Source: a virus. Taken from it: a stretch of 42,875 nucleotides of DNA. A program made the translations under genes and the position numbers. The stretch covers positions 1-42,875 of the IMG/VR virus record IMGVR_UViG_3300005527_000097, one strand, 5' to 3'. Numbering within the stretch: the stretch's first letter is position 1; every line of letters starts with the position of its first letter. Shown one piece after another: positions 1 to 42,875 of this stretch. Below the pieces are notes generated by a model. That model worked only from the letters and a program-made list of their open reading frames with translations, did no database searches and had not been told where the DNA came from.

Positions 1-66
1 GGACACGGAATATGTAAAAGATATGGTAGTTATTACACATTTGAATATTATAGTTATTCCTATTAA
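1..66 (+). CDS. Possible C-terminal end of a truncated gene
   Basis: The first frame is open from the window edge to a TAA at 64-66 and would give a Tyr-rich C-terminus. A second frame (from base 2) is also open, to a TAG at 74-76, so I cannot tell which one, if either, is the end of a real gene. No family is recognisable. Bases 77-118 hold only A+T-rich sequence before the next gene. Confidence 0.25.
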   Translation, partial: GHGICKRYGSYYTFEYYSYSY

Positions 67-118
67 TGTAAAATAGTTTTGACAAAAACACATAAAAATG
101 TAAAAAGTAATTAAAGTT

Positions 119-664
119 ATGACAAAAGAAATCACACAAGAAGAAATCCAAGAGATTGAAAGATTAACTGGTGGGAAGATTGGGACACACACATTTGGAC
201 CAAACAACGAACATACATTAGAGAATTCATTTTTATCACCCGATGGTACATATATCGGTAGTATTGAGGAAGCTAGATGGTATGTTAATAATGAAATGAT
301 GGTAGATGAAGAATATCCACACGGTGTGGCTGCCGTAATCACTAAAGAAACTTATGGAACTGATAACCCTATTATTGAAGGGATGTATGGTTATACTCAC
401 AGAGGTGGTAGTATGTTTAGAATTGGTGACAGATTGTTCGATTCAAAATATAAACCAGTTAAAGAAGATTATCCTGAAGATGAATGGAATGGATATGAAA
501 CAAGATTCAATGAATTATATGAAGATGAAGATGAACTTGGTAAAAAGTGGATGGATGACGATGGTATATCATATGTCATACCATTTAGATTAAGAGGTTC
601 AAAAATTATTGAAACAATGGAAGAGGCGTTTGATGCCGCTAAAAATATGTCAAATTATTTATAA
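119..664 (+). CDS. Hypothetical acidic protein
   Basis: This 181-residue protein has no family I can name. It is acidic, with runs of Glu and Asp in its second half (around residues 115-150), and has no signal peptide or membrane segment. It opens a tightly packed + strand cluster; the next start lies four bases after its stop. The ATG at 119 is the first in frame after the A+T-rich leader, and no Shine-Dalgarno sequence is visible. It is probably a cytoplasmic phage accessory protein, but nothing in the sequence points to a function. Confidence 0.75.
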   Translation: MTKEITQEEIQEIERLTGGKIGTHTFGPNNEHTLENSFLSPDGTYIGSIEEARWYVNNEMMVDEEYPHGVAAVITKETYGTDNPIIEGMYGYTHRGGSMFRIGDRLFDSKYKPVKEDYPEDEWNGYETRFNELYEDEDELGKKWMDDDGISYVIPFRLRGSKIIETMEEAFDAAKNMSNYL

Positions 665-668
665 TATT

Positions 669-1175
669 ATGAGTGATAAACAAACATACGACTACGGATG
701 TGTAATGTTATATTTTGATTTCCCCGAAATTAAAAATCTACATTCACTAATTGATGAAGATGATATCTACACCGAAGAAGGTGATAGAAGTTTTGGTTTA
801 GAAGATGAACCACACACTACATTACTTTATGGGTTACACAATGATGTAACTGAAGATGATGTAAAAGGGGTTATTGATAATTTTGATTATGGAACTTGTA
901 GAATCACAAATCCATCATTATTTGAAAATGAAATGTATGATGTATTAAAGTTTGATACAAGTGGACCAAACCTTCACGAAACAAATAAGGAACTTACAAA
1001 GTTTCCACACACGACATCATTTCCTGACTACCATCCACATTTAACAATCGGGTATTTAAAACCAGGTATGGGTAGAAAATACGCAAATAAACTAAAAGGT
1101 ATTCAATTCAAATTGGAACCAACCCATGTTGTTTATTCTATGGCAAATGGGGATAAAATAAATTATGAATTATGA
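669..1175 (+). CDS. 2H phosphoesterase (2'-5' RNA ligase-like; Acb1-like candidate)
   Basis: The protein (168 residues from the ATG at 669) carries the two HxT motifs that define the 2H phosphoesterase superfamily: H49-T-T51 in PHTTLLYG and H124-L-T126 in YHPHLTIGYL. Family members hydrolyse or form 2'-5' or cyclic phosphodiester bonds; the two His act as acid and base. Phage 2H proteins include Acb1, which destroys the cyclic nucleotide signals of CBASS defence, and the spacing and the YHPHLTIGY context resemble that group. Other roles, such as RNA end repair or cyclic phosphodiesterase activity, are equally compatible. A TTG-initiated extension upstream is possible, but it would overlap the preceding gene. 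The gene overlaps the next one by four bases (ATGA). Confidence 0.8.
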   Translation: MSDKQTYDYGCVMLYFDFPEIKNLHSLIDEDDIYTEEGDRSFGLEDEPHTTLLYGLHNDVTEDDVKGVIDNFDYGTCRITNPSLFENEMYDVLKFDTSGPNLHETNKELTKFPHTTSFPDYHPHLTIGYLKPGMGRKYANKLKGIQFKLEPTHVVYSMANGDKINYEL

Positions 1176-1489
1176 AAAGTAAAAAAATAAATGACCTAAT
1201 CAAAAAGGGTGAAGAATTAGCAAAAAAACACGAGGAAATCAGAAATGAATTACCACAGGAAATTAAAGACAAAATGGGGTGTATAGCTGATTCCATTGCG
1301 GAGGACAATAAAATTGTTACTGATATAATGAGAAAAATAAAAAAATCATTTGATGAAACTTATAATGAAAATGTTATTATAACTCCGATTATGTATAACC
1401 CTGAAAACTTTATGCCTGTATTAGGTGTGTTGGTTAAAACAGATACGGGTGCATATCATAAAAAATATACAATATCAATATCTGAATAA
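1172..1489 (+). CDS. Hypothetical protein with N-terminal helix
   Basis: A 105-residue protein starting in an ATGA overlap with the 2H phosphoesterase, so the two are probably translated from one mRNA. The first half (about residues 1-55) is rich in Lys and Glu and looks like a long amphipathic or coiled-coil helix. The second half, with alternating hydrophobic residues, looks like a small beta domain. I recognise no family. Confidence 0.7.
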   Translation: MKSKKINDLIKKGEELAKKHEEIRNELPQEIKDKMGCIADSIAEDNKIVTDIMRKIKKSFDETYNENVIITPIMYNPENFMPVLGVLVKTDTGAYHKKYTISISE

Positions 1490-1491
1490 TT

Positions 1492-1914
1492 ATGAAAACA
1501 AAAGTATATTCAGCATTCCCTGGTGTAGGGAAAACAACTTATTTCAAAACAACAGATAAAAATGTTTTGGATAGTGACAGCTCAAAGTTTGATAAAAAGA
1601 ACTTCCCCGCAAATTACATTGAACATATTGAAAGAAACATTCAAGACCCCAAGGTTGACAAGATTTTGGTTTCATCCCATAAAGATGTAAGAGACGCTCT
1701 TGTAAAAAGAGGAATACCTTATGTTCTTGTTTATCCTGACAAAAACATTAAGGACGAATATATCCAACGATATAAAGACAGAGGAAATAATGACACATTT
1801 GTTGACTTATTAAATAATAATTGGGATAATTGGATGAAAGAGATGGAGGACCAAGAGGGTTGTGAAAAAATAACTTTAGGTTCTGGACAATACTTAGCTG
1901 ATGTAATAAATTAA
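1492..1914 (+). CDS. Small P-loop kinase-like protein
   Basis: A glycine-rich Walker A motif sits at the very N-terminus (AFPGVGKTT, residues 8-16, with K14 and T15 as nucleotide contacts), followed by a segment with DSDSSKF where kinases of the adenylate or nucleoside kinase fold place a substrate-binding acidic cluster. At 140 residues it is short for a nucleotide kinase and has no clear lid domain. It could phosphorylate a nucleotide or a polynucleotide end. It starts two bases after the upstream stop and is part of the same cluster as the 2H phosphoesterase. Confidence 0.7.
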   Translation: MKTKVYSAFPGVGKTTYFKTTDKNVLDSDSSKFDKKNFPANYIEHIERNIQDPKVDKILVSSHKDVRDALVKRGIPYVLVYPDKNIKDEYIQRYKDRGNNDTFVDLLNNNWDNWMKEMEDQEGCEKITLGSGQYLADVIN

Positions 1915-1918
1915 ACAA

Positions 1919-2287
1919 ATGAAAAAACTTATCCTAACTTTAATAATGTTGTTGACCACATTAGTGTCAAATGCTCAAATTGGTGTTATAACCATAAAGA
2001 AAAATCAAACTGTTCCACTTAATATGTGGTACACTATCCATGAAAAAGATAGAGAAAATAATATCTACATTACATTTGAGAATGAAGATTTGGCGGTCTA
2101 CACACTTGAGAATTTATTAGGTCAATTTGATATGGATATTGAGTTACCAAACGATAAAGATGTTGATGGTGACCCCTATTGGAGTGTAGAACAAGAAAAT
2201 GGTTTTATTAGTGACATTTATTACATTAAAGAAAAAAACTTTCCATTATACACAATAACAATCGTCTCGGCTTGGGGTGGAGAATAA
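1919..2287 (+). CDS. Exported protein of unknown function
   Basis: The first 19 residues form a classic signal peptide: MKK, a hydrophobic stretch of Leu, Ile and Thr, then SNA before Q, giving a likely signal peptidase I site after Ala19. The mature part (about 103 residues) is acidic with several aromatic residues and no recognised domain. Secretion to the periplasm suggests a role at the host envelope, such as lysis control or superinfection exclusion; this is inference only. It forms a pair with the next gene, which is also exported. Confidence 0.7.
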   Translation: MKKLILTLIMLLTTLVSNAQIGVITIKKNQTVPLNMWYTIHEKDRENNIYITFENEDLAVYTLENLLGQFDMDIELPNDKDVDGDPYWSVEQENGFISDIYYIKEKNFPLYTITIVSAWGGE

Positions 2288-2297
2288 TTTAAAGGTT

Positions 2298-2612
2298 ATG
2301 AAAAAGTTAATTAGTCTTTTATTTTTATTATTTTTATTTGTTGGTCATTCTCAGATTGCACCACCAAAACAACAGATAAAACTTAATTTACCACCTATTA
2401 ATAATACGACCCCAAAAATAGGTATGGGACCTGCTATGATGATTGGTGGTGCAATTTTAACAACCGCAGGTTTGTTAACACCTCCATTAATGGTCGGAGG
2501 GTCAACAACTCAAAAACAGCCCTTCTATAAACAGGGGGGTAGAGCGGCAGCAATTGTTTCAGGTGCGTTAGTTTTTACCATTGGTGTGGGAGTATCAATC
2601 GGAGATTTATGA
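2298..2612 (+). CDS. Exported or membrane-inserted small protein
   Basis: From the ATG at 2298 the protein starts MKKLISLLFLLFLFVGHSQ, a strong signal peptide ending before Gln-Ile. The mature part has two Gly/Ala/Ile-rich hydrophobic stretches (about residues 47-70 and 85-103) that could span or insert into a membrane. A GTG eight codons upstream is open but would spoil the signal sequence, so I prefer 2298. The gene has an ATGA overlap with the next. A holin or spanin-like role is conceivable but unsupported by any specific motif. Confidence 0.65.
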   Translation: MKKLISLLFLLFLFVGHSQIAPPKQQIKLNLPPINNTTPKIGMGPAMMIGGAILTTAGLLTPPLMVGGSTTQKQPFYKQGGRAAAIVSGALVFTIGVGVSIGDL

Positions 2613-2752
2613 AAAAAGTAATGGTAAGATTTCCAAATGAAAGTTATTTCATTGAGATTGATATGGATATGTCACAATTCAAACCTGAAAAGGAATTTGA
2701 TGACCAAATATTTGGGTGGTATGGGGATATATACATCTCAGTTAAAAAATAA
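2609..2752 (+). CDS. Small hypothetical protein (47 aa)
   Basis: A 47-residue reading frame begins in an ATGA overlap with the exported protein before it and continues its codon pattern. It is acidic and aromatic (a WYGD segment near the C-terminus), with no membrane segment. The overlap and the absence of any other use of this stretch argue that it is a real gene. No function is recognisable. Confidence 0.6.
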   Translation: MKKVMVRFPNESYFIEIDMDMSQFKPEKEFDDQIFGWYGDIYISVKK

Positions 2753-2786
2753 ATCATCCCTCTATCGTAATATTGGGTTTTTTGAT

Positions 2787-2794
2787 TATCTTTG
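2787..2794 (+). promoter_or_regulatory. TAnnTTTG promoter element
   Basis: TATCTTTG matches the Bacteroidota -7 consensus TAnnTTTG and lies 17 bases before the ATG at 2812. I see no good TTG at the usual upstream spacing, so the call rests on the -7 box alone. Confidence 0.45.
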
Positions 2795-2811
2795 ATAAAA
2801 AATTAAGAGAT

Positions 2812-2970
2812 ATGGAAAAATTTTCAATGAACCAAGTGATTAAAGACAAATTCGGTGAATCCGAAAAAAATGTTAAAACTGCAAAATCAACTAAAAGAGC
2901 AAATAACAAAGTTGATGGGAAGTATGTGGTAAAGATTGTGGATGGTGTCAAATATATGGTATTAAAATGA
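2812..2970 (+). CDS. Small basic hypothetical protein (52 aa)
   Basis: This 52-residue protein is Lys-rich, with a predicted helix at the N-terminus and a beta-like GKYVVKIVDGVKYMVLK tail. The ATG at 2812 follows a TATCTTTG promoter element at 2787, which suggests a new transcription unit starts here and continues into the phosphatase gene, whose start overlaps this stop by four bases. A non-ATG start further upstream would lie inside the promoter. No family is recognised. Confidence 0.6.
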   Translation: MEKFSMNQVIKDKFGESEKNVKTAKSTKRANNKVDGKYVVKIVDGVKYMVLK

Positions 2971-3626
2971 GAACAGGGTTTTTTTTATTATGTTTGGTGT
3001 TGTTTGGTGTTCTACACTATTTTTTAGAACCGACCAACCAATTTGAGATTAGAAATAGTAATAAGATTACTATTAACGATACAATAAAGGATACATTAAA
3101 ACCTAAACAAGAATTTGTTAGGATTAACAATTTACCGCATAATTTTGATACTGTACCTGGCGCTAATAACGTATTTAGGTCAAGTCAACCATCTGTATCA
3201 CAATTAAGAGACATTCTTAACAATTACGACATTGACGTGGTTATACGCATGAATGCTGAGGAAGGTACTGGTGTTTCTACCTCATCTGAAAAACAGTTGG
3301 TTGAGGGTATGGGTAAAAAATATGTTTGGGTTAACGCACATCTTGGATATGTTAAAGGTAAGGGATATACTAAATCGTTAGATACATTACAACCTTATTT
3401 ACATAAAGGAAACGTATTGATACATTGTGCTCACGGTGCTGATAGAACAGGATATCAAGTGGCAAAATATGTTCAGGATAAATTAGGTTGGGATAGAAAA
3501 GAATTGTGGTACTATACTATCAAATATAACAATTGGGAAAAATCAATACCGAGGGGTGAAACAGGGTATATAAAGTATATGGAGGCCTTTTATCCGTATG
3601 ACTTGTGGAAAAAAGAAATTGATTAA
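2967..3626 (+). CDS. Membrane-anchored Cys-based (dual-specificity-type) phosphatase
   Basis: The signature HCAHGADRTG (residues 153-162) is the HCxxGxxRTG phosphate-binding loop of protein tyrosine and dual-specificity phosphatases, with C154 as nucleophile and R160 as phosphate ligand. An N-terminal hydrophobic segment (about residues 4-20) is a signal anchor or signal peptide, so the catalytic domain probably faces the periplasm. Bacterial relatives act on phosphotyrosine, phosphoinositides or capsule-related substrates; the substrate here is unknown. A general-acid Asp is not obvious to me. It overlaps the upstream small gene by four bases and precedes the AAA ATPase. Confidence 0.8.
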   Translation: MRTGFFLLCLVLFGVLHYFLEPTNQFEIRNSNKITINDTIKDTLKPKQEFVRINNLPHNFDTVPGANNVFRSSQPSVSQLRDILNNYDIDVVIRMNAEEGTGVSTSSEKQLVEGMGKKYVWVNAHLGYVKGKGYTKSLDTLQPYLHKGNVLIHCAHGADRTGYQVAKYVQDKLGWDRKELWYYTIKYNNWEKSIPRGETGYIKYMEAFYPYDLWKKEID

Positions 3627-3642
3627 TTTAATTAAAAAAAAA

Positions 3643-4611
3643 ATGAATAGAGATTTAGAAGAAGAATTGCCAACGACAATAATGGCATTAAGAACTGTTG
3701 ATGGGTACAAGAGGATTGAGGATACTGATGAAGTAAGTGATTATGATACACCTTGTTGTTGGAGTAGTTTAAAGAATGATGAATATTCTCCCGCTTATCT
3801 TACAACACCACAAGTACCATCTGGTGTTTATGAAATTGCTTGGAACGGTCAACTTGGGACTCATACACTGAAGAAACAACCATTCAATACCGATGAGTTG
3901 TATGAATTACCATCACCTGAAATAACTGATATTATTACCGATATTGAAAACTTTTGGAATAGAGTTGATGTATATAAAAAATACAACTTTGTACACAAAC
4001 GAGGTATTTTATTGTACGGAGAACCAGGGTGTGGTAAATCAGGTATAATTCAGTTACTATCAAAACAATTGATGCAAAGAAACGGTATTGTTATTAATAT
4101 AAAAGATGAAGAAGATTTAGAAAAATTCACATCATTTATACCCACCTTTAGAAAGGTTGAACCTAAAAGACCGTTAACTGTGTTACTTGAAGACATTGAC
4201 TCAATCGCTGGGGAGAATAGATATTCAACGTCAAGATTATTAAACATTTTAGATGGTGTTAAACAGATTGAAAACGTTGTTTACATAGCAACAACCAATT
4301 ACCCTGAGAAACTACAGGAGAGAATCACAAATAGACCTTCTCGTTTTGACAGACGTTATAAAGTTGAGTTACCAAGTGACGAAATTAGAAAATCATATAT
4401 TGTTAATAAACTTAATGATGAAGACTTGGCAACAATTAACATTAATGAGTGGGTTAAGAAAACAAAAGGAATGTCATTGTCTCATCTAAAAGAAGTTGTT
4501 ATCTCAACTATTATTATGGGTAGGGATTTTGATGAAACAATTGATAACCTTGAGGGTATGAAAAAGACCCCTACGGTTAAAGACAAAAAAGAAGTAGGAT
4601 TTGGTAAATAA
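3643..4611 (+). CDS. AAA-family ATPase (BCS1/FtsH-type core)
   Basis: From the ATG at 3643 (322 residues) the protein has an N-terminal region of about 90 residues without known domain, then an AAA core: Walker A GEPGCGKS at 126-133, Walker B LLEDID at 181-186, a sensor region TTNYPEKL around 215, and an Arg-containing SRFDRR segment that fits the AAA arginine finger or SRH region. AAA proteins of this type remodel proteins or complexes in an ATP-dependent hexamer. The phage role is unknown; remodelling of a host or virion complex is possible. An ATG 15 codons upstream lies inside the phosphatase gene. Transcription ends at the terminator at 4616. Confidence 0.85.
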   Translation: MNRDLEEELPTTIMALRTVDGYKRIEDTDEVSDYDTPCCWSSLKNDEYSPAYLTTPQVPSGVYEIAWNGQLGTHTLKKQPFNTDELYELPSPEITDIITDIENFWNRVDVYKKYNFVHKRGILLYGEPGCGKSGIIQLLSKQLMQRNGIVINIKDEEDLEKFTSFIPTFRKVEPKRPLTVLLEDIDSIAGENRYSTSRLLNILDGVKQIENVVYIATTNYPEKLQERITNRPSRFDRRYKVELPSDEIRKSYIVNKLNDEDLATININEWVKKTKGMSLSHLKEVVISTIIMGRDFDETIDNLEGMKKTPTVKDKKEVGFGK

Positions 4612-4615
4612 CAAA

Positions 4616-4645
4616 AAACCCCCTTATTTTTTAGGGGGTTTTATT
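4616..4645. terminator. Bidirectional intrinsic terminator
   Basis: CCCCCTTA and TTAGGGGG form a stem with A-run and T-run flanks on both sides, between the converging AAA ATPase (+) and the minus-strand small gene. Confidence 0.85.
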
Positions 4646-4779
4646 TTGTATTTATAATCAGTCTCAATTTTAGGTAACGGTTTACTTTCCATTATCTTCT
4701 GATAAAGTTCCCAATTATCTGTGGGACTTATTAATGGGTCTATTATCCACTCTGTTTTGTATTTAGGTTCTTTTTTCAT
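4624..4779 (-). CDS. Small hypothetical protein (51 aa)
   Basis: This 51-residue frame follows the HExxH gene on the minus strand and overlaps its end by 17 bases. It is Lys- and Pro-rich with one Trp-containing segment and no known domain. The frame is open further upstream, but longer versions overlap the neighbour heavily, so I chose the ATG at 4779. Its stop lies within the terminator hairpin. It may be real but is weakly supported. Confidence 0.45.
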   Translation of the reverse strand: MKKEPKYKTEWIIDPLISPTDNWELYQKIMESKPLPKIETDYKYKIKPPKK

Positions 4780-5920
4780 TTGTATTAGATTTAACATAAA
4801 TTTTTCTAATGATGTTTGAATGAGTATCTTCAGGGTCTTGGGCCATTTCATAAAGTTTACCAATCTTTTTCGCCATTTTTTCTCCTACAAAATTAAACAA
4901 TTTAATTTCATTTTTATAAAAATTTAATGGGTTATTTTGATACTTTGAAAATTTTGATAAGTTTTTATAAAAATATTTACCTTTATCACTTTCAGGGTCA
5001 ATCCCTCCCATGAATTCCATAAATTTTAAAAGACTGTCCTCTTCCCCCGATATTAATAAATGTTTTAACATCTCACCCTTATCGTTAGTTAAGTTTATAT
5101 AACCCAACTCTAAGATTAGATTAATAATCTCATCATCACTTTCAGGGACATCAATATCACTGTCACGTAAACGAGTTTTAATAGTTTCAATATCAGATTT
5201 CAACTCTGACACTAAGTCCTCAAACGTATAGTTTTTTAAAACCATAAATTCTTTAAAAGTTTTATCATTTAAAAGGAATTCTAAAAATTGAGTTTTATTG
5301 ACATCGGATAATATCATTCTTGAGGCAACTTCAGTTGGTTTAACTAAAGTCTCAGTTAATGTTGCCAAATAAAGATAATGGAAAAATATTCTTAAAGGTT
5401 TAATACCAAATGCCCCGAAATTGGATGTTGTACCATAGTCAACAATATGTGTCAATGGTTTTTCAGGTTCTTTAAAATTGTCATATGCGTGTTTTAATTC
5501 GTGAGATAACGAAGGTAAAATCTCTGTTTTTTCATCTTTTAAAAATTTAATTATTTCAGACATATTAACATCCCTTTCAGGTAAATAAAGAGAAACGGAA
5601 ATGTATAATTCTGAAAAATCTTGTAAAGACATACTCACAAATTTTTTAATGTTATGAGTATATCTTGGCGAAAAACCCATACCTGCCATTAAAATTTTAT
5701 CGGTATCAACAAAATCCAACTCAATCCGAGCATGAACTTTTTTAATATTAAGTTCATTGATTTGTAAATTAGTACTGAACCCTATATCAAATTTACTATC
5801 CTCGTCAAATGTTTCATTTGATTCATACGATAATTGTTTTAATAAATCTTTATATAATTTCTCACCTGACAACAAAATGTTTTCAGGAACACCTAACGCC
5901 TCTAATATATATTTTTTCAT
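4763..5920 (-). CDS. Putative zinc metallopeptidase-like protein (HExxH)
   Basis: The 385-residue protein contains SHELKHAYDNF, an HExxH zinc-binding motif with H140, E141 and H144. The rest has no family I can name. A third zinc ligand is not certain; the conserved-looking Glu in the TEVAS segment about 50 residues later is a candidate. The N-terminus MKKYILEALG contains an (I/L)xE-type site, ILE before Ala, close to the start, like the other tagged proteins in this window. The start overlaps the stop of the upstream muramidase gene, so the two are co-transcribed and probably co-functional, perhaps in the virion. Confidence 0.75.
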   Translation of the reverse strand: MKKYILEALGVPENILLSGEKLYKDLLKQLSYESNETFDEDSKFDIGFSTNLQINELNIKKVHARIELDFVDTDKILMAGMGFSPRYTHNIKKFVSMSLQDFSELYISVSLYLPERDVNMSEIIKFLKDEKTEILPSLSHELKHAYDNFKEPEKPLTHIVDYGTTSNFGAFGIKPLRIFFHYLYLATLTETLVKPTEVASRMILSDVNKTQFLEFLLNDKTFKEFMVLKNYTFEDLVSELKSDIETIKTRLRDSDIDVPESDDEIINLILELGYINLTNDKGEMLKHLLISGEEDSLLKFMEFMGGIDPESDKGKYFYKNLSKFSKYQNNPLNFYKNEIKLFNFVGEKMAKKIGKLYEMAQDPEDTHSNIIRKIYVKSNTNEKRT

Positions 5921-6759
5921 TATGCTACTCCAAATGATTTTGATGCCTCAATGGCTTTATTTCTATGACCACTTCGTTTTTTTCTTGCGTTTTTGTCGGC
6001 AAAATAACTTGCGGCATCTTCTTTACTTGAAAATTTAGGTATACTTGATGGTGATTGACCATCTAATAAAAATGTAACCGCAATTTTTGCAGCAATGTCG
6101 TTTCTATTTAGCATTTCAGGATTTGACTCAAGACTCACCCCTGAAAGTTGACCGTATTTTCTGTAATTACCTCTTCCAGTCAACTGATTAAATCCTCTAC
6201 CTCTAAAATTCCACCCATCACCACCTCCTTGATTACCCGCAATTTTTGCGTAAACTAAATTAAAGAACTCTTTTGCGTTACTTTTTAACTTATTTAGTTC
6301 ACCATCGGAAAATTTACTAACTCTTGAACCAAAAATTTTTCTAATTCTTGAATTATCTGTATTAGCGTATGAAACCTCACCTTTAGGTTTAAAATTGGAT
6401 TCTTTTTTAACGACAGATAACATACCTATTTGAGCTAAAGGGTCGGTTATTCCCTTTTTTTTCATTTCATCAATTAATAAAGAAATATTATTTTTTTGAA
6501 TACTATCAAAGTTACCTAAAAGTTTAACTTTACCAAATGACCCTGAACCCTGAACATTTTCAGTACTATCAACAGGTTCATCTGAATTGTCGGTGGATGA
6601 TGAATCGGTAGGTTCCGTTGTTTTTGCGTTCTTTATACCTTTTAGTATTAAGTTACCAATAACACTTCCTGTATCTCTATCTGTATCAATAAAATCGGAT
6701 TCAATTAAAGACTGTCTAATTAAAAACTTTTTTTGACTCTCAGTTATAACTAATTTCAT
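5920..6759 (-). CDS. GH19-like muramidase/chitinase with virion-type N-terminal tag
   Basis: From the ATG at 6759 the protein (279 residues) has three parts. Residues 1-21 form a tag, VITESQKK then LIRQSLIES, ending in an (L/I)xE site. Residues 46-72 are a Ser/Thr/Asp-rich linker. Residues 80-279 form a lysozyme-like domain of the GH19 type, with the likely catalytic Glu at 120 in VVKKESNF and the typical GRGFNQLTGRGNY segment. It should cleave peptidoglycan glycan strands. Unlike the soluble endolysin at 11336-12154 it has no PG-binding domain, and the tag suggests it travels in the particle. A TATTTAT box lies 17 bases before the ATG. An in-frame ATG 12 codons upstream would destroy the tag pattern. 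Confidence 0.8.
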   Translation of the reverse strand: MKLVITESQKKFLIRQSLIESDFIDTDRDTGSVIGNLILKGIKNAKTTEPTDSSSTDNSDEPVDSTENVQGSGSFGKVKLLGNFDSIQKNNISLLIDEMKKKGITDPLAQIGMLSVVKKESNFKPKGEVSYANTDNSRIRKIFGSRVSKFSDGELNKLKSNAKEFFNLVYAKIAGNQGGGDGWNFRGRGFNQLTGRGNYRKYGQLSGVSLESNPEMLNRNDIAAKIAVTFLLDGQSPSSIPKFSSKEDAASYFADKNARKKRSGHRNKAIEASKSFGVA

Positions 6760-6811
6760 TTTTTTTATCTTTTTATATAAATACTTCCCTATCATTAAAG
6801 TTTATATAAGA

Positions 6812-6818
6812 TATTTAT
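6812..6818 (+). promoter_or_regulatory. TATTTAT box (candidate phage late promoter)
   Basis: TATTTATAA ends seven bases (measured from TATTTAT) before the GTG start at 6826. The same box at the same distance precedes several other genes in this window. Confidence 0.4.
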
Positions 6819-6825
6819 AAAAGAC

Positions 6826-7212
6826 GTGAAAGTAACCATTATACATAAAAATTCGGGTATTGATAAGAATGAATATGAATTATATAATAAATTCATTAAT
6901 TATCTTCAAGATAAATTTCCTTTGAATCGGGATTTAAAAGTTATATTTTTAGGTGAGAGAAACGGTAAAATGACTACAGGTAGTAGATTACCTCAAGAAA
7001 TTAGAGTTTTATCTAAGAACAGAATGAATCGTGATATTTTAAGAACTTTGGCTCACGAGTGGGTTCATGAATATCAAATGGAGGTAGAAAAAAAGGAAAT
7101 GGGTCCTGATATTGGTGGTAAAATTGAGGATGAAGCAAATTCAGAATCAGGTGCCATTATGAAAAAATTTGAGAGAGACGTTCCTGATTCTGAAGATAAG
7201 CTTTACGATTAA
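6826..7212 (+). CDS. Small HExxH zincin-like protein, GTG start
   Basis: A 128-residue protein with LAHEWVHEYQ: H77, E78 and H81 form an HExxH site, and a Glu in EDEANSE around residue 103 fits the third zinc ligand of gluzincin-like or SprT-like small proteases. It could be a metallopeptidase or a zinc-binding structural protein. No ATG is available in frame, and the TATTTAT box just upstream supports the GTG at 6826. It is the only + strand gene between two minus-strand operons and its stop abuts that of the lytic transglycosylase. Confidence 0.7.
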   Translation: MKVTIIHKNSGIDKNEYELYNKFINYLQDKFPLNRDLKVIFLGERNGKMTTGSRLPQEIRVLSKNRMNRDILRTLAHEWVHEYQMEVEKKEMGPDIGGKIEDEANSESGAIMKKFERDVPDSEDKLYD

Positions 7213-7770
7213 CTATAATATAGTCGGTCGTATCCATTTGTTTTGATAGTCATGATTTTTAACACAATACCTAGCGTAATCGTTAATCATTGGTCTACCT
7301 GTATTATAACATCCGCATACTATTCCCCAATCATGATACTTGTTATATAGTTTTCGTAATAATTTCATACTAATTTCAATGTTTAGTCTGATATCATTTT
7401 TTAAAATTTCATTTGGCACTCTACGTTTCTGTATTAGTTTAGCGGTACCTGGCATTATTTGCATGGGACCCAACGCTCCAACACAAGAAATCTGACTTGG
7501 ATTGTAACCCCAATGAAATGGTCCTTGATACCTTGTCTCCAAATAAGATATGTTGTACGCTATATACTTGGGTATATTGTATTCGGTAGAATATTTCTCA
7601 ATATTTTCGTACATATACATAGGTATTGGTGAAACAATTTCATTATTACTTTTGAATAACTCAACTTCTTTTTTAAACTGAATTGTTGTTTTAAATGAAC
7701 CCAAAGAAGTTAAAACAATCAATAACGATATTGTAAACAATGACGTTAAAATTAAATTTTTTGTATTCAT
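7213..7770 (-). CDS. Membrane-anchored lytic transglycosylase (SLT domain)
   Basis: Residues 7-25 are a hydrophobic signal anchor. From about residue 58 the SLT (lysozyme-like, GH23) fold is visible: catalytic Glu in YLETRY (E78), the GALGPMQIMPGTA motif at 98-110, and the later segment around residues 140-160 with CGCYNTG. The enzyme cleaves the glycan strand of peptidoglycan to leave a 1,6-anhydro end. With an N-terminal anchor it would work from the cytoplasmic membrane. Possible roles are lysis or local wall opening. It follows the small membrane protein at 7774-8115 after three bases, so both are probably on one mRNA. Confidence 0.85.
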   Translation of the reverse strand: MNTKNLILTSLFTISLLIVLTSLGSFKTTIQFKKEVELFKSNNEIVSPIPMYMYENIEKYSTEYNIPKYIAYNISYLETRYQGPFHWGYNPSQISCVGALGPMQIMPGTAKLIQKRRVPNEILKNDIRLNIEISMKLLRKLYNKYHDWGIVCGCYNTGRPMINDYARYCVKNHDYQNKWIRPTIL

Positions 7771-7773
7771 AAT

Positions 7774-8115
7774 TTAAGGTTTAATTTTATTAATCACAGG
7801 ACTATGTTGACCCCAAACATTTGCTGCGTATAGTTTAAAGATTGTATTACCGATTGAATCTTGGTACACAGTGTAATCACCTGTATTATTATTGATGATA
7901 ATTAAATGATGACTTTCATCAATGGCGATTGTTACATCATTTTTCCTAACTTTAACAATTTCTTTTTTAGAAATCACAGTTTTGTTAGTTAATTTGTGAT
8001 ATGTAAAACCTACAATAAATGATGCTACCACCGAAATAACAATAATACCATAAACCATTGCGTTTTTAACAACTTCTTTAGCCGTTACTTTTCTCTTTTC
8101 TACATTCTCTTCCAT
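7774..8115 (-). CDS. Single-pass membrane protein
   Basis: From the ATG at 8115 this 113-residue protein has a charged N-terminus (Glu/Lys rich), one membrane segment at about residues 20-40 (VYGIIVISVVASFIVGF), and a C-terminal domain of about 70 residues with beta-like, Asn-rich sequence. Topology would place the C-terminal domain outside the cytoplasm. It sits immediately upstream of the lytic transglycosylase, so a lysis-related (for example spanin-like or anchoring) role is possible but not shown. Confidence 0.65.
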   Translation of the reverse strand: MEENVEKRKVTAKEVVKNAMVYGIIVISVVASFIVGFTYHKLTNKTVISKKEIVKVRKNDVTIAIDESHHLIIINNNTGDYTVYQDSIGNTIFKLYAANVWGQHSPVINKIKP

Positions 8116-8194
8116 AATTTTTAAATTTAAATTGTTAATAACTCTATACAAATGTTAATCAAAAAACGGGAAATGTTCAATGAAACCCCGTAAA

Positions 8195-8226
8195 AAAAAA
8201 GAACCACCAGTTTTTAATTGGTGGTC
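8195..8226 (-). terminator. Intrinsic terminator after the FKBP gene
   Basis: ACCACCA and TGGTGGT form a 7-bp stem. On the minus strand it is followed by a long T-run, so it ends transcripts from the FKBP gene. Confidence 0.8.
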
Positions 8227-8250
8227 TCTTGACTTTTTAATTTTTTTGTT

Positions 8251-8676
8251 TTACTCAACCGTGACAAGTTCTAAATCAAAAATTAATTTTTTACCTGCCA
8301 AAGGATGATTTGCGTCAATTATTACAACATCTTCCTTTATTTCTGCAACCCTAACATTAACAGGTCCCATAGGTCCCTGAGCTTGTAACATATCCCCAAC
8401 AGAAACACCTTCAGGGATTTGTTCCTTTGGTACCTCAACAATCATTTCTGGATTAATATCTCCGTAAGCATTTGTAGGCTCAATCTCAATCGTTTTTTTG
8501 TCACCCTCATTCATTTCTAATAATCCGTCCTCAAATCCTTTAATTAAAAGACCTTGACCTAATTGGGCTTTAAGAGGTTCTCTACCTTCAGTTAAAGATG
8601 AATCAAAAACAGTCCCATCTTCTAATCTACCCGTGTAATTAACTACAACGGTGTCACCATTTTGTACTTTTTTCAT
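8251..8676 (-). CDS. SlyD-like FKBP peptidyl-prolyl isomerase
   Basis: The 141-residue sequence is a complete FKBP of the SlyD type: GDTVVVNYTGRLEDGTVFDSS at the start, the FEDGLLEMNEGDKKTI core, an inserted chaperone flap (about residues 68-125), and the closing LIFDLELVTVE strand. These proteins catalyse cis-trans isomerisation of Xaa-Pro bonds and hold unfolded chains. The His-rich metal-binding tail of SlyD is absent. Phage copies are unusual; together with the DnaK at 15428 it suggests the phage brings its own folding assistance. It is flanked by its own terminator and likely forms a single-gene unit. Confidence 0.9.
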   Translation of the reverse strand: MKKVQNGDTVVVNYTGRLEDGTVFDSSLTEGREPLKAQLGQGLLIKGFEDGLLEMNEGDKKTIEIEPTNAYGDINPEMIVEVPKEQIPEGVSVGDMLQAQGPMGPVNVRVAEIKEDVVIIDANHPLAGKKLIFDLELVTVE

Positions 8677-8722
8677 AAATCAGTTTTTTAATAAGTATAT
8701 GTTAAAACTTTAATGAATCAAC

Positions 8723-9052
8723 TTAATACATCACAATTTTATTCTTTTCATTATCAAAACGAATGTCATAAACATAATCATATAAATTAAGGACGTTTGT
8801 ATTTTTAGTAATAAAGACATCACCACACTCAGTTTTTAATTTAGTAATTAAACTTGCTGCAAAACACCCCATACCCAAAAATGCATCTCCTAATCTTGGT
8901 GTGGTAAATGATATGGCGTCAATATATCTACCATCATTAATAAATCTTTCTAATTTGGTTTTAAGTCTCTTACCCCCATCGTGTTGGATGTGAATACTTA
9001 TAAGTAAATCATCCTTTTCATTATAAATGTTAATTAATGCGGTTGTTGCCAT
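8723..9052 (-). CDS. Hypothetical protein (109 aa)
   Basis: This 109-residue protein starts MATTALINIYNEKDDLLISIHIQHDGG and has a Gly/Ala-rich middle (GDAFLGMGCFAASLI). It looks like a compact alpha/beta domain with no signal peptide. I cannot assign a family. A minus-strand TATATTTG box lies about 17 bases before the start (complement of 9070-9077), consistent with transcription by the host sigma-A holoenzyme. Confidence 0.7.
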   Translation of the reverse strand: MATTALINIYNEKDDLLISIHIQHDGGKRLKTKLERFINDGRYIDAISFTTPRLGDAFLGMGCFAASLITKLKTECGDVFITKNTNVLNLYDYVYDIRFDNEKNKIVMY

Positions 9053-9077
9053 AGAATATTATTTTTTGACAAATATA

Positions 9078-9356
9078 TTAAAAAAAATCAATAGTTGACA
9101 TTAATTGAGTATTTTCAGGTACCACCATAAATTTCCAAGATTCATTCATTAGGTAATTTAACCCGTCAGGATATGTCTCATTTAACTCTTCTAGCACAGT
9201 CTCTTTTGGAATCATTAGTTTACAGTCTATCATATATTTTTTTTGATATTCGGAAAAATGTATCCGATTAATAAGAACATAACATCCTTCACCATATAAA
9301 AGCTCAAGGTCTTTTTTAAAAACTTTATTTAGTAAAACCTCTAATGCTTTTTTCAT
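9078..9356 (-). CDS. Hypothetical protein (92 aa)
   Basis: A 92-residue protein with a Leu/Lys-rich N-terminal helix followed by aromatic beta-like sequence. No motif, signal or membrane segment is recognisable. A TATTTAT box (ATAAATA on the + strand at 9380-9386) lies 23 bases before the ATG. It is separated from the next minus-strand gene by a short gap that holds that gene's promoter. Confidence 0.6.
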   Translation of the reverse strand: MKKALEVLLNKVFKKDLELLYGEGCYVLINRIHFSEYQKKYMIDCKLMIPKETVLEELNETYPDGLNYLMNESWKFMVVPENTQLMSTIDFF

Positions 9357-9413
9357 AAAAAAATGTCTTATATTTTAATATAAATAGTTGAGAGTATATG
9401 GTCAATTATTTAA

Positions 9414-9445
9414 TTTGTTTTTAATTAAATTATTTGTTACATTTG
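9414..9445 (+). promoter_or_regulatory. Host-type promoter, leaderless for the gene at 9450
   Basis: TTTG at 9414-9417, a 20-base spacer and TACATTTG at 9438-9445 match the Bacteroidota -33/-7 promoter. Only four bases (AATT) separate the box from the ATG, so the transcript should begin at or next to the start codon. Confidence 0.7.
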
Positions 9446-9449
9446 AATT

Positions 9450-9635
9450 ATGAAAATATTTTTAATCATTGTTTTACTTATTGTTATCTTTATACCGTTA
9501 ATATTTATGGTATTAATGTTTTTACAAATAAAGAAACACATAAAAATTGATTTTAAAGATTTTAAAAAAATTAAGGGTATAAAAAACAACCCAAAAATTG
9601 ACATTAAAGAAATTTTAAAGAAAAAAATAAAATAA
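9450..9635 (+). CDS. Small membrane protein (61 aa)
   Basis: Residues 2-27 are an uninterrupted hydrophobic helix (Ile, Leu, Val, Phe) and residues 28-61 are a strongly basic tail with many Lys. This is the shape of a single-pass inner-membrane protein with a cytoplasmic, perhaps nucleic-acid-contacting, tail. It is preceded by a good host-type promoter and probably read from a leaderless mRNA. It is followed after one base by the next gene. Function unknown. Confidence 0.65.
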   Translation: MKIFLIIVLLIVIFIPLIFMVLMFLQIKKHIKIDFKDFKKIKGIKNNPKIDIKEILKKKIK

Positions 9636-9636
9636 T

Positions 9637-9855
9637 ATGGATTTTTTACACGTTGAGAATGAATACAAATGGGTGTTAAAAGTGTTAAATTCTTGTTTAA
9701 CAATCACTCATTTAAAAGTTGCTGATTTATTATTTAAGACTTATAAACAAAAATGGTCTTATGAGTTATCCGACATTAAGTTGTTGACAATTAATTCTGA
9801 TTATGAACGACAAAAATCGTTAAGACTTGATGAGATACAAAAAAATCTGTCCTAA
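9637..9855 (+). CDS. Hypothetical protein (72 aa)
   Basis: A 72-residue, mostly helical protein with no membrane segment, starting one base after the small membrane protein and thus sharing its mRNA. No family is recognised. A TATTTAT box at 9890-9896 and a small hairpin follow before the terminator at 9938, so bases 9856-9937 hold regulatory rather than coding sequence. Confidence 0.6.
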   Translation: MDFLHVENEYKWVLKVLNSCLTITHLKVADLLFKTYKQKWSYELSDIKLLTINSDYERQKSLRLDEIQKNLS

Positions 9856-9937
9856 TTAAGATTACAGAGTTAATTTTTTTAAAGACTCATATATTTATTA
9901 TTACTATCACTCTCATCTGAGTGCCTATATATAAGAG

Positions 9938-9968
9938 GGGATTGTAATTTTTTACAATCCCTTTTTTT
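9938..9968 (+). terminator. Strong intrinsic terminator
   Basis: GGGATTGTAA and TTACAATCCC form a perfect 10-bp stem followed by a run of T. Confidence 0.9.
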
Positions 9969-9984
9969 ATCCACAAAACTTTAT

Positions 9985-9992
9985 TATCTTTG
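9985..9992 (+). promoter_or_regulatory. TAnnTTTG box, leaderless arrangement
   Basis: TATCTTTG is followed by four bases (TCAC) and the ATG at 9997. Confidence 0.6.
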
Positions 9993-9996
9993 TCAC

Positions 9997-10587
9997 ATGG
10001 AAACAGAGAAATTAAACATATTTGAAAAGATATCACTTTGGTGGAAATTTGATGGGAAATACATGCACAAGGAATTTGCTCGTGGCGTAAAAAATCTTTG
10101 GAGATGGTTTCCTACGATTTGGAAAGACCGTGATTGGGATGATACCTTTATATTTGAAATTCTCAGAGTTAAATTGGAGAATCAGGCAAAATATATTGGA
10201 GGTCGTGGAATCCATGTATCAGCAAAAAGAGATGCTGAGAAAATGAGAATGGTTGCGAAGTTAATCAAATTACAACAGGATGATTTCTATCATATGGAAT
10301 ATATGGATTATCAAAAAAGTGAATTTGAGTTTGTACCAACCGACGAAACCAAAAAATGGTTTACAATGGAGAACACATTGATTTCTGAAAATTACGATGA
10401 CTACTTTAAAAAGTACCCAAGAATCTTCAAAGAGGTGTTGTCTGAAGAAGATTTTTCTGATGAAGAACTTGTTGATGTTGAAACCAAAAGTAAAATCGCT
10501 ATGAAAATGTCGTATAGAAATCAAGACCGTTGTAGAAAATTGATTTTTAAAATAATGGAAAGTGAGATTTCTCGCTGGTGGGATTAA
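9997..10587 (+). CDS. Hypothetical Trp-rich conserved-type phage protein
   Basis: This 196-residue protein is rich in Trp, Phe and Tyr near the N-terminus (FEKISLWWKF, LWRWFPTIWKDRDWD) and then has a long charged helical region. Proteins with a WFPTIWKDRDWD-type segment occur, as far as I recall, in many large phages without assigned function. It has its own leaderless promoter between a terminator and the metallophosphoesterase gene, suggesting separate early expression. I cannot name a domain. Confidence 0.7.
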   Translation: METEKLNIFEKISLWWKFDGKYMHKEFARGVKNLWRWFPTIWKDRDWDDTFIFEILRVKLENQAKYIGGRGIHVSAKRDAEKMRMVAKLIKLQQDDFYHMEYMDYQKSEFEFVPTDETKKWFTMENTLISENYDDYFKKYPRIFKEVLSEEDFSDEELVDVETKSKIAMKMSYRNQDRCRKLIFKIMESEISRWWD

Positions 10588-10598
10588 AATAATTTTAT

Positions 10599-10606
10599 TA
10601 TATTTG
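10599..10606 (+). promoter_or_regulatory. TAnnTTTG box, leaderless arrangement
   Basis: TATATTTG is followed by four bases (TAAT) and the ATG at 10611. Confidence 0.65.
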
Positions 10607-10610
10607 TAAT

Positions 10611-11306
10611 ATGAAATACAAACTAACATTAATTTCTGACACGCATAATAAGCATAATAAGTTGAATGGGGACTTACCTGGTGGTGATATCTTACTCCAT
10701 GCTGGCGACATATCCTCTATGGGTTATGAGCATGAAATCCAAGGGTTTGCAAATTGGTATGATAAAATCAATATTTACGATTTTAAAGGTTTCATCGCTG
10801 GTAACCACGATTGGGGGTTTCAAAATAACACAGAGAAAATCAAAGGATTATTAACTGGTTATAAGACAATTGACTACATCCAAGATGAGGTTGTTGGATA
10901 CCAAGATGGTGACAAACCTGAAATAAAAATTTGGGGTAGTCCTTGGCAACCTGAGTTCTATAATTGGGCGTTTAATCTTCCTCGCAATGGTGAAGAACTT
11001 AAATCAAAATGGGATATGATTCCTGAAGGTATTGACATTCTTATCACTCACGGACCAAGTTGGGGGATGAATGATGATGTTGAAGGACGACGAGGACAAC
11101 ACCTTGGATGTGAATTACTTGCTGAAAGAATCAAACAAGTAAAACCTAAAATCTTTGTTTGTGGTCACATTCATTCAGGACACGGACACTATTTTGACGG
11201 AACTACACATTACTTCAATGCTGCGGTTCTTGACGAGCAATATCTTTATGGTCACACACCTTGGAGTTTTGAGTGGGACCCAATCACAAATGAAATATTT
11301 TGGTAG
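10611..11306 (+). CDS. Calcineurin-like metallophosphoesterase
   Basis: The 231-residue protein has all the metal-binding motifs of this superfamily in order: SDTHNKHN (residues 9-16), GDILLHAGDIS (25-35), GNHDWGF (64-70), ITHGPSW (144-150) and GHIHSGHGH (184-192). It should hydrolyse phosphomono- or phosphodiesters with a two-metal centre. The overall layout resembles the MPPED1/2-like group, including the short cap-free form. The substrate is unknown; cyclic nucleotides or nucleic acid ends are candidates. It has its own promoter and terminator, so it is a single-gene unit. Confidence 0.9.
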   Translation: MKYKLTLISDTHNKHNKLNGDLPGGDILLHAGDISSMGYEHEIQGFANWYDKINIYDFKGFIAGNHDWGFQNNTEKIKGLLTGYKTIDYIQDEVVGYQDGDKPEIKIWGSPWQPEFYNWAFNLPRNGEELKSKWDMIPEGIDILITHGPSWGMNDDVEGRRGQHLGCELLAERIKQVKPKIFVCGHIHSGHGHYFDGTTHYFNAAVLDEQYLYGHTPWSFEWDPITNEIFW

Positions 11307-11308
11307 TA

Positions 11309-11334
11309 AAAAACCCCTCTTTGGAGGGGTTTTT
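11309..11334. terminator. Bidirectional terminator
   Basis: ACCCCTC and GAGGGGT pair around a short loop, with A-run upstream and T-run downstream, between converging genes. Confidence 0.85.
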
Positions 11335-11335
11335 C

Positions 11336-12154
11336 TTATTTTAAAAGATTATAAAATTCTTTAAAATGTTTTAATCTATCAGCAAGACCATTATCACCAC
11401 CGTTTACTCGTTTTGTAACCGATTTAACAACCGCATCATCGGCACCTTTATCACAAATACCCCATAGACCATTCGCATCAAAGAAATAAGCTGCGGACGC
11501 TAATGGATATTTTGTTGCAACTAAATCAGGATTCGCCACACAATCTTCACCAACAAATTTACTGAAGTTTGTATAGTTATTTTTTCCTGTTAATTGTATA
11601 AACCCTCTCCCTCTAAATTTAAAACCTTCTTTTGTTGATTCATCACCATTACCCATTCTTCCACCATAAACTCTTGAAGCAATTTTTTCAGGTTGTTTCG
11701 CATATGATTCAGCTAAGTTACCTGGAAAATATTTTCCGAACACTCTTTTAAGTGCGTCCGCAGAATAATGTAGATTTTCTGAAACCGCCCTAAAATTTCC
11801 ACTTTCGTGAGCACATTGTGCTAAGAAATGTGCCAATCTTAAATTAGATGTAATATTAAATTTTTTTGCCGTCTCGTCAATCTGAGACAATACTGAATCA
11901 GGTATGTGACCTTTTAATTTACTAATGTTTAAACCACTTGTTGACGGTATAACAACATCTTCTTTAATTATTGTGGTCCCATATAGTTTTTCCAAACTTT
12001 TTTGACCTACAATTCCATCGGCAGTTAGACCATTACTGGATTGCCATTCTTTAACTGCTTTTTCGGTACCAGGACCAAATACACCATCGGCCTTTAAGCC
12101 TAGTTTGGATTGTAATTTTTTTACATCCTCACCTGTTGAACCAATTTTTAACAT
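11336..12154 (-). CDS. Endolysin: PG-binding domain plus GH19 domain
   Basis: Residues 1-58 are a PG_binding_1 repeat (LKIGSTGEDVKKLQ, DGVFGPGTEKAVKEWQ, LTADGIVG). After a linker, residues about 80-272 are a GH19 chitinase/lysozyme domain, with the catalytic Glu in CAHESGNF (E117), the GRGFIQLTGKNNY motif and a C-terminal NGGDNGLADRL segment. It should degrade peptidoglycan and is the best candidate for the soluble endolysin. There is no signal peptide, so release would need a holin. A TATTTAT box lies 18 bases before the ATG, fitting late expression. The gene is divergent from the sensor kinase. Confidence 0.9.
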   Translation of the reverse strand: MLKIGSTGEDVKKLQSKLGLKADGVFGPGTEKAVKEWQSSNGLTADGIVGQKSLEKLYGTTIIKEDVVIPSTSGLNISKLKGHIPDSVLSQIDETAKKFNITSNLRLAHFLAQCAHESGNFRAVSENLHYSADALKRVFGKYFPGNLAESYAKQPEKIASRVYGGRMGNGDESTKEGFKFRGRGFIQLTGKNNYTNFSKFVGEDCVANPDLVATKYPLASAAYFFDANGLWGICDKGADDAVVKSVTKRVNGGDNGLADRLKHFKEFYNLLK

Positions 12155-12230
12155 ATCTATTTATATTTTTAAATAAATATCCTAAACGGGGTAACAATGG
12201 GGTTGAATTAGTTTTTTTTTCATTAAATAG

Positions 12231-12237
12231 TATTTAT
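12231..12237 (+). promoter_or_regulatory. TATTTAT box before the sensor kinase
   Basis: TATTTAT ends five bases before the ATG at 12243, the same layout as at 28690, 33822 and 41015. Confidence 0.4.
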
Positions 12238-12242
12238 TAAGT

Positions 12243-14003
12243 ATGAATAAAATATCAAAAATATCGTTATTCTTTGGGATTATAGGTTTAGTTTCATTTT
12301 TAACGATGCATACCTTAATATATACCGAATTAATGTTAGTTACGGAGAGTGTTTTAAGGTTTAGTTTTTATTCTAAAGCGTTCATTGTTTTTTGTTTAAT
12401 AGTTTTTATTATTGAATACCTAAAAAGAAATAAGGTTATTGAAATAGAATCTGAATATACTAAAAAACTAATTGATGTTTTAATATCCCAATCTCATAAT
12501 CCTTTGTTTTATGTTGGTAATACTATTGATGGTGCTAAAATATTAACAAATGAAGTGACTGAAACAATAAACACTGATAGATGTTCCATATGGTTATATA
12601 ATGAGGATAAAACATCAATAATTTGTGAACAATTATTCGTTAAAAGTGAAAATAAATGGTATAGTGGAACTGAATTATTTAAAAAAGATTTTGAGTCTTA
12701 TTTTACGTCATTAATATATAATCCAATAATAATTGCCAATGATGCTGAGACTCATCAGGCGACAAATTGTTTTAAAGATAGTTACCTTAAACCATTAGGT
12801 ATTAAGTCTATGTTAGACGTTCCCATAATATATGGGGGTGATATTATAGGCGTTATCTGTATTGAAAGTCTAACTAAACGAGAGTGGACTAACTTAGAAG
12901 TTAATTTTGCGCAAATTTTATCATCACTTTATTCATTTGCGTATTCAGTTAAAATATCAAATAACGTAAGTAAAAATATTAAAGACATTGAAGGATTTAT
13001 TGACTATTCAGTATTGGTTAGTAAAGCGGATAAAAATGGTAAAATAACTTATGTTAATAAGAGGTTTGAAGAAGTTTCAGGTTGGTCTTTATCTGAAGTT
13101 TTAGGTCAAGACCATAATATTGTTAATTCAGGGGCTCACCCAAAAAAATATTGGTCCGATATGTATAAAACAATATTAGTGGATAATAAAATATGGAACA
13201 ATGTCGTAACTAATAAAAATAAAAACGGTGAATTGTATTGGGTTGATTCATATATTAAGGCCGAATTTGATAGCGACAATAACCTTACAGGATTTATGTC
13301 AATAAGATATGATGTAACAGAGTTAATGAAAACTTTAAAAGAGATTGACAAAAAAAACACCTATTTAGAGCATGCGGCAAAAATACTAAGACACGATATG
13401 CACTCAGGGATAAATACTTACATCCCAAGAGGGTTGAGTTCACTAGAACGACGATTAACTAATGATGATATTGAAAGGTTAAAAATTGAAGGTCCTCTTA
13501 AAATGTTGAGGGAAGGGTTAAAACATTCGCAAAAAGTATATAAGGGGGTTTATGAGTTTACTAATTTAGTTAAGAAAGATGCTGTTTTAGAAAAAACTGT
13601 TTGTAACGTAAAAGAAATATTAGATAGTTACTTATCAAGTACATCTTATAAGTCACAAGTCGTATTAGAAGAGTTACCTACATTAGAAGTTAATGAATCT
13701 TTATTTTGTACCGCAGTTGATAATCTAATTAGAAACGGGTTAAAATATAATGATAGTGATACTAAATTTGTAAAAATTTATAGTGAAGAAAGTCACATTA
13801 TCATCCAAGATAATGGTAGAGGGATAACCCAAAAAGACTTTGAGAAATTATCTCAACCGTATACTAGAAAGGAAGGACAAAAAGAATCTGGTACAGGGTT
13901 GGGTTTAAATATTTGTATTGCAATACTTAAAGAACATGGTTTTGAGATATCTTGTGAGAAGAACAAAATAGGGACCAAAATAAAAATAAAAATAAAAAAT
14001 TAA
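12243..14003 (+). CDS. Membrane sensor histidine kinase (TM-GAF-PAS-HisKA-HATPase)
   Basis: The 586-residue protein has two N-terminal membrane helices (about 7-27 and 40-60), a GAF-like domain (about 75-235), a PAS domain (about 255-370, with KADKNGKITYVNKRFEEVSGW), a dimerisation helix with the phospho-accepting His at 384 in LRHDMHSG, and an HATPase domain with N-box NLIRNGLKYND, G1 box DNGRGI and G2 box GTGLGLNIC. All catalytic motifs are present, so it should autophosphorylate. The short periplasmic loop implies that sensing occurs through GAF or PAS, perhaps of redox state, light or a small molecule. It is followed after three bases by a receiver protein. Sensor kinases are very rare in phages, and this looks like a captured but intact copy. 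Confidence 0.9.
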   Translation: MNKISKISLFFGIIGLVSFLTMHTLIYTELMLVTESVLRFSFYSKAFIVFCLIVFIIEYLKRNKVIEIESEYTKKLIDVLISQSHNPLFYVGNTIDGAKILTNEVTETINTDRCSIWLYNEDKTSIICEQLFVKSENKWYSGTELFKKDFESYFTSLIYNPIIIANDAETHQATNCFKDSYLKPLGIKSMLDVPIIYGGDIIGVICIESLTKREWTNLEVNFAQILSSLYSFAYSVKISNNVSKNIKDIEGFIDYSVLVSKADKNGKITYVNKRFEEVSGWSLSEVLGQDHNIVNSGAHPKKYWSDMYKTILVDNKIWNNVVTNKNKNGELYWVDSYIKAEFDSDNNLTGFMSIRYDVTELMKTLKEIDKKNTYLEHAAKILRHDMHSGINTYIPRGLSSLERRLTNDDIERLKIEGPLKMLREGLKHSQKVYKGVYEFTNLVKKDAVLEKTVCNVKEILDSYLSSTSYKSQVVLEELPTLEVNESLFCTAVDNLIRNGLKYNDSDTKFVKIYSEESHIIIQDNGRGITQKDFEKLSQPYTRKEGQKESGTGLGLNICIAILKEHGFEISCEKNKIGTKIKIKIKN

Positions 14004-14006
14004 AAA

Positions 14007-14444
14007 ATGATTGATTCAATTTTGTTAGTGGATGATGAGGATTTATTCCATTTAGTATTTGAAGATGCGTGTTCTCTTTTGGACATAAGTTTATCTTTAC
14101 AATCAGTTACTAGCGCAGACGAGGCCGAAAAAATGTTTAAAAAATGGTTTGAAGAAAATAATACCGAGGACAAACCTGAATGTGTGTTTGTTGATTTAAA
14201 CATAGTAGGAAGTTCATTTGATGGTATTGAACTCATTAGAAAAATAAATTTTCAATATGGAAACCACGTAGTTATTGGGATAATCTCTTCATCTAACGAG
14301 TCTGAAGAGCAAGCTAAAGCAGTACATGCTGGAGCTCAATTTTGGATTATTAAATCGGATGAGATAGAACCTAGATTAGAAGAATTTAGAAATGATTACG
14401 ATGGGTATAAAAATAGAACCGCACCATTTAAAATATACAGATGA
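14007..14444 (+). CDS. Single-domain response regulator (receiver only)
   Basis: The 145-residue protein is a CheY-like receiver: acidic pair D9-D10, phospho-accepting D63 in VFVDLN, switch Ser at 94-95 in IISSSNE, and conserved K116. There is no DNA-binding output domain, so it must signal through a partner protein or a phosphorelay. It lies three bases after the kinase and overlaps the coiled-coil membrane protein by four bases, which makes that protein the likeliest partner or output. Confidence 0.85.
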   Translation: MIDSILLVDDEDLFHLVFEDACSLLDISLSLQSVTSADEAEKMFKKWFEENNTEDKPECVFVDLNIVGSSFDGIELIRKINFQYGNHVVIGIISSSNESEEQAKAVHAGAQFWIIKSDEIEPRLEEFRNDYDGYKNRTAPFKIYR

Positions 14445-15115
14445 TTAAAATAGATTTAAATACTAAAAAAACGTTAATTGACTTATATAATAAAAAGGGT
14501 ATAGGTCTTGAGGGTAATATTACCAAACTTATTGATGGTGAGGATGATGAAGAGTTTAAAGAGTATTTAAAAACTTGTCAAACTAAAGATGAAGAAAAAA
14601 GAAAAAAACGTCTTGAAATGACAAAAAAAATTCAAAAGCAAAACGACGAATTAACTAACGCCAATAATGAAAATGAAAGAATACTTGGGGAATTACAAGA
14701 AACTTTAAGAGAAGTTGAGGAATCAAGGTTGACTTTTGAAGTCCAAAATAGAGAACTTAATGAGTGGAAACAAGATAACCTTAGATTAACTGAGGAGCTA
14801 AAAAATGAAATGGTTAAGGCCGAACAAGCTAAGATTGACGCTGAAACCGCAAAGCAAAGTGCCGAAAACGACTTAGACTTACTTCAAAAAAGAACCCAAA
14901 ACCAATTAATTTCAACTATTGTTAGAGTTGCATTATGGATTATTGTAGGTGTTGGGTTTATTACAACAGGGGTTTATGTATTCACTATGCTCATGGGTAA
15001 AGACACACAAGTTATAAGTGCCGCTTGGTCAAATATGTTTGGTATACTGTTAACTAACGCTTTCTCAATTATAGGTACTATAATGGGTATTAAATATGCA
15101 TCTAAAGAGGAGTAA
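14441..15115 (+). CDS. Coiled-coil protein with two C-terminal membrane helices
   Basis: The 224-residue protein has an N-terminal charged region, a long coiled coil from about residue 50 to 155 (Glu/Lys/Asn/Gln heptads), and two membrane segments at about 163-185 and 197-217 joined by a short loop, with a short charged tail. It is probably an inner-membrane protein with a large cytoplasmic rod, suited to carry a receiver-dependent signal to the membrane. It is translationally coupled (ATGA) to the receiver protein. A pore or holin-like activity controlled by the kinase is conceivable but is inference. Confidence 0.75.
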   Translation: MIKIDLNTKKTLIDLYNKKGIGLEGNITKLIDGEDDEEFKEYLKTCQTKDEEKRKKRLEMTKKIQKQNDELTNANNENERILGELQETLREVEESRLTFEVQNRELNEWKQDNLRLTEELKNEMVKAEQAKIDAETAKQSAENDLDLLQKRTQNQLISTIVRVALWIIVGVGFITTGVYVFTMLMGKDTQVISAAWSNMFGILLTNAFSIIGTIMGIKYASKEE

Positions 15116-15289
15116 TTAAATTTTACTCCTCTTAACACCACCTTTTCTTTCAACCTTGTATTTTATTTCAACTTCACAAGGATTAATCATACTTTTTTTA
15201 CTATCATACTTGAATGTGATGATTGTTTCATCATCCTCAAACACTCTTTCCCACTTTTTGTGCTCTATTTCTACCTTTTTCTTTGACAT
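15116..15289 (-). CDS. Small basic hypothetical protein (57 aa)
   Basis: A 57-residue minus-strand frame from the ATG at 15289 to a stop at 15116, directly abutting the stop of the coiled-coil gene. It is rich in Lys and Glu with alternating hydrophobic residues, like a small beta protein, and fills an otherwise empty gap. Codon use resembles its neighbours. No family is known to me. Confidence 0.55.
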   Translation of the reverse strand: MSKKKVEIEHKKWERVFEDDETIITFKYDSKKSMINPCEVEIKYKVERKGGVKRSKI

Positions 15290-15345
15290 ATCACAAAATT
15301 AATAATATTTTTAATAAAACAATACTGACACAAAAAAAAATTATA

Positions 15346-15360
15346 CTGACAATTTGTCAG
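15346..15360. promoter_or_regulatory. Candidate operator upstream of dnaK
   Basis: CTGACAATTTGTCAG is a perfect inverted repeat (7+1+7). Two more copies of the half-site TGACA lie nearby (15326-15330 and 15365-15369), so TGACA occurs repeatedly in about 45 bases. The site stands about 70 bases before the dnaK start, where a repressor or activator of the chaperone gene could bind. Bases 15290-15427 otherwise hold no gene. Confidence 0.45.
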
Positions 15361-15427
15361 GTTTTGACATTTGGTATAATTTTTATTATATAAATAACGA
15401 AAATAAATAAAAATAAAAATAAAAACT

Positions 15428-17299
15428 ATGAGTAAAATTATTGGAATTGATTTAGGTACAACAAATTCGTGTGTTGCGGTAATGGAAGGTAATGAACCTA
15501 TTGTTATCCCAAACAGTGAAGGTAAAAGAACTACACCATCAATTGTGGGGTATGTGAATGAAGGGGAAAGAAAAGTGGGTGACCCCGCTAAAAGACAATC
15601 TGTGACAAACCCAACTAAAACTGTTTATTCAATTAAAAGATTTATGGGGTCAACCTACGACGAATCTAAAGACGAAGTTGGTAAAGTTCCGTATTCCGTA
15701 ATTAAAGGTAAGAATAACTCACCTAGAGTTAAAATTGATGGTAAGGAATACTCACCACAAGAAATTTCAGCAACTATCCTTCAGAAAATGAAAAAGACGG
15801 CTGAGGACTATTTGGGTACTACAGTTACTGAGGCGGTTATTACTGTTCCTGCGTACTTTAATGATGCTCAACGTCAAGCAACTAAAGAAGCGGGTGAAAT
15901 TGCGGGATTAAAAGTTAGACGAATTATCAATGAACCAACCGCGGCGGCATTGGCTTACGGACTTGATAAAAAATCAAAAGATGCCGTTGTCGTTGTATTT
16001 GACTGTGGTGGTGGAACTCATGACGTTTCTATCCTTGAGTTAGGTGATGGTGTTTTTGAGGTAATGGCAACTGATGGTGATACTCATTTGGGTGGTGATG
16101 ACTTTGACCAAGCAATTATTGATTATTTGGTTGGAGAGTTTAAAAAAGAACATAATATTGACCCAAGTCAGGACCCAATGGCATTACAAAGACTGAAAGA
16201 GTCTGCTGAAAAAGCAAAAATTGAGTTGTCTTCATCATCATCAACCGAAATTAATTTACCATATTTAATTCCTGTTGATGGAATCCCAAAACATTTAGTG
16301 TTAACATTAACAAAATCTAAATTTGAACAACTTGTTGATGATTTGGTTAAAAGAACTATTGAACCTTGTAAAACAGCGTTGAAAAATGCGGGTATTAAAA
16401 CAACTGATATTGATGAAATTATATTGGTTGGGGGGACAACAAGAATTCCCGCAATTCAAGAGGCGGTTAAAAACTTCTTCGGTAAAGAACCTTCAAAAGG
16501 GGTTAATCCTGATGAGGTTGTTGCGTTAGGTGCGGCAATTCAAGGAGGTGTATTGGCTGGAGATGTTAAAGATGTCTTGTTATTAGACGTTACACCACTT
16601 TCATTAGGTATTGAGACTATGGGTGGGGTGTTTACTAAGTTAATTGAATCTAACACAACAATCCCAACTAAAAAATCTCAGGTATTCTCAACAGCAGTTG
16701 ACAATCAACCAAGTGTTGATATTCATGTATTACAAGGTGAAAGAGCGATGGCCAAAGACAATAAAACTATTGGTAGATTCCAATTGACCGATATTCCACC
16801 ATCACAAAGAGGAGTCCCTCAAATTGAAGTGACTTTTGACATTGACGCTAATGGTATTATTAATGTATCGGCAGTTGATAAAGGAACAAATAAAGTTCAA
16901 TCAATTAGAATTGAGTCTTCATCAGGTTTATCCAAAGAAGAAATTGATAAAATGAAGGCAGATGCCGAAGCAAATGCTGAATCAGACCAAAAGGCGAGAG
17001 AAGAAGTTGAATTAATTAACAAAGCGGATTCTACAGTATTTCAATCTGAAAGGTCTTTAAAAGACTTAGAGGAAAAAATATCAGAAACTGATAAGAATGA
17101 ATTAACAGAACTTATCAGTAGTTTAAAAGAATCTGTAGATAAAAAAGAGTTAACTATTTTGGAATCTAAAATGGAAACATTAAACAATAAATTCCAATCA
17201 GTTTCTCAAAACTTGTATGAGAATTCTAATAATGAATCAACCAACGAATCAACAAATGATACTGATTTTTCAGATGTAGAATTTGAAGAAGTCAAGTAA
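15428..17299 (+). CDS. dnaK: DnaK (Hsp70) chaperone
   Basis: This is a full-length Hsp70 of 623 residues: the nucleotide-binding domain starts with [16 protein letters not shown], includes [11 protein letters not shown] and the [11 protein letters not shown] motif, the [18 protein letters not shown] linker region follows, then the beta substrate-binding domain and a helical lid ending in DVEFEEVK, the tail typical of Bacteroidota DnaK. It binds exposed hydrophobic segments in an ATP-controlled cycle and normally needs DnaJ and GrpE, which are not in this window. The second phosphate loop reads [10 protein letters not shown] where DLGGGTFDVS is usual, so Leu and Phe are replaced by Cys and His. 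It was probably acquired from a host. It stands alone behind a long A+T-rich leader with a possible operator. Confidence 0.97.
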
Positions 17300-17315
17300 T
17301 TGTTAATAACTCCCG

Positions 17316-17356
17316 TGAAAAAAATCTCAGGCCTTTTATGGTTTGAGATTTTTTGT
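17316..17356 (+). terminator. Intrinsic terminator after dnaK
   Basis: AAAAATCTCA and TGAGATTTTT form a 10-bp stem followed by T residues. It runs directly into the promoter of the next gene. Confidence 0.85.
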
Positions 17357-17357
17357 G

Positions 17358-17365
17358 TATATTTG
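17358..17365 (+). promoter_or_regulatory. TAnnTTTG box, leaderless arrangement
   Basis: TATATTTG is followed by four bases (TGAT) and the ATG at 17370. This decides the start of the next gene, since an upstream in-frame codon at 17343 would lie inside the terminator and promoter. Confidence 0.65.
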
Positions 17366-17369
17366 TGAT

Positions 17370-17891
17370 ATGAAAAACAAACTACCATACGAAACAACAG
17401 GACGAGCAATTAAAGGATATACTGAATCTGCAATTGCTAAAGGTGAGACAAATGATTGTGTTGTAAGAGCATTTGCATCTTCATTTGAGATTTCTTATGA
17501 TTACGCTCACAAGTTTGTTGCTGAGGAGTTTAAAAGACAACCAAGAAGAGGTACTTTTTTCACGGCATCTAAGATGGTTAAGTTGTCAGAATGTAATATC
17601 AAAGTAAATGGTAAAAAAGTTTGTCCTGTTGGGACACCCACAAAAAATCCTTTACTCCCTCATTCATTATCTTATCCTGTTAAAGTAAAAGTTACTGGTA
17701 CTGATAAACTATATAAAATTGTTAACAGACAAATGACCGTAGGAACTTTTGTTAAAAAGAATCCAAAAGGAACATTCTTTGTATTGGTTAAAGGTCATGC
17801 CTTTACAATCAAAGATGGTGTCGTAATTGGTAATCCTGAAGATGCGGTTAAAGCGAGACGACCAATGAGAGCGGCGTTTGAAATTAAATAA
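17370..17891 (+). CDS. Papain/C39-like cysteine-protease-fold protein
   Basis: The 173-residue protein has a Cys in NDCVVRAFA near residue 30, a His in VKGHAFTIKDG near 145 and a GNPED segment soon after. This Cys...His...Asn order, with the TNDCVVRA and GHAF contexts, fits the papain-like or C39-like fold. It could be a peptidase, a deubiquitinase-type enzyme or an amidase; the substrate is not predictable. It is read from a leaderless promoter and is followed after three bases by a HAD protein, so the three genes to 18806 appear to form one operon. Confidence 0.6.
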   Translation: MKNKLPYETTGRAIKGYTESAIAKGETNDCVVRAFASSFEISYDYAHKFVAEEFKRQPRRGTFFTASKMVKLSECNIKVNGKKVCPVGTPTKNPLLPHSLSYPVKVKVTGTDKLYKIVNRQMTVGTFVKKNPKGTFFVLVKGHAFTIKDGVVIGNPEDAVKARRPMRAAFEIK

Positions 17892-17894
17892 GAT

Positions 17895-18284
17895 ATGAAA
17901 GTAAGTTTTGATTTTGATGGGACATTATCCCGAAAAGATGTTCAGGACTTTGCCAAAGAATTGATTGGTAAAGGAATTGATGTATGGATTGTTACCTCAA
18001 GGATTTCAACGGAACCCGCATTAGAAAAAGGGTGGTATTGGATTGAAAAACAAAATGATGAGTTATACAAAGTTGCTGAGTCGGTAGGTGTAGTAAAAGA
18101 TAAAATTGTCTTTACAGAACACATAGATAAAATTGTTTTTCTAAAAGATAAAGGGTTTGAATTTCATTTAGATGACGATGAACATGAGTTAATTTTAATA
18201 ATGCAAAGTAAAGATTCTTGTGTTCCACTTAATGTTGGTCACTTTTCTTGGAAAGAAAATTGTTTAGAGGTGTTAAATAAATAA
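17895..18284 (+). CDS. HAD-superfamily phosphatase-like protein
   Basis: Motif I DFDGTL (D6 nucleophile, D8 acid) is at the N-terminus, motif II TSR follows near residue 36, a Lys in the IVFLKDKG segment fits motif III, and LDDDEHE (about 94-100) fits motif IV. At 129 residues it is a minimal HAD domain without a cap, so a small or accessible phosphorylated substrate is expected, such as a nucleotide or a protein or polynucleotide end. It is the middle gene of the 17370-18806 operon. Confidence 0.8.
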   Translation: MKVSFDFDGTLSRKDVQDFAKELIGKGIDVWIVTSRISTEPALEKGWYWIEKQNDELYKVAESVGVVKDKIVFTEHIDKIVFLKDKGFEFHLDDDEHELILIMQSKDSCVPLNVGHFSWKENCLEVLNK

Positions 18285-18287
18285 GTT

Positions 18288-18806
18288 ATGAAAGTATTAT
18301 TTTTAGACCACGATGGAGTTATTTGTTTGTCAAATAATTGGGGTGGTCGTTATAAAAAGAAAGGGTTTGATAGCAACCCTGAAACACCAATGGATATCCG
18401 AATGGATAATTTTGATGTGAAGGCGGTTAAAATTCTTAAAGAAATTATTGATGAAACAGGGTGTGAACTTGTTATATCATCTGATTGGAAATTACACGGG
18501 ACTTTAGACCAAATGAAAGAAATGTACATCACTCGTGGTATTAAACCTCCTATTGATTACACTCCCAATATGAAAGACTTTGATGAGACTGGCCACGCTA
18601 TGTTACATTGGAAGGGATTTAGTGAAAGTATCCGTGTTTATGAGGTCAATGAATACTTAAAGAATCATCCTGAAGTAACTCATTGGGTTGCGGTTGATGA
18701 CCTGAATTTGTCATCACTTGAGAATTTTGTAAGAACAACCAAACCTTATAATGAGGGAATTAAACAGTCAGGTGTTAAGGATAAAATCCTGAAATATCTG
18801 AAATAA
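18288..18806 (+). CDS. HAD-fold hydrolase, second copy
   Basis: This 172-residue protein begins FLDHDGVI (D7 and D9 of motif I), has VISSDWK as motif II and AVDDLN near residue 138 as motif IV. The FLDxDGV...SSDW pattern resembles the HAD domains found in RNA-repair and uncharacterised phage proteins. It differs too much from the preceding HAD protein to be a simple tandem copy. The pairing of two HAD phosphatases in one operon may point to end processing of nucleic acid or nucleotide metabolism. Confidence 0.75.
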   Translation: MKVLFLDHDGVICLSNNWGGRYKKKGFDSNPETPMDIRMDNFDVKAVKILKEIIDETGCELVISSDWKLHGTLDQMKEMYITRGIKPPIDYTPNMKDFDETGHAMLHWKGFSESIRVYEVNEYLKNHPEVTHWVAVDDLNLSSLENFVRTTKPYNEGIKQSGVKDKILKYLK

Positions 18807-18808
18807 AA

Positions 18809-18892
18809 AAGGGGATGGTAGCGAACCTCCCCTTTAGTTGTTACCATAACGATAACGGTCCTAAAAGTCCTCTGTAAAGAGGATTATTTTTC
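18809..18892 (+). terminator. Tandem terminator hairpins
   Basis: Two hairpins follow the HAD operon: AAGGGGA with TCCCCTT (18809-18834), and TCCTCT-GTAA-AGAGGA (18868-18883), the latter followed by TTATTTTT. The second overlaps the end of the converging minus-strand gene. Confidence 0.65.
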
Positions 18893-19390
18893 TTTTACTA
18901 ACTGTAAACATCTTTTTAAATATTCTTTGGCTCTTGACGATGGGTCAGGATGAGAAAGAACTTTTTCAATATCTTTCACTAATTCTTCACCGTGTTCATT
19001 TTCTTTATAAAGCTCAAGTACTTTATCCATGGCACTGTGACAATTACCTGTTGTCTCATCTAAATAATTTTTACCACGAAATGTGTTAAGATGATTCATT
19101 AAATCGTAAGATAAATGTTCACCAGCATCTGTAACATCAGGGTGTAATCTTATGGTTCTTAAAATATCCAAAGCGTCTACCATACCTCTAATACCACCAC
19201 TTCTTTTATACAACTTTGAAGTGTAGTTTTTAAACCCATCATTTAAACCGACAATTTCATCCAAACTAACTGTGTTAGTTGTAAGGCATCTTTGTTTTCC
19301 TTCATTAGGTTCTTGAGTTGAGTCTGACTCAAGAATATGCTGTCTAATTGCTTTACGAAGTTTATTTTCGTCAATTATGTATTTTTTCAT
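18884..19390 (-). CDS. Tagged protein, probable virion or internal protein
   Basis: The 168-residue protein begins MKKYIIDENKLRKAIRQHIL followed by ES: a short hydrophobic start, a DENKL helix cap, a basic helix and an (I/L)xE site (ILE before Ser). This matches the tag pattern of several unrelated proteins in this window. The remainder is helical with a few Cys and His and no family I can name. A TATTTAT box (complement of 19411-19417) lies 20 bases before the ATG. Confidence 0.7.
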   Translation of the reverse strand: MKKYIIDENKLRKAIRQHILESDSTQEPNEGKQRCLTTNTVSLDEIVGLNDGFKNYTSKLYKRSGGIRGMVDALDILRTIRLHPDVTDAGEHLSYDLMNHLNTFRGKNYLDETTGNCHSAMDKVLELYKENEHGEELVKDIEKVLSHPDPSSRAKEYLKRCLQLVKEK

Positions 19391-19506
19391 ACTAAATGTT
19401 ATTTATATAGATAAATATTAATATAAATCAAAATAACTCAACATTTGGTTTATATTAATATTCGTAATTTTTTATTACATAAATGTTAAATTAACATATA
19501 TGGACG

Positions 19507-19725
19507 ATGATGAATCGAATCAAGACGTGGAGACAAATATTTTTGGGGAATCTTTCAATAAAGTTCCTTATGTTAGCAATGTTCTTCAATCCATTTGGAT
19601 TCGATGCGGTTCAATATTATCTGATTGTTACGACAGGGAGTTTATTTTATGCAAATTTAATTTTGTATTGCGTATCGGGACTATTTTTTGGTCTTTATTT
19701 CTTATTTCGGAAATACTCTAAATAA
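19507..19725 (+). CDS. Small two-helix membrane protein (72 aa)
   Basis: This frame codes for 72 residues with two hydrophobic segments (about 16-31 and 36-66) and a basic C-terminus. An overlapping frame of nearly equal length (from 19500) gives a mixed sequence with no organised pattern, so I prefer this one. The hydrophobic layout could suit a holin or an envelope protein, but nothing specific supports it. Confidence 0.5.
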   Translation: MMNRIKTWRQIFLGNLSIKFLMLAMFFNPFGFDAVQYYLIVTTGSLFYANLILYCVSGLFFGLYFLFRKYSK

Positions 19726-19728
19726 TAA

Positions 19729-19938
19729 TCATTCATCACTATCCGATTTTTCTTCAGGTGCTGGTATTTGGGTTAAAACCCAAATATCAAAAATCAATAA
19801 ATAAATCCACCAAGTTAATGATGAAACATCATATTTCTCAGGATATAAACTTGTTTGTAAAAACAATAGTAATAGTTTTAAAACTATAAAAATTCTAAAA
19901 AATAAGATTAATGCCGCTAGTAAAGGGGAGTACTTCAT
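19729..19938 (-). CDS. Small membrane protein (69 aa)
   Basis: Two membrane segments (about residues 6-28 and 42-58) are followed by an acidic tail PAPEEKSDSDE. It overlaps the stop of the upstream kinase by four bases, so it is translated from the same mRNA. It converges on the other small membrane protein at 19507-19725. No family is recognised. Confidence 0.65.
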   Translation of the reverse strand: MKYSPLLAALILFFRIFIVLKLLLLFLQTSLYPEKYDVSSLTWWIYLLIFDIWVLTQIPAPEEKSDSDE

Positions 19939-20327
19939 AGGTTAAATTCAAATCGGGTTTTCATTGAGTCAATAATATTATCAGGAACATTGTGTACATT
20001 CTTACCACCGTGTCTATTTTCCACAATTATTGTAAAAACTTTATACCCAAATTCTTTAGCAATGTTGAAATAATATTCCATCTCCCATTCTTGGGTGAAT
20101 GTATTTGACACGGCAATTTTTGGAATAGATGATTCCATGGCGTATTTTACATTATCTTGACAATCTTTATGAGCGTCTTTGATTTTTGTAAAATCAAATT
20201 TGTATTCACCATTTTCATCAATAAAATATTGGTCCGCCTCAAATACGTTTGAGGTTAATTGTCTTGCAAAAGTTGATTTACCTGAACCTGGTACTCCCCT
20301 AACGATATATAAAACTTTTTCATTCAT
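19935..20327 (-). CDS. P-loop kinase of the AAA_33 / polynucleotide-kinase type
   Basis: The protein (130 residues) starts YIVRGVPGSGKSTFARQL, a Walker A motif GVPGSGKS typical of AAA_33 kinases (zeta toxin, PNK and N4BP2-like proteins), followed by a predicted acidic site EADQYF and a C-terminal segment with RHGGKNVHNVP that fits an Arg-rich lid. Proteins of this type phosphorylate small molecules or nucleic acid 5' ends. Its promoter is leaderless on the minus strand. It is the only enzyme in a two-gene unit with the small membrane protein. Confidence 0.75.
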   Translation of the reverse strand: MNEKVLYIVRGVPGSGKSTFARQLTSNVFEADQYFIDENGEYKFDFTKIKDAHKDCQDNVKYAMESSIPKIAVSNTFTQEWEMEYYFNIAKEFGYKVFTIIVENRHGGKNVHNVPDNIIDSMKTRFEFNL

Positions 20328-20331
20328 AACA

Positions 20332-20339
20332 CAAATATA
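20332..20339 (-). promoter_or_regulatory. TAnnTTTG box on the minus strand, leaderless arrangement
   Basis: On the minus strand TATATTTG is followed by four bases (TGTT) and the ATG at 20327. Confidence 0.65.
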
Positions 20340-20368
20340 GGGATATTTATTTAAATAAAAAAGAAGTT

Positions 20369-20992
20369 ATGAAAAATTTAGATTTATTAATAGAATCAGT
20401 TTTACGTGAATATAAAAACCCACCTATGAAATTAAAAAGAGGTGTTGACGTTTCTCCTGAGTTAAAATATCATTTAGAAAATAAAGTTAGTTTAAGTGAA
20501 AACGTTTTTAGAATATATTCATCAAAATATTTTGATTTGATTAATGAAGCTAGAGAACTTTATAATCAAAATTTGTTATCATTAAACGAAAATGATATAT
20601 GGTTAGTTGAATCTGATTTAGGAAAAAAAGTTATCCTTGAAAATGGGGATGAGGTTTATTTGGACGCACCTATTTATGAAAATGACCTTGAGGATGTTTT
20701 AAATGAAGCGATACACCGTGGTAAAAAAGTTAAATTAGGTAGTCCATTTAGAACACCTGGCGGACCAAAAAAATTCGCAGTTTATGTTAAAACCCCAAAA
20801 GGTACAGTAAAAAAAGTTACATTTGGGGACCCAAATTTAAGAATTAAAAATGCTAGTAAAGGCAGGGCAAAATCATTTAGAGCGAGACACAAATGTGACC
20901 AAAAGAAAGATAGAACAACTGCTGGATATTGGTCTTGTAATGTGTCAAGATATAGAAAAAAATTAGGTTTAAAATCGTCAAGAAGCTGGTAA
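20369..20992 (+). CDS. Tagged protein with C-terminal RARHKC/YWSC domain
   Basis: The N-terminus MKNLDLLIESVLREY ends in an (I/L)xE-type site (LRE before Tyr). The C-terminal 85 residues form a compact basic domain: GSPFRTPGGPKKFAVYV, FGDPNLRIKN, then RARHKCDQKKD and YWSCNVSRY, with two Cys and one His that could bind metal. I recall this C-terminal domain in proteins of large and T4-like marine phages, including head-related ones, but cannot give a family name with certainty. A TATTTAT box lies 18 bases upstream. The gene leads into the next after one base. It is probably a structural or head-associated protein. Confidence 0.75.
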   Translation: MKNLDLLIESVLREYKNPPMKLKRGVDVSPELKYHLENKVSLSENVFRIYSSKYFDLINEARELYNQNLLSLNENDIWLVESDLGKKVILENGDEVYLDAPIYENDLEDVLNEAIHRGKKVKLGSPFRTPGGPKKFAVYVKTPKGTVKKVTFGDPNLRIKNASKGRAKSFRARHKCDQKKDRTTAGYWSCNVSRYRKKLGLKSSRSW

Positions 20993-20993
20993 T

Positions 20994-21581
20994 ATGAACA
21001 AACGTTTAAACGTGTTAAATGAAAATAAAGTCAAAGAATTTTTCAATAAACACAAAGAATCAATAAAAAAAACATTCTTAGAAGAACTTAAAAATTCAAG
21101 TGATGATGCTAAATCAGCATATTCTAATTTAATTAAATTGGTTAATAGTGGGGAATCAATTAGTGAAGAAGAACGTGAAAAAATTGGTAATGAACTTAAG
21201 AGTGTATTTAAAAGAACTTTAACTAAATTAGGTATGGCGGGTATATTTTTGTTACCTGGTGGTACTATATTTTTAATATTAATGAAACTATTTAAAAAGA
21301 AAAAATCAAAAGTTAATGATTTACCATTTGACGAAATAAATGAGGGTAATAAAAAAATCCGTGTGTTTAGTGAAAATACCGAATCTGATGAATTAAAATG
21401 GCACAGAGATAGAGAGGATAGATTAGTCACAGTCCTTGAAGGTCAAGGATGGGAAATACAAATGGATAACGAATTACCAAAAAGTCTTACAAAAGGCCAA
21501 AAATATATAATACCTGAAGGTGTATATCACAGAATAATTAAAGGACAAGGTAATTTAAAAGTATCCATAGAATTTATTTAG
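20994..21581 (+). CDS. LETM1-like membrane segment fused to a cupin domain
   Basis: In this 195-residue protein, residues 1-10 read MNKRLNVLNE, another early (L/V)xE site. Residues about 15-102 are helical and include a hydrophobic segment, LTKLGMAGIFLLPGGTIFLI, that resembles the LETM1-type motif of membrane-bound proteins. Residues about 125-195 are a small beta-barrel with KWHRDREDR, GWEIQMDNELP and IPEGVYHRIIKG, the pattern of a cupin. The combination of a membrane anchor and a cupin is unusual. The ligand cannot be predicted. It is transcribed with the tagged protein before it and converges on the minus-strand IMPDH-like gene, overlapping it by eight bases. Confidence 0.65.
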   Translation: MNKRLNVLNENKVKEFFNKHKESIKKTFLEELKNSSDDAKSAYSNLIKLVNSGESISEEEREKIGNELKSVFKRTLTKLGMAGIFLLPGGTIFLILMKLFKKKKSKVNDLPFDEINEGNKKIRVFSENTESDELKWHRDREDRLVTVLEGQGWEIQMDNELPKSLTKGQKYIIPEGVYHRIIKGQGNLKVSIEFI

Positions 21582-22596
21582 AAAACCTTTTTAACGCATT
21601 CTCAGTGATAAAAACATATTGGGATTCTCTAAACTCAGATAAAGTCCTTGAATTAGTGTAGGACATTGCTGATTTAAGATAATCCTCAAAGTTTTCAACC
21701 CAAGAACTTAATTTATATTCAACCTTATTAAATTTAGATATCCCTTCAGAAGTTTTTAATACTGGTCTATTCCATTTTCTTTGAACTTCTTTGGTTGACA
21801 TACCCCTAAAATTTTTATACATGTGTTTTCTAAGGTACGGACACTTATCCCAAATTTTAACTGAAGTTTTATAACTGATTGGGATTTTTTTGAATAGTTT
21901 AGTTTGAGAACAAGACTCTAAAGTTTGATTTAATAATCCTCCTAACATAACATAATCGGCACCTAACATAATCGCTTTAATTATGTCATCGTAATTCCTA
22001 AACCCACCATCGGCAACTATGTTTGTAGTGTAATTAGATAATTGTTTAATCCAAAAACATTCACTTATTAATGATGCCATCGGATAATGAACACCTGTAT
22101 TTGCTGAGGTTAAACAACCACTACCACCACCAATGCCAACTCTAACATAATCAACACCAATCTCACAAAAACGTTTAAATGTTTCAGGATTAGCAATATT
22201 CCCAACCATAAGTTTGTGAGAATCGGTCGGTCTCATTTCAATAAACCTTTTAGATAAAGTGTGGATTTTTTCCATATGACCATTTGCAATGTCCACCAAA
22301 ATATTTTTTGGTTCGGTCTTTTCAGGTAATAACTCTAAGTACCACTCAAATTCATCCAAAGACAGTGAAAAAAACGAATTAGTGTCAACACTTTTAACAC
22401 CTCTAGGTAAACAAACAACTAAATTATTTTTAGTAAAAATTTCTTGATTATCGTAATCAATTACAGTATCCATTGGGGAAACAATAATTGGTAATTTATT
22501 GTTTTCATCTTTAACATTAATCTCACTTCTTGAATTTATTGATGAAATTGATTCTGGAATAATTGTAATGTCTTTAAAATCAAATTTTTGTTCCAT
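21574..22596 (-). CDS. IMP dehydrogenase/GMP reductase family enzyme
   Basis: From the ATG at 22596 the 340-residue protein shows the TIM-barrel hallmarks of this family: FDFKDITIIP at the start, PIIVSPMDTV, the catalytic loop GGGSGCLTSANTGVHYP with C161, and VADGGFRNYDDIIKAIMLGADYVMLGG for phosphate binding. The family interconverts IMP, XMP and GMP through a covalent Cys adduct. CBS domains are absent, as in GMP reductase, but the loop departs from both classical versions (SxCTTR), so the substrate may differ. It lies two bases after a thioesterase gene. It could rebalance guanine nucleotide pools during infection. Confidence 0.85.
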   Translation of the reverse strand: MEQKFDFKDITIIPESISSINSRSEINVKDENNKLPIIVSPMDTVIDYDNQEIFTKNNLVVCLPRGVKSVDTNSFFSLSLDEFEWYLELLPEKTEPKNILVDIANGHMEKIHTLSKRFIEMRPTDSHKLMVGNIANPETFKRFCEIGVDYVRVGIGGGSGCLTSANTGVHYPMASLISECFWIKQLSNYTTNIVADGGFRNYDDIIKAIMLGADYVMLGGLLNQTLESCSQTKLFKKIPISYKTSVKIWDKCPYLRKHMYKNFRGMSTKEVQRKWNRPVLKTSEGISKFNKVEYKLSSWVENFEDYLKSAMSYTNSRTLSEFRESQYVFITENALKRFSK

Positions 22597-22597
22597 A

Positions 22598-23020
22598 TTA
22601 GTTTTTTGTTTCTTCGTTTTTAATTGAGTCAATCATAGTTGTTATACGTTTAATTGATTTTTCTTTTAATGGTAATGGCGCTCCATCTTCATCAATATAC
22701 ACAAATTTAGTGTGAGTTTTTAATACAATATATTGTTTTCCTGTTCTAACATTATGCGCTCTGGCCTCAATATATAAAGTCACAGATGTGGTTCCAATAG
22801 ATGATGGCCACCCAAATATTTTTAATAACTGACCTTCTTTTGACGGTTTTTCAAAAACGCATTTATCTATAGATACTGTAACCATTCTAGGGGTGTCACA
22901 TAATTGCATTGCGTAGGCCACAGCAGATGCATCTAACCACGCCAAAAGTTTCCCACCAAACAAATTTCCGTGAAATCCTAAATCAGATTTTTTAATAGGG
23001 TGGGTGTTTAATAATTCCAT
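22598..23020 (-). CDS. Hotdog-fold acyl-CoA thioesterase (YciA/BACH-like)
   Basis: The sequence LGFHGNLFGGKLLAWLDASAVAYA is the hallmark helix region of hexameric acyl-CoA thioesterases (GxLFGGxLLxWLD), with Asp as catalytic residue. It is followed by the RMVTVSIDKCVFEKP and GTTSVTLYIEARA strands, and the length (140 residues) is normal for one hotdog domain. It should hydrolyse acyl-CoA to free fatty acid and CoA. I chose the ATG at 23020, two bases after the upstream stop; an in-frame ATG at 23038 would overlap that gene. Thioesterases are rarely found in phages. It is the middle gene of a three-gene set. Confidence 0.85.
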   Translation of the reverse strand: MELLNTHPIKKSDLGFHGNLFGGKLLAWLDASAVAYAMQLCDTPRMVTVSIDKCVFEKPSKEGQLLKIFGWPSSIGTTSVTLYIEARAHNVRTGKQYIVLKTHTKFVYIDEDGAPLPLKEKSIKRITTMIDSIKNEETKN

Positions 23021-23022
23021 TT

Positions 23023-23418
23023 CTAAATTTTTAACCATTTATTATCGCTATTTAACTTAAAACTCCCTACGTATTTTTTATTCCATTCGTTAGGACCAAT
23101 TAATGATAAGAAAACACTTTCATCATTTCCATAGTAAAGGTGATATATTTCACCAACAACTGGCTCAAAAGTAAATTTAGAGTTATAAATCATCTCGTTC
23201 CATAAAAATTCCTCCATTAATAAATCATAGTCTTTTTTCATTTCCTCAAATTTTGATTTAAACTGATGATTTACTTTTTGTAATTTAGATGCCTTCCATC
23301 CGTCAACATTTTCTATACTAATACTTGGGGCCCCCACATTAGAACCATAGGGTAATAAACCTGGATTATCGGCAACATTGTCAGGTTTTTTATTTTTTCG
23401 TATATTTATTATTTCCAT
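23023..23418 (-). CDS. DUF2452 (C1orf50-like) protein
   Basis: The protein (131 residues from the ATG at 23418) carries the family pattern PDNVADNPGLLPYGSNVGAP, followed by ENVDGWK, a helical region with FEEMKKDYDLLMEEFLWNE, and FEPVVGEIYHLYYG and FLSLIGPNEW at the end. This family is widely conserved in eukaryotes and bacteria and has no established function. It leads a three-gene minus-strand unit with the thioesterase and the IMPDH-like enzyme. The set looks like a host-derived metabolic cassette. An in-frame start six codons further upstream would extend the protein by a hydrophobic, aromatic-rich stretch. Confidence 0.85.
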   Translation of the reverse strand: MEIINIRKNKKPDNVADNPGLLPYGSNVGAPSISIENVDGWKASKLQKVNHQFKSKFEEMKKDYDLLMEEFLWNEMIYNSKFTFEPVVGEIYHLYYGNDESVFLSLIGPNEWNKKYVGSFKLNSDNKWLKI

Positions 23419-23462
23419 AAAGTAAAAATAAAACATATTTATTAGTATATAAAGAGTCTCCC

Positions 23463-24464
23463 ATGCAAGAACACGGTTATAGAATTGAATTCATTAGTAG
23501 ATTACTGAAAAGAAAAGTGTTTCAGTATTCAGGTGATTTTTATCAATTCCCTAACCCAAGAAAAGAAGGTATTACATATGAATTCAAATACCGAGTTAAA
23601 AAAGTTAACGACATCAAAATGATGATTCATACTGGTGATTGGAAACCTGTCATATTTTTGGAGGTTGAGCTTTTTGATTTTGATGATGAAATGGATTATA
23701 CTTTTAAAAATCTTTTAAAGGCATTAAGGGGTTCTGATAATGTGGAAGGACTTTTAGATATTGTTGCAAAACCCACATTATGGGAAATAAAAGGAGAAAT
23801 CAGGGAATATTTGATGTCTGCAATAGGGTTTGAGGGGACTATCGCGGTTACTAAAACCGACATACAATTCAAAGAAACCGAGAGTATTAATGAAACTAAG
23901 GCACACAGATTACCAATTCAAAAAATGATTAAAGACGTTGTTTCTATATTAAAGAAAAATCAAGAGGGTGAATTTTATTTACCTGAAGATATTAATGATG
24001 AAATGGTATATAATTTTACGAATGTTAAAGATATTTCAGTTGAGTTAACCGTTAGAAAAGATGACGACATAAAAAGATTTGCAGTTAATGGAAATTATGT
24101 TAAAGACCAAGATGTTATTGAAGTTTTAGTTGTTGTTAATCCTGATGAAAATATTAATAAATTACTTTACGATATTATTGGCGAACTAAATGATTTGTTT
24201 GCTCACGAATTAGAACACTACAGACAATATAAATCGGGAGAGTTTGAGTTAGGGGGTAATGCGGATATTGAAGACCCATTAGAATATTACACAAGACCTG
24301 AAGAAATTAAAGCACAATTAAAAGGGTTTAAACGATTATCAAAAATTCGTAGGATACCTTTAAATGCAACAATTAGAAATTGGTTTGAAACTCATGAAGA
24401 TATTCACCATTTAAATAATAAAGATAAGGAAAAAGTGATAAACACTTTGTTACAAAACGCTTAA
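23463..24464 (+). CDS. Large HExxH zincin-like protein
   Basis: This 333-residue protein has LFAHELEHYRQYKSG with H248, E249 and H252 as an HExxH site; a Glu in the following YYTRPEEIKAQ segment could be the third zinc ligand. The N-terminal 240 residues form beta-rich domains with no name. It is the third HExxH protein in the window and is not a close copy of the others. A TATTTAT box lies 20 bases upstream. A structural or processing protease role in the virion is possible. Its end overlaps the converging minus-strand gene by four bases. Confidence 0.7.
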   Translation: MQEHGYRIEFISRLLKRKVFQYSGDFYQFPNPRKEGITYEFKYRVKKVNDIKMMIHTGDWKPVIFLEVELFDFDDEMDYTFKNLLKALRGSDNVEGLLDIVAKPTLWEIKGEIREYLMSAIGFEGTIAVTKTDIQFKETESINETKAHRLPIQKMIKDVVSILKKNQEGEFYLPEDINDEMVYNFTNVKDISVELTVRKDDDIKRFAVNGNYVKDQDVIEVLVVVNPDENINKLLYDIIGELNDLFAHELEHYRQYKSGEFELGGNADIEDPLEYYTRPEEIKAQLKGFKRLSKIRRIPLNATIRNWFETHEDIHHLNNKDKEKVINTLLQNA

Positions 24465-25090
24465 TTTTGTAATTTACTAATTAGTTTCTTAAAAAATTCA
24501 CTTAAAACTTTACCTGATAAAGTAATTAATTTTGACATCCCGATTGACGAAACAAATAACATAGTATCGTCATACGTAACTTGACCTGTTTGTACTAAGT
24601 TTATAATTGGACCTAGTGATGGTATCATAAAGGCGTAAGATAACATTGTCACCATACTACCAACATTAATATCAATTGATTTTAAAAATGAAATAAAAGT
24701 TTTCTTTAAATTTTTAGATTTATTAAGTGCGATTTTAAATACATCAAACAAACCTTTTTCTTTAATTTTATCAATAATATCACCAATAAAAGTTCTATTA
24801 TTCATAAAAATAGTTCCTACAATACCTAATAAAATTAATGTCGTATCTCTATCACTTAATTCAGGATACTCGCCTGATAAAAAATCATTAACTGGTTTCA
24901 TAAAACCACCAATACCCGCTCCCCAAGTAATTAAAAATCCAAGATTGTTTGAAAACTCATCTTTAGAAAATTCTGTAATTCGTTTAAAAAGATTATAGCT
25001 TTGTTTCACATCATCTTCTATTTCGTTATTAAGAGACTCAACAATAAGTTTTCTTTTTTGTTCTTCAGTAATTAAAATTGTGGTTTTCAT
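24461..25090 (-). CDS. Tagged multi-helix membrane protein
   Basis: The N-terminus TTILITEEQKRKLIVESLN is a full tag: ITEE cap, a basic helix and an IVE site before Ser. The remaining about 185 residues contain at least four hydrophobic stretches (about 50-65, 84-98, 143-163 and 175-193), separated by Lys-rich loops. It resembles a membrane-inserting protein that is delivered in a particle, such as an ejected pore-forming protein. No family is recognised. A TATTTAT box lies six bases before the ATG (complement of 25097-25103). Confidence 0.7.
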   Translation of the reverse strand: MKTTILITEEQKRKLIVESLNNEIEDDVKQSYNLFKRITEFSKDEFSNNLGFLITWGAGIGGFMKPVNDFLSGEYPELSDRDTTLILLGIVGTIFMNNRTFIGDIIDKIKEKGLFDVFKIALNKSKNLKKTFISFLKSIDINVGSMVTMLSYAFMIPSLGPIINLVQTGQVTYDDTMLFVSSIGMSKLITLSGKVLSEFFKKLISKLQN

Positions 25091-25096
25091 ATTAAT

Positions 25097-25103
25097 ATAA
25101 ATA
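25097..25103 (-). promoter_or_regulatory. TATTTAT box on the minus strand
   Basis: On the minus strand TATTTAT ends six bases before the ATG at 25090 of a tagged gene. A second copy for the divergent gene lies on the + strand at 25112-25118. Confidence 0.4.
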
Positions 25104-25136
25104 TCTTGTTATATTTATTAATAAATATTTTATATC

Positions 25137-25922
25137 ATGTTTAAACCAAAATTACAAGAAAAGGATAGAATTAGATTATTAAATATGGAAGGTGAAACCA
25201 ATCCTTACCCTGGTTGTTATGGTGTAGTTAGAGGTGTATTTAGAGACCCTGACGATGGTTCTGAAGCTTACTATGTTAATTGGGATGATGGTGATAAAGA
25301 AAATATTGGTAACATCATATCAACCAATAATCTATTCTCAACTACAGACAGATGGATGTTAATTAACAGAGCAAAATCCCCAATTGAAGAGAAATGGTCT
25401 CAAAAATATAAAAAAAGTATTGATTGTAAAAACCCAAAAGGGTTCTCTCAAAAAGCTCATTGTCAAGGAAGAAAAAAAAGAAAGGTAAATGAAGACCGTG
25501 ATATGGATACCTTTATTAAAAATGCCGATGTCGTTAAATACTTTAAAATGAATAATAAAAATTACCTCTTGGAATTAGTTAGATTTTTAAAATTAATTAA
25601 AAAGTCGGGTATAGTTAATATGTTTGGAGCTTCTCCGTTCTTATATATGGGTAGAGATTATATTGATAGACACTATGGTGATGGAACGATAGGCGACGAT
25701 GAAGCGTTTGAGGAAGTATTAGATATGGCAGATGATGCTAGAAATATAATGATTATGGTCACAATGAATCTAATTGAAGATAAGTACAAAATTGATTCAG
25801 AAAAATTAGGTGATGATGAAGACGAGGATTCTATGGAACAAAGTAAAATATTAAGATTGGCTAATAGACATATTAAAGATTTGGCAAGTAGAGTATTAAG
25901 AATCTATATGACAAGTTTTTAA
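25137..25922 (+). CDS. Protein with SH3-like N-terminus and KSIDCKNPKGFSQKAHC motif
   Basis: Residues about 5-70 look like a small beta-barrel (YGVVRGVFRDP, YYVNWDDGDKENI). Residues about 85-115 hold a KKSIDCKNPKGFSQKAHCQG motif with two Cys and a His, which I recall in proteins of many large phages and which may bind metal. The C-terminal 140 residues are acidic and helical. The likely role is structural or DNA-associated in the head. The ATG at 25137 follows a TATTTAT box 18 bases away. It converges on a small minus-strand gene. Confidence 0.7.
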   Translation: MFKPKLQEKDRIRLLNMEGETNPYPGCYGVVRGVFRDPDDGSEAYYVNWDDGDKENIGNIISTNNLFSTTDRWMLINRAKSPIEEKWSQKYKKSIDCKNPKGFSQKAHCQGRKKRKVNEDRDMDTFIKNADVVKYFKMNNKNYLLELVRFLKLIKKSGIVNMFGASPFLYMGRDYIDRHYGDGTIGDDEAFEEVLDMADDARNIMIMVTMNLIEDKYKIDSEKLGDDEDEDSMEQSKILRLANRHIKDLASRVLRIYMTSF

Positions 25923-25925
25923 TTG

Positions 25926-26171
25926 TTATGGTATTGTGAGAAAAACAGGATTTTGTTCACCAGCATATAAACCAAGAATATTAAAATCGTAAAACTCAAT
26001 GGCCTCAATCTCATCCATTCCGTCCCTTTCAACTAAAACATCAATTATTTTACTTTTAGAATAAAGAATACGAGGACCGTTACCAAACTCCTCAACAATA
26101 CCAATAATCGCACTTTCAAGACCATCCAACATAACAGCACCTTCAGCGAAAAATTCCAAATCCTTATCCAT
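25926..26171 (-). CDS. Hypothetical acidic protein (81 aa)
   Basis: An 81-residue acidic alpha/beta protein with no known motif, no signal peptide and no membrane segment. It lies between two + strand genes, three bases after the stop of the first. Codon use is like its neighbours. The sequence gives no indication of function. Confidence 0.65.
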   Translation of the reverse strand: MDKDLEFFAEGAVMLDGLESAIIGIVEEFGNGPRILYSKSKIIDVLVERDGMDEIEAIEFYDFNILGLYAGEQNPVFLTIP

Positions 26172-26228
26172 ATTTTAATGATAAATTTAATATTGTTGTT
26201 AATCAACATATTTATAAATAAAAAAATT

Positions 26229-26762
26229 ATGAACGCTTATTTTTTCAATATTACAAACGAGGAAAGAAATAACATATTAGACAAGCATAAAGAAATTTAT
26301 GACGGATATGTGACTCAATATTCAAAACCAAATGAACAACCATTATATACCCAAGATTTTGCAAATGATAAAAACGGTATTACCGTTAATAATAGAGGTG
26401 AAGTTGGTGAGTATAGAAATATGAATATCAATGAAATGAAATATGATGGTAAAGATACTGGATTGTTTTCCGATGAAGCAACTGAGGACGTTTATTCAGG
26501 GTCTCACGGATTTGAACCTGAAGAAACATTTGAAGAGTTAGATGAAATGCAACTAGATACAATTGGTGATGGACCCATGGATTTAGAACACGGAACTGTT
26601 GACTTTAATGAGGAAGTATGTTCAATTTGTGGAATGATTGACTGTGAATGTGACCACCACGACGATAGTATCTTTGATGAACTTGACGACGATATGGTTG
26701 AACCATTACAAGAACAATTAAATAGAACTATTGACATGTTCAATAGATTTAAGAAATATTGA
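26229..26762 (+). CDS. Acidic protein with NITNEERNNIL-type N-terminus and Cys/His cluster
   Basis: From the ATG at 26229 the protein (177 residues) starts NAYFFNITNEERNNILDKHK, a variant of the tag family in which the helix ILDKHKEIYDGY follows the cap. The (I/L)xE site is less clear. The middle is very acidic, and a CSICGMIDCECDHHDD segment (about residues 135-150) could bind zinc. It starts 13 bases after a TATTTAT box; an in-frame codon at 26178 would add a hydrophobic stretch that reads through the promoter region. It is followed by an acidic protein in the same unit. Confidence 0.65.
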   Translation: MNAYFFNITNEERNNILDKHKEIYDGYVTQYSKPNEQPLYTQDFANDKNGITVNNRGEVGEYRNMNINEMKYDGKDTGLFSDEATEDVYSGSHGFEPEETFEELDEMQLDTIGDGPMDLEHGTVDFNEEVCSICGMIDCECDHHDDSIFDELDDDMVEPLQEQLNRTIDMFNRFKKY

Positions 26763-26763
26763 A

Positions 26764-27081
26764 ATGGAAATTAAGGAATTAGTGTCGTTTTACATTAATG
26801 AATCATCGCAAACATTAGACGTAACTTTTAGAACTTTATTAGATACTGACGATGAAATTAGAACTGACCAAATAAATTTTAGTGAAATTAAAAATTTTGG
26901 TTATGATGTTTTACTTAATAGGATTGATGAATTTGAAGACTTGTTAGATGAGGACGAATTTGAATATGATGATTTTGACGAACTTTTTGAAGATGATGAA
27001 TTAGAAGATGACGTAATTTCGTTTTTAAATGAATATTACTTAATAAATTCAGGTAACTTGCCTAAGGCCGAATTTTTTTAA
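26764..27081 (+). CDS. Highly acidic protein (105 aa)
   Basis: The 105-residue protein has long Asp/Glu runs between residues 55 and 90 (DEDEFEYDDFDELFEDDELEDD). It starts one base after the upstream stop. Acidic proteins of this kind can act as DNA mimics, scaffolds or acidic decoys; nothing here selects among these. It precedes the tagged gene at 27086 by four bases. Confidence 0.65.
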   Translation: MEIKELVSFYINESSQTLDVTFRTLLDTDDEIRTDQINFSEIKNFGYDVLLNRIDEFEDLLDEDEFEYDDFDELFEDDELEDDVISFLNEYYLINSGNLPKAEFF

Positions 27082-27085
27082 AAAT

Positions 27086-28255
27086 ATGAAAAATAGAATT
27101 AACATTAATGAAAGGGAATTAAAAACCTCAATTAGAAAGGTTTTAAATGAACAACTTTTAAACAAATCGGTGGAATCAAAATTGTTCCCTAATGTCATTG
27201 ATAAAATGAAAAGAATGAATGATGGGGTTTATAAAGATTTTGATAAGTCTTACGATTACAAATTAGAGAATATGAAGTGGTTCTTTAAAAGAAAAACAGA
27301 TAAATCAAACAATTGGGTTAGTTTAGAGAAATACCCCGTAGCATTAAAAAAATTATACGGACAATTATCATCAACTTTAAATAAGAAATATCAAAAAGCG
27401 AATAACCAAAAATTCATTATGGGGTTCCAATTATGGATGAATAAAAATAAACCCAATTGGTTTAAAGGTGGTAAGTTACCTAACAATTATCTAGGGACAT
27501 ATGGTCCTGAAACAAAAAATGCGATGAAAACTTACAAACAATCTTATGTGAGTGCTCTAAAACAAGAAACTAAAAAAAGTGGGACACTTTGGGATGATGT
27601 GAAAAACTTAGCATCTGTTGCGGGTGTTGCGTTAGATGCGTTTTTAACTTTTACGTCCCCAGCATACTCTGGTGTTAAAACAGCGGGAAATGCGGCGGTC
27701 AGAGGAGTTAAAAAGTTTTTAAGAAAACAATTTCCAAATGTTATTCAGTTATTTTATTCAAGGGATTTAGACGAGTCCGACTTTAAACCTGACCAATTGG
27801 CGGTCATTAAAACTGCGGTTAATAATGCGGTTAAAAGAACTGGTAAAACTAAATTAGGTGCTACCGAATATGTTGATTATGGTAAAGAAAATGCCGATAA
27901 ATGGTTCGGACCTGGTGGTGTAAAATCTGTAGATATGGTTTTGAATACTTTAAATAGTAATCCTATATTTATGATAGCAACAACTTTAGGTAGATTTACT
28001 TATAAAATTGAAAATGGTAAACTAAAAGTAACCGACATTTATGACTTTAGTCCTATTCCTGATGCTAAAACAAATTTAAAGGAACTTGAAAACTTAACAT
28101 ATCCGCAAAAAATATTAAAAATAAAAAATGAAAACCCGAAGGCTGGGTGGTACGCTTGTATTAGACATTTGGCTTACTTAGAACATCCTGACACCAATGT
28201 TAATAATAAACCAAAAGTAAATATTACTATAGATTATCCTCAAAATGTTGCGTAA
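27086..28255 (+). CDS. Tagged protein, probable internal/ejected virion protein
   Basis: The 389-residue protein opens with NINERELKTSIRKVLNEQ, a clear tag with a VLNE site before Gln. A Lys-rich region follows (30-130) with a NYLGTYGPETKNAMKTYK segment that resembles a peptidoglycan-binding repeat. Then comes an Ala/Gly/Val-rich hydrophobic stretch (about 178-200) and a globular C-terminal half. The mix of tag, wall-binding-like segment and hydrophobic stretch suits a protein that crosses the cell envelope on infection. It is the first of the large tagged proteins between 27086 and 33154. Confidence 0.65.
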   Translation: MKNRININERELKTSIRKVLNEQLLNKSVESKLFPNVIDKMKRMNDGVYKDFDKSYDYKLENMKWFFKRKTDKSNNWVSLEKYPVALKKLYGQLSSTLNKKYQKANNQKFIMGFQLWMNKNKPNWFKGGKLPNNYLGTYGPETKNAMKTYKQSYVSALKQETKKSGTLWDDVKNLASVAGVALDAFLTFTSPAYSGVKTAGNAAVRGVKKFLRKQFPNVIQLFYSRDLDESDFKPDQLAVIKTAVNNAVKRTGKTKLGATEYVDYGKENADKWFGPGGVKSVDMVLNTLNSNPIFMIATTLGRFTYKIENGKLKVTDIYDFSPIPDAKTNLKELENLTYPQKILKIKNENPKAGWYACIRHLAYLEHPDTNVNNKPKVNITIDYPQNVA

Positions 28256-28277
28256 TTGAAAAAATCCATTATCTTTG
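28248..28277 (+). promoter_or_regulatory. Host-type promoter for the gene at 28299
   Basis: TTG at 28248-28250, a 19-base spacer and TATCTTTG at 28270-28277. The ATG lies 21 bases after the box, so this mRNA has a short leader. Confidence 0.6.
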
Positions 28278-28298
28278 TAATAATAAAAAGACAAAGAG

Positions 28299-28643
28299 AT
28301 GAAATTCATAAAATCAATTTATTGGGGTAGTGTTATTTTTTGGTTAGTCGTTTTTTCAGTTATTTTACTTTGTGGTAACGAATCTTACGTTGTTAGTCCG
28401 TACCTTTTAAAAGGATATTCATACGATTCATATCTTGATTTGTTCGCGACTTTGTTTTTAAAAGATAATAATCTGACTTTATTTGAAAAATGCTGTGATA
28501 TCATCAACTACATTGGTAGAAATTACGGGTATTCATATCAAGACATTAATATTATTATATTTGTTATTATATCTCCATTACTGATGTTAAATTTAATAGT
28601 AATTTCAGTGTCTCAATTTTTCTTCATACTATCTAAAAAATAG
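28299..28643 (+). CDS. Small membrane protein (114 aa)
   Basis: Two hydrophobic segments, about residues 7-25 and 88-110, flank a loop with several Tyr, Leu and Asp residues and Cys78. It has its own host-type promoter and terminator inside a region of probable late genes, so it is probably expressed separately, perhaps early. Function is not recognisable; envelope localisation is likely. Confidence 0.6.
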   Translation: MKFIKSIYWGSVIFWLVVFSVILLCGNESYVVSPYLLKGYSYDSYLDLFATLFLKDNNLTLFEKCCDIINYIGRNYGYSYQDINIIIFVIISPLLMLNLIVISVSQFFFILSKK

Positions 28644-28651
28644 TTTTTAAA

Positions 28652-28678
28652 ACCACCCCCTCAATTAGGGGGTTTTTT
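28652..28678 (+). terminator. Intrinsic terminator
   Basis: ACCCCCT and AGGGGGT pair around CAATT, followed by a T-run. Confidence 0.9.
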
Positions 28679-28689
28679 ATTTCCATTAA

Positions 28690-28696
28690 TATTTAT
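28690..28696 (+). promoter_or_regulatory. TATTTAT box for the gene cluster at 28701
   Basis: TATTTAT ends four bases before the ATG at 28701, just downstream of a terminator, so a new transcription unit must start here. Confidence 0.5.
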
Positions 28697-28700
28697 AACT

Positions 28701-28952
28701 ATGAGAAGTGAAATTGACAATATAATCTCAGTTATGAATATGGTTATTAATAAATCATATGACACAGAATTAAGTGAACAAGATACCACTACGGCGGGCG
28801 GAGGAGATACTGGTGGAGATACAAAACCAGATTATCCGACAGTGACAAAATGGGAATCAGGTGTTGCTAGAGGACCTGCCAATCAAATAGCGATAGTTAA
28901 ATGGGCGGACATTGTAAAAGTTAACAGAGGTAAAGCTAATACTTTATTGTAA
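28701..28952 (+). CDS. Small tagged protein with Gly/Thr-rich linker (83 aa)
   Basis: The N-terminal 25 residues are helical and end in ELSEQ, an (I/L)xE site before Gln. A Thr/Gly/Asp-rich linker (about 27-42) precedes a short C-terminal segment with two Trp. The linker with a cleavage-like site before it is again the layout of a processed virion protein. It leads the cluster that continues to 33154. No family is known. Confidence 0.6.
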   Translation: MRSEIDNIISVMNMVINKSYDTELSEQDTTTAGGGDTGGDTKPDYPTVTKWESGVARGPANQIAIVKWADIVKVNRGKANTLL

Positions 28953-28998
28953 AATTTACTTTTTTATATTATAAACTATTTATAAGATAAAATAAGAT

Positions 28999-30204
28999 AT
29001 GAAGAAACTGTTGATTACAGAATCGGAAAAAGACAATATATTAGGTTTATACAATATAACCGCAACTAATAACATTAGTGAGGAAATTGTTATTACCGAT
29101 TGGTTATCTCCCGATGAAAAATACATCATATTTTTGGATGAGTTATATGACATTGAAAACAAAACCAAACTTGGGAATATATGGGAAGACTTTAATAATT
29201 TAAAAACTTTCTTATCACACTCATTTGCTGTGTCAACTTTACCCAAACAAATAAAGGAAGAGGCAGAATTAATCCTAAGTAGTAAACTTATAACCGAAAG
29301 TACAAAAAACATTTCACATTTAAAATCAGATTTCAAGGTCCTGTTAAATGAAGGATTATGGAGTAGTTTTAAAAATTGGGCTTACGAAACAGGTAAATCC
29401 ACTATTGACGGATTTAAAGAATTCGCTAAAAAAAGTGTTAAAGGTATTGGTGATATTGTTGATAAAATATCTAAGGGTGAATGGAAAGAAGTTTTTTCAT
29501 TATTAGGGAAAGGAGTTTTATGGTTGGCGAGAAAACTAAGAAGTGCATTGTATCATCCTGTCGGGTTGATTCTTGACGCTATTTTAGTTGCGACAGGAAT
29601 TGGTAAAGCGGTTCAGTGGATTCCTTGGGCAATAATAGTTGCTTTAGATGTGTATGAAATGGTTACAGGTAATTATGAGGAAAACTTACCTACTTGGCAA
29701 AGATTATTATTCTTAGGAGTTGATATCTTAGGTTTAGTTTTTGCGGGGGCAGTAGCTAAATCAGGAAGAGTGGCCCTTGAAGGTGCTGTTAGAGGGGTTA
29801 AAACCGCTGAAGAGTTGGGAGTGGTTGCGGCTAAAAACTCAACCGTAAAAAACTTGTTAACTAAAATTGGTGGTGCCGTTGAAAAAGTCCCTGGTCTTTT
29901 AGAAAGAGCCGTTAATTGGTTAAAAACTAAATTCCCTATGGGTGCTAAATTTATTGGTGGTATCTTAAGTAAAATTGGTAAATTTTTAAAAGGGATATCT
30001 AATTTTATTTCTAAGGCGTTACATACAATTGCACCTGGAACTGGTAAATTGGCAAGAGGGTCAAGAGCTGCGATTGGAACAACCGCTTTAGTTGGTGGTA
30101 TTGGAACTTATAGTGGGTATAAACAAGAAAAAGGTGAGATGGAATTGGCATCCGCACTAACAGACTCAGATGTGAAGTCGGTATATAATATAAATAAAAT
30201 ATAA
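28999..30204 (+). CDS. Tagged protein with membrane-active-looking domains
   Basis: The 401-residue protein starts KKLLITESEKDNILGLYNI, the tag in its ITES form. A second (L/I)xE site, LLNE before GLWSSFKNWA, lies near residue 115. The C-terminal 285 residues after it hold two long hydrophobic segments (about 184-215 and 231-250) and amphipathic, Gly/Lys-rich helices (KFIGGILSKIGKFLKGISNF). Such sequence is typical of proteins that insert into membranes. If cut at the internal site, a membrane-active fragment would be released. It is probably carried in the head and ejected. Confidence 0.65.
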   Translation: MKKLLITESEKDNILGLYNITATNNISEEIVITDWLSPDEKYIIFLDELYDIENKTKLGNIWEDFNNLKTFLSHSFAVSTLPKQIKEEAELILSSKLITESTKNISHLKSDFKVLLNEGLWSSFKNWAYETGKSTIDGFKEFAKKSVKGIGDIVDKISKGEWKEVFSLLGKGVLWLARKLRSALYHPVGLILDAILVATGIGKAVQWIPWAIIVALDVYEMVTGNYEENLPTWQRLLFLGVDILGLVFAGAVAKSGRVALEGAVRGVKTAEELGVVAAKNSTVKNLLTKIGGAVEKVPGLLERAVNWLKTKFPMGAKFIGGILSKIGKFLKGISNFISKALHTIAPGTGKLARGSRAAIGTTALVGGIGTYSGYKQEKGEMELASALTDSDVKSVYNINKI

Positions 30205-30209
30205 ATATT

Positions 30210-31604
30210 ATGAGTGAAGATTTATTAAAAAGACAATTATTGTTAATGAAATACGATATGAGTACAACATTAACTGAAAATTTAGAAAGTGTTGAATCCG
30301 TAATTTCAGAACAAGGTGTTATAAAAGATATTGTTAGAGGTGGTGGAGTTGCGGCTCGTGAACTTGAGGGTGTGCTTAAAACTATGATGAAAGATAGTAA
30401 AGTCGCTAATGAACTTAAAAATGTGACTTTAACTGATGCTAAAGGAATGAGGACGGGAGTTAGAACCGCTGAAGAACTTGCAAGTGCGATTAAATTAGGT
30501 AAACTAAATAGTTTTCTAAAAGGTGAACTTGAGTTAGCTATATTAAAATCAAGAACAACTAATAAATCATTAATTGATGCTGCAGCTAGTAACTTAGCAA
30601 GAAACAAAAGTTTTATAAACAAATATTCATCATCATTAGCTAAAGGTCAAGTTGAGTACGAAAAAGCGTTAAAGGCCGCTGGATATAGCGAAGAGGCGAT
30701 AACTTCAATTGTTAAACAAACTGAAAACATTGGAGGTAAAATAAAAACAGGTGAAGATATCCTTAAAACATCAGGTAAAGACGTTCAAGCAGGTAAAAAT
30801 ATAAAATCTGAAAAAGATTTATTTAGTTTAAATACTCAAAAAGGTAAATGGGAAGGTTTTAAAAAATTGGCCCGAATGAAAGGGTTGAAAGTACTTGAAT
30901 ACGCTAAAAGACTTGGTTGGAAAAAGGTAATTATGTATGGTGCAGCAGGATGGTTGGCGATATATCTTTGGAGAAACTGGTTTTCCGCAAAACCTAAGAT
31001 ATGGAGTCAATGTTTAATTGATTTTGTTGGATACAACAATTTTTCAAAGGCGGTTCAGATTAAACCAGGTATTTTATCTGTTAAAGGTAAAACAGGTTTA
31101 CAATCGTTAGACATGAACGGATATACTTATTTTAGAAATGATGGAACCGCAAAAAATGGTCAATTTGAAGGTACTTGGGAATGTGATGGTGAAAAATTAG
31201 TATTAGAATTTGATGGTCAAGAATATTATCCTGTTAAAGGTTCAGTAACACCTGTAGTCACAGATGGTGGAGGTGGAGGTTCTAACACAGATGGTGGTGG
31301 AGGAACAACCCAACCAACATACAGAGCTTGTAGTGGAACATATAATAAAGGATGTAAATCTGAAGTAATTAGAAAAGTACAAGGTTGTTTAGGTGTTAAA
31401 ATGGACGGTTTATTTGGACCTAAAACAGAAGCGGCTGTTCAGTCTAAACTTGGTAAATTGATTTTTAGTGATTCTGATGTTGATGGAATTTGTGGTATTG
31501 CACAAAATGTAACAACCACAACTACAACTGTTAAACCTATTTCAGAACCAACAACAATAGAACCTGAATCAGTTAATGTTAAAGATTTTTTAGCAGGGAT
31601 TTAA
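30210..31604 (+). CDS. Tagged protein with membrane helix and PG-binding domain
   Basis: In this 464-residue protein the first 37 residues include LTENLESVESVISEQG, with an ISE site before Gln. Residues 40-200 are helical. One membrane segment is at about 237-253 (VIMYGAAGWLAIYLWRNWF). Next is a small beta domain, then a Gly/Thr/Asp-rich linker (355-370), and a PG_binding_1-like repeat (KGCKSEVIRKVQGCLGVKMDGLFGPKT, about 382-410) with two added Cys that may form a disulfide. A Thr/Pro-rich tail ends it. The combination suggests a protein that contacts both membrane and peptidoglycan. Confidence 0.7.
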   Translation: MSEDLLKRQLLLMKYDMSTTLTENLESVESVISEQGVIKDIVRGGGVAARELEGVLKTMMKDSKVANELKNVTLTDAKGMRTGVRTAEELASAIKLGKLNSFLKGELELAILKSRTTNKSLIDAAASNLARNKSFINKYSSSLAKGQVEYEKALKAAGYSEEAITSIVKQTENIGGKIKTGEDILKTSGKDVQAGKNIKSEKDLFSLNTQKGKWEGFKKLARMKGLKVLEYAKRLGWKKVIMYGAAGWLAIYLWRNWFSAKPKIWSQCLIDFVGYNNFSKAVQIKPGILSVKGKTGLQSLDMNGYTYFRNDGTAKNGQFEGTWECDGEKLVLEFDGQEYYPVKGSVTPVVTDGGGGGSNTDGGGGTTQPTYRACSGTYNKGCKSEVIRKVQGCLGVKMDGLFGPKTEAAVQSKLGKLIFSDSDVDGICGIAQNVTTTTTTVKPISEPTTIEPESVNVKDFLAGI

Positions 31605-31630
31605 ATAAAATAAAATTAATATAAAATACG

Positions 31631-33154
31631 ATGTTATTAAAAGAAGACCAAAATACAGGATTAACAAATTTAAAAGAAATCAAAGCGAAAAAATGTGTAA
31701 CCGATGATTTTAAGTTTGTAACTAACCCTATTAATAATAAAGTTGCTTTATACAAGAAAACTGAAAAAGGGAATTGGATTTTTGTTTATGAAGATTTAAC
31801 TATTGAGGCAATTAATCCATCTACTAAAGAAACATTGAAGACGGGTAAAATATCTTGCGAAGGGTTTAAGTCGGTAGAACAAAAAAAATCTGACGAAGAA
31901 AAACTTAAATCTGACGAAGAAAAACTTAAAATAACTGCAGACAATAAAGTTGTAGAGGACGTTTTAAATAAAGCTGGATATACTTTAGTTGCTCCTGAGA
32001 TTACTGACGGTAGATATGACAAAAGAATGGACATTAGACTACTGATGGGTGGTAAGTATAAAGATTATTATAAAGATTTAGGTGGGACAGGTGGTCCTAT
32101 TTACGCATATCCAATGGAAGATGAAACACCTGAAAACTATTCATTAAAGGATAGAATCACACGTAGACCGACAGATGATTCCGAAATTACAGGTAAGATT
32201 GATAGTAAATCAGCTAAAAAACTTCTTAAAAGAGTAAAGAGTGGTGAGACATCTAAAAAAGATTGTAGAAGTATGATTAAAACTTTAGATTATCTAAGAA
32301 AAACTAACGCACAAGTTGATGATGCCGAATTAATGTCATTAAAACGTGGAGTTTTTGCTTGTTATGAACAAGGTGAAAAATTTATTGAGGGTACGTTAGG
32401 TGTTGGTGATGAAATGAAAAATATAATAGGTGATACAAGTAAGTATGGTATTAATGAATTTTTAACTAATAAAATGAATATGAAAGAATCAACAAGCATT
32501 AAAAGTGTAATTAAAGAAAATTTAATTAAAAAATCAATTGAGAAAAAAAATATTCTTATTAGTGAAACTACGGTAATTAAAAATAGATACGAAGTATTAA
32601 CTGAAGGTAAAAGTATTAAAACTGAAAAAGAAATTAGAGAATTTGTTAATGAACTAATTAAAGAAACTGCCGAGTTAAATTCATTAGGGTATAGACCTGA
32701 ATTAATCCAAGAAGGGTTATTTGACATGGTTAAAGGTTTATTCGGTAACGCATCTGAAAGCATCTTCAGTTACTTCAAAGAGCAATTTGCAACTTGGATT
32801 GTTGAGAAATTTACACCAATAGAATCTGATAGTTGGTTAGGGTCAATAATTATAACGGCAATAGGTAACGTTCCGATAAGTGAATTACCAAAATTAACTA
32901 ATTGTAGTTTTGTTAGTAATATCATATCAAAATCAATTGTTGAGGGTACCACTAAGAAAATACAAGCTGAAAGAGGATTTGAGGGTGCGGGTTATGATAT
33001 TTTACGTAACGCATTAATTGAGATGGCTGAAGACAGTTCATTTGGTCAAAAAGTTGAACAAAAAGTTAGTGAATTTATTTGTCCTTTATTGGGTGGTATT
33101 GGTCAGAAATTAGGTTCTGCAGCATCAACTATCAAACAAAAAGTGATGGCATAA
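31631..33154 (+). CDS. Large protein with several candidate (I/L)xE processing sites
   Basis: The 507-residue protein has an N-terminal domain with a tandem duplicated heptad (KSDEEKL twice, from a 21-bp direct repeat at 31886-31927), a basic middle, and a region around residues 290-365 with several (I/L)xE sites: VIKE, LISE, VLTE and LIQE. The last, LIQEGLFDMVKGLFG, closely parallels LLNEGLWSSFKNWA of the gene at 28999. The C-terminal 140 residues are partly hydrophobic with three Cys. It probably represents an internal head protein cut into pieces during maturation. A strong terminator follows. Confidence 0.65.
   Translation: MLLKEDQNTGLTNLKEIKAKKCVTDDFKFVTNPINNKVALYKKTEKGNWIFVYEDLTIEAINPSTKETLKTGKISCEGFKSVEQKKSDEEKLKSDEEKLKITADNKVVEDVLNKAGYTLVAPEITDGRYDKRMDIRLLMGGKYKDYYKDLGGTGGPIYAYPMEDETPENYSLKDRITRRPTDDSEITGKIDSKSAKKLLKRVKSGETSKKDCRSMIKTLDYLRKTNAQVDDAELMSLKRGVFACYEQGEKFIEGTLGVGDEMKNIIGDTSKYGINEFLTNKMNMKESTSIKSVIKENLIKKSIEKKNILISETTVIKNRYEVLTEGKSIKTEKEIREFVNELIKETAELNSLGYRPELIQEGLFDMVKGLFGNASESIFSYFKEQFATWIVEKFTPIESDSWLGSIIITAIGNVPISELPKLTNCSFVSNIISKSIVEGTTKKIQAERGFEGAGYDILRNALIEMAEDSSFGQKVEQKVSEFICPLLGGIGQKLGSAASTIKQKVMA
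31886..31927 (+). repeat. Tandem 21-bp repeat inside a coding region
   Basis: Two exact copies of AAATCTGACGAAGAAAAACT(T) stand next to each other and add seven residues (KSDEEKL) to the encoded protein without changing frame. Confidence 0.9.
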
Positions 33155-33156
33155 AA

Positions 33157-33214
33157 ATCTTTTAGATTTGTCTAAAAGGCTTAACATTTTAAAAGAAAGG
33201 AGAGCAAATCTAGC
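33157..33214 (+). other. Alternative hairpins in the 3' untranslated region
   Basis: CTTTTAGA-TTTG-TCTAAAAG is a perfect 8-bp hairpin. The same TAGATTTG stretch is also fully complementary to CAAATCTA further downstream (33206-33213), so two exclusive folds are possible before the terminator. Confidence 0.45.
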
Positions 33215-33241
33215 AAAAAGGTGTCGTTTGACACCTTTTTG
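33215..33241. terminator. Bidirectional terminator
   Basis: GGTGTC-GTTT-GACACC flanked by A5 and T5, between converging genes. Confidence 0.95.
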
Positions 33242-33243
33242 TT

Positions 33244-33735
33244 TTAACTATAAGATTTTTTAAACTCATTCCAAATCTCTGAAATAGATGGATTAATAAC
33301 TTCTGAAAATAATGAAGGTTCAAAAGGACGATTAATCAATTTCATACCAGCCTCTTCGGGTGTTTTATTATCTTTTATTCTATTACAGTTTTTACAACAA
33401 GTTGTTAGATTTAACCAAGTATTTCCACCACCCCTTGATTTAGGTAAAATATGGTCAATAGTAAGATTTTTAGATATCCCACAGTACGAACATTTAAAAC
33501 CATCCCGTTTAAAAATACGTTGTCTATTAATTTTTAAAGGTTTAACTCTAAATCTAACGTAATTCAATAAACGTATGATAAGGGGTCTAACGTATTTTTT
33601 ATGTCCTGATGTTATAGGGTTATCACCTGACTTTAAAACTTCCGCTTTACCTTTATCCACTAATGTAAACCCCCTAATTAATGTCGTAACATTTATTGGG
33701 GTGTAATCAGAATTTAATACTAATACTTTATCCAT
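33244..33735 (-). CDS. HNH endonuclease
   Basis: The 163-residue protein has the zinc-containing HNH module: CSYCG (C82, C85), LTIDHILPKSRGG (D94-H95), NTWLNL and a CKNCN pair near 114-117. The N-terminal 70 residues, with KVLVLNSDYTPINV and a basic segment, are typical of the stand-alone bacterial and phage HNH nucleases of the Bacteroidota type. It probably cuts or nicks DNA. The role could be homing, host DNA breakdown or packaging. It is not inserted in another gene, so nothing marks it as an intron-borne enzyme. Confidence 0.9.
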   Translation of the reverse strand: MDKVLVLNSDYTPINVTTLIRGFTLVDKGKAEVLKSGDNPITSGHKKYVRPLIIRLLNYVRFRVKPLKINRQRIFKRDGFKCSYCGISKNLTIDHILPKSRGGGNTWLNLTTCCKNCNRIKDNKTPEEAGMKLINRPFEPSLFSEVINPSISEIWNEFKKSYS

Positions 33736-33821
33736 TGCTCATAACATTATAAGAAAATTAAATAACATTCAAGAGTAAAAAACGATTATACGTAAAATAC
33801 ACTATTATTTTTTTTTGGTTA

Positions 33822-33828
33822 TATTTAT
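33822..33828 (+). promoter_or_regulatory. TATTTAT box
   Basis: TATTTAT ends five bases before the ATG at 33834 of the methyltransferase gene. Confidence 0.4.
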
Positions 33829-33833
33829 TTAAT

Positions 33834-34364
33834 ATGAATATAGTTGATAAAGTTGAATATTACAACAAAGTAAAAAGATTAAATGATAGATATTGGGATA
33901 AATCTAAACATTTTAGATGGAAATATAGTGAGATTGTTGTTAATGAGTTAAAAAAAATAAATCCTAAGACCGCAATAGAGATGGGTACTAATAGAATGTC
34001 TTTAATGGGTTTTAGTGATACTATAGCGTTAGAAATTGACACAGTTGACCCTGATAATATAAAAAATAAAAATTATATTTTTGACGCAACAAAAACTCCT
34101 TGGGATATACCTGATAAAGAATACGATGTATTTGTTGCTTTACAAGTTTTAGAACATTTAAGTCCTAGTCAAAAATTAGTTTTTGATGAAATAAAAAGAA
34201 TATCAAAATATTGTATCATTTCATTACCCTATAAATGGGATTGCCCTGACGATATTGAACATCACATGATTGATGATGAAATAATTAAAGAATGGACTAT
34301 GGGTCACACTCCGTATCATTCAGAAATAATATCTGAACGAATAATACTTTGTTATAAATTTTAA
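33834..34364 (+). CDS. Class I SAM-dependent methyltransferase-like protein
   Basis: The 176-residue protein has a degenerate motif I (TAIEMGTNRM), an acidic residue at the end of the next strand (ALEIDTVD), and a VALQVLEHLSPSQK motif with the Leu-Glu-His typical of small-molecule or glycan methyltransferases. The family transfers a methyl group from SAM. It is short, and motif I lacks the usual Gly-rich form. It is followed after one base by the glycosyltransferase, so it probably methylates a sugar or another component of the same glycan. Confidence 0.65.
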   Translation: MNIVDKVEYYNKVKRLNDRYWDKSKHFRWKYSEIVVNELKKINPKTAIEMGTNRMSLMGFSDTIALEIDTVDPDNIKNKNYIFDATKTPWDIPDKEYDVFVALQVLEHLSPSQKLVFDEIKRISKYCIISLPYKWDCPDDIEHHMIDDEIIKEWTMGHTPYHSEIISERIILCYKF

Positions 34365-34365
34365 T

Positions 34366-37065
34366 ATGGAGAAACTTAAATGTGTAATCAACAGAGATAG
34401 TGATGTTGGTACATTTTTACATGTAAAGACAATGGTTGAAGAATTATATTCTGATAATTCTAAATACCATAATTGTCTGGTTATATTAGGATATAATTTA
34501 GGTAAAGAGATTAATTTCTATAGAGAAAAATACCCTAATAAAAAAATAATAGTTTACCAATTAGAGCAACTTTTTAATTATAACCCAAATTGGTTTAACC
34601 CTAATAGTAATTCAAAACATGTGAAACATAGAACCTCTCACATTAAAAAATGGTTGGATGAATGTGATGAAATATGGGAATATGATTTATCTAATAAGTG
34701 GTTTTTAGAAACTCTTGGTTACAATAAAGTAAAATTTGTACCACTTAAATATTCTAAATCTTTAGAAAACATAAAGGTTAATCAAAACCCTAAATACGAC
34801 ATTTTATTTTATGGTGCAATAAATAAAAAACGATTTGAAATTTTAAAAAAAATAAATTCTAAATTTAATTTAGTTGTTATTGGTGACAATTTTGATGTAG
34901 ATAACGTTGAGTTAAATAATTCGGGAATTAAATTTTTACCTAAAGATTTTTCGGATAAGTTAGATAATATAATTTCAGAAACTAAAATTATTTTAAATTT
35001 ACATTTTTATGAATCGTCAATACAAGAACAAGTAAGGTTATTTTATTTATTAAATAATAGTAAATGTGTTGTATCGGAACTAAGTAAAAAGAATTATTAT
35101 GGTGATTTAATCCACGAATTTGAAAATTATGAAACTTTAGAAAAAAAGTTAACTGAATTGTTGACTAACAATAAATGGTTAGATTTTAGTAGAACAATAT
35201 CTCATAGGTTTAAAACTAAACAATTTAATAATTTAAAAGTTGGGGTTTCATATAATTCCTTTTATAATGTTGACGTATTAAAAAAATCAATTGAATCAAT
35301 TATTAATGTTGTTGATTACATATGTGTGGTTCATCAGAAAAAAAGTTTTTCGGGTGAAATCGGCTCAATTGAAAATAATATTTTATTACAAGAATTGGTT
35401 GATTGTGGTTATATAGATGAATTGGTGTTATATGATGAAGATGTGGTAGATAAGATTATCGGAATGATAGACAAACGAAATGTTGGTTTATCTAAATGTA
35501 AAAACGCGAATTGTGATTATATTCTAACTTTAGATAATGATGAATGTTATAATGATAGATATGTTACTGATGAAATAAAATTCATGAATGAGAATGGTAT
35601 TGACACATTATATTCACCAATCGTGTCATATTATAAAAGTGATAAATATTACTTTGTTGAGGACAAACTTTACGTACCATCAATTTATAAAATTGATGAA
35701 AGAAAATATGGTAGACATATAAGTAGTTCAGTTCTTTCTGACCCTGCAAGAAAAATGCCCGAAAAAAAATATTATATTTCTCAAATGTATATGCACCATC
35801 TTACTTACTTAGAAAATAATTTTAAAGAAAAACTTAATAGTAAAATTTTATTTTCGGTGGATAATAATAAAAAAAGTTTCTCACATCAAATATTAGAAAA
35901 TTTAATTAATTGGATACCTGGTAATAAAGGGTTAGTTATTGGTAATAACGATAAAAATGAGAATATTTTGGTATTAAAAGATTTATTAACGTTAAATAAA
36001 ATGGTTAATGAATTTGATATAAAAAACAATAAAAAGGACATATCAATCATCATCCCAACGTATAATGTTTTAAATTATTTAACCGAATGTTTAGATTCTG
36101 TATTAACATCAATTAAAGATTTAAATGTTGAGATATTAGTTGGAATTGATGGGTGCAAAAAAACACTATCTTATATTCAAGACAGTAAATTTGACCCAAG
36201 AATTAGATTCTATTACTTTAATCAAAATGTCGGACCTTATATTGTTAAAAATAGTTTATCACTGATTTCAAATTCTGATTATTTAATGTTTTTTGATTCT
36301 GATGACATTATGAAAGAAGAACTTGTCCAAGACATCATTCGTTATAAATCAACACATAAGCTAATAAAGCCTATGTATATAGATTTCAACGAAGAAGTTA
36401 AAAACATTAATTTGGAAAAATCAAATGCAAACACATATGGTGAAGGTGTTTTTGGAATTGAGAAAAAATTATTTTTAGACATGAATGGTTTTGAGGGGTG
36501 GAGATGTGCGGCGGATTCTGACCTAATGAATAGATTATATAAAAATAATGTCAAATTAATCCATACCAAATCTTTAGGGTTTTATAGAAGGGTCCATAAA
36601 AATAGTTTAACTCAACATCCCGATACTAATTTATCTTCTCAAATGAGAGGTAAATATTATAATTTAAGTAAAAAAAGAAAAACTTTTGGACCGATAGAAA
36701 ATTTAGTAACCGAATCTTTTTATGAAATTTTTAATAAAAAGATTATTGATGAAGAGTATGAAAAATTCATAATTAATAAACAAAAAATAGATACTCTATT
36801 AACTGACGTTATTAAATTAAATGTTAAACCAAAAAATTCTGATTCCAAAATAAATTATGATTTAATCAATCAAGTTTTAAATAGAACTGATATATACCAT
36901 CCATCAAAAAATGTGAAACCTGTTAGAGAACATGTGCCAAACGACAGGAATAAACTTATTGAAATTAAAAAGGGTACTTTGGCGGCTCAAAATAGGGAGT
37001 TCTTCCCTCAAAAAAGAAAACGTGACGACTCAAATAACCCATTTTCAAGAAAAAACAAATACTAA
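34366..37065 (+). CDS. Three-module glycosyltransferase
   Basis: The 899-residue protein seems to hold three transferase units. Residues about 1-285 look like a GT-B glycosyltransferase (NPKYDILFYGAINKKRF, a sugar-nucleotide binding region around SSIQEQVRLFYLL). Residues about 290-500 resemble a GT-A fold with TLDNDECYND as the DxD site. Residues about 560-770 are a GT2 domain: SIIIPTYNVLNYLTECLDSV, then FFDSDD as the DxD and EGWRCAADSD later. A basic tail follows. It could build a trisaccharide on a phage protein, on hypermodified DNA or on host surface polysaccharide. It shares an operon with the methyltransferase. Confidence 0.8.
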   Translation: MEKLKCVINRDSDVGTFLHVKTMVEELYSDNSKYHNCLVILGYNLGKEINFYREKYPNKKIIVYQLEQLFNYNPNWFNPNSNSKHVKHRTSHIKKWLDECDEIWEYDLSNKWFLETLGYNKVKFVPLKYSKSLENIKVNQNPKYDILFYGAINKKRFEILKKINSKFNLVVIGDNFDVDNVELNNSGIKFLPKDFSDKLDNIISETKIILNLHFYESSIQEQVRLFYLLNNSKCVVSELSKKNYYGDLIHEFENYETLEKKLTELLTNNKWLDFSRTISHRFKTKQFNNLKVGVSYNSFYNVDVLKKSIESIINVVDYICVVHQKKSFSGEIGSIENNILLQELVDCGYIDELVLYDEDVVDKIIGMIDKRNVGLSKCKNANCDYILTLDNDECYNDRYVTDEIKFMNENGIDTLYSPIVSYYKSDKYYFVEDKLYVPSIYKIDERKYGRHISSSVLSDPARKMPEKKYYISQMYMHHLTYLENNFKEKLNSKILFSVDNNKKSFSHQILENLINWIPGNKGLVIGNNDKNENILVLKDLLTLNKMVNEFDIKNNKKDISIIIPTYNVLNYLTECLDSVLTSIKDLNVEILVGIDGCKKTLSYIQDSKFDPRIRFYYFNQNVGPYIVKNSLSLISNSDYLMFFDSDDIMKEELVQDIIRYKSTHKLIKPMYIDFNEEVKNINLEKSNANTYGEGVFGIEKKLFLDMNGFEGWRCAADSDLMNRLYKNNVKLIHTKSLGFYRRVHKNSLTQHPDTNLSSQMRGKYYNLSKKRKTFGPIENLVTESFYEIFNKKIIDEEYEKFIINKQKIDTLLTDVIKLNVKPKNSDSKINYDLINQVLNRTDIYHPSKNVKPVREHVPNDRNKLIEIKKGTLAAQNREFFPQKRKRDDSNNPFSRKNKY

Positions 37066-37066
37066 G

Positions 37067-37097
37067 TTGAACCGTAACCAAAAAAACGTTACATTTG
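37067..37097 (+). promoter_or_regulatory. Host-type promoter for the gene at 37116
   Basis: TTG at 37067-37069, a 20-base spacer and TACATTTG at 37090-37097. Confidence 0.65.
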
Positions 37098-37115
37098 TAA
37101 AAAAAATCTAAAACT

Positions 37116-37295
37116 ATGTATGTAATAATCAAAAGCATTAAAAACAAAAAATCAGGTAAATGGTTACCTGTTATAATTTTAAATTCTGATAATGAAGTTT
37201 GGGAGTTTGAATCTGAAAAGGAGGCTGATAAGATGAAAGAGATATTTCAAACAAATTCAGATTCAGGTCACATTTATTCAGTGAAAAAAATATAA
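37116..37295 (+). CDS. Small hypothetical protein (59 aa)
   Basis: The frame encodes 59 residues that form a plausible small beta-alpha domain (YVIIKSIKNKKSGKWLPVII, WEFESEKEADKMKEIFQ). It is preceded by a good host-type promoter and is not overlapped by any other gene. This protein type, a short domain with a GKW segment and an amphipathic helix, is common as an unannotated small phage gene. Function unknown. Confidence 0.65.
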   Translation: MYVIIKSIKNKKSGKWLPVIILNSDNEVWEFESEKEADKMKEIFQTNSDSGHIYSVKKI

Positions 37296-37308
37296 TTTTA
37301 AAGAAATA

Positions 37309-37338
37309 TTGATTAAACGAGGATTTTTCCTATATTTG
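37309..37338 (+). promoter_or_regulatory. Host-type promoter of the tRNA island leader
   Basis: TTG at 37309-37311, a 19-base spacer and TATATTTG at 37331-37338. It drives the leader RNA that ends at the terminator at 37497. Confidence 0.6.
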
Positions 37339-37357
37339 TAATAGTTATTAAAAAACA

Positions 37358-37474
37358 ATGAAAACATTTGGTAAACATATGATTAATTTTAAACAATCAC
37401 AGATTGTCATCTCGTGTAACCGCAATTGGTATCCGAGCATGTCATATGGTAGTCCGAAGTGTTTTATAAGTTAA
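37358..37474 (+). other. Leader RNA or 38-aa short reading frame before the tRNA island
   Basis: A 38-codon frame runs from the ATG at 37358 to 37474, but the stretch is also rich in complementary segments: ACAATC-ACA-GATTGT is a hairpin, AAAACATTT near the start pairs with AAGTGTTTT near the end (one G-U), and ACATATGA pairs with TCATATGG(T). It lies between a promoter and a terminator and is followed at once by a boxA-like element and the first tRNA. I favour a structured leader or small RNA, with possible translation of the short frame as part of an attenuator. Confidence 0.45.
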
Positions 37475-37496
37475 AAAAGATTAACTATGATATAAG

Positions 37497-37525
37497 CCCT
37501 CGGACCACAAGTTCGGGGGTTTTTT
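37497..37525 (+). terminator. Terminator or attenuator before the first tRNA
   Basis: CCCTCGGA and TTCGGGGG pair along 8 bp (with two G-U), followed by six T. The T-run ends exactly where the boxA-like element begins, and I see no promoter between them, so transcripts of the tRNAs may have to read through. Confidence 0.75.
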
Positions 37526-37539
37526 GTTCTTTGACATAT
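37526..37539 (+). promoter_or_regulatory. boxA-like element 1
   Basis: GTTCTTTGACATAT resembles the rRNA antitermination boxA (E. coli TGCTCTTTAACA). It precedes tRNA-Ser(UGA) by 14 bases. The same 14 bases recur at 41577 and 41882. Confidence 0.55.
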
Positions 37540-37553
37540 TGGTATAAAAATTC

Positions 37554-37640
37554 GGAGGGTATCTGGCTGGATGAAGAGCTCGTCTTGAAAACGAGTAAGA
37601 CGTGTAATAGGTCTTGTGGGTTCAAGTCCCACACCCTCCT
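37554..37640 (+). tRNA. tRNA-Ser(UGA)
   Basis: Acceptor GGAGGGT pairs with ACCCTCC. The anticodon arm CTCGT-CTTGAAA-ACGAG gives anticodon TGA, reading UCA-type codons. A long variable arm (AAGAC...GTCTT) confirms class II. The T-arm is GTGGG-TTCAAGT-CCCAC. No CCA is encoded. The discriminator appears to be T, unusual for serine. Confidence 0.9.
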
Positions 37641-37656
37641 CGCTAAAAAATAAATT

Positions 37657-37794
37657 ATGGGAAAAAAAGAAACTATTAAAATTGTACTTGAGGGGACCTT
37701 CAACTCAAGTCAGGAAAATTTAAGAAAAGAAGGGATTAAAATTAAAGTAAAATCAAAACTTTTAAAAAAGATTTTAAAAAAACTCAAAAAGTGA
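37657..37794 (+). CDS. Small Lys-rich protein (45 aa) between tRNAs
   Basis: A 45-residue frame from the ATG at 37657 fills the gap between the Ser and Gln tRNAs and ends in a run of Lys/Leu/Ile. Length and composition are compatible with a small nucleic-acid-binding peptide, but in such A-rich DNA a chance frame of this type is possible. No family is known. Confidence 0.4.
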   Translation: MGKKETIKIVLEGTFNSSQENLRKEGIKIKVKSKLLKKILKKLKK

Positions 37795-37800
37795 GTTCAC

Positions 37801-37874
37801 TGTCCTGTAGACGAACTGGCAAAGTCACCTCGCTTTGAACGAGGAAATTGGAGGTTCAAATCCTTCCAGGACAA
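37801..37874 (+). tRNA. tRNA-Gln(UUG)
   Basis: Acceptor TGTCCTG pairs with CAGGACA. The anticodon arm CCTCG-CTTTGAA-CGAGG gives anticodon TTG. The T-arm is GGAGG-TTCAAAT-CCTTC. The U1-A72 pair is typical of glutamine tRNAs. CCA is not encoded. Confidence 0.9.
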
Positions 37875-37880
37875 CAATAA

Positions 37881-37953
37881 GGAGAGGTTGCCAAGTTGGT
37901 CAAGGCACTGGACTGAAAATCCAGCAATGTGGGTTCGATTCCCACCCTCTCCA
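37881..37953 (+). tRNA. tRNA-Phe(GAA)
   Basis: Acceptor GGAGAGG pairs with CCTCTCC, the anticodon arm CTGGA-CTGAAAA-TCCAG gives GAA, and the T-arm is GTGGG-TTCGATT-CCCAC. A GCC...GGC D-stem is present. Confidence 0.9.
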
Positions 37954-37973
37954 CATAGAAAATAAAATTTTAT

Positions 37974-38047
37974 GGTAGCTATAGCTCAGTAGGTAGAGCA
38001 AAGGATTGTGGTTCCTTGTGCCATGGGTTCGATTCCCATTAGTTACC
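37974..38047 (+). tRNA. tRNA-His(GUG)
   Basis: The anticodon arm AAGGA-TTGTGGT-TCCTT gives GTG. Acceptor GTAGCTA pairs with TAGTTAC, and an extra 5' G (-1) faces C73, the identity pair of histidine tRNA. The T-arm is ATGGG-TTCGATT-CCCAT. Confidence 0.95.
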
Positions 38048-38053
38048 CACTTT

Positions 38054-38125
38054 GGTCTCTTGGTGTAACGGACAGCACGAAACACTACGGATGTTTTAGA
38101 GAAGGTTCAAATCCTTCAGAGACTT
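38054..38125 (+). tRNA. tRNA-Arg(ACG)
   Basis: The anticodon arm AAACA-CTACGGA-TGTTT gives ACG (A34, normally edited to inosine). Acceptor GGTCTCT pairs with AGAGACT with a G1-U72 wobble. The T-arm is GAAGG-TTCAAAT-CCTTC, and the D-arm is short (GTG/CAC). Confidence 0.85.
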
Positions 38126-38129
38126 CTAC

Positions 38130-38218
38130 GGAGAATTACCCAAGATGGTTTAAGGGGTCACATTGCTAACGTGATAGGTCTGAAACATGATGCGTGGGTT
38201 CGAATCCCACATTCTCCG
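38130..38218 (+). tRNA. tRNA-Ser(GCU)
   Basis: Acceptor GGAGAAT pairs with ATTCTCC with discriminator G. The anticodon loop TTGCTAA gives GCT. A variable arm of about 19 bases confirms class II. The base of the anticodon stem has one A-C mismatch. Confidence 0.9.
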
Positions 38219-38224
38219 CTGAGA

Positions 38225-38296
38225 TACCGAGGCTTAGTGGTAAAGAACTATCTCTCATAAGGATGGTCAAGTGGGTTCAATCCCCATACTCGGTAC
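38225..38296 (+). tRNA. tRNA-Met(CAU), D-arm irregular
   Basis: The anticodon arm TATCT-CTCATAA-GGATG gives CAT. TACCGAG pairs with CTCGGTA, and the T-arm is GTGGG-TTCAATC-CCCAT. The usual T8-A9 bases before the D-arm are missing or displaced (GCTTAGTGGTAAAGA follows the acceptor at once), so the molecule is noncanonical. CAU could be methionine (elongator or initiator) or lysidine-modified isoleucine; I cannot decide which. Confidence 0.7.
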
Positions 38297-38301
38297 AATA
38301 T

Positions 38302-38376
38302 AGGGTAGTTGGCCAATTGGTAGGCCGCCTCATTTGGGATGAGGACATAGTGCAGGTTCGAGTCCTGTCTACCCTA
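38302..38376 (+). tRNA. tRNA-Pro(UGG)
   Basis: Acceptor AGGGTAG pairs with CTACCCT, the anticodon arm CCTCA-TTTGGGA-TGAGG gives TGG, the D-stem is GGCC/GGCC, and the T-arm is GCAGG-TTCGAGT-CCTGT. Confidence 0.95.
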
Positions 38377-38437
38377 CAAAAAATTAATGGTATTGAATAA
38401 TTTATTTTATTTACGTACTTTGTTAAAAATGTATTGT

Positions 38438-39046
38438 ATGAATCTATCAGAATTAAAATTAAACTATTCATTAGGAGATAATTCTAAAATATTAGAACTT
38501 GATGACAAAACCAAAGAAACGTTATTATTAGGGTTACTTAATGAGATGTCTAATGATAAAAATTCCTCATTATTTAGAGAAGGGGTGACATTGGGGATTT
38601 TAGGGGTAAAACAAAGTGTTCACAAATTAGGGTACGATTCTGACGAATACCCAATTGAAGTTAAACCAAAGAATTTATCATCAGATTCAACTAAAAAGTT
38701 TGACGGTTCAGGTAATTTCAGTGACTTTACATGGAAAAGACACAAAAAATATAAAGATGATAAAGTTAAAATGGTAGTGTCGGGGTTTTTAGATGGTAAA
38801 TTATTGTTTTTAGTAAGTTTCCAATATAACTCAGTTGATTTTGTAAATGAAATAGAACGGCAATTAACTAAACACTTACCAAACGGTGATGAATTAAATA
38901 GATATGTTAGAAGTGTTAAATTTAGTTACTTACACTTTAAAAATTCAGATTCGTTTAGACTTGAATATATTTCACCTATGATTAGTGAATATGAACATAA
39001 ATTTACAAAACCGTTTTTTAAATCGTTGATTGAATATGGAAATTAA
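38438..39046 (+). CDS. Probable type II restriction endonuclease (PD-(D/E)xK-like)
   Basis: The 202-residue protein has YPIEVKPKN (E74 and K76) preceded by an acidic YDSDE segment, which fits the PD-(D/E)xK nuclease core, then a conserved-looking GSGNFSDFTWKRHKKY region. The best evidence is context: its stop overlaps the start of a DNA methyltransferase by 11 bases, the usual layout of a type II restriction-modification pair. I cannot name the recognition site. The start could also be the ATG at 38429. The pair lies inside the tRNA island, as mobile cassettes often do. Confidence 0.65.
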   Translation: MNLSELKLNYSLGDNSKILELDDKTKETLLLGLLNEMSNDKNSSLFREGVTLGILGVKQSVHKLGYDSDEYPIEVKPKNLSSDSTKKFDGSGNFSDFTWKRHKKYKDDKVKMVVSGFLDGKLLFLVSFQYNSVDFVNEIERQLTKHLPNGDELNRYVRSVKFSYLHFKNSDSFRLEYISPMISEYEHKFTKPFFKSLIEYGN

Positions 39047-39854
39047 AAACAATATAGTACTTGGTGATGTGTATGATGTTTTAAAAACACTTGATGAAAA
39101 CATTTTTGATATGGGTGTAACATCCCCACCTTATAATAAACAAAACAATAGAAAAGGTGTCTTGGTTAAGGATATTAAATATTCGGATATTACGGATAAT
39201 AAAAATGAATCTGAATACCAAATAGAGCAAATTGAAATACTAAACGAATTGTTTCGTGTTATTAAACCTGGAGGTTCGTTCTTTTATAACCATAAAATTA
39301 GATGGGATAAAGGAGAAATGTTTCATCCGATGGATTGGTTAAAAAAAACTGATTGGACAGTTAAACAAGAAATAATTTGGGATAGACAAATTGCCGCAAA
39401 TATTAGAGGTTGGAGATTTTGGCAAGTGGAGGAAAGAATTTATTGGTTGTACAAACCAATAAATAAAAAAGATAATGGTGAGGAATTAAAATCTAAACAT
39501 GCATTAATGACATCAGTTTGGAGATTACGACCTGAAATGAATAAATCTACGGTATCTAATCATCCCGCACCATTTCCAATTGAAATACCGACAAGATGTA
39601 TTTACTCAATATTGGATGATAAAGAAGGTTGTGACATTATTGACCCATATATGGGTAGTGGAACTTCAGCGGTTGCATCTAAACTATTAGGGCATAACTA
39701 TTTTGGGATTGATATATCTGAGGAATATATTATCAACGCCAATAACAGAATTAATAATATAACTGATAAAGAAATATCTGACTTTAACGATGAGGTTGCT
39801 AAACATAAAGTAAATAAAACATATAAAGACAGAAAAAAAGAAAAAGAAAATTAG
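39036..39854 (+). CDS. DNA methyltransferase, class beta (m4C or m6A)
   Basis: The 272-residue protein has motif IV TSPPY (residues 29-33) near the N-terminus and motif I as DPYMGSGTSA (203-211) near the C-terminus. This order, IV before I, is class beta. TSPPY is found in N4-cytosine and in some N6-adenine enzymes, so the product base is open. It transfers a methyl group from SAM to DNA. The ATG at 39036 is preferred over a TTG two codons earlier. The Lys/Glu-rich C-terminal tail is unusual. It pairs with the upstream putative restriction enzyme. Confidence 0.9.
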   Translation: MEIKNNIVLGDVYDVLKTLDENIFDMGVTSPPYNKQNNRKGVLVKDIKYSDITDNKNESEYQIEQIEILNELFRVIKPGGSFFYNHKIRWDKGEMFHPMDWLKKTDWTVKQEIIWDRQIAANIRGWRFWQVEERIYWLYKPINKKDNGEELKSKHALMTSVWRLRPEMNKSTVSNHPAPFPIEIPTRCIYSILDDKEGCDIIDPYMGSGTSAVASKLLGHNYFGIDISEEYIINANNRINNITDKEISDFNDEVAKHKVNKTYKDRKKEKEN

Positions 39855-39861
39855 TATAATG

Positions 39862-39893
39862 TTGCGGTATATACCAAAAAACGGTTATATTTG
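39862..39893 (+). promoter_or_regulatory. Host-type promoter for the second tRNA block
   Basis: TTG at 39862-39864, a 21-base spacer and TATATTTG at 39886-39893, 17 bases before tRNA-Ile. Confidence 0.65.
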
Positions 39894-39910
39894 TTCCAAG
39901 AAACTAAAAC

Positions 39911-39983
39911 TGTGATGTGCCCGAGCGGTGTAGGGGCTATCCTGATACGATAGTTTACGGGGGTTCGAATCCCTCCATCACAA
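39911..39983 (+). tRNA. tRNA-Ile(GAU)
   Basis: Acceptor TGTGATG pairs with CATCACA, the anticodon arm CTATC-CTGATAC-GATAG gives GAT, and the T-arm has GGGGG-TTCGAAT-CCCTC. Confidence 0.9.
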
Positions 39984-39989
39984 CAAAAT

Positions 39990-40064
39990 GTCTTCGTAGC
40001 TCAGCAGGATTAGAGCACTCCACTTTTAATGGAGGGGTCAAGAGTTCGAATCTCTTCGGGGATA
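39990..40064 (+). tRNA. tRNA-Lys(UUU)
   Basis: The anticodon arm CTCCA-CTTTTAA-TGGAG gives TTT. Acceptor GTCTTCG pairs with CGGGGAT using two G-U pairs and a G1-U72. The D-arm is AGCTC...GAGC, and the T-arm is AAGAG-TTCGAAT-CTCTT. Confidence 0.92.
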
Positions 40065-40071
40065 CAAAAAT

Positions 40072-40143
40072 AGCTCCTTAGCTTAAAGGAAAAGCGCTTG
40101 TTTTACATACAAGATAGTGTAGGTTCGAGTCCTACAGGGGCTA
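40072..40143 (+). tRNA. tRNA-Val(UAC)
   Basis: The anticodon arm CTTGT-TTTACAT-ACAAG gives TAC. Acceptor AGCTCCT pairs with AGGGGCT, and the T-arm is GTAGG-TTCGAGT-CCTAC. Confidence 0.92.
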
Positions 40144-40149
40144 CAATAC

Positions 40150-40300
40150 GACTCCATAACTGTTAGGGTCGCAACCGAAGCGGTGAGTGGGTTAACGATG
40201 ATAATTTGTAGTTGGCACCCGTAGTACTAGTATATGGGTCACTTAGGTCAAAGCATCTTATATGTAGTTAACAAGGTGGGTTCGATTCCCATTGGGGTCA
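40150..40300 (+). ncRNA. tRNA-like RNA 1 (151 nt)
   Basis: The ends are those of a tRNA: GACTCCA at 40150-40156 pairs with TGGGGTC at 40293-40299, and a perfect T-arm GTGGG-TTCGATT-CCCAT precedes the 3' strand. Between them lie about 120 bases instead of about 40, with no normal D-arm or anticodon arm. Inside are ACCG-AAG-CGGT, a 7-bp hairpin ACCCGTA/TATGGGT, and two copies of GTTAAC with adjacent GATG and CATC that can pair. It could be an intron-bearing or strongly expanded tRNA, or a small RNA that uses a tRNA-like end for processing. Confidence 0.6.
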
Positions 40301-40304
40301 CAAT

Positions 40305-40370
40305 AGAGGTATAGGGTTTACCCCTTGAGACGAAGTACAAGTCATGGTCACTGAATGTAAACCAACCTCT
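40305..40370 (+). ncRNA. Small structured RNA between tRNAs (66 nt)
   Basis: AGAGGT at 40305 pairs with ACCTCT at 40365-40370, and just inside GGTTTAC (40315-40321) pairs with GTAAACC (40357-40363). It has tRNA size but no T-arm. The interior (about 35 bases) contains a GAC...GTC pairing. It may be a degraded tRNA or a separate small RNA. Confidence 0.5.
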
Positions 40371-40384
40371 AAACAAATTAACAA

Positions 40385-40458
40385 GGACAGATGCCTGAGT
40401 GGTTTAAAGGGGTGGACTGCAAATCCATTATTCGGGGGTTCAAATCCCTCTCTGTCCT
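40385..40458 (+). tRNA. tRNA-Cys(GCA)
   Basis: Acceptor GGACAGA pairs with TCTGTCC, the anticodon arm TGGA-CTGCAAA-TCCA gives GCA, the discriminator is T as in cysteine tRNAs, and the T-arm loop is TTCAAAT. Confidence 0.92.
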
Positions 40459-40484
40459 CAATGAAATAATTAATTTCATTATTT

Positions 40485-40556
40485 GCGTCTTTGGTGTAAC
40501 GGCAAGCATAAGTGACTCCAAATCTCTTGGTCAGGGTTCGAGTCCTTGGAGACGCG
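40485..40556 (+). tRNA. tRNA-Trp(CCA)
   Basis: Acceptor GCGTCTT pairs with GAGACGC with discriminator G. The anticodon loop CTCCAAA gives CCA. The anticodon stem AGTGA/TCTCT has one T-T mismatch. T-loop TTCGAGT. Confidence 0.88.
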
Positions 40557-40562
40557 CAAAAT

Positions 40563-40635
40563 GACTCAGTAGCTCAATTGGGAGAGCATCACACTGTTAA
40601 TGTGAACGTTACAGGTTCGAGTCCTGTCTGAGTCG
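40563..40635 (+). tRNA. tRNA-Asn(GUU)
   Basis: Acceptor GACTCAG pairs with CTGAGTC with discriminator G, the anticodon arm TCACA-CTGTTAA-TGTGA gives GTT, and the D- and T-arms are regular. Confidence 0.95.
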
Positions 40636-40644
40636 CAATAGGTT

Positions 40645-40733
40645 GATTGGGGAAGGGTGATACTAATGACACGAGAGTGTATATCGGTCAGTATCATCGG
40701 AGTTGGGAGATATACACCAAAGTAATGCCAATC
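40645..40733 (+). ncRNA. Pseudoknot RNA A (89 nt)
   Basis: GATTGG (40645-40650) and CCAATC (40728-40733) close the element. Inside, two perfect helices interleave: TGATACT (40658) pairs with AGTATCA (40690), and GTGTATATC (40677) pairs with GATATACAC (40709). The order 1-2-1'-2' cannot be drawn as nested hairpins and implies an H-type pseudoknot. A short ACAC-GAGA-GTGT hairpin competes with helix 2. A further hairpin (AAATCAG/CTGATTT) follows before tRNA-Tyr. No known family is recognised. Confidence 0.6.
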
Positions 40734-40778
40734 GTAAAATCAGATGTCCACACAACCATCTTCTGATTTCCTAAACTT

Positions 40779-40861
40779 GGGATGTTATACCGTAGGGGCA
40801 GCGGGAACGACTGTAAATCGTTTGTCTTCGGACTCGGGTGGTTCGACTCCATCACATCCCA
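40779..40861 (+). tRNA. tRNA-Tyr(GUA)
   Basis: Acceptor GGGATGT pairs with ACATCCC with discriminator A. The anticodon arm AACGA-CTGTAAA-TCGTT gives GTA. The long variable arm (TGTCTTCGGACTC) is typical of bacterial tyrosine tRNA. Confidence 0.95.
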
Positions 40862-40872
40862 CACATAAAACC

Positions 40873-40991
40873 TTCAGGTAGGTGGATTGTGTTACACACC
40901 CCATTGACGAATGGGACGGTCCTAACAATAAATTGCCCAGACGTACAAGCAACGAATATGGACTAAGTGGGTTAGATTCCCACACCTGGAC
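40873..40991 (+). ncRNA. tRNA-like RNA 2 (119 nt)
   Basis: TTCAGGT (40873) pairs with ACCTGGA (40984-40990) as an acceptor stem. GTGGG-TTAGATT-CCCAC is a T-arm with an altered loop (A where C56 is expected). A D-arm GGTG...CACC and a hairpin CCCATT-GACG-AATGGG in the anticodon position are present; GAC would read valine codons if it is an anticodon. About 50 bases then replace the variable loop, closed only by GTCC/GGAC. It could be a tRNA with a giant variable arm or a tRNA-derived regulatory RNA. Confidence 0.55.
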
Positions 40992-41014
40992 ATTATTTTT
41001 TATACCAATTGCAA

Positions 41015-41021
41015 TATTTAT
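41015..41021 (+). promoter_or_regulatory. TATTTAT box inside the tRNA island
   Basis: TATTTAT ends four bases before the ATG at 41026 of a tagged gene. It fixes the start there, although the frame is open upstream through the tRNA-like RNA. Confidence 0.5.
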
Positions 41022-41025
41022 TAAT

Positions 41026-41358
41026 ATGAAAAAAGTAATTAGGCTAACAGAATCGGATTTAACAAGATTTGTTAAACGAGTAATCAATGAAAGTAAGAAA
41101 GACCCATCAAATAAAAAAATTGAATCTGAGTTAAACAAACTTATGGACGATTACGTTGGTGAAGATGAATGGATTGGTGGTCACCGTGAATCCTCAGATA
41201 AACCATACGATAGATTTATGGTCAAATTTAAACAATCAGGTGAGGATACTGAAGAAATTGCCGAAGAAGTTATTGAAAAATTAAATGATGTCTTTGAAGG
41301 TAGTTTATTTAAACTTGGTAATTGTGGTAAAAACTCTTTTTGGTTTTATAAAAAATAA
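41026..41358 (+). CDS. Tagged protein inside the tRNA island
   Basis: This 110-residue protein starts MKKVIRLTESDLTRFVKRVI followed by NES: the most complete form of the tag, with LTES cap, basic helix and an INE site before Ser. The rest (about 85 residues) is a small alpha/beta domain ending in GNCGKNSFWFYKK, with no known family. The reading frame is open far upstream, through a tRNA-like RNA, but the tag and the TATTTAT box identify the true start. Its presence among tRNAs shows that tagged genes are scattered and not only clustered with late genes. Confidence 0.75.
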   Translation: MKKVIRLTESDLTRFVKRVINESKKDPSNKKIESELNKLMDDYVGEDEWIGGHRESSDKPYDRFMVKFKQSGEDTEEIAEEVIEKLNDVFEGSLFKLGNCGKNSFWFYKK

Positions 41359-41364
41359 AAAACC

Positions 41365-41394
41365 TTGATACTTTTAAAAACTCTGATATATTTA
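41365..41394 (+). promoter_or_regulatory. Promoter for the leader RNA at 41407
   Basis: TTG at 41365-41367, a 19-base spacer and TATATTTA at 41387-41394, one mismatch from TAnnTTTG. Confidence 0.45.
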
Positions 41395-41406
41395 ATTAAA
41401 AAGACA

Positions 41407-41484
41407 ATGAAAAATTTACTTAACATACTTTTAGACGCGAGAACGGAGGGGGACAAGCCCTTTGTAACGGAGAAGGTATGTTAA
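41407..41484 (+). other. Leader RNA or 25-aa short reading frame
   Basis: A 25-codon frame starts at 41407. The same stretch is closed by a perfect 9-bp stem, TTAACATAC (41420-41428) with GTATGTTAA (41476-41484), with GGG...CCC pairing inside. It lies between a promoter and a terminator directly upstream of the promoter and boxA of tRNA-Thr. The layout copies that of the leader at 37358, so both probably serve the same purpose, as structured leaders or independent small RNAs. Confidence 0.45.
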
Positions 41485-41506
41485 CTTAAATAATAATATT
41501 TTAAGA

Positions 41507-41534
41507 ACCCCTCTCCAAAAAAGAGGGGTTTTTT
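41507..41534 (+). terminator. Intrinsic terminator
   Basis: CCCCTCT and AGAGGGG pair around CCAAAAA, followed by six T. Confidence 0.9.
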
Positions 41535-41565
41535 GTTTTATGTATGTTTATTTTTTATACATTTG
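41532..41565 (+). promoter_or_regulatory. Host-type promoter for the tRNA-Thr unit
   Basis: TTTG at 41532-41535, a 22-base spacer and TACATTTG at 41558-41565, twelve bases before boxA-like element 2. Confidence 0.65.
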
Positions 41566-41576
41566 TAAAACAAACG

Positions 41577-41590
41577 GTTCTTTGACATAT
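41577..41590 (+). promoter_or_regulatory. boxA-like element 2
   Basis: GTTCTTTGACATAT, identical over 14 bases to the element at 37526, stands between promoter and tRNA-Thr. Confidence 0.6.
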
Positions 41591-41602
41591 CGGTGTAAAT
41601 AA

Positions 41603-41675
41603 GGTCTCTTAGTATAATGGCTTATTATTCTGGTTTTGTAACCCAGAGATAACGGTTCGAATCCGTTAGAGACCT
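41603..41675 (+). tRNA. tRNA-Thr(UGU)
   Basis: Acceptor GGTCTCT pairs with AGAGACC. The anticodon loop TTTGTAA within CTGG...CCAG gives TGT (one T-C mismatch next to the loop). The T-arm is AACGG-TTCGAAT-CCGTT. Confidence 0.85.
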
Positions 41676-41682
41676 CAACAAT

Positions 41683-41764
41683 GCCTTCGTGGTGGAATGG
41701 TAGACACGTTAGTTTTAGGAACTAATGCTCCAAGAGCGTGTGGGTTCGAATCCCACCGAGGGTA
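41683..41764 (+). tRNA. tRNA-Leu(UAG)
   Basis: Acceptor GCCTTCG pairs with CGAGGGT, the anticodon arm TTAGT-TTTAGGA-ACTAA gives TAG, and the variable arm TGCTCCAAGAGCGT marks class II. The TGGTGGAATGGTAGACACG D-arm is typical of leucine. Confidence 0.93.
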
Positions 41765-41784
41765 CAAAAAAAAGTAAAAAAACA

Positions 41785-41816
41785 TTTGGCAGTCTAAAAT
41801 AGAATACTTAGATTTG
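41785..41816 (+). promoter_or_regulatory. Host-type promoter for the large structured RNA
   Basis: TTTG at 41785-41788, a 20-base spacer and TAGATTTG at 41809-41816. TTTGGCA at the -33 site is shared with the promoter at 42319. Confidence 0.65.
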
Positions 41817-41829
41817 TAATATGAAAGAC

Positions 41830-41870
41830 GGGGGGACAGGGTTGATGATGTGAGTGGGACCTGTCCTCCC
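41830..41870 (+). other. Strong 5' hairpin of the RNA unit
   Basis: An 11-bp stem (41830-41840 with 41860-41870, one G-U) encloses a 19-base loop. It would lie at the extreme 5' end of the transcript from the promoter at 41809. A 10-codon frame from an ATG at 41821 runs into it. Confidence 0.6.
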
Positions 41871-41881
41871 AAAAAGAAAAA

Positions 41882-41895
41882 GTTCTTTGACATAT
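41882..41895 (+). promoter_or_regulatory. boxA-like element 3
   Basis: GTTCTTTGACATAT, identical to elements 1 and 2, lies directly before the closing stem of the structured RNA at 41901. Confidence 0.6.
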
Positions 41896-41900
41896 TAGAT

Positions 41901-42123
41901 TGGTAAGATAGCAGATAGACCTATATCAGCAGAATCCCACAGGGAGTTAGAAATAACGAGCAAGACGGAGCCCCTATCAGATTAAAAGGTTGAGGAGGTA
42001 CTCAAAGTTTTCCGAGAGGTTAACAGGTAAAAACGATGGTTTGGGTAGAACGGATGTTAAAGGCGAGGTATAGGTAGTAAGGATGGGGTGACCCACGAAT
42101 GAGTAAATCTTAAGGTCTTACCA
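41901..42123 (+). ncRNA. Large structured RNA (about 223 nt) after boxA
   Basis: TGGTAAGA (41901-41908) and TCTTACCA (42116-42123) form a perfect closing stem, and ACCTATA (41919) pairs with TATAGGT (42069) just inside. Smaller hairpins include TCCC-ACA-GGGA, GTTA-GAAA-TAAC and TTGAG-GAGGTA-CTCAA. There is no reading frame of note. The order promoter, boxA, closing stem, RNA body, closing stem imitates an rRNA precursor. I find no match to RNase P RNA, tmRNA, SRP RNA or 5S rRNA consensus. Confidence 0.6.
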
Positions 42124-42142
42124 TTTTTAAAATATTGTGTTG
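42121..42142 (+). repeat. Repeat motif copy 1 (CATTTTTAAAATATTGTG)
   Basis: The 18-base motif follows the large structured RNA and recurs at 42464 after pseudoknot RNA B. Both copies continue with [T/G]TG. Confidence 0.7.
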
Positions 42143-42282
42143 TAAATTATTTTAACAGAACAAGGAAAAAATTCTGTAAAGCGTGTGATGAATTGATGTG
42201 CTCCGCATCAGAGTGGTAACTGTAAGAGGCAACACTAAGTATTTAACTATGGAGTAATGATACTAACACATGTAATTTACAA
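42140..42282 (+). ncRNA. Structured RNA (about 143 nt)
   Basis: TTGTAAATTA (42140-42149) and TAATTTACAA (42273-42282) form a perfect 10-bp closing stem. Inside is ACAGAA...TTCTGT and a GATG...CATC hairpin. It follows the repeat motif and precedes the next promoter. No coding frame is evident and no family is recognised. Confidence 0.5.
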
Positions 42283-42318
42283 TTGAGTACAGAGGGAATA
42301 AAAAAAATTAAAAAAAGA

Positions 42319-42350
42319 TTTGGCAATTTAAAATGAAACCCATATCTTTG
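42319..42350 (+). promoter_or_regulatory. Host-type promoter for pseudoknot RNA B
   Basis: TTTG at 42319-42322, a 20-base spacer and TATCTTTG at 42343-42350, with the same TTTGGCA -33 sequence as the promoter at 41785. Confidence 0.65.
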
Positions 42351-42355
42351 AATAA

Positions 42356-42365
42356 GTTCTTTGAA
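42356..42365 (+). promoter_or_regulatory. boxA-like element 4 (variant)
   Basis: GTTCTTTGAA diverges after the first nine bases from the other copies. It stands right after the promoter and before the closing stem at 42370. Confidence 0.45.
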
Positions 42366-42369
42366 AGTA

Positions 42370-42470
42370 AAAAATGTGGTGGTAAGAAAAGGTGAACTCG
42401 TTAAGTTCATAGACCTGTTGACAAATGATGGTGAAACGAGTATAGTTGTCAACTACTGCATCACATTTTT
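42370..42470 (+). ncRNA. Pseudoknot RNA B (101 nt)
   Basis: AAAAATGTGGTG (42370-42381) and CATCACATTTTT (42459-42470) close the element with 12 pairs, one G-U. Inside, ACTCGTT (42396) pairs with AACGAGT (42435), and GTTGACAA (42417) pairs with TTGTCAAC (42446). The helices interleave and give a pseudoknot with the same topology as RNA A at 40645. A GAACT/AGTTC hairpin competes with helix 1. The repeat motif CATTTTTAAAATATTGTG overlaps its 3' end. Confidence 0.65.
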
Positions 42471-42484
42471 AAAATATTGTGGTG
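42464..42484 (+). repeat. Repeat motif copy 2 (CATTTTTAAAATATTGTG)
   Basis: Second copy of the 18-base motif, overlapping the 3' strand of the closing stem of RNA B. The following 50 bases hold a weak hairpin (ACAAC/GTTGT) before tRNA-Asp. Confidence 0.7.
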
Positions 42485-42537
42485 AACAACGCGACCGCAG
42501 GAGTTGTACCTTTATGGTTTTGTAATGTGGTTTTTTT

Positions 42538-42609
42538 GGTCCATTGGTGTAGTGGCAAACATTCATCCCTGTCACGGATGAGCCGCGAGTTCGATTCTCG
42601 CATGGACCG
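42538..42609 (+). tRNA. tRNA-Asp(GUC)
   Basis: Acceptor GGTCCAT pairs with ATGGACC with discriminator G, the anticodon arm CATCC-CTGTCAC-GGATG gives GTC, and the T-arm is GCGAG-TTCGATT-CTCGC. Confidence 0.95.
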
Positions 42610-42620
42610 CAAAAAAAAAC

Positions 42621-42692
42621 GCTCGGTTCATCTAGGGGTCAGGATACAAGGTTTTCATCCTTGTCACACGAGTTCGAATCTCGTACCGAGTA
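42621..42692 (+). tRNA. tRNA-Glu(UUC)
   Basis: Acceptor GCTCGGT pairs with ACCGAGT (G1-U72 wobble), the anticodon arm CAAGG-TTTTCAT-CCTTG gives TTC, and the T-arm is ACGAG-TTCGAAT-CTCGT. Confidence 0.93.
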
Positions 42693-42700
42693 CAAAAATT

Positions 42701-42713
42701 GTTCTTTGACATA
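42701..42713 (+). promoter_or_regulatory. boxA-like element 5
   Basis: GTTCTTTGACATA, 13 bases identical to elements 1-3, placed between tRNA-Glu and the structured RNA at 42718 with no promoter of its own. Confidence 0.55.
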
Positions 42714-42717
42714 AAAT

Positions 42718-42794
42718 TGTGTTGTTCCCTTGAGAAAGGAATATAAAGGAGTAGGTAGATATTAAAACCACTTAGGCATTATCCTAACAACACA
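42718..42794 (+). ncRNA. Small structured RNA (77 nt) after boxA
   Basis: TGTGTTGTT (42718-42726) and AACAACACA (42786-42794) form a perfect 9-bp stem. Inside are CCTT-GAGA-AAGG and TTAGG-CATTAT-CCTAA hairpins. It follows boxA-like element 5 and precedes tRNA-Leu. No family is recognised. Confidence 0.55.
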
Positions 42795-42815
42795 GGGGGA
42801 TTCTCAACCTCAAAT

Positions 42816-42875
42816 GCTTGGATGGTGGAATTGGTAGACACGCAGCACTTAAAATGCTGTTCCCAGACGGGAGTG
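42816..42875 (+). tRNA. tRNA-Leu(UAA), cut by the window end
   Basis: The 5' acceptor strand, the TGGTGGAATTGGTAGACACGC D-arm and the anticodon arm CAGCA-CTTAAAA-TGCTG (anticodon TAA) are present. The sequence stops in the variable arm. The tRNA island therefore continues beyond this window. Confidence 0.93.

Follow-up and report, generated by a model that had tools for sequence, protein, structure and literature searches.

RNA B, a small pseudoknotted RNA encoded in viral tRNA islands, is probably the product of a non-coding RNA gene of large phages, stable and acting in trans, as suggested by comparison of its sequences and genomic contexts. It was recognized in the window, the whole stretch of 42,875 bases that was analyzed, which is an IMG/VR virus fragment with a tRNA island at its end comprising 18 tRNAs (ARAGORN), all on the + strand. 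About 95 bases long, RNA B recurs with very little change in about 100 contigs of uncultured viruses, with lengths of up to 304 kb. Our analysis confirmed that the earlier observation on this RNA is real, and the evidence is now stronger than its statement in the preliminary description. The features of RNA B and of its surroundings are listed in Table 1.

Table 1. Coordinates of RNA B, its helices and associated elements in the window.
Feature	Position	Strand	Remarks
Bacteroidota-type promoter, -33 TTTG and -7 TATCTTTG	42319..42350	+	Pattern match
boxA-like element GTTCTTTGA	42356..42364	+	5 copies in window vs 0.72 expected
RNA B, closed pseudoknot RNA	42370..42470	+	Covariance model R1 match 42370-42472, 99.1 bits, a score reached by construction because the window copy is in the R1 training set
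Closing stem P1, 5' strand	42370..42381	+	Pairs with 42459-42470; 12 pairs, one G-U
Inner closing helix P1b, GUA	42382..42384	+	Pairs with UAC 42454-42456
Helix H1, 5' strand ACTCGTT	42396..42402	+	Pairs with 42435-42441
Helix H3, 5' strand CAU	42408..42410	+	Pairs with AUG 42428-42430
Pseudoknot helix H2, 5' strand GTTGACAA	42417..42424	+	Pairs with 42446-42453
Helix H3, 3' strand AUG	42428..42430	+	Pairs with 42408-42410
Helix H1, 3' strand AACGAGT	42435..42441	+	Pairs with 42396-42402
Pseudoknot helix H2, 3' strand TTGTCAAC	42446..42453	+	Pairs with 42417-42424
Closing stem P1, 3' strand	42459..42470	+	Pairs with 42370-42381
TTTTTAAAATATTGTG, leader element of next RNA module, overlapping P1 3' end	42466..42481	+	
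Module Z, separate conserved RNA between RNA B and tRNA-Asp	42482..42532	+	
tRNA-Asp (GUC), next tRNA of the transcription unit	42538..42610	+	ARAGORN and Rfam
RNA A, second closed pseudoknot RNA	40637-40778		Full-length 78-98% identity in five other phages

Comparison of the sequences shows a fold in which the closing stem encloses a two-part hairpin (H1 and H3) whose apical loop pairs with a segment located 3' of the hairpin, forming H2. The 12-bp closing stem and the two interleaved perfect helices reported previously were all present as described, while H3, which is nested within H1, crossed by H2 and made of four pairs in most relatives, had been overlooked together with the short inner closing helix. 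Among 1000 dinucleotide shuffles of the 102 nt of RNA B, a crossing pair of perfect helices with minimum lengths of 7 and 8 bp appeared once and such a pair within a stem of at least 10 bp did not appear, and none of 25 shuffled islands contained the full RNA B-type arrangement. Since the shuffles of the 102 nt almost never reproduce the fold, the structure of RNA B is not explained by chance and base composition.

Four anchored scans of IMG/VR returned 41, 85, 93, and 89 contigs in overlapping sets, and a total of 101 loci hold RNA B, including the window copy and the near-identical contig L101. A few matches of the third scan were due to chance. Besides, L213, L214, and L216-L218 matched a loose scan but lack the RNA B fold, and L191 and L196 gave weak matches to R1 (24 bits) with no resemblance to RNA B. 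The IMG/VR scan performed with TTTTTAAAATATTGTG only, a short and A/T-rich query, produced mostly chance matches, yet it supplied the first true relatives. No match was found over 42370-42472 in Rfam 15 (4227 families) even at E up to 5, and RNA B was absent from cultured phages (INPHARED), from plasmids and from two phages with related terminases. A scan of 84,980 prokaryote genomes gave a single match (L212), which was due to chance, the remainder of the RNA being absent, and our literature search found no description of such an RNA. Whole records carry one copy of RNA B in 23 of 24 cases (72–304 kb for those 23), and the sole record with two copies was L192, a 10.6-kb fragment (5541-5643 and 6670-6772), in which one copy is of the window type and the other of a commoner type. 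In L051, a contig otherwise like L049 and L058, RNA B lacks its interior (~4539-4659), which is either a deletion or an assembly error. Complementarity between the loops of RNA B and the rest of the window was limited to scattered 8-9-mers.

The relatives were aligned as 58 and later as 50 distinct sequences, and the pair statistics refer to the 50-sequence alignment. Single-sequence folding never formed the crossing helices together and RNAalifold without pseudoknots detects mainly H2, and because of these limits the pairs were counted for a named structure. Changes on both sides were observed in 16 of the 28 pairs, 92.6% of the cells of the whole structure were paired compared to 33–52% in slid controls, and the covariation score was 0.278 against 0.147 when shuffled, with none of 500 shuffles reaching the observed value. 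Compensatory changes were present in every helix, H3 included, and homologous structures of this kind, whose absence would have counted against the pseudoknot according to the preliminary description, were found in relatives. All seven family-wide modelled pairs of P1 were doubly changed, with 74.5% of cells paired as aligned, and the register of this stem shifts in some phages. P1b was 100% paired in the 50 sequences, with one pair doubly changed (G-C to A-U in five of them). H1, whose family core is CUCGU/ACGAG, was also 100% paired and has one doubly changed pair, a C-G to U-A replacement that gives CUUGU/ACAAG in two groups (L215, and L227-L230/L232/L237, comprising L228 and identical copies); L129 carries the U-G intermediate, and the scans that yielded these double changes had left that pair unconstrained. 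In H3 (96% paired) one pair changed from C-G to U-A in 10 of the 50 sequences, corresponding by parsimony to at least four independent double changes, while H2 was 98.2% paired with 6 of 9 pairs changed on both sides, the best pairs showing 4–9 independent double changes by parsimony. The trees considered included one obtained from unpaired columns only.

The bases outside the helices are nearly invariant and unpaired core columns were less variable than paired ones (mean entropy of 0.22 vs 0.37), a conservation that at the anchor positions is partly by construction, since the scan anchors require conserved bases. Conservation at the helix positions left free in the third and fourth IMG/VR scans is unaffected by the anchors. 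The third scan left the crossing helices all but unconstrained, touching only the last pair of H1, and the fourth placed no constraint on H2 or on three of the five pairs of H1, so that the covariation seen there was not created by the search. Moreover, H2 crosses both H1 and H3, and therefore the pseudoknot as such is supported. Alternating conformations of H1/H3 and H2 would also be compatible with the covariation. The link between H1 and H2 has only 4 nt, which is too short for a straight stack of H1, loop and H3 and thus calls for either a sharp bend in the internal loop or such an alternation; judging from this geometry, the internal loop AAAGUG/GUGAA would have to bend.

The promoter and the boxA variant previously reported ahead of RNA B are present in the window and in most relatives. 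The promoter pattern, based on the Bacteroidota consensus (PMC7366714), is weak alone, with seven occurrences in the window vs 3.65 expected. Among the relatives, 62 of 66 distinct contexts have a TTTG/TANNTTTG promoter no more than 300 nt ahead of RNA B, and in 49 the distance is no more than 90 nt. In five distinct contexts the -7 box ends 7–9 nt before P1, and the expected transcription start thus lies approximately at the first base of P1. The boxA-like elements of the 89 relative loci lie predominantly on the RNA B strand (192 vs 17 on the other strand), at least two same-strand elements being present in 68 of these loci, and 38 of the 66 contexts have an element no farther than 25 nt from P1. 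The commonest layout consists of the promoter, a G-rich hairpin, the boxA-like element, an A/T-rich leader and RNA B. Other boxA units of the window lead directly into tRNAs (37526 and 41577) or into other RNAs (41882 and 42701). The view that the promoter is dedicated to RNA B stood only in part: the promoter exists, but it usually serves downstream tRNAs too, and only L166 looks free-standing. In that contig RNA B is not followed by a tRNA; P1 ends in a T-run, after which there is a short ORF.

RNA B is part of untranslated RNA operons, usually with tRNA or tRNA-like genes downstream. A tRNA starts 3–9 nt after RNA B in 32 of the 75 loci having a downstream tRNA, and the gap to the next recognized tRNA is often 70 to more than 1000 nt. 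The genes that follow vary among His, Phe, Met, and Asp tRNAs, tRNA-like genes and other modules, further loci have tRNA-like genes overlooked by ARAGORN after RNA B, and RNA B comes second behind another module in L009, L038, and L144. The tRNA-like RNAs found after RNA B in L142 (941-997), L126, L134, L153, and L180 have a T-arm and a matching acceptor, are devoid of a normal anticodon arm and include a miniature one. The window itself contains tRNA-like RNAs with acceptor stem, T-arm and an unusual long interior at 40149-40302 and 40872-40991, which were not called by ARAGORN with introns allowed.

A trans-acting RNA would explain the single copy, the variable downstream genes, the free-standing L166, the defined ends and the invariant loops, and it fits the data better than a cis element. 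The presence of one RNA B per record despite several boxA elements was also counted in favor of a trans-acting gene product, as was the contrast between terminase and RNA B similarities in L222 and L224 described below. Host RNA polymerase would transcribe RNA B together with the tRNAs as an antitermination-competent unit, and the 5' end of the RNA could originate from the start site or from processing within the A/T-rich leader. The 3' end may result from RNase P cleavage at the following tRNA or, in window-type copies, alternatively from the T-tract after the closing stem. Once folded, RNA B may bind a conserved partner of host or phage origin, which could be a protein, the ribosome or an RNA, via its invariant internal loops, and the effect would most likely be that some RNA-handling or defence factor of the host is disturbed. 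Against a trans-acting role stand the near-constant promoter-proximal position, which is equally expected of a cis-acting leader, the two copies in L192 and the geometry of the 4-nt link.

This position is central to a second explanation, in which RNA B is a cis-acting antitermination or anti-Rho leader whose nascent transcript modifies RNA polymerase so that the tRNA operon is read through, boxA being part of the signal. We regard such a leader as rather unlikely. The distances of the promoter and of the boxA-like element given above, the untranslated nature of the operons and the strong conservation of the loop bases are in agreement with it; nonetheless, there is one copy per genome even though the islands have several boxA units, and the other boxA units of the window lead into tRNAs or other RNAs instead. 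In addition, RNA B can come second behind another module, no tRNA follows it in L166, and the Rfam scan, which constitutes the comparison with put and EAR elements, gave no match. A cis antiterminator thus explains the promoter-proximal site and boxA, but not why RNA B occurs on just one boxA unit per island.

As a special case of the trans-acting RNA, RNA B could be a decoy or mimic of a host RNA that blocks defence, such as a type III antitoxin mimic or an anti-CRISPR RNA, which we consider improbable. Phages do make decoy RNAs of this sort, and the phage-only distribution and strong conservation of RNA B are consistent with this role, but no similarity to any Rfam CRISPR-repeat or ToxI family was detected, and RNA B is a single unit, not a tandem one, and exceeds a ToxI unit in size.

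It is very unlikely that RNA B acts as a structural insulator or processing element, i.e., a 5' pseudoknot that shields the tRNA precursor from exonucleases or aids RNase P. The 32 loci in which RNA B directly precedes a tRNA and its ability to begin near the start site of the promoter are compatible with this function, although the near-invariance of the loop bases would be superfluous in a simple roadblock, most island tRNAs have no RNA B, and the next recognized tRNA is often far downstream. The crossing helices, invariant loop bases and tRNA neighborhood are also reminiscent of a ribozyme that would split the polycistronic transcript by self-cleavage, similar to the HDV-like theta ribozymes (PMC10879173). 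This seems highly improbable given that no Rfam ribozyme family matched even at E=5, that a P4-like hairpin is missing and that theta ribozymes were reported downstream of suppressor tRNAs; furthermore, H1 is flanked by conserved sequence on each side, so that the free 5' edge at which HDV-type folds are cleaved is absent. Finally, a short protein-coding gene is virtually ruled out as a general reading: the window has no stop across RNA B in the frame from 42361, and it is in this frame that variation is highest at third codon positions, but stops interrupt this frame in 29 of 58 homologs and the other two frames in 58 of 58 each, some of them formed by bases that H2 requires (UGAGUC), and no start codon is conserved.

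RNA B had also been assigned a conserved 3' motif. The motif TTTTTAAAATATTGTG is real and repeated, but it is the leader of the next module and lies outside RNA B. In the window it precedes modules Y (second copy, 42124-42139) and Z, and the same sequence or a close variant is located 5' of RNA B in L009, L038, L049, L058, and others, and it is therefore not the 3' end of RNA B. Based on these positions, TTTTTAAAATATTGTG is best read as a boxA-like leader common to the modules, and a common leader may have aided module shuffling. Module Z recurs over 53–54 nt at 100% identity in L159, L160, L187, and L197, just ahead of tRNAs, and in L049 it is found behind a module other than RNA B.

The preliminary description also regarded RNA A and RNA B as members of one family. 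RNA A is real and has the same design, with an outer stem around two crossing helices and with covariation: in an alignment of only six sequences, 9 of 23 pairs were doubly changed and the structure was 98.6% paired. The family relationship, however, was not supported, as no homology was detectable: R1, the model built from RNA B, matched only RNA B in the window and did not detect RNA A, and the two sequences do not align, indicating two families with a common topology. Besides, module X (41890-42120), a region of ~250 nt without a gene and without an Rfam match, is 88–91% identical in L185, L172, L058, L051, L049, L154, and L170, and RNA C (42719-42812, behind the boxA at 42701) shows a stem TGTGTTGTT/AACAACACA and a crossing TTGAGAA/TTCTCAA, its 5' part recurring in 25 loci. 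We tentatively propose that pseudoknots A and B, modules C, X, Y, and Z and the tRNA-like RNAs without a normal anticodon arm might form an RNA tool-kit, in which unrelated conserved structured island RNAs would act in trans on host translation or RNA-based defence, and boxA-leader modules would be shuffled between phages.

The carriers of RNA B are phages, with a terminase in 17 of 24 records, and one of these terminases is a distant relative of those of Flavobacterium phage immuto (28% identity) and T4-like phages. The promoters, the boxA elements and the terminase relationship indicate that the hosts are probably Bacteroidota. L222 and L224 share 66% identity in the terminase and 97% in the RNA B core, while L221 and L224 share 94% identity in the terminase and 87% in RNA B, a mismatch that suggests exchange of island modules between phages. 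The window also encodes a full-length DnaK (15428-17299) and, according to sequence reading, a PAS/GAF sensor histidine kinase-like protein (12243-14003), and the region 609-1175 gave a weak Pfam match, below the cut-off, to the anti-CBASS protein Acb1. Similar DnaK-bearing Bacteroidota phages were described in the 'moraphage' paper, in which non-coding RNAs are unmentioned. When DnaK was used as a marker of relatives, it was found in none of 10 records.

Ever since T4 RNAs C and D, it has been asked what the stable RNAs in phage tRNA clusters do, and automatic annotation of such islands lists tRNAs only, missing much of their RNA content. RNA B is small, sharply bounded and available in about 100 natural copies with a covariation-backed fold and near-invariant contact bases, and thus probing, pull-down and deletion experiments can be directly designed. 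Conserved structured cis RNAs that alter RNA polymerase in long transcripts include the put RNAs of phage HK022 and the EAR element of Bacillales; RNA B differs from them in being single-copy and not present at every operon, and it has no Rfam match. The consensus of the DUF2693 RNA (RF02956) starts with GAUCUUUGACAUA, resembling the boxA-like leaders of the window, where this family matched only the leader at 41882 and not RNA B, with 19.3 bits against a cut-off of 81.3.

The HDV-like theta ribozymes of gut phages are located beside phage tRNAs, downstream of suppressor tRNAs (PMC10879173). Both they and RNA B are pseudoknotted RNAs adjoining phage tRNAs, but RNA B has neither the nested double pseudoknot layout of HDV-type folds nor P4, and matches no Rfam ribozyme. 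GOLLD and ROOL are large, elaborately structured phage non-coding RNAs of unknown function often found near tRNA islands, and ROOL contains pseudoknots (PMC12286853); they span several hundred nt, compared to ~95 for RNA B, have no Rfam match in the window and are looser counterparts of RNA B than T4 RNAs C and D. The gene arrangement around RNA B resembles that of T4 rnaC (species 1) and rnaD (species 2), which are small stable RNAs that a large tailed phage encodes in its tRNA cluster, annotated at 70908-71171 and separated by 1–6 nt from the next RNA. Both are late RNAs whose function is unknown (PMC9697503). T4 rnaC ends in a tRNA T-arm that RNA B does not have, and the best R1 match in the T4 tRNA region with filters off (14.2 bits, E 0.11) fell outside rnaC and rnaD. 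Two 13-14-mers are common to rnaC and RNA B, and the number of shared 11-mers was reached by none of 1000 shuffles; since the 13-14-mers are not kept in diverged rnaC homologs, they were treated as chance. As the searches for membership in rnaC/rnaD, GOLLD and ROOL gave negative results, RNA B is placed as a new RNA family among the structured RNAs of phage tRNA clusters.
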